From contig OX485809.1 of assembly GCA_950295325.1 (NCBI GenBank), positions 33,418,001-33,482,000 on the forward strand: 64,000 nucleotides of DNA, written 5' to 3'. This document shows, piece after piece, positions 1-64,000 of this stretch. Numbering within the stretch: the first letter of the stretch is position 1; every line of letters begins with the position of its first letter. Both the position numbers and the translations under genes were made by a program. Under the pieces are notes generated by a model, which worked only from the letters and a program-made list of their open reading frames with translations, was not told where the DNA came from and did no database searches. This stretch comes from Polytrichum commune. Taxonomy: Eukaryota > Streptophyta > Polytrichopsida > Polytrichales > Polytrichaceae.

Positions 1-130
1 TTACCAAGTACAGATGTTAATGTTCTATAATGTCCAAACAACCAAATTGACCTTAGTTGGCAAATTTTGAGATATACAATAAATACTTAAAGCTATAATT
101 CCAAATACTATGTACAATATTTAGTGTGGC
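1..130. mobile_element. MITE family A, partial copy cut by the window edge
   Basis: The stretch contains the family-A core (TTACCAAGTA, then ATGTCCAAACAACC) and ends with ACAATATTTAGTGT, the family's terminal word. It resembles the second half of the copies at 606-822, 11705-11933 and 63549-63762. The first half lies outside the window. No coding capacity is visible, so it is non-autonomous. Confidence 0.5.
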
Positions 131-271
131 CTTTACACTAACATTGATTTCAATGTAATATGGAAAGTTTAGAAGGAGTAAGTTAGAGTAAAACTATGAA
201 GCGAATCGTTGTGTATTTTGTAAGTGATTCGTTAATAAAATACTATGAACTTAGAAAAATAGAATTGATAT

Positions 272-440
272 TACATTGATTGTCCCAATTAGTAAGGGAG
301 GGCTAATAGTGAGTGTGGGAAATTAGTGAAGGTGATACTAAATTTCTTCACACTATGAAATTAGTGCCACCAAAAGACCTAGGAAGCATTATTCATCCTA
401 GCACTATTCAATGAAAATACTATTCATATCAACACTATTC
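272..440 (+). repeat. Dispersed repeat C, copy 1
   Basis: This region matches 13806-13970 closely. Both share a start like ACATTGATTGTCCCAATTAG, then GGGAGGGCTAATAGTGAGTG, GTGCCACCAAAAGA and CTATTCA-rich sequence. The better preserved copy at 13.8 kb ends with an inverted version of the start, so this is probably the left part of a degraded inverted-repeat element. Confidence 0.55.
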
Positions 441-605
441 ACCAAAAGTATCCACACCTGACACTATTCACTAACAAGCATGTGTTCCATATTCAATCAA
501 TGTAGTTTAGCTAGCACTTATCCCTAGCACTCCTCAGCATTGGTTACCCCTCAGCCCAAGCCTATCAAAACCTTAATCACTAAAAATCCAATAAATAACT
601 ACATC

Positions 606-822
606 AAACATGATATTTAGTGTCACTTATTATTTGGAGTTACACAATGCTACTATATCTTTTTACTATGAACATATTACCAAGTGAGGGTGTCAATGTT
701 CCATAATCCTCAAACAACCAATTTAACTTTCTTGACCCCAAAAAAGGAGCTATACAATAAATAGCTATAGCATTGCGTAATCCCAAATATTAAGTAGCAC
801 AAAATGAGATAATCAGTGTAGA
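606..822. mobile_element. MITE family A, copy 2
   Basis: The element starts with GATATTTAGTGTCACTTATT and TTTGGAGTTACACAATGC, and contains TTACCAAGTGAGG and CCTCAAACAACCAATT. It closes with an inverted version of the start (GCATTGCGTAATCCCAAATA, then AATCAGTGTAG). It is about 215 bp with no open frame. Length, terminal inverted repeats and copy number fit a MITE; the superfamily is not clear because I could not identify a clean target-site duplication. Confidence 0.6.
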
Positions 823-2399
823 CTTGGACCCCATAAGAGGCATGAAGTGGAGAATTAGTCCTTAGATATACATTGTTTTAATGCCATAATGTGATTGTTC
901 GAATATGATGAGCTTTCAAGCTTATTTTCTTATAATACATGTATCTTGCTTAAATATTCATACTTAAAACTTTCATTATTTGAGCAGCCAATGGTAAAGC
1001 TCTTCTCAAGATTTCTAACAACTTGTTGATCATCCATAGAGACCTTCTTATCATGTTCATTAAAGTTTGGTGACGCATTGCACATTGACAAACAATATAT
1101 GCTTCTAGGTAACCAAACTCCACAAATTATCTAAGGAATGTGGGTGTTATTTGGTTGGTTTTTCATGTTCTCCAACTTCTACCGATTATATGCACACAAC
1201 AAAACATGTGTTGCTTTAGCATATCTACAATGACACATCTACAAAAACCAGAATGAATATCGAACATCCTTGATTTAGTTATAATTATTGAAAGTGCATG
1301 TTTGTCGATTTCTTAACTTGATATGTAGGTCCTCCCAATTGTGTTCATTATTGAGTGTAGTGTGGTTATCAGTATTTGAAGACATAGTCCAATCTCTTTT
1401 AAACATGTGTCTTTATGATATTGTTCTTTGATCCTCACTAAACCACATACCCATCACATTGAGAAAAGGTTCGATTGTGAAAAGGAGCCAGGTTCATTTA
1501 ACCGCTCACTAGGGTCATGTAATGCCAACATAGATAAGATCTATATTTTTTAGGCCAACAAAGTTAAAGTTTATGTGGTGACAACTTGTGACTGGTTACC
1601 CCCATAAGAGTTTTGAAATTGTCGTAGCCAAGGAGTAGCATTGAGATGAGCAGTTATGAGTTAACCTATAGATCAACAATGTGTAACCATAAACTTTATG
1701 CTACAAAATTTGTGGCAATTTCCATACTCATGATTTTTTTTCTTTAGAAAAACTGTATTCTCCTTAGAATTTGTTTCTCTTCGCAAGAAAAATAATTCCC
1801 AGCTATTACTCCTTCTAAACATACAATATGCAAACTCTCTTACTTTATCGGTTATAAATGCCTCAACCATAGACATGGTAACATTGCAAGCTATCCACTC
1901 AAAAACCTCCTCTTCCCACTTCATTATTGGGATGGAAGTCATCACTATCAGTTATCAACTGCACTAAATAGTCCATTTAGTTTGGTGGAAAATCAACATG
2001 AAAATAATTAGTATGGGACACACTGATTTTCTACTCAAGGGGCAATTACCATGGATCCAAGACCCTGGATCTTCCCCCAAGTCTTTGTGAAGACTGCCAA
2101 CCAACACCTTACATAAAATGAAATAATCACCTTACATCAAAAGTACCACAAAAACACACTATTACCCACATTAATTTTCTACTAGAAATTTAGCATGGGT
2201 TGATACTTAATGTGGCCCACATTAATTCTCATAGTGAGAATTAGTGCAAGCTCTAGAAAACCAATGTGGCCAATAATAATAAGTATATTTAGTGCAATTG
2301 TATGAATTGAGAAAGGATCTACTACATCCTTATTCTCTAATTCAATATTATACAAGAAGAGGAAATATATTTGTCATGTAGGACAAAAACTAATAGTTT

Positions 2400-2640
2400 T
2401 TTAATTAGCACTACACATTGATTATCCCAATCAATGTGTGTTTTACTATTCAAAATTACAGATTACTATAACTATTCAATGAGAATGCAATATTTGACCA
2501 AGCAAAGTCATTTGTGTTCTATAATGTCCAAACAACCTATTGAACTTTCATTAGTAAAATTGAACTCATATGTAAGATGATATTGGACTTAGTAACTCCA
2601 AATGGTAACAAACATTAATTGAGATAGTCAGTGTAGATAT
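2400..2640. mobile_element. MITE family A, copy 3 (diverged ends)
   Basis: One end carries CACATTGATTATCCCAATCA, the other TTAATTGAGATAGTCAGTGT, an inverted match. The middle has the family-A landmarks ACCAAGCAAAGTCATTTGTG and ATGTCCAAACAACCTATTGA. It is most like the copy at 37742-37964. Confidence 0.55.
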
Positions 2641-3968
2641 AATATATTACACACAATTTAAAGTAAGAATAGCTAATAAATACTACAAGTCCGTGACTTG
2701 GGTCAAGTTTAGTTGTTTCCATAACCTTGTAATTCTAAATTTTCCATAGGAATAAATTTGCAATATCAATTTCTTGAATGCAAACAGTGAATGCGTGTTA
2801 CTATGTGAAAATGGACGAAGATTTTAGAAGTTATATGCTCAACGATCATATAGTTCAAACTTTCCGGAATATTTGCATATCAAATACAATTTGCACAATC
2901 ATGCCACAAACACCAAAACAAACTCATCAAAATGAGAATAGTTCCTTGTGTTGATCCATGATGGTCTTCTTTGCACACAATGAGAAATCCAAAGAGGAAG
3001 ATAGACGTGCTATCAAAAAGTACATGTACAAAAAGTCTTAGATTGAGTGAAATATATATTGTTGCCTAGATGTAGGATATTGGAGTGTGCAAAGAATATG
3101 TTGCAGGTCCTCAAAGTGGTTCATTTTCACCTTACACTAAGCGTGAGGGACCATAATGGAGTATATAGCATATGAATATACCTCTCATTCATCCAGCAAA
3201 AATAACCCTGAAGCAGTATGCATCCCAAAGGTTATTACTTATGGTTGATTTAACACCTAATATATTTAAAGACACATGATTAATTTAGTCCAAGTCATTT
3301 GAGATGAATCAGCCACAAACTTGATTCATCGGGGGATCAAGTTTCTAGGTAGAATACGTGATGTACACTTCTTTGCAATAATTCACTCTCTCAGGCCAGG
3401 ACCATGCAAATCCGGTGTCCATATCCCAGGGATATGGCCTTTAGCCCATGAAGTACAAGGGCCCTTAGACTTTTATGATCACAGCTCTTGATACATTACA
3501 ATGTTCTCGAGTATGCATACCTTACCTTAACTACTTAGGCACATTGACTCGGATGTTTTCGTCCAACAAGGTCTAGGTGCCAAAAAGATCTTTACAAAGA
3601 CATTCGGGAGTCAGATGCCTTCCTAATGAACAACCTCCTATGCAAACATTGCCTGATCAAGCACAGTGGTAGTTGTTTTCCTATGTTGTGTTGATCTTTG
3701 TAGTAGATATCAAAATTTTAACCACATGACAAAAAAGGACTAACATACTCAAGAGCTTTCTAGCTTCACAGGAAACTGTAGTGGAAGAGCCTTGCATTTC
3801 AATGTCACAACACCAAAGAGGTCAATATGTGGGAGCTCATTACAATAAAATAAGATAAAGAGGCTTAAAGCATATGTGTTGTTCTCATGTATATCTTCAT
3901 CCGCTATCAGTTTCAAGCTGTGTCTGAGAACTTTTTAAAAGAAATTAATTAGATTTTAATTTTTTAAA

Positions 3969-4123
3969 CGGGAAGAACCGACTGCTAGTTCCAGATGAAC
4001 CGGTTGAAGTTCAAGACTTCAGGAAATTACCAAACATTTAGGCGAATGTTTAAAATATTCACCAGTTGGACTTGGAAATACTAGGATTTTGACCGATCAT
4101 GCCAAAATCTCCCTGGAGACTGG
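3969..4123 (+). repeat. Dispersed repeat D, copy 1
   Basis: The copy begins CGGGAAGAACCG and contains CCAGATGAACCGGTTGAAGT, GACTTCAGGA and CTAGGATTTTGACCGA, near the end CCAAAATCTCCCTGG. Better copies lie at 20547-20770, 20848-21076 and 34479-34694. This one is shortened in the middle. It sits about 400 bp beyond the stop codon of RPS26. Confidence 0.6.
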
Positions 4124-4528
4124 TCCTAGAGCCTTTGCAACGTTCTTATTGAGTTTAAGGGTGAGAATCTTCCCTGCATTCTTTAGCAGTAGGATCCTTA
4201 TTAAAGGAAAGATTTTATGGCCACCCCTACTTAAAGTGGTTCAAACACCTACTTTGAATGGAGATATTGGACTAGTAACTGATGGAGAACATACGATCCA
4301 CAACAAATCTCATACAAGGGAAGAATGACAAGACACAGGTCTCCTATCAGACAAAGTCCAGGTGGATAATTTAGTATTAATAGCTTCACATCACAAAAGA
4401 GGAGTGGATACACTGACTTGAAGTTACTCTTGTGAACAAGACAGAATGCATTGGCAACCTTGATGACAAAATTGTGGGATACAACCTCATGACTTTCATG
4501 CAAGGCCAGAAACACCTTGCCCTCATAT

Positions 4529-5963
4529 TCAAGTTTGCTTTGCTCCTCCAGCTCCAGGGCGAGCTCCAGGGGCTCCAGGTACACGTGGTGGTGCATCCTC
4601 CTGCAAAAGTGAAGGCAAAGTGTCAAGGAATCAATTGTGTACACATTGATTGACAGTTTCTCACATGTCCCAGTAATTCCTGTTCATCAAAATCTATGAA
4701 ACTTGGCATCCAACTGATAACAATTCTTGGACCAAAAAGGCTAGTCGCAATACAGCTGAACTTCAAAAGTAAACAAATAGTGAAATTGTTTGCCATTTTC
4801 TTGAGTTTCTTACATCCCTTGTTAAGTACACATTGACAAAAGTCTTCGATAATAGAAAAAATAGAGACTGAACAGACCATGAGGAGAACACCATGCAGAT
4901 TCTGGAACAAACTATCTTTCCAGTCCCAAGTTTGAAGTAGTACCTTGCGCCTGAACCTCTGGGGAGGCTCACGAATGCGCCTGGCCTCACGAGACCGAAC
5001 ACGCACGACGTGAGAATGGATAGCACAGGAGATGCAGTACTGCATCTTGGCGTAGAGCTTGGGCAGGACGTACCCTGTATTACCCACAACATGCTTCAGC
5101 CTCTAGAAGCTGTATCCGTGGAGAAATAGAGCAGTGGCACAATCTCAAAACTACTGACATTAGCATCCAGTATTTGCCAGATTGGGGTCAAACTGGTAGG
5201 ATGAGATTCCCAGAACATTTCAGCTACTGCAAGAAAAACTCCTTATTGAAAGTGCCCAGAACACCAAGTTTGGCATCGATGTGTACTCAGCCCTGAAAAG
5301 TTGCATACATCTGAAGGATGCGTATTCCTGGAACAAATAGTGAAATGATGATGAATTGCTTACCATCATACACACAAGCCTCCTGGACATCACGGACTGC
5401 AGCCTGCTCAACAATGTTGCGGACCAGGAATCGCTTCACAGCTTTATCCTGCATCAGACGAAAGTTCACAACACTCACAATTGAATTCACTAAAGCGGAA
5501 AATTTTACCATCCAATAGGAAGCCTCGGGGTCAACACGAGAAGCCAATCTTTATAAAGCAGGCATATAGCCTAGAAAATGGAGAAGAGTTGGGAGTATTT
5601 TTCTACGAATAAATCTTTTCAATCTACCGCGCAGGTGTATGAGCATAAGAAAATCCTACATCCACCATAAAATGAAAATATAAACTAAATACGCAATGTA
5701 GCCCAACTGGACATACCTTGGGCACACATCGCCCACAGTTGGAGCACCGTATGGGGTTGACGTGGCCGCGGCCATGCTTGTTGCGCCCCCCACTCCGCCT
5801 CTTCACCGTCTGCTCTCCCCAAATAAACAAACAGACAAACAAACAAACACAACTTAGAACACCGAAATCCACCTTAGAAAAAATCGTAAATTTCATAAAC
5901 ACATCTAAGCAGTAGCTGAAGACGTCCAGAATCACGATGCTGATGCAACGTGAGGTGTACCAT
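4529..5963 (-). CDS. RPS26: Small ribosomal subunit protein eS26 (RPS26)
   Basis: The gene encodes cytosolic 40S protein eS26, which sits at the mRNA exit channel. I read five exons on the minus strand: 5961-5963 (ATG only), 5717-5809, 5364-5448, 4944-5074 and 4529-4600. All joins are GT-AG and stay in frame, giving 127 aa. The protein starts [17 protein letters not shown]. It has the zinc-binding pair CSNC, the block [20 protein letters not shown], the segment [20 protein letters not shown], and a Pro/Gly/Ala-rich tail ending GAKQT. Length and order match plant eS26. An intron directly after the start codon places control signals in exon 1 and the 5' leader, where a telo-box is present. A decayed partial copy lies at 33235-34050. 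Confidence 0.95.
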
Positions 5964-6065
5964 GGTTGCGAGTGAGAGTGCTGAGAAGATGAAGACGAGC
6001 AGGCTCGAGCAGGGGAGAAAGGGTCTTTCCCTCGATGCAGCCCCCTCTTGACTCTTTGGAGCGCG

Positions 6066-6074
6066 AAACCCTAA
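6066..6074. promoter_or_regulatory. Telo-box upstream of RPS26
   Basis: AAACCCTAA lies about 100 bp upstream of the RPS26 start codon. Telo-boxes are well known near transcription starts of plant ribosomal protein genes, so the position and sequence fit a real regulatory site. A degenerate AACCCTAGA occurs at the equivalent place beside the decayed copy, near 34077. Confidence 0.55.
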
Positions 6075-6079
6075 TTTGG

Positions 6080-7159
6080 ACAGAAACGTTCATTCATCTT
6101 GGATGAGAAACCAGGCCCTGGATACTTCTTTGCGTCCACCATAAGCAAGGCCACCCCAAACTCAACCTCAAAAACTCCAAAAAGACTCATGACCCGTTCA
6201 CACCAACGTTTCCTTCCGGTTTCAACCGGAGATGCCAATGGATGGTGTCAAAACTGGCTGGTGTGATCAGCCCCTTAATTAGATAACAATAAGTTAGAAG
6301 CGTCTAATTCCATCAATGACCCCAGTTTTGATAACTTCTCCTTTTTTCAAAGTGAGCAATCATGTACTTCAATATCCCTCACACTAAATGAGCCAAGATA
6401 GTAAATACAATTGGGTAAACCGGCTGCCATCAAACGTAGTATTTGATGGGGTCCATCTATATTTTGACACTACGTATGTAGACCCAGTTGTCGCGTTTGA
6501 CAGCAAACACACCCGTGCTCCAACCCTCGAGATGTTGACCCAGCCTATCATGCTCCATCAAGCATCCATGATGATACATGGTACATGGCTATGTCCCCAT
6601 GGAACAACATATATCCCAAAGGACACAAGTGATAGGATTATGCAAACATTCGTTCATAGGGATGGAACAAAACAGTTACAAGTGACAAGGTTATGGGGAA
6701 CATACACATGTTCTTTAACCCAACCACGTTGTTCCACACCTCATGGCTAGTTGGGGCATCATAATGATGGATCAGGCGGTTTGTTGCACGAGGTCCCACC
6801 TTGCCAAGGTCTGACATCGGCGAATCCGGCATAAGCGAATAATGTCTACCCTATGGGCTCGGCCAGCTGCCATAGCTAGTGTCAGATGGTTTGCCCGCCT
6901 TCATTTACAAACCTTGGCTCATATATTAATTTGAGGACTTCAATATGAACACTAACTGTATTGATCTACAAACTAAGAACGCACTCATTGCTTGAAGAGA
7001 TGGAATATCAACAAACAACACAACTTTCTTCTTCTTCTTCTTCTTCTTCTTCTTCTTCTTCTTCTTCTTCTTCTTTTGGGGGGGGGGGGCTATGTGGGTA
7101 GGGAGGGTCAAATGATCTTAGTGACTTTAAACATTCATATAAAAATAAAATATGCTATA
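6080..7159. other. Intergenic stretch upstream of RPS26, with a CTT microsatellite
   Basis: No recognised gene is present. A plus-strand open frame at 6388-6750 (120 codons) resembles no family I know and lacks exon support. At 7024-7077 there is a long CTT repeat, directly followed by a run of about 12 G. Confidence 0.5.
7024..7090 (+). repeat. (CTT)n microsatellite plus poly-G tract
   Basis: About 18 CTT units are followed by TTTT and a run of about 12 G. The purine/pyrimidine strand asymmetry makes open frames of polyleucine or polylysine that are not genes. Confidence 0.9.
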
Positions 7160-7935
7160 CAATCCACCCTCTATAAATGTTACACCTATAAGTGTTAACC
7201 CTCTCCAAATGTTAACTTTCTTCTACTCCCCACATATTGCACACTATAAATGTTAAACGTGTTAACTGTTAACAAAATGGTACTCCCTTCTGTGTAAATT
7301 TGACTCTATAAATGTTAACGAATGAAATACAACCATAATATGGATGATAAAAACTACACATCCAATTACATTCCTCTCTCTCTCACCATGCGTTAGGGCG
7401 ATATGTGCAATACGAATTAGACTTTGATTTGAACAATCCATATGAGGTCACCGAAGAGGATGTATGGGATGTTTTAGGCTCTATTGGTGGGACTTCTAAT
7501 GTCTCAAATGATGATTGTGAGGGAGAGGAGTGTGAGGTGGAACCCATTCCATCTTATAGTGACTTGCAATCTAGTTTTGGTACCATTAGAAGGTACATGG
7601 AATCACGTTCATGTGATGTGTCCAAGTATGTGGGTTTGTTGGTGCAGATTGAGAAATATCTGCAAGTTGTGCATGCAGATGAATCTCACCAAAGAACCAT
7701 TGATTCATACTTCACCCATGATTTGCAAACTTGATATTGAATAAAGTTTTGATTGGGTTTGCAATTTTATGACTGGTATTCTCTCACAAGGACTCTTCAT
7801 AATTGCTTATATTTACAAATGTTAAGATTTGTATATTGCTCAAAAAAGTAATTTTATAATTGTTAACTGTTAACACCTTTATAAATGTTAACTTTGATCC
7901 GCTCCCGAGGGTTAACATTTATAGAGGGTAGATTG
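7160..7935 (+). mobile_element. Pogo/Tigger-type DNA transposon, non-autonomous, copy 1
   Basis: The ends are inverted: left CAATCCACCCTCTATAAATG, right the reverse complement CAATCTACCCTCTATAAATG. TA dinucleotides flank both sides (7158-7159 and 7936-7937), as expected for Tc1/mariner-pogo insertion. Subterminal palindromes GTTAACTGTTAAC occur near both ends. An open frame at 7405-7734 resembles the C-terminal tail of pogo/Tigger/Jerky-type transposases: an acidic stretch, then RRYMESRSCDVSKYVGLLVQ and a final TIDSYFT-like motif. The DDE catalytic domain and DNA-binding domain are missing, so it cannot move itself. The second copy is at 34823-35531. Confidence 0.85.
7405..7734 (+). pseudogene. 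Remnant transposase C-terminus (pogo/Tigger type)
   Basis: The frame of about 109 codons lies inside the TA-flanked element. It includes NPYEVTEEDVWDVLGSIGG, a Glu/Asp-rich patch, RRYMESRSCDVSKYVGL, QIEKYLQ and the end QRTIDSYFTHD. This resembles the distal tail of Tigger-like transposases after the DDE domain; the family call is from memory of the pattern. The start codon is arbitrary because the frame is only a remnant. Confidence 0.6.
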
Positions 7936-7937
7936 TA

Positions 7938-9277
7938 GTTGTTGTGATTTTGAAGTTGTTGCATTCATAACATAATTGCTAATCCAAATAAGATATTAGA
8001 TGGTTTGTTTGCATTAGATAGGGACCGTAGTGCTCAAGTGTTCCCGATAAGGCGCTTCTACCTTATTGGTTGGGTGAAGGGCCACATTCCTACCATTGCA
8101 ACCACACCTCCATGCCCTAAAATTGGGTCATAATATTGGACAACAATATAGGTTTAGGTCAAAGATATTTCCACTCCAACCTCAGTAAGATGTATCGGAT
8201 CAAGATCATTTTTGGAAAGCCCCCTTCGGTTTGAATACGGGGTCACTATTATGCAAGGGAACTTGTTTTTCTTTTCTTTTTATAAACATAATCATGTGCT
8301 AAAAAACAAAAGTCATGTCCTTTAAACAAGAGATGACTCTACCCAGAAGTTGGCTTGAACGAGGGACTCTTTGTCCTTCATCAAAGCTGCAAACTTGTCA
8401 TGTTCCATTTTTATTCAACAAGTGCAAGACTACTTACGGAGACTCTACATTTTTTTTAATTTGTTGTAGACTACCATACTTTAACGACAACATTGTTAAC
8501 TATGTCACTAAGATAGTCAATGTGTATGGATGTCCACATCATTAATTTCATAGTATCCAAAATGATCATGTACCATGAAGTCACACATTTGTCACTAACT
8601 TTTGAGTACAAACTCTATATCAATGTTCTCCTACAATAGGCAAAGCACGTAGTGACAATCACACATGCTTAATTTCATGCATGGGTGTGATTTGGGGTAT
8701 TTTGTTGTTGGTGGTAGCCATGTACATTGACTTGGGGGTTGTGAATCGTCAACAAAAACTATGTGTAATGACAAGTGATAGAATTATGTGGTCCACCTCT
8801 ATTCCAAGCTACTCCTAAATCAATGTTTTCATTATAATTATTGTGCACATTATTTCAATGTAAACCCAAATAGAAATTCAAGGTGTATTGTAGGATAATA
8901 CTTTAGAAAATGAATGGATTTTTTTACTAGTGCAACTTAAACCCAAAAATTTACTAGTGTGACTTAGGTTAGGAGTGCGAATAGATTTATACGTTGTAAC
9001 CCAAACCACTTGTACCTCACTATCAATATATTAGAAATAGGGTAAGACCTAGTATAGGGTACTCTTTATTTTTGCAAGCAATGTTTTCTTCTTAAATCAA
9101 TGTAATATATCATCAATTCTATTCACATATTACATTATAAATACTATATGGTGCACTATAATTTCATGTATTACTTCTTTGTATAACTACACATGGGGTA
9201 TTGTGTTTAGGGTGGTACAAAGTTTGTAGAGAATCATAAGATTTTTTCCACTCACAACCTCAACTCTTAAGCATTTA
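7938..9277. other. Intergenic, nothing recognised
   Basis: The stretch is AT-rich with only short open frames that resemble nothing known. No RNA gene was seen. Confidence 0.5.
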
Positions 9278-9782
9278 GTACACTAAATATGATATCTAGT
9301 GTCATATGGTATTTTATGCCACTATGGTAACTTTTTGGATGACATTTCTTATGAATAAGTGAGCAAATGTTGTCATGGATGATCTATGTGTTCATCCATT
9401 GGCCAAAACCCTACCTTCTCTTGTCAGCAACTTGTGACGAAATATTGTCATGGATGATTGAATTTTGGATAAAAATTTCAATTGGTAAGTTACAGTCTTT
9501 GCAAAAGAGGCATAACACCCCATACTGCACCATGGGTAACATGATCAGTATCGGGCTAACGGGCTCGCATTCATGCCTGTACATAGTACGGGCATTATTT
9601 TTTCTTTTCTTTTCTTACAGTAATTGCAACACTGTAAATCTATAATCCCCTCCAAAAATTGCAAGTAATGACAAATAATGTTGGGTTAAGATTTAGTGTT
9701 GGTGACATTATACTGCGGTTTACAATTAGTATTGAGCAAGACAATTAGAATTGGTGACACTAAATATCATATTGACTGTAGT
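9278..9782 (+). mobile_element. MITE family B, copy 1
   Basis: The left end is ACACTAAATATGATATCTAG; the right part ends GGTGACACTAAATATCATAT. Internal landmarks are CTTATGAATAAGTG, GTCATGGATGAT and GAGCAAGACAATTAGAATTG. Inverted copies are at 15312-15682 and 41213-41545, and a direct copy at 19984-20362. This copy is about 130 bp longer than the others. No transposase frame is present. Confidence 0.65.
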
Positions 9783-11369
9783 GTTCTTGTAGTATTCACT
9801 AGTGTTATTGTTGTATTTGTGTATTGTTGGGTAGTGTTCTTGTTCATCATGTCGTACCCCTATAATTGTTTGGTGTCTTAATTCTTTGTCAAAATTATAT
9901 TCCACCCTTTATTGACATACTTAATAACATACCCATGTTTTAAGTTAATGGGTTGCCTTATATTACCAAGCTTGTTGATATAAGGTGTCTTAAAACACCA
10001 AACATATGGTGGTTTAAACAACACGTAAGAGGCACTTTTTGAATCAATATAGGGCTATCTATCTATCTATCTATCTATATATATATATATACATATTCAA
10101 ACTACCAAAGGGTGCAACATAATAGTGCACAATAGAAGTACAAAAAATAGGGTACTCGACAAAGAAAAACACTAAATGAACAATCCCCCTTGGCCCAAAA
10201 ACAAAACAAACCAAAAAAAACTTCAACGCATGTATGAGAAGTGAGGTACATGTGAACCAAAGTGTCCAAACTGATAAGGTAATGCAATATGAGATGCCTT
10301 CATGGTTGCTTGAGAATGAAACCCCCAGTGACCAGAGGGGTCATCTCTTGCTAAAAGAGTGTTCTAGACTGCCACACTATATCATCATCCATGCCTTCCA
10401 CTTGGCCAAATGATTCTTATATAATTCAAGAAGAGATAGGTGCAAGTCATGTTTAATTTTGATATGTTATGAAGGAGAACAAGGCTCTGAGGTGCATTTG
10501 ATTCTCATAAAAGGTCAATAAGACTTGAGTGAGGAGGCATGTTCCCTTGCCCGTGGGTGTTGCCTATATATATTGTAGAAATAAACTACCTTTACCAGTT
10601 TGGGCAACACCCAAAAGCAAACATGCTTCAAAGATGGCATTTAAGTTCAATATGAGAAATACTAATCATTTGAACAATGAACTTTGACCACCTCCAAATG
10701 AGACAAATGGCCTCCATTTGGAAATACAATTTCTCCCATGTATATATATTCCACAATTGTTTATATATGTGTGGTTCAATGAAGGGTCTACATTAAAACC
10801 ATAATTCAAATTTAGAAGACAACATTTTCACTAGCTACCCCAATTTGATAACTCCAATTTTGAGATTGTTGGATATCCTCAAATTTTGTGGGAATAAAGA
10901 TATTTTTGTTCCTCCACCTTCATTTAGGAGTCGGTTTCCACATGAATGTGAATGTGGCCATTTGAAACAAATTTTGATGATAGTGAGCTCAAATGCCCTT
11001 GACATGAAGGGTCAAATTTGAAAATCTCAAGGTCATTAGAATGCACCCTTGGGCAATAAAGGGTTAAACCCAAGACCTCAACTTGGATGATCCCATGGGA
11101 ACTCCACGGTTAACTTGCCTAACACTAGAATGGTACTCGGTTGGGTGACATTCCTAACACTTTATCTCCAGTACACCCTATCACTTGTGATGCACCCAAT
11201 CATAGTGGGTGTATGCGAGTCAAACCAGCTATACATTTTAAAACGTTGTTAATACTTTTCAAATGAAAGATAGATGTACAAAAGGAGCACTAAGGTTTAG
11301 ACAAAATTTTGTGAATAATTTTGTTAGTTTCATCCACTCTACCTTATTTCATTGAATAATATCCTATGG
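9783..11369. other. Intergenic with a small TCTA/TA microsatellite
   Basis: A (CTAT)n(TA)n tract sits at about 10057-10092. No gene-like reading frame or RNA gene is recognised in the rest. Confidence 0.5.
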
Positions 11370-11605
11370 ATGAATTACAAAACTCTCATTGGAAAGTGAA
11401 AGTGAGTTATATATGTAATAAAGGCCTATTTACTTCATGATTCATATTTTGTGTATGTATTGGAGGAATTTATTGCATTAAAATGGATAGCATAGTTGAA
11501 ATACATGAGTCCATCATCAATGCTATTTTTAGTGCACATGTTTGTTATTCTCGATAAATTCTCATATTTAGGGGTTTTATTTCCTAGTCATCATTTAGAT
11601 TTCTA
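11370..11605 (+). repeat. Dispersed repeat E, copy 1
   Basis: The stretch shares order and wording with 47272-47510: CTCATTGGAAAGTG, TATGTAATAAAGGCCTATT, CATGATTCATATTTT, a TGGAGGAATTTA-like word, and TAGGGGTTTT followed by GTCATTTAG-like sequence. The match is diverged and has indels, so it is an old dispersed repeat of unknown class. Confidence 0.5.
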
Positions 11606-11704
11606 CCCCAGGGCGTTGGGAACATAGGGGTTTGCCCTTGGGGAGATAGCTACAGGTGTGTTTGTCCATGCCCGTTCAACGTGTTCACCTTTGAAATGAG
11701 GTAC

Positions 11705-11933
11705 ACCAAATATTGTATTCAATGTCACTTATTATTTGGAGTTACACAATTGTATGTCTCTTCATTTTATTGATATATGTTTTACCAAGTAAATTTGTAT
11801 TATTTTGTAATGTCCAAACAACCAATTTGACCTTTGTTGGAAATAAATGAGCTATATAGTATATAGATACAACATTTCGTAATTCCAAATTGTAAGTGAC
11901 AATAAATACAATATTTAGTGTTGTAGTTTTAAG
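11705..11933. mobile_element. MITE family A, copy 4
   Basis: The copy has GTCACTTATTATTTGGAGTT near the left end, the core TTTTACCAAGTAAATTTG and ATGTCCAAACAACCAATTTG, and a right end AATTCCAAATTGTAAGTGAC followed by AATATTTAGTGTTG. The ends are inverted relative to each other. No coding capacity is present. Confidence 0.6.
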
Positions 11934-13805
11934 GGGACATCTATGGTGATGTTTGTTTTGAGATTACATATAGAGTTACACCAACTAAAAAATGAAGCAA
12001 TACCATAAATCATGTGGGTGGCAAACATTGGATTCATGTCTACTTGTTCAGATATCTTCATTAAACCGTTATTCTTTCAATTGGCCTCTAAGGCCTTGTA
12101 TAACGTATCTATGAAGTATTACCATATATAACGGCAAGTTCCCATGTAGGCCGCTCGCCCACTAGATTCTAGCTAATAGTGGGTCGGAGGTGTTCGCATG
12201 TAGCCAAGCAACCATCCAATCACATTTTGGTGGTCTGTTAGAATGTGGACGGCCATGGACACGGGCCACTAGATATCCATGCACCCATTAAAGAATCTTT
12301 AGCCCACAAGTGTTGGTCGATGAAAGATTGAGACCAATTAAAGACTCAAGAGAACCACTCTTGGTCTAGAACTCCATCCTTGGTAAGCTTAATCGGGAGG
12401 AGGAGATTAGCAGGTTGGCCTGGATTCGAGATGGGAGTAGCTTGTTGGCACATACCAACCCTACCCCACCAAATTCCCTCTACATTCAACCCTAGAGGAA
12501 CTATAAAAATGACATTCTCATATAATGTTGTCTAACGTTGACAACTAAGAGATCGTTGTTTTAATAGTGTTTCAATAGCCTTCTAATTTGGAGCAGATAT
12601 GGTGTGACCCATCCTCTTTTCCCTTTTAGTTGCTTTGAAGTTTTGTTAAATGAAAGAAAGCTTGGGGAGGGGGGGGGGTGATGTATTTAAGTAAATCTCA
12701 GTTTTTGGTTGCTTCAATTTCATGGGCGGATCCGTCGATATCTTCTAATCCACCTAAATTTTACAAAAGATATGTGAATCCTTAGTGATTACTTACATGT
12801 TAAACTACTAGAATATGATGAATAATTCAAAAATATGTATATTATGATGTGTTATATATATATATATGTTAGATTAGTGAAAATACAATCAAAGCAACTC
12901 ATTTAATACTATCATAACCCACTTTGCACATTTTATCATAGAATCTTACCATAGGATCGTATGATATAGGAATCAACAAGTTATAATTATGGACTTGGAA
13001 TTAGTCCAATTTTACTTCAAATATAATATAAGAGACCTTTGAACATATAATAATTTGCCGTATGCCCATCCCATATTTATATGAGATTTGGAAATTCAAG
13101 GTGCTCCATAAGGATGAGGAGAAACCTTGTCCATTGCAAGAGGGGAAAGGTGGAGGAAGAGGATAAAAAAAGTGTGAGAAGGATAATAGAGTTAACCGCA
13201 AAGTATGGGGATGAAGCGAGGTCGAAATCCTCTGATGGGTTCTTGTCTAAGTTTAGCCTAAAACTATTGAAGGGTTGATCATCCAGTTTTGAGTGTTAAC
13301 ATGTTTTATTTCTATATATTCAAGAATTTCCTTTTTTTCTTTGACACCACATTCATGTCTTTGCTCTTGTCATCACTTATGTGTTCCCCAAATATAACCA
13401 AACTCAAGGAAATAATTCAAATTTGTCTCAAACTTTTTTGGTTCAACATTGGAACATAATGACTTCCTGCCACCCCCCCCCCTTTTTTTTAAAAGCCACT
13501 TACACAAGTGTTGGAAGTGGCAAATGTAAGAGATCTTCAAAATACTTGAGTTGGTCCCCAATGTTGACGCATATAATAGTTAACTCTAATATTATGTATA
13601 TAATAAAGAAAGGGGGTTGAGAAAGATCCAAGACTAAAATATATGAAAATGACAATGATATGGCTTGTTATTGTAAAGTTCGATGGGCATACAAGCTATA
13701 AGCATCAACATTGTGTGACTCAAACTTATTCTAGTGGAATATTGGAAATGTTGGTTCCACTATTGTTTTCCACGATTTAGAAGACATTCAAATCTATACA
13801 TTGAC
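11934..13805. other. Intergenic, nothing recognised
   Basis: There are no recognisable exons or RNA genes. A run of about 10 G lies near 12668 and a C10-T8 tract near 13472. A short open frame at 13081-13278 carries no known motif. Confidence 0.5.
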
Positions 13806-14196
13806 TACATTGATTATCATGATTAGTGAGGGAGGGCTAATAGTGAGTGTGGGAAATTAATGAAGGTGATATTAAATTCATCTTTGCTATGAAAATAGTG
13901 CCACCAAAAGATCTAGAAGTATTGTTCACCCCAAGACTATTCATTAAAAATACTATTCATAAAACAATATTTATTGAAAATATTGGCTCTATTCACTTTT
14001 GCATATAATTTTTTTGAATCACTCCACAAACACCTCATAGCACACACCAATGTCCTTGAAACATATAATAAATGAGCATGTGTTCACAAAGTTAGTATCA
14101 CTCAGTAAAAAATTTAGCCCTCGCTAATTTTGATATCTAGCAAAATAGTGCGTGTTTCAAGAATTAGTGCCATATGTACTAATTGGGATAATCACT
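13806..14196. mobile_element. Inverted-repeat element C, copy 2
   Basis: The left end has CATTGATTATCATGATTAGT and the right end ACTAATTGGGATAATCACTG, which are inverted matches. The interior shares GGGAGGGCTAATAGTGAGTG and GTGCCACCAAAAGATC with 272-440. The length is about 390 bp with no transposase frame, so this is a MITE-like element. Confidence 0.55.
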
Positions 14197-14253
14197 GGAG
14201 TGTTAATTCAATGGCTTATGTAGTGTGTATGATTATTGATCAACATTGACCTT

Positions 14254-14255
<2 letters not shown>

Positions 14256-14329
<74 letters not shown>

Positions 14330-14330
14330 G
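14256..14330. repeat. (CA)n(TA)n compound microsatellite
   Basis: About 24 CA units are followed by about 13 TA units. Open frames read across it on both strands are artefacts of the repeat. Confidence 0.95.
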
Positions 14331-15311
14331 TTTTGTGTTGATAAAATATGCAAAGATGACCTTAAGTGGAAAGAAATACAAAAAATGGAACATGGAGTAT
14401 AGAAAAAAAGAAAGAAAAAAGATAATATTCTTAGGAATATATGTGTGCGTGCGCGTGTGTGTCTATCTATCTATATATATATATTAGTAGCTTAAGTTAG
14501 CACCCAAAATAGATTTGTATTTGGGTGCAAGCATGGTAATGTAGACCAAATAAGTGCTTTGGTATACTACAATCATAATGTTTTTGGTCAAAGGCCTAAA
14601 AGTAGTAGCAAAGTGTTGTTTATATTGGAATTTTTTTCATAATGACCTTCATTGTTGTGTCAAATAGTCAAATGTAGAATTTCAAGTTGAGATCTTCAAA
14701 ACTTATCAATAAAAGGGATGCTAAAAAATAAATGATTGAGTTTGGTTTTGGATGTAGATTGCACGACCTTAACTATTATGAAGTTGGATTTTTTTTCTTC
14801 TTCATATTCCTTGAATTAATTATCTACTTGAGGGCATCATCACAAAACTCTGTAGAAAACCATCAATTCAAATGTATATTTAACGTATTTAAAACAATGC
14901 TCAGACAATTACTTGTTCAATTTCACCTACTTGCAAACCACTTGTATCATCTTCTAAAATATGTAGGCTTCTCTTGGATTTTTATTTTTATTTTTTTCAT
15001 CATAAATTGCTTGGCTTTGTAGATTGATATGTATTTTGAAATGTCTATGATTTTGTTTTCTCACAAAATTCAAAGTTAGTGTATAGTTTAGATTCACTTT
15101 CATTTTACCAGTAGGCATAGATTAAGAGTTGTCCACTTTACCGTGCTTGCACCTATTTTCCTTGTAAAACATGTTCAAATATGTATTGTAACTTAAGTTT
15201 ATTTTTATGAAGAATAAAAAAAAAATGATACCTTACTTGTTGTGGTGACCTTTTTAGGCTTGAAATGTATGAACAAATGCCAATACGACACATGTTAAAA
15301 AATGAATGGGA
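14331..15311. other. Intergenic, nothing recognised
   Basis: AT-rich sequence, with a short GT/GC-rich and CTAT tract near 14440-14485. Open frames near 14732-15022 are AT-driven and lack motifs. Confidence 0.5.
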
Positions 15312-15682
15312 TTGTCTATTAACTACACTAAATAATATATTTAGTGTCACCATTTCTAACTGTCTTGCTCAACACTAGTTATAAACACTAAATGCTAACC
15401 TAACATTATTTTTCATTCCTTGTCAATTCTTTGGATGATTATAGATTTACAGTGTTGCAATTACTATCACTTACCAAGTAATTTCTTGGTTCAAATTTCC
15501 ATCATCCATGACAATATTTCATCACAAGTTGATGAGAAGAGGATGTAGGGTTTTGGGGAATAGATGAACTCATCCATCATCTATGACAATAATTTCCACT
15601 TATTCATAAGAAGTGTCATCCAAAAAATTAGCACAATGACACAAAATACGGCATGACACTAAACATCATATTTAGTGTAGCA
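15312..15682 (-). mobile_element. MITE family B, copy 2 (inverted)
   Basis: It reads as the reverse complement of 9278-9782 and 19984-20362: CACTAAATAATATATTTAGT at the left, CTAACTGTCTTGCTCAAC, CATCCATGACAATATTTC, TTATTCATAAGAAGTG, and AAACATCATATTTAGTGT at the right. It is about 370 bp, with no open frame of note. Confidence 0.65.
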
Positions 15683-16312
15683 CATCCATTATCATTTGTT
15701 TTTCTCTAAATTTTAAGGGCCCCTTTTGTACATATACTTTTCCTTCAATATTCTTAATAGCCATTTCAAATGCACACACTAGAGAAAAAACATTACCTCT
15801 TCTTTATGTATTCTATGTACGCTAATGCCTCCAATTATACCCCTTTCTACATTCACATATTTTCATACATGGTATGAAGAGTTCACCCCCAAGTAAATTT
15901 ACTAGTCACAAAAACTCCTAAATATGCTTTCAAGCACCTAGTAGAAATCAACAAGCTTTTTAGGTGAAGATGCATGTAGAGGGTCATCTACCTCGTAAAG
16001 CAAGGTTTCTTTGTATATGTTGTTGAGCATTGGTTTTAAGAAGTTGTGTTTTGTATTTGCTCTCAAACACATCCAAATCCAAGCCCCCCCTCCCCATTTT
16101 CCTCATGATTTTTGGGGCTTATTTCTTCATCACCAAGGTGAATATTTTGGTGTCTTTTAACAAATTTGAATAAATAAATAGACTGCATAGGCCTCCTCAA
16201 TTATGTTTAAGATGTCCAATCTCTTTTAAACATATTTGTTTTTGGTGTCCAGTCTTTTGATCCACACCTAACCACACGCTATTCAAATATAGGTGTATGA
16301 TCATTTCACACT
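15683..16312. other. Intergenic, nothing recognised
   Basis: No exon, RNA gene or clear repeat was recognised; the stretch ends where the inverted-repeat host element begins. Confidence 0.45.
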
Positions 16313-16407
16313 AAGGGCCACTTCACACTATGGCTGAAGGTCAGGAGGTTGTCGATTTCCACCAATCAGGTTGTAAGAAACCAAGAATTTGGCCATAGCT
16401 CTCCAAA

Positions 16408-17115
16408 ATGCCCAAAATACATATCAATGAATGTAACCCCGATAATGACATCGCTTGCTCTAAAAATACCATCCAAAGCCAACATGGTGTAGCGCACATC
16501 TACGACAACGAAGGTTGGCACTTAATTACCATCCCCGAACAAAGGTTACAATGGCTATGGGAACAATACCACAATGCATTAAGCAAACCACACAACCTAG
16601 AACCCCCCACACAATCATTCAAAAAAGAAGTAGTATGGTTATACCAAAGATACAAATATAAACTGCCCAAAAATGATCCCCTCAAACTTTCACAATGTAC
16701 ACTCCCAAATGCCATCCTTGAACATATCATTGACTCCTTCCATATCACACATTCATACTTCTCATCACCTGTCACATGTCCTACCAAGCTAAAACAATTA
16801 TCCTCCACATTCTCCCGAGACAAAGTTTTCGGGTCAATAGGAACGGCATTCCAACATAAATGGACAGGTAATGGGTATGCCCACCCACATACAGAAGATG
16901 ACACTCAACAAGCCCTCCATTGGGCAAGACTAGCAGCCCAAAACAACCCAGACACAATTACAATTACAACAACTGATCCAAACTGGTATTTGAACCTTCA
17001 CCTCCATGAAGGTCATTTTCCGGACTCACACGTCATCACTCATTTTAAAGCAGACACCATTGCATATGAGGAACCCACGATACCACCAGAACTAAGAATC
17101 GAACCTCAAACATAA
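16408..17115 (+). pseudogene. LINE polyprotein fragment upstream of RNase H
   Basis: The frame of 235 codons contains RDKVFGSIGTAFQHKWTGNG, YAHPHTEDDTQQALHWARLA, and then an HFKADTIAYEEPTIPPELR-like end. I recall similar blocks from plant non-LTR elements, where they lie between the reverse transcriptase and RNase H, but I cannot name the domain. Its first ATG (16408-16410) lies inside the target-site duplication, so this start is host DNA and not element sequence. A frameshift after 17115 separates it from the RNase H frame. Confidence 0.65.
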
Positions 17116-19076
17116 AGTCGTGACATTAGAATATTGTGTATACACCACAAAACCACATCCATCGGACCAACATGATACGCACGTCGCATGAACATCATTG
17201 GCAAATCTCTACAAATACCTACCATATATAGCACAACCGCATCACCCACACCAACAAACACCTTAGTAAACCGTAGTAAAAACTGGTCTCAACTCACATA
17301 TCCGCCCCCCCCCCCCGCCCACGACCCAAAACACTAATATACCACCAATCACAAACCATGATATATGCCTACCCCTCAAATACCCACCGCAATACTGTTA
17401 TTACACCGATGGATCATTTATTCCACCCAAAGCAATAACCCAAGAACACTGGAGAAGAGAAAAGGCAGGATACGGAATATATAACCCTTTTAAAAACCTT
17501 AAATTTGCAGAACGACTTCCAGGCCTCCAAAACATACTACGAGCGGAATTGATGGCTATCCACCACACTCTTCGCCTCCTCACTACCATATACCGTAATG
17601 AACCCGCACACATTTTCACAAACTGTCTTAATGTATTATACCTCCTAAACACACAAACGAAACACCCAACCTCACATAACAATCACCCAAACAGGATGAT
17701 ACTTGAATCTATAATTGCGATGCTAAAATCTCGCACCCAAACCACCACACTACATAAAGTCAAAGCCCACACGAATATTAGTGGCAATGAACAAGCGGAC
17801 AAATTAGCCAAAATGGGATGTGAATTAGAACATAGAGATGCCACAACAACATATGAACATGCACACTCCACGCCATACTACCTCCAAAAATGATGGTGGC
17901 ACTCAATGCAAGAAACACCATACAAAGGCCCCATCCGGCACCTTGGTAAATACATTAGTAAATATGACAAAAATCACAACCTAGCCCTCATCGCAACCCA
18001 AACACATCAATTACACAAATGGCTAGACAATAAAGATATAGACAAAACATTATCTAACGACTTCTGGAACAACCCAGTCATTACAGACAAACAAAAAACA
18101 TGTTTAGTAAAATTTCGAACCGGACAATACATGGGACATGCTCGAAAACAACTCTTCTTCAGAAGAAATTCATACCCATCCCATACATGTCCTATATGTA
18201 ACTCACTAGACGCAGACACATGGCTACATATGCTCCTAAAATGCAAACAACAACACATTCATGCGCTCATAACAAATAGACATAACAAAGCAGTATGGGA
18301 AATACGCAAGCTTCTCGTCTCAAACAAAGTAACAAGACATTACATACTTATGAATGCAGGCACGTACAATGAACTACCCCAAGAAAATACAGTCCCAACA
18401 TGGTTACTACCATGCACGTGTAACGCCCAAAGATACCACTGCAACACTAGGCTCAAACCCGACATACTATGCATCATAGGCCACCCATATCACTCCCCAC
18501 CACCAGAAGCACCTACGCCAACAATTACTATACAATTCATTGAATTTACATTCTGCAACGATAGGTTCTCGGCCGAAACAAGAGAGCGAAAAATTACAAA
18601 ATATCAACCACTCATCAACAATATCATAGCAAGAGGTTGGAATGTAGCACCACTTATAGTACTAGCGTCAGGTGCTAGAGCCACAACTCACATTCCCTCG
18701 ATGAACGAACTCGAAACAAAACTCAAACTCCCTAAATCCCAAATTAGGAGCACATTTAAACAAATCAACATAATCGCCATACAATACGCACACTCAATTT
18801 TGATTCATAAAAGAAGACTAGAAAACAAACAATCCGTCACATATTTACAAAACCACTGCTAAAACCTGTGAACCCAATACACCCTCCTTCCCCCCCCCCC
18901 CCCCGGTTAAACCGGTAAAAAACCTTTAGTTACTAAAATAGTGTCTACTCCCTGCAAAGGGTGAAGTAGTATTACATCCAACGCCACTACCCTGGGGTAT
19001 GGCCACGGATGTTCTACGAACAAACACTTTATTCACTCCGGCCCCCCTAGTTGGGACCGCAGTTCTTCTTCTTCTT
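16413..19076 (+). mobile_element. 5'-truncated LINE-like retroelement with RNase H domain
   Basis: The insertion is bounded by an exact 14-bp direct repeat, CTCTCCAAAATGCC, at 16399-16412 and 19077-19090. It ends in a short (TTC)n tail directly before the second repeat. Both are marks of target-primed reverse transcription. Inside are a downstream polyprotein fragment, an RNase HI domain and a C-terminal Cys/His motif typical of non-LTR elements. No reverse-transcriptase core is present, as expected if the copy lost its 5' part on insertion. A C-run of about 14 lies near 18890. Confidence 0.85.
17372..18862 (+). pseudogene. LINE RNase HI plus C-terminal zinc-knuckle region, one nonsense codon
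   Basis: One reading frame runs through this region, interrupted only by a TGA at 17891-17893. RNase HI landmarks are YYTDGS (first Asp), ILRAELMAIHH (Glu), IFTNCLNVLYLL where the usual Asp is Asn, and HKVKAHTNISGNEQADKLAK (His and last Asp). Downstream, CPICNSLDADTWLHMLLKC resembles the CCHC-like motif after RNase H or RT in non-LTR elements, followed by a long C-terminal region ending TYLQNHC. Loss of one catalytic Asp plus the stop make this copy inactive. Confidence 0.75.
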
Positions 19077-19444
19077 CTCTCCAAAATGCCTACATGGTAG
19101 TACTTTTGACAAGGCGATGGCTCTTGAAGGAAGTTTGGGTCGGATAGGAATGGATACCCAAACTATGATCGAGAGGCCGTTGATTTTTTTCATTAAAAAA
19201 AAAGTTTTTTTTGACAAGATCTTGGCCATTAGGTTGGAGGGGTTGTTTTGGGTAGGAAATAAAGTGGTATGGATTTGGACTTTGGGCTTGGCCTTTGGAC
19301 GCTTCACACTATGCCCAACTGAAGGCTCCAATTCTTATATTTGATTGGGTAATTTTCAGCCCATTTCTTTGGACTCTCAACAAAGTTTTTCCATTCAAAC
19401 CCACAACCTCTTGACTTGGACAACCATAGTGTGAAACGGCCCTT

Positions 19445-19983
19445 CATTGTACGAGGAGCCTCTTGATTGGATGTTTTTGGTCAAACTATCATTTCATCAT
19501 GAAGATGATTTCCATTATTAATATTGAGCTAAATGAATGAAATGAAATTCTCAAAATCTACTTTCCATTCCACTTTACAAATCTAAGGGATTTTTGTAGA
19601 AGTGATGTTTTTTTATGTTGCATTTGCAAGCTCCGATGGATCCAAGATTTCAATACGCTACAATGCATGCTTTTCTATCAATTTATTGGATGTAGATACT
19701 ACAACTAACTTTGACTTCACCATGGTCTTCTTAGACTTACGTTGCATAGTTCTTGACATTTCATAATTCTTCGATTTCTTCCATAGTTCAAAATGTTAAT
19801 GTTATGTTGCCTTCTACACTTGTTTTTGTGCTCTTGGGAAAGTGTGCTTTTCTTTGGCCTGCGAGAGAAGGTTACATCTATATATATAAAAACTGATAAT
19901 AAGATAATGAATTGCCTAGCTTGCAGTGAAGGGTTGATGTGATCGACCAAATTAGGCCCATTTACCGTAGACGGGCCATGACC
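19445..19983. other. Intergenic, nothing recognised
   Basis: Only short open frames are present; a minus-strand one at 19717-19950 has no known motif. Confidence 0.45.
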
Positions 19984-20362
19984 ACACTAAATATTGTATT
20001 TAGTGTCATATGGTATGTTAATTGACCGTGGTAACTTTTGTAGTGGCACTTCTTATGAATAATAGGTTTACAATTGCTATCATTGACGATTGCAATTATT
20101 GAAACAAATTCTGGTATATTCTTCATCCTTGCATTTGTGCAATGAAATATTGCAATGGATGATTGAGAGTTGGATGAAATTCATTTAATAAGTGACAATA
20201 TTTGCAACATTGGAAATCTACAATACCCAAACCTATCTATGAGGAATGACATATAATGTCGCGTTCACATTTCATGTTGGTGACAAAACATGGGCGCTCT
20301 ATAATCGATATTGAGCAAGACAACTAGAATTGGTGCACACTAAATATAGTAGTTCAGTGTAG
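19984..20362 (+). mobile_element. MITE family B, copy 3
   Basis: The left end is CACTAAATATTGTATTTAGT, the right end CACACTAAATATAGTAGTTC. It shares CTTCTTATGAATAATAG and GAGCAAGACAACTAGAATTG with the copy at 9278-9782. It is about 380 bp and non-coding. Confidence 0.65.
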
Positions 20363-20546
20363 ACAGTCACATATTCGAGCTGGTGTATTCGATTTGTGGG
20401 TATTTCATCTCTAGTGGATCCTTATGTACTAAATCAAAACCTTTGATGCTAATTGCCGGATCAAATCATCTTAAAAAAAACAACAACATGTTCTAAAATA
20501 ATTCACTACGTTTTCACCTTGGATACTGTTGTGGTGGACTATGTCC

Positions 20547-20770
20547 AAGGAGAACTGGCGGTTAGTTGTAGATGAACCGGTTGAGTTTGAGAAATAACCG
20601 ATTGAAGTTGGAGACTTTAGGAGAATTATTGATCATGTTAGAAGAATCTATGGAAGAATATACCTCAAATGAATAAAGCAAACCAAAAGATGTCAACATG
20701 TAACCGACTGGATTTAGAATCACGAGGATCTTGACCAACTAACTATGCCCAAAAACTTCCCGGGCACTGG
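20547..20770 (+). repeat. Dispersed repeat D, copy 2
   Basis: The copy starts AGGAGAACTGGCGGTTAGTT and ends AACTTCCCGGGCACTGG. In between are GATGAACCGGTTGAGTTTGA and GATGTCAACATGTAACCGAC. It is about 220 bp and is followed 78 bp later by a second copy in the same orientation. Confidence 0.75.
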
Positions 20771-20847
20771 TATGAATGAACAAAGTTATAAGCTTTCTTT
20801 CTATTGCTCTATTTATCCATATATATAGGTTTTCATACACCACTTCT

Positions 20848-21076
20848 CGGGAAGAACTGGCGGTTAGTACCAGATGAACCGGTTGAGTTTGAGAAATAAC
20901 CAGTTGAAGTTCGAGACTCCAGGAGAATTACCAATCATTCTAGAGGAATGTATAGAAGAATATACCTCCTCCAATGAATGAAGCAAAACCGGAAGATGTC
21001 AACATGTAACCGGTTGGATTTAGAATCACTAGGATCTTGACCGACTATATATGCCCAAAAACTTCCCGGGCAGTGG
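20848..21076 (+). repeat. Dispersed repeat D, copy 3
   Basis: The copy starts CGGGAAGAACTGGCGGTTAG and ends AACTTCCCGGGCAGTGG. The outermost words CGGGAAG and CTTCCCG are inverted, so the unit may be a short terminal-inverted-repeat element. It is very similar to the neighbour at 20547-20770 and to 34479-34694. Confidence 0.75.
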
Positions 21077-21574
21077 CCCAATTCCACCAACGAGGTGGGT
21101 CTGTGGGCCAGCCTTGACCTTGAAGACTGAGGTCTAATTTAGTTTCATTCCTGAAATCAAAAGTATGTGTTTAGCAATGCCAAAGTTGTGTTCATGCCAC
21201 CATGCATCAAAAGAAACGAAATTAAAAAAAAAAAGGATAAAAGAGAAAGAAAGAAGAAAAAGAAAGGTCTATGTTTAGACTACCATATCATGTCATGTCA
21301 TGTCATGCTCTATTAAAGTTAGCAAATCATAGTATCATTATACTTAGATGGATGAATGAAGTTATATCATGGATGGATGAAGTCTGGGGGGCTAGGTCGT
21401 CGGTCACGCTCATCAGCTCCGACCTCCTCCGAACACACCCACCCAACCAACACAAACTTAAGCTTAAGCGACAGCAAACAGCGAGCAAGCAACGACTGCC
21501 ATAAGGAACCAACAACAAAAACAAAGCGAGGAAAATTTATACAAACTTCACGAGGAGGCTGAGAGTCCGGGAAG

Positions 21575-24500
21575 ATGGCGGAGACTGAGGCATCCCGCAA
21601 GAGCAGGATGCTTATGTACAGCTACCTGCTCATCTACATCCTTCTCTCCAGCGGCCAAATCTTTTTCAACAAGGTAAAGCAACCATGTCTCACGCTTTTG
21701 GCAATTTTATGTTTTTGGTTGGTCCTAGATTGAATCTTGAGTGTCCTCTGTTGTTTACCTCCATAGCATTTGCACCCCGATGCTCATATACACCTTCCTC
21801 TTCAGCCACCCGATCTTCTTAACAAGGTGAAGAAGCATGCATCAGACTGCAATTTTGTTTTGTTCTTGGGTTTTTGGGTAGTCTTGGATTGAATTTTGAG
21901 TGCTTTCTGTTTTTTTATCTCCATAGCATTTGCACCCTGATACTCATATACACTTTCCTCTCCAGCCACCCAATCTTCTTAACAAGGTGAAGAAGCATGC
22001 CTCAGACTGCAATTTTTTTTTTGTTCTTGGGTTTTTGGGTAGTCCTGGATTGAATTCTGAGTGTCCTCCGTTGTTTACCGATGGCATTTGTATCCTGATG
22101 CTCCTATACACCTTCCTCTCCAGCCACCCAGCCATTCTTCTTAACAAAGTGGAGAAGCATGCATCAGATTGCTATTTTTGTTTTGTTTTTTGGATTTTTG
22201 GGCAGTCCTGGATTGAATTTTGAGTGTCCTCTGTTGTTGACCTCCATAGCATTTCTACCCTGATGCTCATATACACCTTCCTCTCCAGCCACCCAATCTT
22301 CTCAACAAGGTGAAGAAGCATGCATCACACTGCAATTTTGTTTTGTTCTTGGGTTTTTGGGTTTCTGGGTAGTCCTGGATTGAATTTTGAGTGTCCTTTG
22401 TCGTGTACCTCCAGAGTGTTTGTATCAGATGGTTCTTGTGGCTTGCTTTAGCAGTCTTTTCACTTTTGGGTATTCCAGCTTTGAATTGTGGTTGTCTTGT
22501 ATGTGTAACTCTGTAGCAAATCGGATGCTCTTTTGGTGTCCAGTCATGTGTTGAGAAAAACAGGGCACTTGCCATATTTGTTGGAACTCTTTTAGGAGGG
22601 CGGGGATTGTGGAGTTTCTGGAGACGGCTGTGGTGAAGATTTTTTTCTCAGTTTTCTGTATTAAAGCCTTCATTTAAGTAGAGACGTTATCTGTTGTAAC
22701 CCCTCAAATTGCGATGCATATTACTGCAACAATGTGGTCAAGATAAGGAATTGTGATTGCTTTGAATGTAAGTGATGTTCTTGAATTGATGCTGGAAAAT
22801 TGGTTCCAAGGACAACGTTGTGAGTAGTGGTGGTGGTTTTCTACTTTATGTGGGCATAGCCTTGAATTGGTCAAGTTGATTGATATTTTGTGTGGGAATA
22901 AGTCAGACAAGCACATCCCTCAAAAACCTTAGAAAAGTATTGTTGAAGGGTTTTAGGGAAGAGCTAAGGTTTTATAACAGTGTACCCTCCCCCTCTTCCG
23001 GATTGGAGGGACACTAACCACAATAGCAACCACCATGACTGCTTGCTCATGAAGATTGATACCTATTTGTCATTGTATAATTACAGAGGAGCTCAATTTT
23101 TTGTTGTTTGTGTTTGGAATCTGGAATATTGTAGTGGGTGCTGTCGGACAGCACCTTCAACTTTCCTTATCCCGTTGGCCTTACGCTCCTACACATGGTT
23201 TTCTCGTCGGTGCTCTGCTTTTTGGTGGTGCGAGTATTCAAGGTACGGAGTTCTTCACTGTGCCTACATTTTCCCAGCTTGTCTCATTCTATGATTTGAT
23301 GAGTTCAAGGGTATTTCGAATTGGCATTAGAAACGTTTTCCAGTCCTTCAGGTTGACTGGAATGTAAGTAGTGGCAATGTTGTCATCACTTCAATGGAGA
23401 TGGAGTCTCTCTTGAATGTTGAATTTAACTTCTCCCTTGTACAATTTATATATCAACTTGGACCACTCTTTTGGTTGGCATTGCGTACGGCTTTGAAGCA
23501 TATGGCATCATGGGACACGGGAGGCTCTTCTACTTGGGAACCTTGTTCTTGTTCAGAAAAAATAGATGTACCAATCAATGTTGGGCTAGTATATAGGTGA
23601 ATGTATGGGTATGAATAATCAGCATCAATAATGGTATCAAAGAACCTACCTGTGGGTATCAAATTGTAATACCAGTCAAATATTGATTTTTGGTGGTTAT
23701 GTTAAGGTGAGAGAATTTTTGTATACCCAAGTTATTATTTGGGTCAGGACCATTCTAAACCATATTTATACTTGGGCGATTTAACCTAGGTATGAGGGTT
23801 CTTGCATGGTATAAAGACCCAAATGGTCTCATAAGCAAATATACCATCAAATGCCCATACTCTATTGTATCGAAAAATTTGAAATCCTCATTATAAATAC
23901 CTGAATGGTATGTAGAAAGGACGATACCAGTCCAACACTGGTATAAATTAGGTTGATTCCTATTCCATGGAGCTCATCAGTTTTGAGGGAAAAATTGAGA
24001 TATATTTGTGACAATGTGCACGTGGGTGGTTGTGACATGGCACAGTGGGTGAAGCTGGAGCAAGGCATGACTTATGACATGTGAGCCTTGCTGACCCTAC
24101 AGACCTTTGCAAGGTTCAGAGGTAGCCTGCCTGCCATCCCTCTCATTCACCATAAAAGTTGGATGTCTGTAGTCGTTTCTTCATACCCCTTTTTAAGACG
24201 TGCTCTATTGTTATGATAAAAATATGAGTCATCAAACAGTGTAGATGTTGTAATTTTGGCACCAATTTTGAACTTGGTAATCTACTTTGTGATAACATAG
24301 TTCACTTGAAAAGTGGAATGAGATGCATTGGTGTTTGGCGAATGCAGCTTAAAGTTCCAGGATATAGAATGGATTCAAAGTCTGGTTGATGTGTCTGGAT
24401 TTTTAAGTTTTGTAATGCCATTAGATGTACAAGAATATTATGCAGAATTCCGTATATGCAAATTTAGAAGGATTGGAACATTGGTGTTCTATTCTTGACG

Positions 24501-27500
24501 TTTTATTTGTGATGTTGGGTGGATCCACAGCTATCTTTCATCTGTACTTCCAATTGGAGCTACGTTTGCTTTGACATTATGGCTTGGCAACACATCTTAC
24601 CTGTACATTTCCGTTTCTTTTGCCCAGATGCTGAAGTCCATAAGTAAGTTCGTCTCCCTTCACCATGTACTTTGTCTACGGTATGGGGGCTTTTCATGGT
24701 CACTTTAAAAAAAATGCACAGCTATATTTGAGTTGTGTGTGGTTAAGTTTGGATCTAAGACACAAACGGACACCAAAAAGACTTGTGTTTAGAATAGATT
24801 GGATTATGTGCTCAAAATTTGTTAACCAGTCTAGGCTCAATAGTCAACTCAAATGGGGGGACCTATATGACCACTAAATGAGCACAAGAATCTTCACTTC
24901 GATTATGATTAAGATATTCATACGAGTTTCCAAAATTATGAGGTAAATGGCTACGGAGATGATATGAAATTGGCAATTATCTTGCACTAAATATGTGTTT
25001 TTCATTCCTAGGAGAAGTGGGTGCAGGGCTAAACGCGTCCATTTAAGACCTTACCATACATAAACCTGCAGGCATTCTATTCTTGTTGTATTGCAGGTTA
25101 GTTTTAAAGACACCAACTCCTAAATTATTGGATTTTGCAGTGCCCGTGGCTGTATTTCTCCTTGGCGTATTCTTTGGCTTGGAGGAAATGAATGGGCGAA
25201 TGTTGGGCACAATGGCTATCATCAGTGGTGGGGTTGTAATTGCTTCATATGGAGAAGTAAATTTCAACTGGATTGGGGTCGTTTACATGATGGGAGGAGT
25301 GCTGGGGGAGGCGTTTCGCTTGATTTTCATTGAGCTACTGCTTAAGAAAAAAGGCTTGAAGTTGGATCCCATTACAATGATGTATTATGTGAGCCCCTGC
25401 AGGTTAGTTGCTAACCCTTACAGGACTGAGTGTGTGTTTGTATGGGATGCAGGATGATTTGTACAAATCCCAACAAGTGCTGAAATAATATTTTAATTGG
25501 TCTATGACGTCTGTATTGAGCACAACCTATTAAAAAGAGGAAGAGAAAATAAATTTATCTGCGACAATGGTGATTAGATGTATGTGGTATGTATTTGAGT
25601 CTAGGTCATTATTCAAGCTCAAATCTCTTTATAATTTAATTTACACATATATGGGTGCTGCTCCAATTGGATTAGTGCATTAGATAAAATGGACTAGCTT
25701 TAGATAGGATCTCTTTTGACCAATTTGATTGAATATACTAAGGATATATCTTAACCCTCTCCATATGACACCTTGAGGCCCAAAATGGGCCCCTCTGACT
25801 TGTAAAGCTTAACCTCTGTTTTCAATAAGTGTTCTGTTGAAGTGTTGTATTGACACCTTGCAATGTGGTGATCACTATTAACTGGGAAGACGCAGTACTT
25901 GAGAAATTTCCTCATCCTGGTTCATAAATACAAACTTATGTTATTTGTGGTGCTTATTTTTTTTGGGAGTGGCCTTGTTGATGATATTTTTCTTGGCATG
26001 GTTTAATGCAGTGCCCTGTGTCTCTTCGTACCTTGGATCGTTCTGGAGAAGCCTAAGCTTGATGCTGCAGTGCAGTGGCACTTTGATCCTTTAATCATGA
26101 CACTCAATGCTCTCTGCACATTTGCGTTGAACGTGTCGGTATTTTTGGTGATCTCTCACACAAGTGCCCTCACGATACGAATTGCGGGGGTGATCAAGGA
26201 CTGGGTGGTGGTGCTTGTCTCTGTTTACCTTTTTGCTGATACAAAGCTCACCGCCATCAACATCTTTGGCTACATCATTGGTACGTATTGTGAAACAAAC
26301 GCCTCTGAAGATTTCACATAAGCAACATATCATCTTACTTTTAATGAAACGAGCTTCTTGGAAAGAAATAAGATGTCAGAGCTTTGAAACATGTTTGGCC
26401 TGTGGCTAAGTTGATAGAAAATACCTTTTCTGTTTATTGAGCATCTCCATTGTCAAAGTTGTTGGTAGTATGGCGGTAGTGAGGTAAGTTCACAATGTTA
26501 AATTTCTTAAGAATAAGCTTGGGTCAAGAGCTCATGAAGTCTAATACCCCCTGACAATTTCACATCAGGAACATCATCTTACCATTAACAATATGAGCTT
26601 CTTGGAAGAACTAAGATGTGAGAACTTTGAAACATGTTTGACCTGAGACTAAGTTGATAGAAAGTACGCTTTTTGCTTATTGAACATCCTCACTGTTAAA
26701 GTTGTTGGTAGTATGGTGGTAGGGAGTTCCTTATTGCCAATGCTAAATTTCTTAAGAATAATCTTGAGTCAAGAGCTCAAAATTTGATGTCAGCTGCAAG
26801 CATCTGGGGTGGTGATGTTGCATAGTGCATATGCTGACAGGGCTTAACCCTTATGCATCCGAGAGTCCCGATTTGGGTCTCCATCCACCAAAATTTTTAT
26901 TTGAGCTACATATTTCCATTTCAAGCTAATTTTTAGGGTAAAAAATGACCCTATCTAAAACTAACTCAATCTTTAATTGTACTTTTCAAACCAATTGAGT
27001 ATCTATGTATTTGAGGAATTGGGTTCAAAGACACAGCCTGGGTGCCCTTGGATGCAATTGCATGCTAAGTAGTTCGATTATCAATGTCACATATGGGTAT
27101 ATTTTAATATTCTCCTCGACATAAGGTAATATACCAAATAAAGATTAATCTTCATAAATATAAAACTGTGATTTTAAATCTCCGTGAGGCTTGTTGAAAT
27201 TGTGTCTGTAGGTTGTACATTGAGCACCTTGGTCCTTTAAGGGTTAATGTAAAAGTTATGGATGGTCCAGAAAATTCTTGTGTGCAGGAAACTGATAAGT
27301 GTGTTTTGTGGATGGGCAGCCATATTTGGGGTCTATTTATATAACTCGCAAAAGATGAAAGACACTGCAGCTGCAGCTGCAGTGACCAACAACTCCACCG
27401 AGCTCGAAAATCAAGCGCTCTTGGTGGCTAGAAGTGCATCAATGAAGGAAAAAGTAAGTAAAATAAAATAGAAATCGCCAACCTCCACCAACATCATTCT

Positions 27501-27938
27501 CTGGTGTCTGGAACTTGAATTCTATTTCCTCAAGTATCGTCAACCTTCACAAGTTCACTAAGTTTTCATGGGTTGTTTGGGTTGTCTAGGAAAACTAAGA
27601 AAGCTTGGATATCAGATTTAGATGCCGTGGACTCACCTTGCTGTGGTTAGTGTGTACCCACCTACATAAAATGTGTATTTTGCATGTATGGTTGTTTTCA
27701 AGGATGGTCCAAGGATGGTCCAAGGATGCTCAACTTGTGCCCAATTGCTTTACTGTCGTGTACTTCCACTTATTAAAGTTAATTTACTATCCTTGGTGTT
27801 GCTCTATGAGAAATAATAACCAATAGCAGTTTTCATGACTTCAACTAACTCCATGGGTTGCTTCAATTGCAGCAAAGTGGAGACGTGGAGCTGGAAATGG
27901 GTTATGTGGACAGTAAAGAGGCAGATGTACGGCCTTAG
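21575..27938 (+). CDS. Sugar-phosphate/nucleotide-sugar translocator family protein (TPT/NST, EamA fold)
   Basis: This is a membrane transporter of the plant triose-phosphate/nucleotide-sugar translocator superfamily, probably in Golgi or another endomembrane; the substrate is unknown. Exons: 21575-21673, 23135-23242, 24348-24385, 24531-24643, 25141-25402, 26012-26280, 27320-27453, 27873-27938, about 362 aa. Family blocks in order are YLLIYILLSSGQIFFNKW, NFPYPVGLTLLHMVFSSVLC, LPIGATFALTLWLGNTSYLY, SVSFAQMLKSIMPVAVFLLG, SYGEVNFNWIGVVYMMGG, YYVSPCSALCLFVPW and SHTSALTIRIAGVIKDW. Hydrophobic segments fit about ten membrane helices. The tail is hydrophilic and variable. Exon 3 joins exon 4 in frame only with a non-GT donor (TCTGG|TTGATG). 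Intron 1 holds an exon-1-derived tandem array and intron 6 a tandem duplication. Confidence 0.88.
21728..22440 (+). repeat. Tandem array of decayed exon-1 copies in intron 1
   Basis: Four full units and a partial one repeat at about 159-167 bp; the word GATTGAAT recurs at about 21728, 21887, 22048, 22211 and 22378. Each full unit contains a decayed copy of the end of exon 1: TACACCTTCCTCTCCAGCCA and CTTAACAAG followed by GTGAAG, against exon 1 CTTCTCTCCAGCGGCCAAAT and TTCAACAAG followed by GTAAAG. The duplicated unit therefore included the exon 1 splice donor and the start of intron 1. Confidence 0.85.
24745..25055 (+). repeat. Dispersed repeat F, copy 1 (in transporter intron 4)
   Basis: The stretch matches 60665-60965 in order: a word like GACACCAAAAAG, ATTATGTGCT, CCTATATGA followed by CACT, CCAAAATTATG, and finally GAGAAGTGGGTGCAGGG and a CCATTTAAGACC-like end. 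It lies within intron 4 of the transporter. A shorter related piece occurs near 40590-40640 (GTTTAGAAGAGATTGGA). The class is unknown. Confidence 0.55.
26306..26795 (+). repeat. Direct tandem duplication (about 240 bp) in transporter intron 6
   Basis: The two halves share GAGCTTCTTGGAA, GAAACATGTTTG, AAGTTGATAGAAA, AAGTTGTTGGTAGTATGG and AAATTTCTTAAGAATAA, in the same order, about 240 bp apart. The duplication is clearly diverged, so it is not recent. Confidence 0.75.
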
Positions 27939-28160
27939 CATACAGCCATTCATGATCCTCCACAAACAAATTTTGACTCAGTTCACCATACATACTTTGA
28001 TGACAACATCATAGGTCTGCAAAATGCTTTCAATGAACAAGCGTGGAGGCCAGCTTTCTCGACTGCAAAAAATGGAGAAGCATCCTCTGAGACAAACCTT
28101 TCAAATTTCAGTACGAGGATGCAAAGGAAGCGATGTTGTCACCCAGATTGTCAAAAGTGA

Positions 28161-29035
28161 GTTTCTGCTTGGTAGGTGCAGACACATTTCAATTAGGATA
28201 CAATTTACTGATACATCAGTTGATTGGTAGGTAGTAGCAAACCATTTATTAAATGTGATACAGCCAAGTGGGTATCATTAAATAGGTGCATCTGTTCACA
28301 TGATGTACATGTTAGAAGTCAGGATACAGGATTACCCAGTTAGCTCATTGAGACATAGTACTCAAAAACATCTGCATATTTTGCGGATGCTGTAAAAATC
28401 CATCCCATGGCTTCTAGTGTATTTTTGTAGGGCTTTTTAATTGCATACTTCCCTGCCCTGGGGTTCGGACATTGTTGTTTAGATCAAATATGATAGTTAA
28501 CATAGTGTAAGTCACACAAGAGTAGAGGTTTAGTGGCCTCATTATATTTTTATCATCTAAGATTTAGGGAAACTTATTATGAAGCTCGTAATAATAATGT
28601 TGATGTAATACATGGGTTACCAAACATTGTCTAGAACAATAATGAATTTATGAGGACAAAGCCATTATATGCCTAAAAATTGTGTGAAGTTGTTTAAGAA
28701 CATTGATTGAACCTGATATGTATACCCACAAAATGAGCTCTTGTATACAATTCCTATGATTACATGGAGTCTGCAAAAGAGTTTGAGCCTTTGGAGTTTC
28801 TCGTAGCTGACTAGTGTAGGGTCAAAGACTGGGTGTCTGTTTGGTTATACTCTCCTCAAGGGTTGGGAAGAGGAGCTGTACACCTATCTGGTTTGATGCG
28901 CACCATTATAATGAGATGTTTGGGCAATGCGTTGTTGGAACTTGTAGGCAATCGAAAGTATGATTCGATTCAATTAAAATTTTGCAAAAATAGAATAATT
29001 AAAGCGGTGGAATGATTTCCAAAAAATTACGTATC
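28161..29035. other. Intergenic between transporter and tRNA-Lys
   Basis: No exon was recognised. Directly upstream of it (27939-28160) the transporter reading frame stays open beyond its stop codon, reported as a finding. Confidence 0.5.
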
Positions 29036-29107
29036 GCCACCCCAGGGGCTCGAACCCTGGACCACAAGGTTAAGAGCCTTGCGCTCTACCAACTGAGCTA
29101 GGACGGC
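29036..29107 (-). tRNA. tRNA-Lys (anticodon CUU)
   Basis: On the minus strand the 72-nt sequence folds as a standard cloverleaf. The acceptor stem is GCCGTCC against GGGTGGC with G-U pairs, the D-arm is TAGCTCAGTTGGTAGAGC, and the anticodon loop is CTCTTAA. The T-arm carries CCAGGGTTCGAGCCCCTGG. The anticodon CTT reads lysine AAG codons. No intron is present and no CCA is encoded, as usual for nuclear tRNA genes. The A and B box promoters are intact (TAGCTCAGTTGG and GGTTCGAGCCC). Confidence 0.95.
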
Positions 29108-29109
29108 AT

Positions 29110-30528
29110 ATGACCCCATTCCCGAGATCTGTACATATGACCCGTCATTACCCGTCATGGGTGGAGAGCTTGGTCATAGGTAGAATGATCTCTCACATGA
29201 CAAATTTCGTAATACACACATATAATTATTTCACTCATCTTCGTATTGCATGATTTTTAATGAACATTCTGAATCTTTCCTTGGTTTTTCTTCACATTTC
29301 ATAATTTGGCTGTAATCTCAAGTAACTTATCTGCATCATTGGCATATCATTAGGCAGATTCTTAGTATTATGAGTTTGTTTGGCTAAAGTAATTTCATAC
29401 TGTAAGGTAAAGTTTGGCATTCCTGAATAGGTATGTAGTAAGGTAGCTCAACCCAACACCAACAACAAACATATAACCACCGAATTGAAGGGGGCCCTTT
29501 ATATTAGATCCCAAATATAGGACATTTAAAGATCTCTCATTTATGAGAGTTTGAATGAATGGAAGGTTCTTGGAGGTCCTGTAATTATATTTAAAAATGA
29601 CGCCCTCATTTGGGTGGTCATATGTTTGGCGTTGGTGTTTGATTAAGGTACCTTGTATGTCTACAATCACCACTTTAATAAGCTTCACTAGTTTACTGGT
29701 GAGGATGCGTTGTGATCGCCTTTTTCTGTTCCCCACTTCTTCTCATATTATTATTCATCAAATCGTGTGTTCTTGCTTTAATCATCAATTCTTGTTTCAA
29801 CCACAAGCAGTTGTCCTCTGTGAGCAATGGGTACTTTCAAGACCACCCAGAGGTCAATGTCCAAGCCCTTTGGTAACATCTAAGACCAGTATACACAAAC
29901 CTCCAGAAAGTCTCAGGTACCAAAAAGTGATACTGTATAAATTGAAAACACTAGAGTGAATAAGTATTGGAGCCGAGATGTCTTGAAATCATGCCCTCAA
30001 TCGAATAAGAATGAGGGGCTCTTCAGAACATATTACCTACTTCTCACATTGCCTGCTACAAAATTATCTATGAGACTACGATATCGAGATGGTCACAAAG
30101 CTTGTTGATTAACATATAGTGAACTTGGTCACTGTCATTCATTTTGAACGAAAGTCATTATGGGTATTGGTATCTGGTCAGTTTTTATCCACAAAATTGA
30201 CACAATTGCCTTAATATCACAGGGCCTTCATCATTTCACACACATCAGACAATAATATGCCAATGCATCAGATTTGATGGTGGGATCTTTTCAGTGGCGT
30301 TGTGCCTTTACACATACGTCCTTGATCACTTTTCCAAGAATCTACAACTGTACATGTTTGAATCAAATATCCTCAAATCAGGAACATTTTCTACACAAAG
30401 AGCCCCAATGCCTACAAGTGATTCTGTACACTAAAAGAAATGAGAATCAGTGGCTTCCCTTGGTGCTGCACGGTGCACTCAAAACCTCACACATTTAGTG
30501 TTCCAACAACCAAAGAGTGGATTCAGGA
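29110..30528. other. Intergenic, including the likely 3' region of the F-box gene
   Basis: No reading frame with a recognisable domain is seen on either strand. The right-hand few hundred bases are probably 3' untranslated sequence of the minus-strand F-box/kelch gene. Confidence 0.5.
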
Positions 30529-32912
30529 TTATAGCCTCAATGTACATACAGCACCCCATGCTATGTTCTGCCTCCTTGATCCTGCTAAGGGAGGGCGTGT
30601 CAGAATAAATCGCCAAACAGAAGTTTTAGGATCATACACCTGGAAGACAATTGATCCTTTCTTTTTCCTCAATGTGCGGTAATGTTCCCCAAAATCCAGC
30701 ACAGGGCCCCCTGGAATCACATATAACTCTCCATCCAATGGAACAAGACGGCATGATGCCTCTGCCAACACAGTACCTGGTAGTTCTGCTACCCTCAACC
30801 AACGGTTGGTTGCAATGTCATATCTGCACCACGAGAAACATCTTCTGGTTTACAAAAGCTCATCATGCAATCACAAACCCCACTATCACCAAGTGGAGTG
30901 ACCTTGTTCAAGGAAGTTTATTCAAGATTTAACCAACCTATGTCATTGAAAGTGTGTGCATGCGCAACTGCCTCATGCTCATACGATCAGAAATGTTAGC
31001 GCATTCTGAAGATATGCAGAATACAAATAAATCAACAAAGGTCAATTGTTCAAGAGAAACTCCTTGTGCTGGCTGTATGCGACAAGGAGGTTTAAAGTAA
31101 TCAGTAGGGTTGAAACATATCCAAAAAAATTCAAATTAGGGCAACGCAAAATTGGGGAGGGGGGGGGGGGATGAGAAGAGTTTACAATAAATTCATTTAG
31201 TTGAACAGGTTCTCTCACTCACAAACGCTCAAAACTGGAAAGCTGAAAAGAGATGGCCGATGTACTTGATACATACAGAGCTCTGCTGTCGTAGACAACC
31301 TACAACCTGCAACACACAACCTACACGAGGATAATGTAATATCATGTCCTTAGCAATATATTCGATCGGTGTTTGTTGCTTTAAAGTCAATGCCACTGCA
31401 CAGGGTTGTCCACTTGATGCAAACTTGAATCAATTTTGCTGCTCACCGGTTGCCGTATCCCTACCCTTTTGAATGCGGAAAGTGGATACAGCCATCCACT
31501 TCTTCCAACAGATTGAGCCCATTTCTTGGCACCGCATATTCTCAAACGAACATAATGAGATGTGCAAACAATGCTCTCGTATCCTCTCGAATCTCCACCT
31601 AGATGTGATTGATTTCCCTAAAGTAGTTTAGGGTACTTGAGCTGATGAGCTCTTTCTGTGTCTTTTTGCAAGACGATGTGAAATCAAAAAAGTTTTTCCC
31701 GGAATGCGGACATGGATACGACATGAATGCGGAATGGATACGGCAACCGGTGGGAGAATGCACCCTCATCCGCAAACTAAAGCAAAAAGTGGATACATGC
31801 AGGAGGATTTATGGATTCGGATACGGGAGACTGCAACCAGTGGGTTTTGTCCTGACAAGATGTAGGAAAGAGAGATGAAAGGGAAGGTAAACTGTACAGA
31901 ACCTGAAAATTGCAGAGCCATCCAACATGTAGACAGTACCAGGTTCTCCATTACCACTCCTCATAATAGCCACCTTACCCAACCGCCTTCTCTCACCGTC
32001 CTCCCACATTGGCATCAATGGCCGCCATGAGCCAGTTTTGAGATTCATAACCTCGCCATCGGAATAGTACTCATCCACAGGCAAAATTCCAGCAATTGTT
32101 CGTGAATCCCCATAACCCCCCATCACCCAAAACTCATCTCCAAGGACAAACCCGACACATCCAGCTCGAATGTTGTGCAGACCATTAATTCGAGACCACC
32201 GATTTTCAAGTGCGTTGTAAATCTCCACAGACGAGAGGCGGCTTCCTCCAGCAGCAAATTGGGCATGTCTGCAGCCACCGCCTGCCACCAACACCGAGCA
32301 GTCTTCAAACACCCCGCATGCAAAACTTCCCCTTGCAGTGTGCATATCTGACAGTCGATCCCATCTGGAGCATGAGGAGTCATATCGATACACGGCAGAA
32401 GATGGCAACGGTCTGTCCATAGGAAAGCTTCGAGCATCATATAAAGAGCCTCCTATTACAAGGAGTCCTGTTCCTATGGACACGCACTCGAAATTCGTGA
32501 GCCCATATGTGAAAGGATCAGAGGGCATGGGTGGCAGAAGAGTCCATGATTGGGATCGAGGGTCGAACACTTCCCCCTGAGTGATTGAAGGATCATCACG
32601 GAACAGACAGAGGAGCTCTTCGCATTTTCCCCATCTCTTTCGTGTTTCGAATAGGGATTTCCCTGAAAACACCCCATTCCATGCCTTACATACCGTCTTC
32701 AATGTACGATGCTGCCATAGAGGTATGCAAGCCAGACACAAGCACGCGAGGTCATTTGGCAGTCCTGGAATTATGCAAGAGCTCCCATTATCTCCAAACT
32801 CCTGAGACCTGTACCCCTCCTTGTTTTGAGATGTCCCTGCAACTCCCTCCAGAATCTCCCCTCCTTCGTTTACACCAAACATCACACCCTTATTTTCACA
32901 ACGGATTTTCAC
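30529..32912 (-). CDS. F-box/kelch-repeat protein
   Basis: This is a likely substrate adaptor of an SCF ubiquitin ligase; the target is unknown. Two exons on the minus strand, 31903-32912 and 30529-30823, join in frame (TTCAG|GT ... GCAG|ATATGAC) to give 434 aa. The F-box lies at about residues 47-90 (GLPNDLACLCLACIPLWQHR, TLKTVCKAWNGVF). Kelch blades follow with Gly-Gly and later Trp: LLVIGGSLYDA, VYRYDSSCSRWDRL, SVLVAGGG, VEIYNALENRWSRI, EFWVMGGYGD, GEVMNLKTGSWRPLMPM, and in exon 2 YDIATNRWLRVAELP and LYVIPGG. The short N-terminal part of about 45 residues is not conserved. The start is the first ATG of the open frame; a further upstream exon is possible. Confidence 0.9.
31444..31751. repeat. 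Inverted repeat in the F-box gene intron
   Basis: CACCGGTTGCCGTATCC at 31444-31460 is matched exactly in inverted orientation by GGATACGGCAACCGGTG at 31735-31751. A weaker inverted partner, GGATACGGGAGACTGCAACC, follows at 31819. About 308 bp between perfect 17-bp ends suggests a small inverted-repeat element inserted in the intron (30824-31902). Confidence 0.65.
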
Positions 32913-33234
32913 TCTTTGTAGACCGCAGCTTCGTGCTCATAAATGTAGATATGTGCCTTTCAATCAATTTCAATTAACCAGTCCAATTGCCCTTCATCAC
33001 GTCAACCAGCCAACCAACCCACCAACCCAATCATCCACCTCAGTTTGTCAATCCACTCCAAGCTTCAACTCAATGGGTGACACAGCTTCAAATGGGAGCC
33101 GCCTGTGCATGCGCACTTGCAATTTCTCAATGCTCATTGTCAATTTGGAGGAAGAAATTGATCTTCCCCCTCCCCCTCTCTCTTCAAAATAGCCTATGAA
33201 TCTGCCACCAATTCTGATTGATCAATTTGCAGTC

Positions 33235-34050
33235 ATCTGTATTCCTGGACCAAATAGTGAACTTATGAATTGCTTACGGACCGCAGCCTGCTCGACAAAG
33301 TTGCACACCAGGAATCGCTTTACAGCTTCATCCTGCATCAGACGAAGGTTCACAACACTCACATTCGAATTGTGTGTATGTTCAATTCACTAGAGCGCAC
33401 AATTTCATCATCCAATAAGAGGCCTCAGGGTCGACGAGAATAATCAATTTTTTCATAGGAGACAAACAGCCTACAAAATGGAGAAGAACTGGATTGAATT
33501 TCCACGAATCATTCTTGTCAATCCAAAGCGCAGGTGTATGAGCATCACACGATCCTGGGGATTTTCCAAACAATAACTGAGGCAAAGAGCTCTTCAATCT
33601 AACAAGCAAGCTCGCAACACCCAGTTATCACGCTCGAAAGTGCCATCATGGAAGCTCCAACCCTAAAGCCCTAAATCCACCATAGAAAATGAAGAAAGAA
33701 AAACAAACGAAGAGAAAAAGAAAATGCAAAATGCAGCATGCAGCCCAACCGGACATACCTTGGGCACGCATCGCCGCAAGTGGAGCACCAAAATGGGGCT
33801 GAATGTGGCCTCCTTTCGGCCATCCTCCTTGCGCTCCCACTCCGCCTCTTCACCATCTGCTATCTCCAAACAAACAAACATAACATAACACAGCTTAGGA
33901 CACCAAAATCCACCTTCCCAAAATTCCCAAACCTCAAACCCAAATTTCAGCAGTAGCTGAAGACGCCCCGAATTGCGTTGATGCGATGTGAGTGAAGTAA
34001 GTTACCATGGTGGCATTGCAGGCCCGGGCAGGGGAGAAAGGGTCGATTCC
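33235..34050 (-). pseudogene. Decayed partial RPS26 copy
   Basis: This stretch matches 5310-6020 around RPS26, introns included, so it arose from genomic DNA and not from mRNA. Still visible are the start-codon exon (34006-34008, ATG followed by GT), an exon 2 (33759-33856) that is 5 nt longer and therefore frameshifted, and an exon 3 (33276-33332) that still reads DEAVKRFLVCNFVEQAAVR. Exon 3 lacks 28 nt including its end and splice donor. Exons 4 and 5 are absent. No functional eS26 can be made. The second codon of exon 2 has changed from ACG to ATG context. Confidence 0.85.
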
Positions 34051-34478
34051 TCAAAGGGTTTCCTCCTGGCCATGTCAACCCTAGAGAACAATGATGGGTA
34101 GAGTAGAGTAAATCCTTAATTCCCTGCCTTTCCTTCTTCCTTCTGTTTCCTCGTTACTTCTTGATTCCTGCCTTGTGTCCCAAGTTCCGCAAATTCCCCT
34201 TTGGTTTGGCTTGTGTGTTGAATTCCTCCTGGTCACGATGATTCTGAACAATTGTAGGCAACAGGAAGTAAGTGGTGCTGGAGTGGCCGGGGGCTATCCA
34301 TTTCCAATTTGTCAACAATCTGCAAAGCTCGTGTTCATAATTCCTCCATTCTTCTTCTTCTCTGCTTTCCTTCCTTGGGATCCAGGGCTCCCTGTGGCTT
34401 GGTCTTCTAGGGAAGGGGCAAGTTCCTGCCCAAGCAGCAGAGCCTAGGCAGAATCTTCTGCCATTCGGATTACTGCTA

Positions 34479-34694
34479 GGGGAGAACCGGCGGTTAGTTA
34501 CAGATGAACCGGCTGAATTTGAGAAATAACCGGTTGAAGTTCGACACTTCAGGAGAATTACCGATCAATCTAAAGGAATCTATGGAATTTACCTCAATTG
34601 AATAACGCAAAACTGGAAGATGTCAACATGTAACCGGCTGGATTTAGAATCACTAGGATCTTGACCGACTATGCCCAAAAACTTCCCGGGCACT
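34479..34694 (+). repeat. Dispersed repeat D, copy 4
   Basis: The copy starts GGGGAGAACCGGCGGTTAGT and ends AAACTTCCCGGGCACTC, with CAGATGAACCGGCTGAATTT and GATGTCAACATGTAACCGGC inside. It lies between the RPS26 pseudogene and the second pogo-type element. Confidence 0.75.
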
Positions 34695-34822
34695 CATTCG
34701 GGTTCTCTTGGGATGAGGCCATCCATAGTGGATGGATGAATGTTATTGGGTGTTTCTGTTCATCCATTGCCTCTGCTCTCCTCATGGCTTCCTTTGCACT
34801 AGAGAGGTTGAAGATATGTTTA

Positions 34823-35531
34823 CAGTCCACCCTCTATAAATGTTACACCTATAAGTGTTAACCCTCTCTAAATGTTAACTTTCTTCTACTCCCCACATAT
34901 TGCACACTATAAATGTTAAACATGTTAACTGTTAACAAAATGGTACTCCCTTCTTTGTAAATTTGACTCTATAAATGTTAACGAATGAAATACAACCATA
35001 ATATGGATGATAAAAACTACACATCCAGTTACAATCCATATGAGGTCATCGAAGAGGATGTATGGGATGTTTTAGGCTCTATTGGTGGGACTTCTAATGT
35101 CTCAGATGATGATTGTGAGGGAGAGGAGTGAGGTGGAACCCATTCCATCTTATAGTGACTTGCAATCTAGTTTTGGTACCATTAGAAGGTACATGGAATC
35201 ACGTTCATGTGATGTGTCCAAGTATGTGGGTTTGTTGGTGCAGATTGAGAAATATTTGCAAGTTGTGCATGCAGATGAATCTCACCAAAGAACCATTGAT
35301 TCATACTTCACCCGTGATTTGTAAACTTGATATTGAATAAAGTTTTGATTGGGTTTGCAATTTTATGAATGGTATTCTCTCACAAGGACTCTTCACAATT
35401 GCTTATATTTATAAATGTTAAGATTTGTATATTGCTCAATTTTTTTTTTATATAATTGTTAACTGTTAACACCTCTATAAATGTTAACTTTCATCCACTC
35501 CCGAGGGTTAACATTTATAAAGGGTAGACTG
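34823..35531 (+). mobile_element. Pogo/Tigger-type DNA transposon, non-autonomous, copy 2
   Basis: Both ends are inverted and start CAGTCCACCCTCTATAAATG / CAGTCTACCCTTTATAAATG, flanked by TA on each side (34821-34822, 35532-35533). The sequence is nearly identical to 7160-7935 but lacks about 65 bp corresponding to 7371-7435 and 2 bp within a GAGTGTGAGG word. The latter frameshifts the remnant transposase tail. The CAGT termini are typical of pogo-like elements. Confidence 0.85.
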
Positions 35532-35533
35532 TA

Positions 35534-36749
35534 CACACAACCACCCCATGATGGTTGAGTTGTGGCGAGGGTGGGCCCTCTTTCAAACATAAGTGCTAAG
35601 TTATTTATTTATATTTATTTTTGTTTCCAATAACAATCGCAATACTTGAAAAGTGGGATTGTCCTCAATGATCATCTCTCTCATTGGTGCAATTTGGAGA
35701 GTGGAAAGGTTGTCTAAGAGGAATTATCTCTCACACGTTCTTTTACATGCTTTGGCCTCCATGATCTCTCTCGGTGTCACAGAGTAACTACAAACAAAGA
35801 AGAGCCAAGGAAAGTAGATTATAACCATTTCAAGCACTCCCAACTACACCTTGTATTGTACTTGGGCAAGTAAGAGAAGTTGTAGTTGTGGTTGTCATCA
35901 ATACACCTTGTCCTTGTTGCTCAAAACTAGAACAAAAGAAAGTAAACTACAATCATCAACCACCGAAACAATGGTTTTGTGTAAACACACGTGAGTCCTC
36001 AAAGATTGACACCTTGAAGGAGAGAGGCTTCTCATTATTCACATGCAAAACAAACCTTTATGAGATTGAGGCATTCTTGTAGGAGATCTCCAAAACTCAA
36101 ATTTTTGAGGTACTTGCAAATGTGTGCATGTGTGTGTGTGTGTATGTTGGGGGGGGGGGCGTGGAGGAAATAGCAAAAATCCAATACCACTTTGCAATTC
36201 ATGGGAATTTGATATGAATTTCTAAATACAGTAATTTTCTGCCCATAAATTAGCCATGTCAAACCCCCCTCTAGAAAATGTATTTGTTGCTTTAAGTACT
36301 CTTATCACTTTCATTTTGAACCACATGTCACATATTTTGGGTATGCTCATTCACCCCAAATAGACAAGACATTTATGCGATTGGTGGATGCATCCACTTT
36401 CAAATCGTGTTACAAACCTTCATGACATAAGTTGCATGGTCAATCTAATGAGCAATGCTAGCAATGAGAGGAGTATTTAGGTGCTACTACAACTGATGGC
36501 ATGGTGATGGTATCATCAGTTGCGGTGATAACGTGTCTCCTCGTGTCCAATCACAAATAGACATGTCAAATCACAAATAGACATGTCAACATAAACCGAT
36601 TGGCCTCACCACTACATCAAAAGTCAAATAAGAGGTATAGAATCCAGATGTGCACTTAACCAAACAGGGCTCATATGCATGGCAGAGTGCACCTTAACTT
36701 GAGGGAGAGCGCAAACATCAACACAATGGAACTGGCTTGGAATCAAGTG
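35534..36749. other. Intergenic, nothing recognised
   Basis: No exon or RNA gene was recognised. A GT microsatellite and a G-run of about 10 lie near 36130-36160. A short direct repeat, TCACAAATAGACATGTCAA, occurs twice near 36550-36590. Confidence 0.5.
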
Positions 36750-38607
36750 CTATCTAGGTCGACGTGAAAATGCCATAGCTCGAATACCGTCCGGGTCGGA
36801 TACAAATCCTAGTGGTTGATAAAACCCTACTACATTTGGCTCCGCATATAAAGCAATATTGCTAATTCCCATTTTCACCAGATCTGCCATGAGCCGCTCC
36901 ATCAGCACCTTACCTAACCCTAGCCCCTGGTATGATGGATCCACAACCACATCCCATATGATTGCATGATATACCCCATCCCCGGTTGCTCGGGCAAAGG
37001 CAACTAGCTGCTTCGACTTTGGCTCTTGTATCCACAGAAGAGATTGTGTGTTCTGCAATGCCTTCAAGAGCTTTTGCTTTTCGCGTCGAGGGAATGACAC
37101 CTGATTCAGAAAAAACATCCAAATCAACCCATCAAACATCCGGACATGATTAAAGGGGACCTAAATTTTATTTTTTTTAAAAACAAAAAAAAACTACTCC
37201 ATCTCACGGTACCACTGAGATTTCCAGCAGAGGAATCCAAGGCCGTCTCAAGATTCAGCAATGCCGTTTACAACTGCAATCCTTCATACATGTACTCACT
37301 TAGCTCCTTAAAGTTGCAAACACTTTTTGTGGTTGAAAGATTCTGACGCTTGATGGGTATCAAGTTGGCACCTCACCACTTCTCTGCAGGCCCATTTATT
37401 TCGAAACTCTTCTAGTCGATACAGAGAGCTTACCCACAGTTATTATTATTGTGGGTAAGATTTCATCATTTCAAGTTCACTCCAATTATCATCGAATTGG
37501 CACCTCACCAGTTACAAGAGTGGGGTAAACAGATGCAACCTTTGACATACACAGCCTAGTGTATGTGTATTCAATTATGCAAGGTAGCAAAGGTGGCTAT
37601 CAAGGTGGTCCTCAAGTAAACCACTCCCCATTACTATATAGGTAAAATTTCGATTAATTCTAGCATTTGTTGAATAACTTATCAATGTTCAGAAAGTTTG
37701 AGCAACATCATCCTAAATTTGGAAAACAATAGGAGTACTACTCTAATTATCTCAATTAGCAGTGCGTGTTACTATATGGAGTTACGCAGTGCAATAATGT
37801 CTTACTCAGGGGTTCCATTTTTACTAATGATAGTTCAATAAGTTGTTCGGACATTATAGAACATAAATGACTTTACTTGGTAGAATATTACATTTTCATT
37901 AAATAGTTATAGCACTGTGTAACTCCAAATAGTAACACACTAATTGGGATAATCAGTGTAGAGAGTTATAGAGATCATGTTCAATAGAATATTCTCAGTT
38001 TTGGATTTGAAGTAAGGATATGGCAAAATTCTATTTACACTGACACAATACATGTAGTTTGTTTGTTGTGCAACAACAGAACATTATCCCACATGTCCCT
38101 ACGCACATCTACTACTTAAAACGTGCGATTGAATCAATTTCCACCTGAATTGGTTCAACCGGTGATGGCTTGAGGAGCCCCTTCGAAACTTTTGTTGTTC
38201 AAAACCTGAAATCCATCTTAAGGATGATTTCGATTGTTTCCGAGCTCAACTACTGAATTGAAACTCTTGAAGTTTACTTTCCATTTCGCTTTTCAGAGTT
38301 AATGTGAGTGCCATAGCTTCTTACTACCCACCTTGGCAAACAACGAATTGAGCTGGTCCAGGTTCAGGTCATCAAGAGTTGAGTGGACTGTAAGTCCCCG
38401 GGAAGCAAGGTCCTCGTCACTTTGACTGAAAGCTCCCGACTCTGTTACGCCTGCCGCTTCCAATGGGGAGGTCGCCACAGCCACCACATTAAATCTCTTC
38501 ACACCACCCTTGCCATAGCTCCTACCCTCCGAACCTGCCCCATTCAACACAACCATTTGTTGTCTGAGGTGGTAATCCTGGATTGGGGAAGATGATGACT
38601 TTCCCAT
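36750..38607 (-). CDS. GCN5-related N-acetyltransferase, NSI/GNAT2 (serotonin N-acetyltransferase-like)
   Basis: The closest family I recognise is the plastid acetyltransferase NSI/GNAT2, also described as a serotonin N-acetyltransferase, which uses acetyl-CoA. Two exons on the minus strand, 38332-38607 and 36750-37100, join at GCCAAG|GT ... CAG|GTGTCA and give 208 aa from the chosen ATG. Exon 1 ends with STLDDLNLDQLNSLFAK. Exon 2 has VSFPRREKQKLLKALQNTQS, VAFARATGDGVYHAIIWDVV, the acetyl-CoA loop DPSYQGLGLGKVLMERL, NIALYAEPNVVGFYQPLGFV and SDPDGIRAM. The frame stays open upstream of the ATG, so a further exon with the full plastid transit peptide may exist. The intron carries a MITE of family A. 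Confidence 0.88.
37742..37964. mobile_element. MITE family A, copy 5 (in GNAT intron)
   Basis: The left end ATCTCAATTAGCAGTGCGTG, TTACTATATGGAGTTACGCA is inverted at the right as AACTCCAAATAGTAACACAC, TAATTGGGATAATCAGTGTA. Inverted arms of about 50 nt surround a core with AGTTCAATAAGTTGTTCGGA and TGACTTTACTTGGTAGAAT, which is the family-A core in reverse. It lies wholly inside the intron of the GNAT gene. Confidence 0.75.
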
Positions 38608-38749
38608 AGCATAATAACCCTTGCCTTCCCCCTGACATCTAGGCCGTTGATCTCCATAATCGGAGGGCTCAGAGGGAAGACATGAAAATGATCATGTCCA
38701 ATAACCCCTCTCCAGCCTCCTGGCACTCGGGAATGACTTAGTCCATAGT

Positions 38750-39119
38750 ATTCTTAAGGTTTGAAGGTTTGGAAGGACGCTCCCTTCTATTCTAGATTCA
38801 AAAATAAATTTCTAAGGATTGCATGAATGAATGCCAAGTATAGTCAAGTGGTAAGCTCTCATTAGTCCAGTTGACACCACATTGTTGACTACCTTCAGAC
38901 AAGAAGCTTTCTTCCATCTACCAAGCTTCAATTGAAGAACTGCGCCCCCCCAAATAGAATCATTCTTAGTGATCCGGATTCCCTAAGATTTATCCCATTT
39001 GCGCCGCACATAAACAGGCTACTCCAGAATGTTGAGTTGTCAAATCCTTAGGCCATGGAGACAGTAAAACACTTTCTCTCATCATACCAATCCACCTTGA
39101 CCATTGAAGCCAATGTAAT
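38750..39119. other. Upstream region of the GNAT gene, nothing specific recognised
   Basis: This would hold the 5' part or promoter of the minus-strand GNAT gene. I could not identify a further coding exon with confidence. Confidence 0.4.
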
Positions 39120-40035
39120 AAGTGCGCCATAGTCAGTCAAACCCCCAACCTCACATAATTAATCCCAAAATGGCCGACTAGTTCACGTCTCTGCAAGGAT
39201 GCATTTGGCAAGAAATCCCCACTCATTTTCAATGCCTTTCATCCTACCATTCTTCCCTACATGAATTCAGAGTGACCCATTCCAAGTGGAAATTGACTCA
39301 CCAAATTCGCAACCTGAAAAGCGAAGGCAAGAAGTCCCCACCCAATTTGAACACCTTCCATCCCACCACTCCTGCCTATATCAATTGAGAGTTACCCAAC
39401 TCGTAATACCATGTGTTTCTCTGGCCATACCAAATCACCCTGATCATTCGTGCCTATACAATGAATGCGCCATAGTCAGTCTTACCCCAATCCGAGATAA
39501 ACAATCCCAAAATGGCCGACCAATGCACATCTGCCTCTGCAGAGATGCGCTCCGCAAGAAATTTCCACCCAATTTGGACACCATTCATCCCACCATTCTT
39601 CCCTACATGAATCCAGAGCGACCTATTCCAATCGGAAATTGGCTCACCAAAGACACGACTGCCGCAGCTAGCGACCTGGAAAAAGGCAAAGGAAAGAACT
39701 CCCCACCCAATTTGAACACCTTGCATCCCACCACCCATTCCTGCCTATATGAATTGAGACTGAACCAATTCGCAGTACCATGTTTTCTTTCGCTTACCAA
39801 TCACCCTAATCATTATTTCCTATAATTAGAATGGATGCGCCGTAGTCACTCTAACCCCAACCTCAGACAAAGACCCAAAATGGCCGAGCAATACAAATCT
39901 GTCTCTGCAAGGATGCATTCCGCAAGAAGTCCCCACTCAATTCGATCACCTTTAATACCATCATACCTCCCTACATAAATTAGTTAAGAATGACCCATTC
40001 CAATTGGGAAAGTGGCTCAACAAATTAGCTAGCGA
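39120..40035 (+). repeat. Higher-order tandem array (about 350-bp units)
   Basis: AAAATGGCCGA recurs at about 39168, 39510 and 39870, followed each time by a TCTCTGCAAGGATGC-like word. Within and between units a second motif, CACCCAATTTGAACACC plus ATCCCACCA and CCTGCCTATAT, alternates with ACCCATTCCAATTGG-like text. The result is about three large units, each built from two related half-units. An open frame at 39286-39825 follows the repeat and I do not regard it as a gene. Confidence 0.7.
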
Positions 40036-40059
40036 CCTAGAACAACCAAAGCAAAGCTA

Positions 40060-40512
40060 AGGAAACGAGCGAACGACGAACGCACCCGTGCCGAAGCTAG
40101 GGCTTCCGATTCGCAGACGCTGCGTTCTCGTCCTCGCTCCAGCTCCCTGCTGGCATCCTCCCCCCAACGTATCGAGGCTACCTACGCAACCAATTGCTTG
40201 GCCACATGGAGGCCAGCAGGGGAGGCTGCACACGGAGGTTGCCGACATTCTTACACTCCACAAGACTGCAATCAATCAATCCTTCCCGCTCTCCCTCGCT
40301 GTCTGTCTGTCTGTCTATCTATCTGTGCCACCTTGAATCTTTAGTTGGACCTTCTCAGTGCCTTGGTGCGTGCTTGCATTTCAAGCGTTTCGCAATCATC
40401 CTGGGGCTTGTTCCCCGCCTTTACTTCTCGTTTCTGGCCTTCTTCACAACCTCGCAGCTCAGAGTTCGAGGAGACGATAATGTGCACCATTCCGATTCCG
40501 AAGCAGCATAAG
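40060..40512 (+). other. GC-rich, promoter- or first-exon-like stretch
   Basis: This is more GC-rich than its surroundings, with CpGs, CTGT/CTAT microsatellite (40300-40325), and a small open frame ending MCTIPIPKQHK directly before GTATGT (about 40479-40512). It could be the 5' end of a plus-strand gene whose remaining exons I cannot find, or a gene relic. No family is recognised. Confidence 0.3.
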
Positions 40513-40519
40513 GTATGTG

Positions 40520-41212
40520 GGTGGGTGTTATTCGGTTACTTTTCCCTAAATTCAACTGGCGTGTGGTTATGTGAGGTTCAAAGAACAACCATCATAAAGG
40601 CCCATGTTTAGAAGAGATTGGACTATGTCTTCAAATATTATTCACCACACTAATTATGGTATTTAGTGTCATCAATTCTATTTGTTTTTTTCAGTGCTAC
40701 ACCGTTTGTGGTATTTAATGTCACATGCATAATAGTGTCACTTACCCTATTTTGAGGTGTATGCTAGCTTACATTGTCGATCAACAACTTCTTTGTTAGT
40801 GTCACCTCATGACACTTGGCGTTCAAGTGTGCTTACTATTATATTGGCATTAGTATGTTCAATTGTATTATGAGGTGTATGCCTATGTTACATAATGATC
40901 TACAAGTTGATTAGAACTGCACACAAATGACACTCGTCATTAGTATGTTGAAGAATATCTTCCTCTTGGATGTTAAAATGTAAACACATGATACTTGTCA
41001 TTAGTATGCTCCATAATATCTTCCCCTTGCATACTAAAACACAAAAGCATCATCTCAAGTATCCTAACATGTTACGCTAAATGTCATAATATAAATGCTC
41101 TTTCACTTTATGGAGTTACTTATGTTAACAAATAGTATCATCTTCGCAATCAACGGATGTGACACTTTGAGACCTCTAGGCACCTAGTTTAGGCCCTTCA
41201 CAAATAGTGTAC
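40520..41212. other. Intergenic with MITE-like debris
   Basis: Words such as TGGTATTTAGTGTCATCAAT and GTGTCACTTACCC suggest fragments of family A/B elements. A small piece like dispersed repeat F sits near 40590-40640. No exons were recognised. Confidence 0.45.
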
Positions 41213-41545
41213 GTGACACTAAATCTCATAAGAAGTGTAATTATAAATCGCTCATACAGTGTCACCAACACTACATGTCAACCTAATAGTTTTTAAAATC
41301 CCTTATTAAAAAAAACTTGGACATTATTGATTATTGTCACTTACTTAGTGATTTTTCATCCAAATTTCAATCTTTCATGACAATATAGTCATTACAGAAA
41401 TGTTAGAATGCATAATATACCAAAAGTGGATGAACTAAAGTAAGTCGGGGTGACAATATTTGCAAACGTATTCATAAGAAGTGGCATTAGAAAAGTTACC
41501 ACAATGACATAAAATACCATATGGCACTAAATACAAAATGCGTAA
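41213..41545 (-). mobile_element. MITE family B, copy 4 (inverted, diverged)
   Basis: Starts GACACTAAATCTCATAAGAA and ends ATGGCACTAAATAC. It shares CATTCATAAGAAGTGGCATT-type, TTTCATGACAATA and AATGACATAAAATACCATAT sequence with the inverted copy at 15312-15682. It is diverged and shorter. Confidence 0.55.
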
Positions 41546-43150
41546 TTGTAAAAGTGGTGGCCCAAAAAATATGCAGTGATTGGTTGGATAGGTTTGTTCA
41601 CATCATTTGGGTTAATCATTTTGTGTGCATTCATTTGCAGAGTAAGTTAATTTGATGCTCAAATTAGGGAGACTCTAATGTACAAGTAGGGGCTTTGACT
41701 AACTTACCTTTGTGGAAATGTAATTAATTATTTACAAGGAGTAAATTTATGAAACAACTTGTATTCCTCATCATTTCCTCTACTCCATCTTTGAAAAATA
41801 TTCCACAAATTTCAAGCCACTCATTCTAGCATAATCAACTTATTTTCATCATGTTCCATTTGTCCACCTTATATTATCACTTGTAATTGATGACCTTACC
41901 ATGGCCCAACCAATAATTGATCCAAAATCTTGCCATATCCTATAGTGGGCACCCAACATCTATGTGGTCATCACCAGGGCTTGATATATTGGGCGACTAT
42001 ACAAATTGTGGCATGGCATCTCGGAATCCTCATAGTTCATTTCTAAATGTGAAGTGTAATAATTGACAATTGATGTCACACTAATGTGAAATAATACTAA
42101 CCTTCAAGTTGCGAAACGCATCCCTTTGATTGCAAACTCCAAATGTGTTCAACATGAAACTTGGAGGCATCAATAACATATTGGTTGAACAAAGCCTTCA
42201 ATTGAGGCTCCACCAATGTATTGACAGTAGGGTAGTTCAAGCACATGGTGATGTTGCAGCCCCCCCCTAGAACTTAGGCAAGAGGTCTTGGAGGTAACGA
42301 TAATCCCAATCTCCAACCCCAAACCGCTCCATGCTTACAAACATTCAGTCAACTTTTCCATAGATGGTAGGGTAAAACCTAGTTGTTTGGTGAGGGTCCA
42401 CCACAAGCTTGATCATATTGTGAAGGTAGGGGTTAATCATAGAGTCAAGCCCATCGTTAGGTGCCATGCTAAGTGCCAAGCCATCAGGTGCGATACATGG
42501 ATTCAAGAGATTCAACCAAAATAATAATAATAATAATAGTAATAATAATAACAACAAATAAATCCATTCACAACAGACGACATTGCCAAGTTCTTCATTT
42601 ACACAAGAACAATATCACTAGTAAAAAAACCACAACCAAAATCGCTTACGGTTCCTTTGATGAGTATGATATGCGGTCATTAAACGGTTGTAGATTTGTT
42701 TTTTGATTTAGCGATTGAAATAATAGGAATTTGAGGGCATTAAATATACCTTCAACGGTATATTACACACCCAACAAAATTAAAATTGCAGTCACAAAAT
42801 GAAAAATGAAAGAAAAAATGTCATTTAGCCACTGCATATCAATCTCGTCTTAAGAACCACAACCATAGTTTTCTACTAGTGTAGCATCATGAATGCATAT
42901 GAGACATCCATATTGAGTATTTTTAAACATTGTACATTATTAAAGCTTTACAACTTAACCACAATATTGTGATTGCTATGAGCTCGAACCACCCAACTAT
43001 ATGAGAGACAAAAGATCCTCTCTCCTCCCCTGAGCTCCCTTTTATGCCAAAACACTACTCTACTTTCTATTTCTCATATAATAAAAGTATTTTATTCATA
43101 GCTCTATCTTTGGTCTTACTATGAATCTTCTATCTTTTGGCTCAATCACG
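41546..43150. other. Intergenic, nothing recognised
   Basis: An AAT microsatellite (about 42520-42555) explains isoleucine/leucine-rich open frames on both strands. No gene or RNA was recognised. Confidence 0.5.
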
Positions 43151-43335
43151 GTCTACTAGTTGGAACTGTCTAATTCCAACTTGATGCATCCATCTATTCT
43201 TCTAATCGGAACTATCAAATTCCAACTTGATCCAATCATCTATTCTTCTAAATGAGATTGTCTAATTCCACCTTGATGATTCATTCACCCATTGTTCTAA
43301 TTGGAACTCTCTAATTCCAACTAGATTCATTCATT
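43150..43335 (+). repeat. Short tandem array (about 58-bp units)
   Basis: Four units carry TTCTAATTGGAACTGTCTAA-like and TTCCAACTTGAT-like words, each followed by CATCTATTC or CATTCACC. Related short words reappear near 43800-43880. No coding meaning is apparent. Confidence 0.6.
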
Positions 43336-44231
43336 GAGAATTGTCTAGCTCTAGTGACTAAGGGCCAAGTTCCATGTGCTGGTCCCGGTCCGTTTTTAAA
43401 TGAGTGAGAAACAGGTGACATCATCCAAAAAATGGGTGATGTCACCCATTTTATGGAGGGGTACTTTTATGTGGGGTGCCGGTTTATTTCGATTTCCTAC
43501 TTTCTAACTAAATTTGGTGAGTAATAAGACATGACACTTTATGAAGGTCACCCGGCAATGGAGGTCATCATCATTTAACTTTTCATATTTGATTTGCACA
43601 TCAATTTCCATACGTTTATTGAATGAATTCCAAATTATGTGTTGTTGATATGCGTAGGTTGGTACTACTGTCATCTATGGGAATATGTAAATATTTATCT
43701 ATATTATTTTTTTAGTTGAAATTGTCATTGATTGTTTATAACATATTTAACAATGTCCTTGGCCCTAACATCCATACGTTGGGAGTAGCTCCAATTCATA
43801 TCTTCTAATTGGAGGTGTCTAACACAAAGATCTTCTAAGAGGGAGGTGTCTAACTCCAATGTGAACACATTTAATTGGGAGTTGTTGAACTCCCATGAAC
43901 AATTCCTTCATGGGTTGTCTAGTTCTTGTGCACCACCCTCTCTTCATCAATCCAATGCCAAACACCATTTGTTCACATGCTAAATACAACAATATATGGT
44001 TAATCTTTTTTTCTTACAAAATCCAACATCAAATCTTTTAATCCAGGTATATCACGAGCCTGGGGATAAAAGAATAAGCAAAGTTGGATGAAACATTTGA
44101 TGGGGAAGTTGAGCAAATGGATGGAAACTCGCTTATTCCCTGGTCATAGTTGTTGGCATAGTATCCTCAAGGTTCCGTGTTCCTTTTGAATAACATGTCC
44201 CCAAAATAATAAGAGGAAGTAAATGCCATGC
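43336..44231. other. Intergenic, nothing recognised
   Basis: No reading frame longer than about 60 codons with any motif, and no RNA gene. Confidence 0.45.
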
Positions 44232-44233
44232 TC

Positions 44234-44758
44234 ATGCCCCCTTCCCACATGACTTTAGCTAAGACTAAAAGTATTTCCTAAAAACCGGGTAAAGCTCCTT
44301 CGGTTACAGCAGAGGCATCCGGCTATCCCAATGCACTTACAAAAACTTGCTCTGGAGATTTTCGAGTAGGTTTCAGTTAAGTAGCTTTCACACATGTTCA
44401 TTGGTTTATCTACCAAGCAATGAATGTTGGATAGTTTTTATCCCATCCCCAAATGCTTTACTACTCACCTATCTTACCATCGGTTTTTGTTAATGAAGCT
44501 CTTCGTGCCCTCATAGCTAAGACTAAAAGCAACCAATCACAAGGGCAATAGGCGACACTTTTAAAGGTCCTATATTCTTACCTCATGGTTAGGTACCGAT
44601 GGGAGGGTCGATGCTTGAGGATTAAAACCTCCACTTTTAAGCCATGCCACATCATTTGCCAACTAGGCTCGGCACTAGATAATGTCGATGGTGTGAAGGC
44701 CGGGTTGTTAGAACCAACTTTTAGTCTTATTAACTAAAGTCAGGTGGGAAGGGGGCAT
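44234..44758. mobile_element. DNA element with about 40-bp terminal inverted repeats
   Basis: The left end ATGCCCCCTTCCCACATGAC, then TTTAGCTAAGACTAAAAGT, is matched at the right by ACTTTTAGTCTTATTAACTA, then AAGTCAGGTGGGAAGGGGGC and AT. One extra internal copy of TAGCTAAGACTAAAAGC lies near 44515. At about 525 bp without a transposase frame it is non-autonomous. I could not settle the exact target-site duplication. Confidence 0.7.
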
Positions 44759-45099
44759 CATAGTAGTCAAGTGGGAGAGCATGACCAGTGATGTGATTGT
44801 TGCTAATGCATAAGAAATGGACATGAAATAGTTTTAAGAAAATACTCTCCTACGTGAATGAACATCATCCACTCCACCAACAATCTTGGTGTTGGTGCTG
44901 GCATACTTGCGCAGATCTCGAGGCAATTCTTGGTATAAAAAATTTGGTGACCTTGTACACTCAAGTTCAGTCATTGCATAACTTAGTGGGGTTCTTTGGA
45001 GTGAGAGAATTTGTGGTTGTCATGACACATCTCTTCTCACCTTCTGTTCCATTGTTGAACTAAATGATGTACATGGTTCCACATTACTCGCACACTAAT
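44759..45099. other. Intergenic, nothing recognised
   Basis: A 69-codon frame at 44854-45063 has no known motif. Confidence 0.4.
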
Positions 45100-45351
45100 G
45101 TTGTCAAATTTCATGCAATGGTGATAACACATGTGGATGATGTTGTCAAATTTCATGCAATGATGAGAACACATGTAGTTGATGTTGTCAAATTTCATGC
45201 AATGACGAGAACACATGTAGTTGATGTTGTCAAATTTCATGCAATGACGAGAACACATGTAGTTGATGCTGTCAAATTTCATGCAATGGCGAGAACACAT
45301 GTAGTTGATGCTGTAAAATTTCATGCATTGGTTAGAGCACATGTAGTTGTA
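45100..45351. repeat. 42-bp minisatellite, six units
   Basis: Units start near 45100, 45142, 45184, 45226, 45268 and 45310; each has GTTGTCAAATTTCATGCAAT and then GAACACATGTAGTTGAT or a close variant. Because 42 is divisible by three, both strands stay open: the plus strand reads a 14-residue repeat like VVKFHAMTRTHVVD and the minus strand one like NYMCSRHCMKFDNI. No start or splice context supports a gene. Confidence 0.9.
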
Positions 45352-47271
45352 CCAAGCTCCGAGCTCCAAGTTTTCCTCCTCGTGTCCACTTAGGGACACA
45401 CATGTCAGCAAAATCATTTGATCTCACCAGTGCGTATTCTTTACCCTTCAAACGTCATGCCAAGTATTGCAAGTGCAAATTCTTGATGGTCCTCTACATG
45501 GGGCGTCCACTACTATATAATTGATGTCAACAAGGATATTGTTTTGTAGAATGTTGCCCCACCAAACTTGTGGTCCTACATAAACCCAAAGGCTCGATCC
45601 AAAGAGGTATGATGCATGTAACTAAATATGTATGCCAAGTCCTTCATCTAAGTTACAACTCCTATGAAGATGATCAAGCATAACTTTCTAAGCTTGTTGA
45701 TGTGTGGTTGATGTGGTTGATGTGGTTGGGATTTCGTTCTCCATGCATAACTTTCTAAGCTTGTTATTCTTTGGTTACTTTGTAGAGTTTCAAAGATTGA
45801 TTCTGAAATCACAATAGGTGCTCATAAGATGCGTTTGTGTTTTGTGATGCAAGTTATTATGAACCTTTATTTGTGGCATACGATTTTCCAAGATTCAAGA
45901 CATTTGATGTCTTGACCTACATTGTCGAATTGGCTGCATTGTTAGATTTGTATTGTGTACTTTGACATATCAATTAGTTGACAATTGCAACTGCAAATTT
46001 ATCATATAAAGTCATTTCGGACTCGATTGCAATACAATTGTCATTGTTCTCAACAACCCACTATGTTTTTAGGTCAATTCATTGCGTCAATATGGTGACG
46101 TGACAAAATCATTCATTTTTTTCATGGTTGCTCTTGCAGTATCTATCATTTCAAATTCTAGATTTGTAATATGCTAATTGCATAGGTTTTCCAATGAATA
46201 GAACTTAGGTTCATTTTATGAAAAGGAAGTTACAAATAATAACACATGTGATTTTAGTATACATAGCCACAATTCATGTGTTGTGGCTCCAAGGAACATC
46301 ATTATTGGTACAAAGGAATCACAAAGGCAACAAGCTTAAGTGTCACAAGTTGCTTTGGTTTGTACCCAAAAGGAGAAATATCACAATTAAGACTTCTACA
46401 GAAAGTTTGACTTGGTCTACTCATTGGGTCTAATAGGGAAATGTATTGTAAATGGTCACTTCACTTTGGTCTTATGTTGTGCCTTATTTTGGGGTTTTAA
46501 GTGGTCACTAAGCCTCTCTAAACAAGCAACATACATGATTTGTTATCATGCAACCAAGCAACAAATAAATGCTTTTGGGGGAACAAGGTGACAAATGAGT
46601 AGTGATATATTTGTGTCTCAAGGGGGCGGATGTAAAACATGGCACGTGTGCATTAAAATACACTTGAAATTGGTCAATGCAAGTTGGTTGTTGCTTCATA
46701 CTTTACTTTCGTGGGACAATCAAAATTACACATGTTTTTGCTCAATCAAATGTCCGTTATAGGTGCTTTTAGCTTAAAAGTGGTGTAGGAGACTTGTGAG
46801 AGCTTCTTGACAACCACCAAGACAATTTCCATGCTGCATGTCAGGAAGCTCCAAAGGTGCACTCCCGAGTGTTTACAAGCAACTTCCACCCAAAAAGTAC
46901 TCTTTTCCGGATCACCTTCCAACGAGCCATACCATTCTAGTATCTAAAAGCAACACTTTTGTCCTCCCTATTTGTGCTTTCCATTTCATTTTTGCTTTTG
47001 ACATACATTCCTTTTAAGTGTGCCCTTGTTTGTTGTCTCCAATCACCAATTTTTCATCCAATTCATGTTTTCATCCATTGTTGTCATATGGTAGTAATCC
47101 ATTCTTGTGAGGGTTTGCAATTGTGTTCTAGTTTACAAATTGGAGGCTCTTGGACAACTCATAGGCTTTCTTGAGTCTTTTTCTCTGGATTGTAGCTAAG
47201 TTAATTTACTCTAGTCTTTGTTTGCTTGATGCAATTGTTGAGTTACATGCTATGGATAAAAAACCGTTCAA
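45352..47271. other. Intergenic, nothing recognised
   Basis: Several open frames of 60-70 codons without motifs. No RNA gene or clear element was seen. Confidence 0.45.
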
Positions 47272-47510
47272 TGACTTTCTCATTGGAAGTGGATTTCATA
47301 TGTAATAAGGGCTTATTCAAATCATGATTTATATTTTTTACACATAGTGGAGGCATTTACCACATTATATTGAAAAGCTTAGTATTTATACATGAATCCA
47401 TTTTCCAAGGATGCCGTCAATATATATACATTTTTTCTTCTCCATAAAGTTCCCGTATATAGGGGTTTTGAATTTGTAGTGACCCATGAACGTCATTTAG
47501 GTTTCCAATG
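47272..47510 (+). repeat. Dispersed repeat E, copy 2
   Basis: Shares with 11370-11605, in order: CTCATTGGAAGTG, TATGTAATAAGGGCTTATT, CATGATTTATATTTT, GGAGGCATTTA, ATACATGAATCCAT and TATAGGGGTTTT. Diverged; class unknown. Confidence 0.5.
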
Positions 47511-48645
47511 AAGAGTACACCCCCCCGGTCCAAACCCTAAGATTTGTTTTCATCTTCGTAATAAATATAATTCAATTTTATAATAAAAATTAAGTATTAT
47601 AGTATTTTCAATCCAACTCATGTTTTGAATTTTTATATGATAACTCTATGATACATTATTATTGAGCCATTATTAGGTCTCAAAATGGTCTTATTATCTA
47701 GTAAGGACCCTTGCAATATATCCTAGTTGTTGCCACCCTGGGATATTATTTGTGGTTCTTCATTGAGTTCATATCCCATTCATGGTCAATCTCCCAACCA
47801 GTGAACGGTTTCTCCCAATGATATTGTTGATTTCATGAGAATTATGGACTTGCAATCCTTGAATCATGTTGATCTCCAAAGAAGAGTTGTTGGGAATATT
47901 ATTCTCTACTCACACACAAAATATATAACGAAATACATAATTATATTGATATAAAGTCTTGAAGAGTTAAACTTAAATAGTTCATGAGAAATGAACATTT
48001 TATTTGTTGGTTTCAAATTTGGTATGTAGGATAAAAAGATAGAAACAAAACATCAACTATGATGAACGGAATGACAAGTTTTTAGTTTCATTAACAAATG
48101 TCATTCGCACTCTAAACATAGGATCATCTTCTTTCAAGCATTTTGTAATAAACCGTAAGTCTTCATAAGACAAAGATATCTGCAAAATATCCATGCAAGC
48201 TAAGCTCATGACCTTATATAGAAAGGTCCAACCCTACAAATGTGATCTTTGACTTTGTGTCAACAGTTTTGCTTCATGAGTGTTTCATTAACCAAGCTTG
48301 CAAATCCCACCCTACAGCTAATTTGGAAAAACCCTAAGAATAGAAAAAAGGGTTAATACCATCCCCTTGATATCTCACTTTCAACATGACCATGTTACAC
48401 TTTCTCAAATATTCGATAACTTGAGGATCAGTCAGGTTCTAAACAATTTGAGCCTCCTTTGAGCTCAAACTAAAAACTTGTAAACTCCACATATCAAACT
48501 CCTCAAAATTGCAAGTTTGAGTTCTCAGCTTGAGCAATGCCTAGTGGAAACGAAGCCTTACACTCAAAGGGCCATGACCATCAGACCCATTACAAAAGTG
48601 ATAATCCAAGTGAAGACCGTAATAATATCGCCAAGAGGCTTTGGA
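47511..48645. other. Intergenic, nothing recognised
   Basis: AT-rich with no gene-like structure. A run of six C occurs at about 47521. Confidence 0.45.
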
Positions 48646-48759
48646 GTTTGTTTGTGAAAGAGATACATCGCAGTAGCTGCTTAGGAATGGCATGGCTACT
48701 GCGATGTATCTCTTTCACAAACAAACTGCAGTAGCCATGCCATTCCTAAGCAGCTACTA
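48646..48759. repeat. Interlocked inverted repeat (A-B-A'-B')
   Basis: Arm A (48646-48676, 31 nt, starting GTTTGTTTGTGAAAGAGATA) is followed by B (48677-48695, CTGCTTAGGAATGGCATGG), a perfect inverted copy A' (48696-48726), and then B' (48735-48753, CCATGCCATTCCTAAGCAG), a perfect inverted copy of B. B and B' are both framed by CAGTAG and CTACT words. Two perfect palindromes therefore interlock. Confidence 0.95.
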
Positions 48760-49309
48760 GCCTCCACCCAATCAAATGATAGATCAATATTGGGATAATG
48801 CCTTAACCCATAAACACATGCGAAAATTTTGGGGTAAAATCAAGTGAACTCAGTGACCTGGGTTTAAGATTTGTTCGAAGGAGATCGGCACATGTCTAGT
48901 AAAATGTAACAGTACGGATGTGAATTGTTTGTAGTCCATAAAACTAGTAGTTTTTTTTTTTTTTTTTTTCCTTTATTTTTTGGGACACTGTTGGGCCTTG
49001 ACAACTAAATCATGCCCGTATGATGTAATATAGATGATAAATAGGTACCCAAGCTTATGGTTTTAGAGAATATGAAACTGGTCGCAAGTGCTTGAGTACT
49101 TTAAAAAATGATCGACACGTAGCAAGTCTTCACTTGCCAGCATGGATTGAAATCTGTAACATTCACCAACTCAAGAGTGCACAAAGATCATACTCTCAAA
49201 GGCTTGACATCGTTTTCATCCGCAAAAAGCAGCTGTAGCTCTCTGCCAATGACAAATAAAGTTATAAAATCCCTTCTCATCGTGCATCACCGCAAATGCA
49301 GTAATAAGA
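48760..49309. other. Intergenic with a poly-T tract
   Basis: A run of about 19 T lies near 48952-48970. No gene was recognised. Confidence 0.5.
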
Positions 49310-49690
49310 GTGAGACAGGAGTATAATAACATGACAAATTAGCGAGATTTGATATGTACATGTCCAAAGAACCCTGAATTTGTTCATCGTTGAGAGGTTG
49401 ATGAGTAGTGGCGAGTGTTCATTGCTAGTTTCCAGCTTGTGGCGGTGTATTCTGAATCTGCAAGGACGCCTTGCAAAGATTACGCACAGAGGTTAGTTTG
49501 TGATTCCATTTCTTTGAATTTATGGAAGTTCTGTCCAAGAGTATAATCACGCGACAAAGCGCGATTGGAGATGATATATGTGCATGTCCGAAGAATCCTG
49601 CATTTGTTCATCATTGAGGGATTGATGAGGAGTGATGAGTCTTCTGTTGCTTATATCCAGCTTGTTGCAGTGATCATTTTGGATCTGCAG
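49310..49690 (+). repeat. Tandem duplication upstream of the UGT gene
   Basis: Two diverged copies, about 222 bp apart, share GAGTATAAT, TACATGTCCAAAGAACCCTG / TGCATGTCCGAAGAATCCTG, TTTGTTCATC and CCAGCTTGT. They occupy the proximal promoter of the UGT, so duplication may have doubled regulatory sites; that is inference. Confidence 0.6.
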
Positions 49691-49835
49691 GCCGGAACTC
49701 AATTAGAATTCCTTGTTGGATTTTCATTTCTGAGGTTTTAGCCTGATCGGCACTGACTTCTGGCCTTGAAACTGCAACGCGCACACACGAGAATTTGAAG
49801 GCGAAATCGCAAAGTCCGGATCTTCGAGGTTTGAA

Positions 49836-52800
49836 GTGAAGACTGAGCCAAGGGTGGGAGACGGCCTGCTTTGTGTAATGACGATGGGTCACGAGGCTGC
49901 ATCGAATTACAAGGATGGGACTCACGTGGTGCTCATTGCGAGCCCGCCGGCTGGCCACACCGTGCCGTTACTTCAGCTTGCAAGGGCGCTGGCCAGTTGC
50001 GGAGTTGTAGTCTCAATTGTGTGCACAGACCTGCACCTCGAGGAGCTGAAGGCTGCCAAGTCTGTGTCTCCGACACATGCCCTGAACATACGCTTTGTGG
50101 CTCTCCAGGATGGCACCGCCATCTCTAGCACCACATTTATTGACATGATGAGGGACCAACCATCCCTGGAGGCACGACTAGCGGAGTGTCTGGACTTGCT
50201 TCTTGGGAAGATGCTCATGTCTGGGGAACATAACCACCACCAATTGGGTGATAATGCTAATTTCGGGGCTCCTCCACCTTGCTGTGTCATCTCCAGCATA
50301 TTTGTGATCGGCTGGGCGCATGATATAGTTACAAAGCATCACTTGGAAAGCCACTTGCTATGCACCTCTCCTGCGAGCTGGCTCTGCTTTTTACTCAAGG
50401 CGATGATCGTTTCGCATCTGGGCGCATTTCAATTAATGCAGTCTTTTCTACCAGTCTCATCAAATATCAACTGGATGAAACATGAACTGAAGTTAGCACA
50501 CTTCATATGAAACTTGATCCAAGGAAATAGGAAGGTCCATGAAAATCTGTTGCAGAATTGTTGCAAACCCTCAGAAACTGTTGGAAACTGGCGCTACAAA
50601 AGGGACCGAGTATTTGCAAAGACATGCAGAACGCTATGCGTTTGTTTAGCTGATGCCATTGTGATGGGATTAAAAACGTTGCGAATTTTGTCACAAACGT
50701 GTTCATGTTCTGTTGCTATGAGAGTCAAAAGTGTAGAAGAGATGAAATTTGTTCTCAGTGTCATCGGTCTACATGCTGAAATTGAAAGTGTGATGGCTGC
50801 AGCTAGACAGGCTTATGACAGAGGGGCGAGTCCCGGTGACCCCGGAGAACGAGTCACAGATCATCACCAGCATCCCTGGTCTCCCCTCGCTCCATCCGCT
50901 GGACCTGCCCAGACCTTTCCTAAACCCCACATCCACTCGCTCCGATTTTCCGTACCGCCATTTCATAGGATGCGGTAGCCCTTCGGTCATTTTGCTCAAC
51001 ACTTGTGAAGAGCTTGAAGGAGAAGCTCTGGATGGCCTGAGATCTCAAGTGCTGGGAGGAAGTGATCCATTAGTCAAGGTCCGTAACTAGTAGTGTCATT
51101 TGATGCCTCTTCTCTCTCACGATCAGCCTCGACTCGATTCTCTCTTCTGCACATCCTTAAATCATCTACACATCCTCAAATCATTTTGGGAGCCTGCTAA
51201 CTCTCAAGTGGCATGTTGCAGACGCGCAGTATTATCCCAATTGGCCCGATGTGCTCGCTACAAGAAGCGGATGGCCATGAAACCATGGAAGTTGCGAGTG
51301 ATGAGAATCCATGTCTCCAGTGGCTCAAGACACAGCCCCCTGGATCCGTCCTCTATGTGGCCTTTGGAAGTGCGCGGACTGGGCCCCTCGCAACCGCACA
51401 ACTCCAAGATCTGGCGGAGGGTCTTGAGGCCAGTGGGCAACCGTTCTTGTGGGTGTTGAAGATCCCCGGTGTCTGTCCCACGGCCACAATGGAGAGCACC
51501 CTGCCCGCCATGTCCGACCTGCTCCCTCCTGGTGAACCACTCTTTGCCTTCTCTCCCAGTCAGAGGCAATCGATTTTTCCCTGAGCCAAAAGCGTAGTAG
51601 TGATTGTTTATAGGTTTGCAAGCTGCCAAACAGGTGATGTCGATATTCTCGCTCTCCAATTGATCAAGAAGGACCTGAGCCAAGTCAATGTGAATGATGA
51701 CTTTCTGCATTCGGTTTCGCCACTTGCAAACTGCTGAGATTTCCTATTTCTTGTATCGTCTTTTTCTGTTGGGAAGATTGTCAATCGTGCTGGATTACCG
51801 CAGCAGCAATGTTTGGGATTTATATATCACCAGAATTCGGTCATGAAATCCTTTATGAAATCAGCGCCAATATCGTGGCCAAATGTTCTGAAGGTCATCT
51901 GAGTCAGACATCCAAAACCATTATTGACATCACCACATATCGGCCCTGATTTCAAGTGGATATCTACGTCATTTCGGTACAACATCCTGCTTGACCTTTC
52001 CTACTGGTACCCTGACCATGAGGTCATGATTGCGCCTCGCGTACAATCAGAGAAACTGCTCCTCAAAGCCTGAGTACTTCTGATTTCCTGTTGATAATGC
52101 ACGAACTCTAGGAGATCCTATGATGACCTCACCTTGCTGCAAGGCGCAACGTGACTATTTCTTCAAAACTTGATCTACTCCATGCTTTCATCGGATGCAA
52201 TTTCTCATGATTTTATCATGTTAATGTGTAGGATTTCTAGGACGGGTGGAGGGCCGTGCATTTATTTATTCTGGTTGGGCACCTCAACAAGAGATTTTGA
52301 AGCATCCTGCTACTGCCGGTTTTCTGACTCATTGTGGATGGAATTCCACACTCGAGAGTATAAGTGCTGGTGTACCAATGCTTACATGGCCCTTGACAGC
52401 CGACCAACCATTGATTGCAAGGTGAGTATCGCATTGTCACATACAACAATATAAAATTGAGTGTCGAAATACCTGCAGACAAATTTGTGAAGAGGTTGTC
52501 TAGGGTCATGTCCAATCCCAACAGTCATAACAGAACCAAGCTGGGATGCCTAATTTTGATACCAGTGAAACCATCAACTATGTCCTACAACGTCATCCCA
52601 GAGCTTCTCCAGAAGAACTTAATGAGCATCATGGATAGCCTGCTTCGAAATCTCACCAGCAAAGTAAATCACTTATCCAACCACTTTGACATATGACATA
52701 TCAAATTCTATTTTGACCGAGATCACTAATGCTTGTCGTTAACAGAGGGATGTGGCATATCAGAACCCTATCGTATAAAAACTGAAGGTTCAATAACAAT

Positions 52801-53126
52801 GCAAGAATGCACTAGTATCACCAACAATCTTCTCGCAGTTCAGATTGCCAGTTGCTTCTGGCTAGTCATTGAAGATTTTGTGTGCTACATTCTTTGATTG
52901 TAGATTTCTCGTGGATACATCAAAACTGGCGATACAGATTGAGAAAGCAGACAAAGATTTTTACAAGAAGGAAGCGATCAAGACAGCAGTGCGAAGTTTA
53001 TTTAGCGAGGAAGAAGGTGGCCCAGTTCGGAAGAGGGTGAAAGACATGTGCTACTCAGCAACCCATTCAGCTTCCAAGCAAAACATTGTCAAATACGTGA
53101 ATGACCTACAAACGTGTAGACACTAA
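49836..53126 (+). CDS. UDP-glycosyltransferase (GT1 family, plant PSPG type)
   Basis: The enzyme transfers sugar from a UDP-sugar to a small molecule in the cytosol; acceptor unknown. Exons: 49836-50399, 50803-51078, 51222-51531, 52232-52421, 52904-53126, 520 aa (or 504 from the ATG at 49884). The N-terminus has [20 protein letters not shown] with the catalytic-type His in the PPAGH block. Exon 2 has [20 protein letters not shown] and [18 protein letters not shown]. Exon 3 has [20 protein letters not shown]. Exon 4 carries the PSPG box, beginning [20 protein letters not shown] and continuing [20 protein letters not shown] to ADQP. Exon 5 ends [11 protein letters not shown]. Intron 1 fits only with a GC donor (AAG|GCGATG); the other introns are GT-AG. 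It is convergent with the D27-like gene. Confidence 0.88.
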
Positions 53127-53364
53127 TTTTTCTCTATAGGGAAATGGGAAAATTCACCCAGTGCTACAGATTGAATAGATCTCAATTTATACATTATAGA
53201 AAGTCTGTAGGATCCTTGAATAATATGATGAAACCATATCTTTGTTACACCCATGAGTATATATCCGTTGAACTTGCACAGCTCAGAAATGACCTCGTTA
53301 GCTCATTTTTTTGAATCAGAATAGCATCGGCCACTGATCACACTACATACAGTTTGACACACAT

Positions 53365-53480
53365 TGGACGCCCTATCACCAATGGTCTGCATTGTCAGCT
53401 GCTGGAGCAGAAATGCAGATATTTGGACGAGACAAAGTGTGCAGGCATATGCATATCATATGTTAAAAAGGGTGAAGCTT
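53365..53480 (+). pseudogene. Isolated D27-type exon remnant (inverted relative to the D27 gene)
   Basis: Directly after an acceptor-like CATTGTCAG, 53399-53456 reads LLEQKCRYLDETKCAGICIS, which is the counterpart of exon 6 of the D27-like gene (VLVQKCKYLDETKCAGICIH). After that it degenerates and no donor is seen. Of the 10 codon differences in the aligned part I count about seven silent ones, so the sequence diverged under protein-level selection before it became isolated. Neighbouring exons 5 and 7 are not found on this strand. Confidence 0.75.
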
Positions 53481-53953
53481 TATTTATATTATTTTGCTTT
53501 CAGCAGCCCTGACCATACTAGAAGGACAAAAATATCATGGTTGCTTTCACATTGCGTCAAATGCATAGCACCTCTTTTACAAACTTGCTGTAACCTGGAA
53601 CACAACAATTCAAACTAAAGGTTAGAAGAATTCCTTATTTGCAATCTATCTGGGCTGCCAACTAGGATAATATGCACTGAAAGAGAGATACATTATCTTA
53701 CCTGCTTCGAGGTACTGATACATTAGGATTTAAATCTAATCGCCAAACCGCTATTCTTGCATGAAACTGCTTTATCACGAGTTAGAGATGACTTGTTATA
53801 CATGTGCAACAAATCACTTGAGATAGGAAGCTGCACAGACATGTTTTATTTAACATTTAACACATCACCACATTGCAAGAACATATTGTTGTCACCTACT
53901 CCCTTGAATTAATCATGGGTGCCATGTTAAACATTGCTAGGACCTCTTGCATC

Positions 53954-56900
53954 TTAAAACACTCCATGCAGCTTGTACATGTCCATGCAAGAAAATCTAA
54001 AGATCTGTAGGATGAAGAGGTCAAATGTTTTGTGGAACTTGAGTACCTGAGGACATTGTGACTCGTTTGGCACACCTCTAATACTAGCCCGTGATGCAGC
54101 AGTAGGGCATACAGCCAGGCATGGAGTTTTCAGAGCAGCATCCTCAGCTGCTGGCAACGGCTCCACACCAAATTTAAACTGCGGATACATTGAAGTGAAT
54201 CCGGTTAACCAGTGCCAGGAGAAACATATCAAATACTTTAAAACCTGGAGTCCATACCAGACATAAGCACAAGGTAGTGTCAACAAACAATTTGTGTGGG
54301 TTTGCTAGGTTACATGACACGCCCAACCCTTAATGAATGTGCTAATTTGGTTCTGAAGTCCTACCTGGCAGCTGAAATCCTCATAGTTGGGCTCCATGGT
54401 AAGAAGGACGCCCATATCACCATTCATGAATGCCTGTCTAAGAGTGACAGAATCAGAATCATCCTAATAATACTAATCAACTAATAGCTCAAAGTAGAAG
54501 AGTTCTAACAAGTTGAATTCCAACAGTTCCAACACCCCTCACATATTTTACACCCACAGCCTTTCCTTATAAAAGCCTGGATTTCCAGGTTACCTGAGTG
54601 GGAAGTTTACACGTGTGAATACAGATGCCTGCGCACTTTGTCTCATCTAAATACTTGCACTTCTGCACCAGCACCTGACAAAGCACATCACCAGGGTCAA
54701 CCTCAGGACAAGGAGACTTCTTCATAAACCTTAGAAATCTCACAGAATCAAAACGCACTCAACAAAACTAACCTCTAATGAATCACATTAAAAAGATGGA
54801 CATCCAGATGTGTAGACATGTGGAAGTAAATTCCTGAGTTCGGAGTGAACACATAGCCTTGGTAATTGTCACTTTCTAAAGAAAATGTCTGGACAATAAG
54901 AATGACCAACTATCACATACGCTTGAAAGAAGTCCTGGAAAGTTTTTCATATGTGGCTGTGACATAGATCATAGGACATACTATCCCCAGGTTCAGAAGT
55001 TGGTAGTCGTCTGTAAAGAACTAACCCCGCTTGCAAGCATAGTACCATCTGCGAGCTCAACTTCATTGATAGTGCACCGACCCATCAACCACTGGCATGT
55101 GGCAAGCGTCACCTGCGCTGCACATAACAGTATATTTTACATTTCTTTACGCATATTTACCTCCACTATTGCACGTAACAACCTTGGCATTTTGTACATC
55201 ACCTTGACAGTAACTTAAATTGTAATCAACCTCTTGCCACAAAACAGCTAAGTTTCGAAATGCTTCCCTAATTACCATCGACTAGATCCTGACATTGAAC
55301 ATGTCATATACTTATACTGCCCCTGAACACTGTTGTGTTAATTATTGTGTTAACAATTTCTCTTCCAAAAAAAAAGAGGGTTTGCTTAACAAGCACGATC
55401 CCAAGTCGTTGCTAATAGAAGTTGTGATCATCAGCATTATCCTTGACACCAAAAGTGAATAGACATTACCACAGAGCATTGCAGCCGGCTTGCCATCACC
55501 AAGGGGTGCTACAATCTGTTTGAACAATGGCAATAACCAAGTTGGAAACAAGGACCTTAGAACTCTGACCTGCAACAAACAAACAAAGATTAAATCAATT
55601 GGCTCAAAAACTGTATTTTTTCTGGGTTAATTCAAGTGCATTCTACCCGTCTTCATTGACACTGAGACACTAGATGGTCCATTGATATGGAGTGATAGGT
55701 AGCCATAAACATTGCTTTTAACTTGGCCTTTATACTGCAGGCTGAATGATATGATTTCAAAAGTGAAATATTGCCTCGGTATCTCTACAGATACATTGAA
55801 GTGCAGTAATCTACACTTTTTTTGCTCGAATCAGATGTAAACCACCTGCTATGGGTTGAATCGCATGCGAGTAATATCCCCCAGAAACTATTTTCTGTCG
55901 TACCAATAATTGGTTCGTCCCTCCCACATTAGGTTTCATTGTTTAGTTAACAGCATCAATTTTCTAACTTTTGAGATCCTCAATTTCCATGATGTTCTGT
56001 AGGAAAGCATTCCTCCTCATCAACAAGTGACCAAAACCCCGGAGTTACATAAATTTCCATAGTTTGAGCATATGTTGTACCGTTGCTCGTTCAGTCTCTT
56101 CACCAGTGCGATATTGTACAAGAAGCCGCTTGGCAACGTCAACAAGCCCATCGTATCCTGGCTTCGAAGAGTCCCAGCCCACCTCCTGCACCAGCTCCCA
56201 TTCACCGAAATTTGTGGGCTTCCAAAGTAAGATTGGGCATACCTAAGGGCTTGTGAGATATTACAGTATTATCAGTAATTCTAAACCATCCAGCACTTTC
56301 TTGTGCAGTCACTTCCGAAATGATACAGAATGCCACTTAAATTTTCTAATTTTCACAAGTACTTCAATCTTTGCTGGTTCAATCCTTGGGCATACACAAC
56401 ATCTCTACGTTAGATAAATTTTAAGCCAGATCTTACGCACCTGAGCCATTTTACCTCTAAATATCTTCAAGAAGACATCGTCAAGCGGACCATGAGTGTA
56501 TGGGATTAGCTCCTTCGACTGCATTGCATCCACCTGAGAAAAAGAAGAAAAGTAGCCAATAAACTTCAAGACAACATAATCTCCACTACATGACGCCCAA
56601 TTGCTCGATTACAGGAAATTGGCATCAAAACGACCATCGGTCGAACTGCAACAAGGTGTTTCATACTTGAATGCAGAATGAGCTAACGAATCCATGCCAT
56701 GTGGACAAACATGCTGTTACATCCCTTCGTTCAGGGAGACAAAGAAGAACTGCAATACACTTATCACGCATAGAAACGCATGGCAGGCTCGTTCAGACCA
56801 TAAATTCGATAGCTTCCTTCAAATTTCCTATGAGTATATAAGAGGATAGCTAACAAAATTCCAGATAAAGATGTAAGGGATTTGTCAACTCTTCAGATTT

Positions 56901-57604
56901 CTGGTGGGAAACCGATGGTTGAAAAGGAGTAACAATTCCATTCCACAAGAATCAAACTCCGTGTCTTTTTCAAAACAGGGGATATGCAAGGTAGCATTGT
57001 TCAATAATAACACCATATATTCGATGGCTTCTTTCAAATTCCCTGTGAGCGTATAAGAGAATGGCTAACGAAATTCCAGGTATCGATGTAAGGGTTATGT
57101 TATCTCTTCAGATTTCTGGTGGAAACCGATGGTTGAAAAGGAGAAATAAATCCATTCCACCAGAATCAAACCCCATGTATTTCTCAAAACGGGGATTCTT
57201 CAAGGCACCATGGCTCAATACTAAATTTCATGTAGTTAATACTCCACAAGAGCTCCAACTTCAGCCCAACACAATTTAGAACGGCTGTGACTCGGTTTTG
57301 GTGTGCCTACAGCTAGGAGAATTGGCAATAATGGAAGTTTGACGGAAAAAGGTGCGGAGAGACACTTCACCGCTGGCGAGGGCGACTTCTGTTCCAAGGC
57401 CATACGCGTGACACGTGATTTCAAGCAAGAGCTTCTTCTCGAGGTAGAATGAGCACCCTTCGAGTGCGGCCTCCATCTTGAGGTTGAGGGTGAGAATGAT
57501 GAAGTCGCAGATGTCGAAGAAGAGCAACAGAGAGCAAGGTGGCGCAATTGGCAATGCGTAATGGCCTCCATTTTTTTCCAAATTCCACCACCCACAAATT
57601 GCAA
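53954..57604 (-). CDS. Beta-carotene isomerase D27-like protein (DUF4033)
   Basis: D27-type proteins are plastid iron-binding carotenoid isomerases; founding members act in strigolactone synthesis. Exons on the minus strand: about 57248-57604 (or start at 57571), 56441-56533, 56081-56185, 55470-55569, 55026-55117, 54594-54674, 54365-54433, 54047-54178. All joins are GT-AG and in phase. Blocks: a Ser/Arg-rich transit-like N-terminus, HGPLDDVFLKIFRGKMAQ, EVGWDSSKPGYDGLVDVAKR, VRVLRSLFPTWLLPLFKQIV, CQWLMGRCTINEVELADGT, KCKYLDETKCAGICIHTCKL, GVLLTMEPNYEDFSCQFKFG, and EDAALKTPCLAVCP. Conserved Cys residues are present. Exon 1's donor is uncertain. The C-terminus is open: the frame can run to a stop at 53954 or splice at 54047 (CAG|GTACTC). 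Which D27 subfamily it belongs to needs a tree. Confidence 0.88.
56800..57230. repeat. Tandem duplication (about 216 bp) in D27 intron 1
   Basis: Both copies share ATTCGAT followed by GGCTTCTTTCAAATTCCC-like sequence, TATAAGAG, GATGTAAGGG, TCTTCAGATTTCTGGTGG, ACCGATGGTTGAAAAGGAG and CCATTCCAC. The spacing is about 216 bp. Only the second copy has a longer open frame, which I take as chance. Confidence 0.75.
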
Positions 57605-59063
57605 ATTTCTCTCTTACCACCGCCACAGAATGCTTACACATACATACACAGAAGTTACACACTCTCTGTCACCAAATTCCTTAAACCTGACCTCCTGTGA
57701 AACAATCCCAACATCCCGGGTTGGCTGCCAACCTTCCGCCGACCAGTCCTAGGGGTCTTCCGTCCAGCAGTCCATTCTTCCATCCACCAGTTCATCCTCC
57801 CATCCAGCGGTCCCTTCTGAATTTCCTCTGATGAGAACAGGATGTCGAGGATTCCACCACAGTGGCGTCGTGGACCACTGTGCCATCTCGTTTGATGAGA
57901 GCATCAAATAGCATACCTGTTTCTGCTTAGCTCGTGAGCTGCAACTGTGGAATCGAGTAAGCAAGTAATTGCATTTTAAGATTTAAATCGTTTTGAAATA
58001 CATCTCCAACATTATTTGTGGAGATTAGTTGAATCAGTAGAACTTGTATTTCCTTGCTGGGTGTGATAACAGAAAATTCTAGTATATCTTGCTTGAGGAT
58101 CCACCGACATTGGCTTTTGATTGTTGTGGATGGAATCAAGGGATTTTGTAGCGATCGGTTCAAACCACATCATATGAACTCGGTAAAACTGGAGATGGAG
58201 AGCCCAGGTCATTTATAAACATCCACGAGAACATTGAGGACAATTTGAAGAAAAATATGTACAAGCAACATGCCATCAAGAACCAAAGATAGCCACACAG
58301 ATGCAAGTTTAGTTACATGCACCATGGAATCAAAATCCGGATTCCAGAAAAACTCTTATAATACAGAGAAAAAATTACAATTGATCATTTATCAATGCAT
58401 TAAGGCAATGCATGTGAGCAATCAATAATCAGAAATTTCCAACCAATGTACAGCTGCGTCACATGAAGGAATTGGTGGTGGAGTGCTGTAGGCTGTGGTA
58501 TCTATTCCAGATAACCAGGCTCAGACCCAAGTGGGCAATCTGTGCACAACTTATTTCATATCTGAATGTGCTAAGAGGAATCTATTAGTATACAAAGTTT
58601 CAGCAGGTTCTAGAATTACATCTATTATCTTCACCTTATCACCTTCCAAAGCACCATTCTGGATGCTGCCTGAAGACAGGTCTATCATGTAAGGGATTAA
58701 AGGACCCAATTCTGGATCAACGCAACTATGCTTTGCCAGTGCAGATATTCCATGCCATGAAAAGACAGGCATTTATGTAGCTCAAAGGGAAGGCCTAACC
58801 TAAAATGATACAAGAAACATGGTGAAAAGCCTCACAAAATCAGGTATTAGTCACTCTTTATAGTGATTGTACAACCTCACACATTTGATGCTGGGAGACG
58901 GTTACCCTCGGTCTTAACAGGGTCATTCAGAAGAGACAAGGTTATAGTTGCAAAGCTTCGGCCAGTCACAGGTAATGAGGCACTCTGTTCGGAGAAGGTG
59001 ATCTGGTAGCTATCCGTCACGCAACCTTAGAGTGTCGATCCAATTTCTTGGTCCCCCACCTCT
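57605..59063. other. Intergenic; one unassigned minus-strand frame
   Basis: It holds the D27 promoter side and the 3' side of the membrane-protein gene. A minus-strand open frame at 58551-58772 (PLIPYMIDLSSGSIQNGALE in its middle) looks somewhat protein-like and faintly recalls an FHA fold, but lacks splice support; I leave it unassigned. Confidence 0.4.
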
Positions 59064-60219
59064 TCAATAACCCCACAAACCAATCCCTTGCACAAAGAGT
59101 GCCGAAGCAGCTACAACCAGGCCAGCGAAGATTGGAGGAACTGCCAAGTCCATACCCGTTTTCTGAAAAAGGTTTGCAGGCACACATAATTGGTCGCGGG
59201 GGCCATCTAAGGGTAATCGGAAGCATTGTTGACACGCTACTGTTCCTTTGTTTAACTCCTTTGAGCATGCTTGTACAACGTCCATAGATGGAGAGAGGCT
59301 CCTGCTGAATCCAACTTCTAAGCTCAAAGCTGCTATTGTCACTGTTATAGCAAGTAATATAGTCCAACATGCGGTGTAAATGAACATAGGTTGACTTGAA
59401 AACCTTTGTAATTGAGACGAAGCCACCTGAGACCAGAAAGAATAGAATCAGTTACAATAATAATGATTTTAATCATAACCATCTTTATTATCCCTGTTCA
59501 CATCTCCAACATCCGTGGAGTAAACAAAACGCAATCCCCTGAAGAGCAACGTAAGGAATGGATGCACAGTGCACATGCTCAATAATGTCAATCATGACAA
59601 GTTAGTCCCTGTAGCTGAAACACCCATAAATCATCTTAGCAGCTTAAGGGACAATAAATTTATCCTCTAACCCTCAACATAGTTTTTGGATTGGGAGTTG
59701 GTTGATTTGCATACAACACCTTCCATGTTTAGTAATTTTTGGTGCACGCTTGGAGGGAGTATGAAGGTTTGAACAAAGAACATACTATACCCATTTATTA
59801 AGTTTCAAACTCATTTTGGCATGCCAAGAGATGCTACATGGAGTTTGGCCCTCAATGGGTTGCTCATCACTTAATTTAAACACGACCTCCAAGCATGCAG
59901 CACAAGTGGAAAGAAATTATTGGTTTTGTAAGAAAAACAACCAACGGAAAATCATAAATCGAAAGGGACCAACTTCCAACAATATGTCCCATTGAGTCAA
60001 AGGTTAACTCTAATAGGATGTATGTAGTGTTCAAGCAATCACCTGGCATTGTTGTAGAAACAGGTGGAAGGGAATCCGCATCTGCTCCATGAGTGCTTGG
60101 TGTTGATACTGGACAGCACTACCCGTTCGCATCATGCTCCGGACATATGATGATGTCACAAGAGACCCTCTCGGCCCTGGAAGAGACTGTGGCCGCCGCA
60201 ATAGAGTGAATCCCCTCAT
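59064..60219 (-). CDS. Small plant membrane protein of unknown function
   Basis: Two exons, 60043-60219 and 59064-59426, join GT-AG and in frame (TGCCAG|GTGATT ... CAG|GTGGCT) to give 179 aa. Residues about 70-95 (PMFIYTACWTILLAITVTIA) and about 155-178 (VPPIFAGLVVAASALFVQGI) are hydrophobic and probably two membrane spans. Between them is a loop with Cys residues and RLPLDGPRDQLCVPANLF. I recall uncharacterised plant proteins with the same plan: a PMFxYT start, a PLD..CxPAxLF loop and a VPPxFA ending in GLW. The basic, Ser-rich N-terminus may be an organelle-targeting peptide. An acceptor-like CCAG 22 nt upstream of the ATG suggests an upstream non-coding exon. Confidence 0.75.
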
Positions 60220-60664
60220 TGAAATATTGTTTGACTGGAAGTTTTAACAACATGAGTGCATGTCAATTTCTTAAAACAGCTCAAATTTCTTCATACAAAA
60301 CTGGACCAGGATGGGCTAGGCTAGCGCTAGTCTTCTCTGGTTACATCATCATTCCATTACTCTAAAGACGTCCCTCACCTATTTCTCTTTTGGAAAAAGG
60401 ACGCACACAATGCAAAGGAACTACAATCTCTTTGTCATTTGTGAACAGAAACCACTCTTTTTCTCTCTCACTTCTCCACATGAAGAGACAACGAGCCATC
60501 CCAGGCAAGGACTTCCAGTTGTTCCAAGCAAATTTCTGACCAGAATTTCTCTTCAGTGTCCTCAGTTTATTGATCTGTCCAACGTACTCCACATCAGTAT
60601 GAGGGTAAATGTGTCTAATTCAATGTCTCATCCTAAACAGACACCTATATTTGAGTGGTGAATG

Positions 60665-60965
60665 GTTGGGTATGGCTCTAAGAACAGACACCAAAAAGGT
60701 ATTATGTGCTGAAAAGAAATTTGACTATGGGCACAAAACTTATTGATCATTAAAGACACAATACTCATCAACATAATTGGGGGATCCTATATGATCACTC
60801 AATAACTCAGAAAATCGCTTCACTTTGAGAATGAATAGGATATTTCATTCGAGCTCCGAAAATTATGTGGAATTTGTTAATCATCTCACGCAAACTAATT
60901 GTGTGTTTCATATCCTACGAGAAGTGGGTGCAGGGAGAAGAGTGCCCATTTTAGACCCTCTTACC
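60665..60965 (+). repeat. Dispersed repeat F, copy 2
   Basis: Matches 24745-25055 in order: GACACCAAAAAGGTATTATG, GGGGGATCCTATATGATCAC, a CCGAAAATTATG word, GTGTGTTTCATATCCTACGA, and GAGAAGTGGGTGCAGGGAGA. Diverged with indels; class unknown. Confidence 0.6.
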
Positions 60966-63548
60966 TTAGAATTTGGGAGAAGAATGAGGAGCACTCACTC
61001 CATACCCAAGGTTCTCATTATTTCTTTGCAGGAGAGGTTGGTGGTTTTGGGATCCTATAGAAAATGCTCTGCATCCCTAGACTTGACAAATACTGATTTC
61101 TAGCCAATACAACTGAGACAAGAGGTTATGAGCATCAGCCTAACCTTGTATCAGCAAATCAATCAGACAATCCAACTCTACATCCATAACAATGACAAGA
61201 TGAACCACTTTTAGTCACCTCATCAGTTCATAAAAGAAAGTGCAGCATATTCAGAAACAACAAAATAAGACCTCAACAAATATGGTATACTGCACGCAAA
61301 GAAGGTCTGCAACAGTTCTCTTCTACTACTAATAGAAGTGTTTGGTCGGAAAGCAGTACACATGCTCAAATGTACTCCAATTTGTTCAAAGTATTTCGGA
61401 ATATTTTCAGACTACTGATGATCTATGTTTGATTGTCTTGATTTTGCCAAATTTTTTATTTGGAGAGTAATCTAGCTGTGTTTTCCATATGTGCCTACAG
61501 TCTTCAATAAACTACAATAGATGTGATATGTCAATTTTAGATAATCCTCGATTTATGTGCCAACTACTAATCACCACTCGATGATTGTAGAAAGGTTGTT
61601 CTGTGAGCAACTCCCTGCGATTGCTTGAAGGGATGGAGAGCACAGTGACATCCCACAGAAGAAAAGAAATTGGAGAGGGGCAGTGCTATGAAATGCTCTC
61701 ATTAGTAATTTCAATAGGAGACCCCTGTAACATCAGGAATCTTTCGGTCATTAATGTCAAGGAGAACTGTCATTAATGTTACAATGAGAACTATGAAACA
61801 CAAGTATCATGTCAAAAGCAGATCACAAAATTCTTCGTGGACTGTAGGAAGGACACTCAGGATACAAGAGGCAGCCAGATCTCTACAATCCTACTTTTCC
61901 AAAAAGAATCTGCTAAAAGGTGCTTCAGATTAGGGAGAAAATTGTATGTGAGATCACAACACGAATCTAGAGCACCTTTCAGATTGAGCGACATCAGATA
62001 TTTAGGAGAGGGAAAAGCTAATGTGAAATAGATACATCAGTATACGACTGCTTGACCAACTACACTTAACTCAAGAAAGTGTCTGTGGTGCACAACTCCC
62101 TTGTCCAAACCAACAAGATTGGTGCAACTATCCACCTTGCCACAGAATATACCTAGGGCCACTTTACACTAGAGCTTGAGGGCCTGAAAACCCAAGGAAG
62201 TTTGAATGAATTAGAAAAGAGGGGAGAGAATAAGGAAGAGCACCAGCAGCCATACCTCGTTCAATCACGTGTAAATGTCTCCCAGCTTCGTGATCCTAAG
62301 CTGCCAGAGGAAATTGCGAAATAAGAGCGACGAATCTCTCTCTCTCTCAATTGTGCAAGAATGCAGGGGAAAGAGTCGATTGGACTCCTGACTTCATGTT
62401 CAAGGCTCCAGGGCATAGTATCTTTACGTTTCGCTTAAAATCTTCTTTTCGATAACAAAACGAACGACCTCCGAGATGCGTGAAACGGAGACACCGCAAC
62501 GAGGTTATCGTGAACTGAGAATGTGCCACTGACCTTGGCAAGCTTTCAGAAGCTCTAATCCGTTACAACAACTAAATTAAAAGAATGGAACACACAAGGG
62601 GGCCAAGTTCGGGCCACAAAAACAAAAGATAACAGAAAAGGAAAAGAAAACCACGATGACGACGGGCACAACTTCTTACACTCAGGAAAGAAGCACAGAA
62701 ACTCTTGAACGCAACTGAGTGTCCAAGAACACTTACTACTCACAATCACGGAATCATCGTCGCCAGTTCTGAAACCAAAACTCTCCTCTCAGAACTGCAA
62801 GAAAACCGAAACGATAGCTGCAGTTTGTGCCACTTCGATCACGAGGTGACCTCGCCAGTGCCGAATCCACCAAAAACAAGGTCGGAAAATCTGGGAAAAT
62901 TTTTTGGGGAAAAAATTGATGCGCAAGTCTGGTACATCGTGGCGGGTGCTTCGAGATCTCCTCTGTGTCAAAATTTACACTGAGAATCACGAAGCGTAAT
63001 TCTGCAAAATCCGCTGCGACGCGAGGATTTCCGAATGAGGACGAAGTGTATGTAGAGCAGGGGAGCAGAGTAGGGTTGACTTGGATTGCCCCTGCGGGAA
63101 CAAGTTCCCAACACGTTCCCTTTGAGTTCCCCGTGCTTGCGTTACGTTCGAAGCGTACCCTCCCCACGGTTCACGTGGTCTTCTCTGCAACCAGCCTCCG
63201 GGGAACATTGCCACTCATCAACTCAATTATTAAATTCTCCAAATAACATGATGATTCTTAACCCCCTACCAACTTACCTTGACCCTTTTGTTGGCTTGGT
63301 CCCATATCATGGAATAGAGGCATCCTGGAATAGAGACCGTCTTTGAGTGGTAATAGGGTCCAGGTGAAGCTGAGTGAAATCTCTAATTCAATATGAAAAG
63401 AACTAGAAAATATTTTATTTTATTTTATTTACTTCTAAAATGTCATTCTAGGATAGAGCTCAAGTAATGCATGCCAAAACATGATGAATAAGATTTGGTG
63501 AAGCCTAGTGAAAGCTTAATGAAATTTCCAATTTAATGTGAAACGGGC

Positions 63549-63762
63549 TACACTAAATATGATATTTAGTATCACTTACTATTTGGATTTATGCAGTGCT
63601 ATATATTTTTACTATTGATGTATTGTTATACCAAGTAAAGTTGTTAATGTTCTATAGTGTCCAAATGACCACTTATGCATTTGTTGGTAGAATATGGATT
63701 TTCAATAAACATTTCAAATAGTAAGTGATATTAAATATCATATTTAGTGTATTAAGTTTAAA
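63549..63762. mobile_element. MITE family A, copy 6 (best-preserved ends)
   Basis: The left end ACACTAAATATGATATTTAG, then TATCACTTACTATTTGGA, is inverted at the right as TTCAAATAGTAAGTGATATT, then AAATATCATATTTAGTGT. The core has TATACCAAGTAAAGTTGTTA and AGTGTCCAAATGACC. The terminal word is itself palindromic. Size about 214 bp, non-coding. Confidence 0.75.
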
Positions 63763-64000
63763 GTAATTGTTTTTTAAAACAAACCCTCTCATGGCAAAGC
63801 CACGTTCCCACTTTATTGTTTAACCTCTAAAGGTTGAAGTGAAATCTTTCCCAATTTGTCTAAAACCACTGAATTCATTAATTTATTTAAGAAAATCGAC
63901 ATGTTTTACAATAGATATGGGCGTACGGATGGTATCCTTGTAAAGTCAAATTTGTTCATGAAAAAATCCAATCATTCACATGTCCAAAAGAAGGATATTA

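Follow-up and report, generated by a model that had tools for sequence, protein, structure and literature searches.

Minisatellites that span an exon-intron boundary, known as 'mirages', have been described in lancelets, where they occur in the globin genes BflGb6 and BflGb9 and in Adh3, TnC and PGBD5 (PMC3087553, PMC3902484). Their units measure 150-160 bp in BflGb6 and 157 bp in BflGb9; splice signals are kept in many of the units, the copies at the boundary itself escape homogenisation, and RT-PCR suggests that splicing is normal (PMC3087553, PMC3902484). The BflGb6 units are 81-100% identical, and their number varies between haplotypes (PMC3087553, PMC3902484). In the potato RdRp gene, a two-copy tandem duplication across an intron-exon boundary has created an additional intron, the splicing of which RNA-seq supports (PMC4974935). 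Tandem exon duplications and arrays of mutually exclusive exons also have exon-derived copies in the adjacent intron, and degenerate intronic exon copies form a recognised class (PMC9013439; Exonize, PMC12343006). A search of open-licence papers found no plant case named 'mirage', a result that is weak evidence of absence.

The locus studied here lies in a window of 64,000 nucleotides (C7:33418001-33482000) from a moss genome of 408 Mb in 64 contigs. It comprises an intact gene of eight exons (Table 1) for a transporter of the TPT family (triose-phosphate transporter; sugar-phosphate-type). The joined exons translate in a single continuous frame of 361 residues, without an internal stop and with a terminal stop codon, and residues 17-304 match the Pfam domain TPT (PF03151; E 4e-31). 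The acceptor of exon 2 falls exactly where a preliminary description of this DNA had placed it (23134|23135). Two open reading frames of 235 and 318 residues upstream of the transporter (16408-18862, plus strand) give the impression of a LINE-like retrotransposon fragment, and a tRNA-Lys (CTT) gene is found on the minus strand just 3' of the transporter (29034-29108).

Table 1. Positions, within the window, of the transporter exons and of the repeat units in intron 1
Feature	Position	Strand	Remarks
Exon 1 (MAETEASRKSRMLMYSYLLIYILLSSGQIFFNK)	21575..21673	+	The repeat derives from this exon; donor AAG|GTAAAG; full ORF in the eight-exon model
Founder copy (exon 1 end, donor and intron 1 start)	21627..21776	+	nhmmer E 1.5e-38
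Intron 1	21674-23134		1461 nt
Unit 1	21777..21936	+	Exon-1-like part, donor after 21826, intron part; putative cassette 21767-21826 (60 nt, phase 0, open)
Unit 2	21937..22094	+	Donor after 21986; putative cassette 21927-21986 (60 nt, phase 0, open)
Unit 3	22095..22259	+	Degenerate: 4 nt inserted, TAA stop in frame and acceptor AG lost; donor weak (AACAAA|GTGGAG, after 22148)
Unit 4	22260..22427	+	Nearest to exon 1 in sequence; donor after 22309; putative cassette 22250-22309 (60 nt, phase 0, open)
Possible remnant of a unit (intron part), heavily decayed	22457..22518	+	nhmmer E 0.27, not significant; 79% over 33 nt in the repeat search (family D4)
Exon 2 (WVLSDSTFNFPYPVGLTLLHMVFSSVLCFLVVRVFK)	23135..23242	+	Acceptor TTGTAG|TGG
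Exons 3-8	24046-24080, 24531-24643, 25141-25402, 26012-26280, 27320-27453, 27873-27940	+	Same transporter gene; whole span 24046..27940

Within intron 1, TRF reports a single array (21711-22413; period 160, 4.3 copies, 83% matches), and four units of about 160 bp can be delimited between 21777 and 22427. Each reproduces, in collinear order, the final ~47 nt of exon 1 followed by the splice donor and ~105 nt of adjoining intron; tandem units that join an exon part, its splice site and the neighbouring intron of one gene are the build of a mirage. A profile of the exon 1 end, the following intron and the four units matched all five copies (E 4.8e-51 to 1.5e-38) and had no other significant match across the window. 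The array proper is considered to begin ~30 nt into intron 1 (21705-21711), because the distal part of the intron segment that belongs to exon 1 itself (~21705-21776 of the founder copy) behaves like a member of the array. The preliminary description had presented intron 1 as built from copies of exon 1, which is true of the array but not of the intron as a whole, about half of which (~720 of 1461 nt) the array occupies. It had also ascribed the junction AACAAG|GTGAAG to all four units; the units and their exon 1 ends are indeed there, but only units 1, 2 and 4 carry this junction, while unit 3 reads AACAAA|GTGGAG. A deletion of 1 nt relative to exon 1 is common to units 1, 2 and 4, and unit 3 has it as well, apart from its extra insertion. 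The units differ from each other by 12-13%, which makes a duplication artefact of the assembly unlikely.

The exon-derived parts of units 1-4 align to exon 1 with scores of 40, 41, 30 and 50, and the best of 2,000 dinucleotide shuffles per unit reached 27, 29, 29 and 32, respectively. The similarity of the units to exon 1 is not a product of chance, since it exceeds all 2,000 shuffles in every unit (narrowly in unit 3, 30 vs 29, and clearly in the others), the best match of exon 1 elsewhere in the window scores 24, and among all exon-by-intron pairs of the gene only exon 1 versus intron 1 stands out (50, with every other pair at 25 or below). Since the coding sequence of exon 1 already includes the beginning of the TPT domain (from residue 17 in the Pfam match), we regard exon 1 as the original and the units as its derivatives.

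An array with a 160-bp period is nothing remarkable in this genome, and its only special feature is the overlap with an exon boundary. In a background sample of 18 segments of 10 kb (180 kb, from seven contigs) scanned by TRF, two arrays with a period of at least 100 had at least three copies, namely 181 bp x 4.6 (L015, 3457-4271) and 229 bp x 3.9 (L018, 4531-5427), and five more had about 2-3 copies. Elsewhere in the window, a 42-bp unit is tandemly repeated at 45098-45349 (6.0 copies, 94% matches) within a minus-strand ORF (45037-45417; 126 aa) that repeats a 14-residue CSRHCMKFDNINYM-like unit; this array is far younger than that of intron 1. The abundance of arrays of similar period would suit an origin of the repeat as an unrelated satellite or transposon fragment whose resemblance to exon 1 is secondary, and the preliminary description had held that wide dispersal of the 160-bp unit would point in that direction. 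However, genome-wide searches with three DNA queries and one pattern (up to 3 mismatches; very common words skipped) found the unit nowhere else in the 408 Mb, the homology runs collinearly across the donor, and the intron array matches no Rfam family at E up to 1; an unrelated origin is therefore extremely improbable. The same observations led us to reject a dispersed repeat or transposon (one locus found genome-wide) as well as a snoRNA cluster or structured RNA within the intron (for which Rfam gave no match). Neither the intronless paralogous transporter on C1 nor the paralogue at C7:37.399 Mb gave a unit match in the genome searches. Within the limits of a search that skips common words, the array is restricted to one gene, as mirages are.

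Distances between the units are near-uniform in all six comparisons (K2P 0.126-0.149; identity 87-89%), and the variable sites among them are nearly all singletons, as is expected from one short burst. The founder copy departs from this pattern. It stands at K2P 0.30-0.33 from the units, and its exon 1 part with the first ~30 intron bases at about 0.3; up to ~21705, founder-unit divergence amounts to 22-40% and unit-unit divergence to 4-13%, and beyond ~21705-21730 the corresponding figures are 12-19% and 15-25%, with the founder-unit divergence falling from ~0.4 to 0.15 near 21705-21730. The copy at the exon boundary hence lies outside homogenisation, another property of mirages. A single burst is hard to reconcile with this split divergence of the founder copy, to which an old duplication can be fitted if later amplification and exchange extended to the distal intron part of the founder but not to the exon.

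The history of the array may accordingly be envisioned as follows. An old tandem duplication would have placed the donor region of exon 1 into intron 1, where the duplicate would have dropped one base and lost its coding role. Later unequal crossing-over or gene conversion would then, within a short time, have produced four units and homogenised the distal intron segment of the founder copy while leaving out exon 1 itself, probably because the protein would suffer from changes in that exon; the natural barrier to homogenisation would, we infer, have been purifying selection on exon 1. From then on the units would have decayed neutrally. The array would be removed with intron 1 (splice 21673 to 23135), and any use of the copy donors would amount to noise. 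At an assumed rate of 0.5-1e-8 substitutions per site per year, which is not calibrated for this plant, the amplification burst would date to some 7-14 million years ago, so that the array looks static rather than hypervariable; the divergence of ~13% between the units likewise suggests no recent turnover of copy number. An origin from exon 1 and its donor with spread by repeated unequal exchange, as the preliminary description had entertained, is supported by this evidence, namely by the collinearity across the donor, the single locus, the near-uniform divergence and the unhomogenised exon side.

Three of the four copy donors look competent on paper. Pairing with the 5' end of U1 is predicted at -6.9 kcal/mol for the donors of units 1, 2 and 4, at -6.8 for the true donor and at -2.7 for unit 3. 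As ATAG precedes units 1, 2 and 4, these units might be read as alternative cassette exons (ATAG|CATTTG...AACAAG|GTGAAG) of 60 nt and phase 0, each of which would lengthen the protein by about 20 residues (in unit 1, HLHPDAHIHLPLQPPDLLNK) following the first transmembrane segment. In these three units the acceptor, the donor, the length and the open frame are all kept, the donors pair with U1 like the real one, and 93 nt would be left as the first intervening intron. Moreover, the exon-like and proximal intron columns are less variable than those of the distal intron (18 of 102 vs 21 of 55; Fisher p 0.006 for a split chosen post hoc); the smaller number of variable exon and donor columns could hint at constraint, or could be caused by the history of exchange. 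Against the cassette reading, an open 60-nt phase-0 frame is expected by chance in 55% of shuffles, and by our own estimate the survival of three out of four cassettes at the observed divergence is unsurprising. The frame bears no relation to that of exon 1 because of the 1-nt deletion, the His/Pro-rich insert would land beside a membrane helix, and unit 3, at 64 nt, with the AG lost and an in-frame stop, is dead. A hand count of the changes in the cassettes of units 1, 2 and 4 gives ~5 non-synonymous and 3 synonymous ones, which, with so few differences, is not clearly off neutral. There is no indication of coding selection on the units, nor of selection for keeping their donors, and we regard cassette exons as very improbable.

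The copy donors might alternatively, as the preliminary description had suggested, serve as decoys, which would lower or tune the splicing of exon 1, a regulatory brake yielding truncated, NMD-prone transcripts. They lie at +153, +313 and +636 from the real donor, look competent, and an exon 1 extended to any copy donor would run into a stop at 21731, after 52 codons. The lack of any sign of selection preserving these donors argues against such a role, as do the position of the real donor, which lies nearest the constitutive exon and is the first to be transcribed, and the report that lancelet mirages with intact splice signals do not disturb splicing (PMC3087553, PMC3902484); a decoy function is improbable. 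An alternative first exon starting at an ATG within a unit was rejected, as the 47 nt from ATG to donor in units 1 and 4 are out of frame with exon 2 and unit 2 has no ATG. The motif TTNGATYTG of intron-mediated enhancement is absent from intron 1.

Taken together, the array is very probably a decayed exon-intron boundary minisatellite ('mirage') that goes back to an old duplication, a later burst and neutral decay, and it is most likely without function. Should the intact units 1, 2 and 4 be spliced in as 60-nt in-frame cassettes or offer regulated decoy donors, for which we see only a slim chance, a mirage minisatellite would have come to control splicing or to supply isoforms of a membrane transporter in a plant. 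If the array is neutral, as is likely, it offers a modest example for work on how introns grow. It shows a coding exon seeding repeats while staying outside their homogenisation, and with three competent-looking donors beside the real one it represents a state from which introns and exons could naturally be gained under the duplication model; AG|GT, on which the Rogers model of intron gain by tandem duplication relies, is present in units 1, 2 and 4 at the level of sequence.

When compared with tandemly duplicated exons, the locus is alike in carrying exon-derived copies in the adjacent intron, but the copying took in no more than the 3' end of the first coding exon (~47 of 99 nt), the 1-nt deletion shifts the ancestral frame, and there is no full in-frame homologue. 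With the potato RdRp gene it shares a plant host and a tandem duplication over an exon-intron boundary near the 5' end; there, two copies of an acceptor region led to a new intron, whereas the moss gene has four units with a donor. The closest match is with the lancelet mirages, which have the same architecture, a similar unit length and an unhomogenised boundary copy, so that the view of the preliminary description that an exon-derived array in the intron of its own gene is unusual applies only in part, this architecture having been published (PMC3087553, PMC3902484). In the moss the duplication affects exon 1 at its donor end, which may be compared with BflGb9, where exon 2 is affected at its 3' boundary, while BflGb6 has the acceptor end duplicated; relative to the BflGb6 units, those of the moss are four in number, 87-89% identical, older and apparently static. 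The host is a plant rather than a cephalochordate, and the moss array appears to be a plant instance of a structure which, in the literature searchable here, has been described as a 'mirage' only from lancelets.
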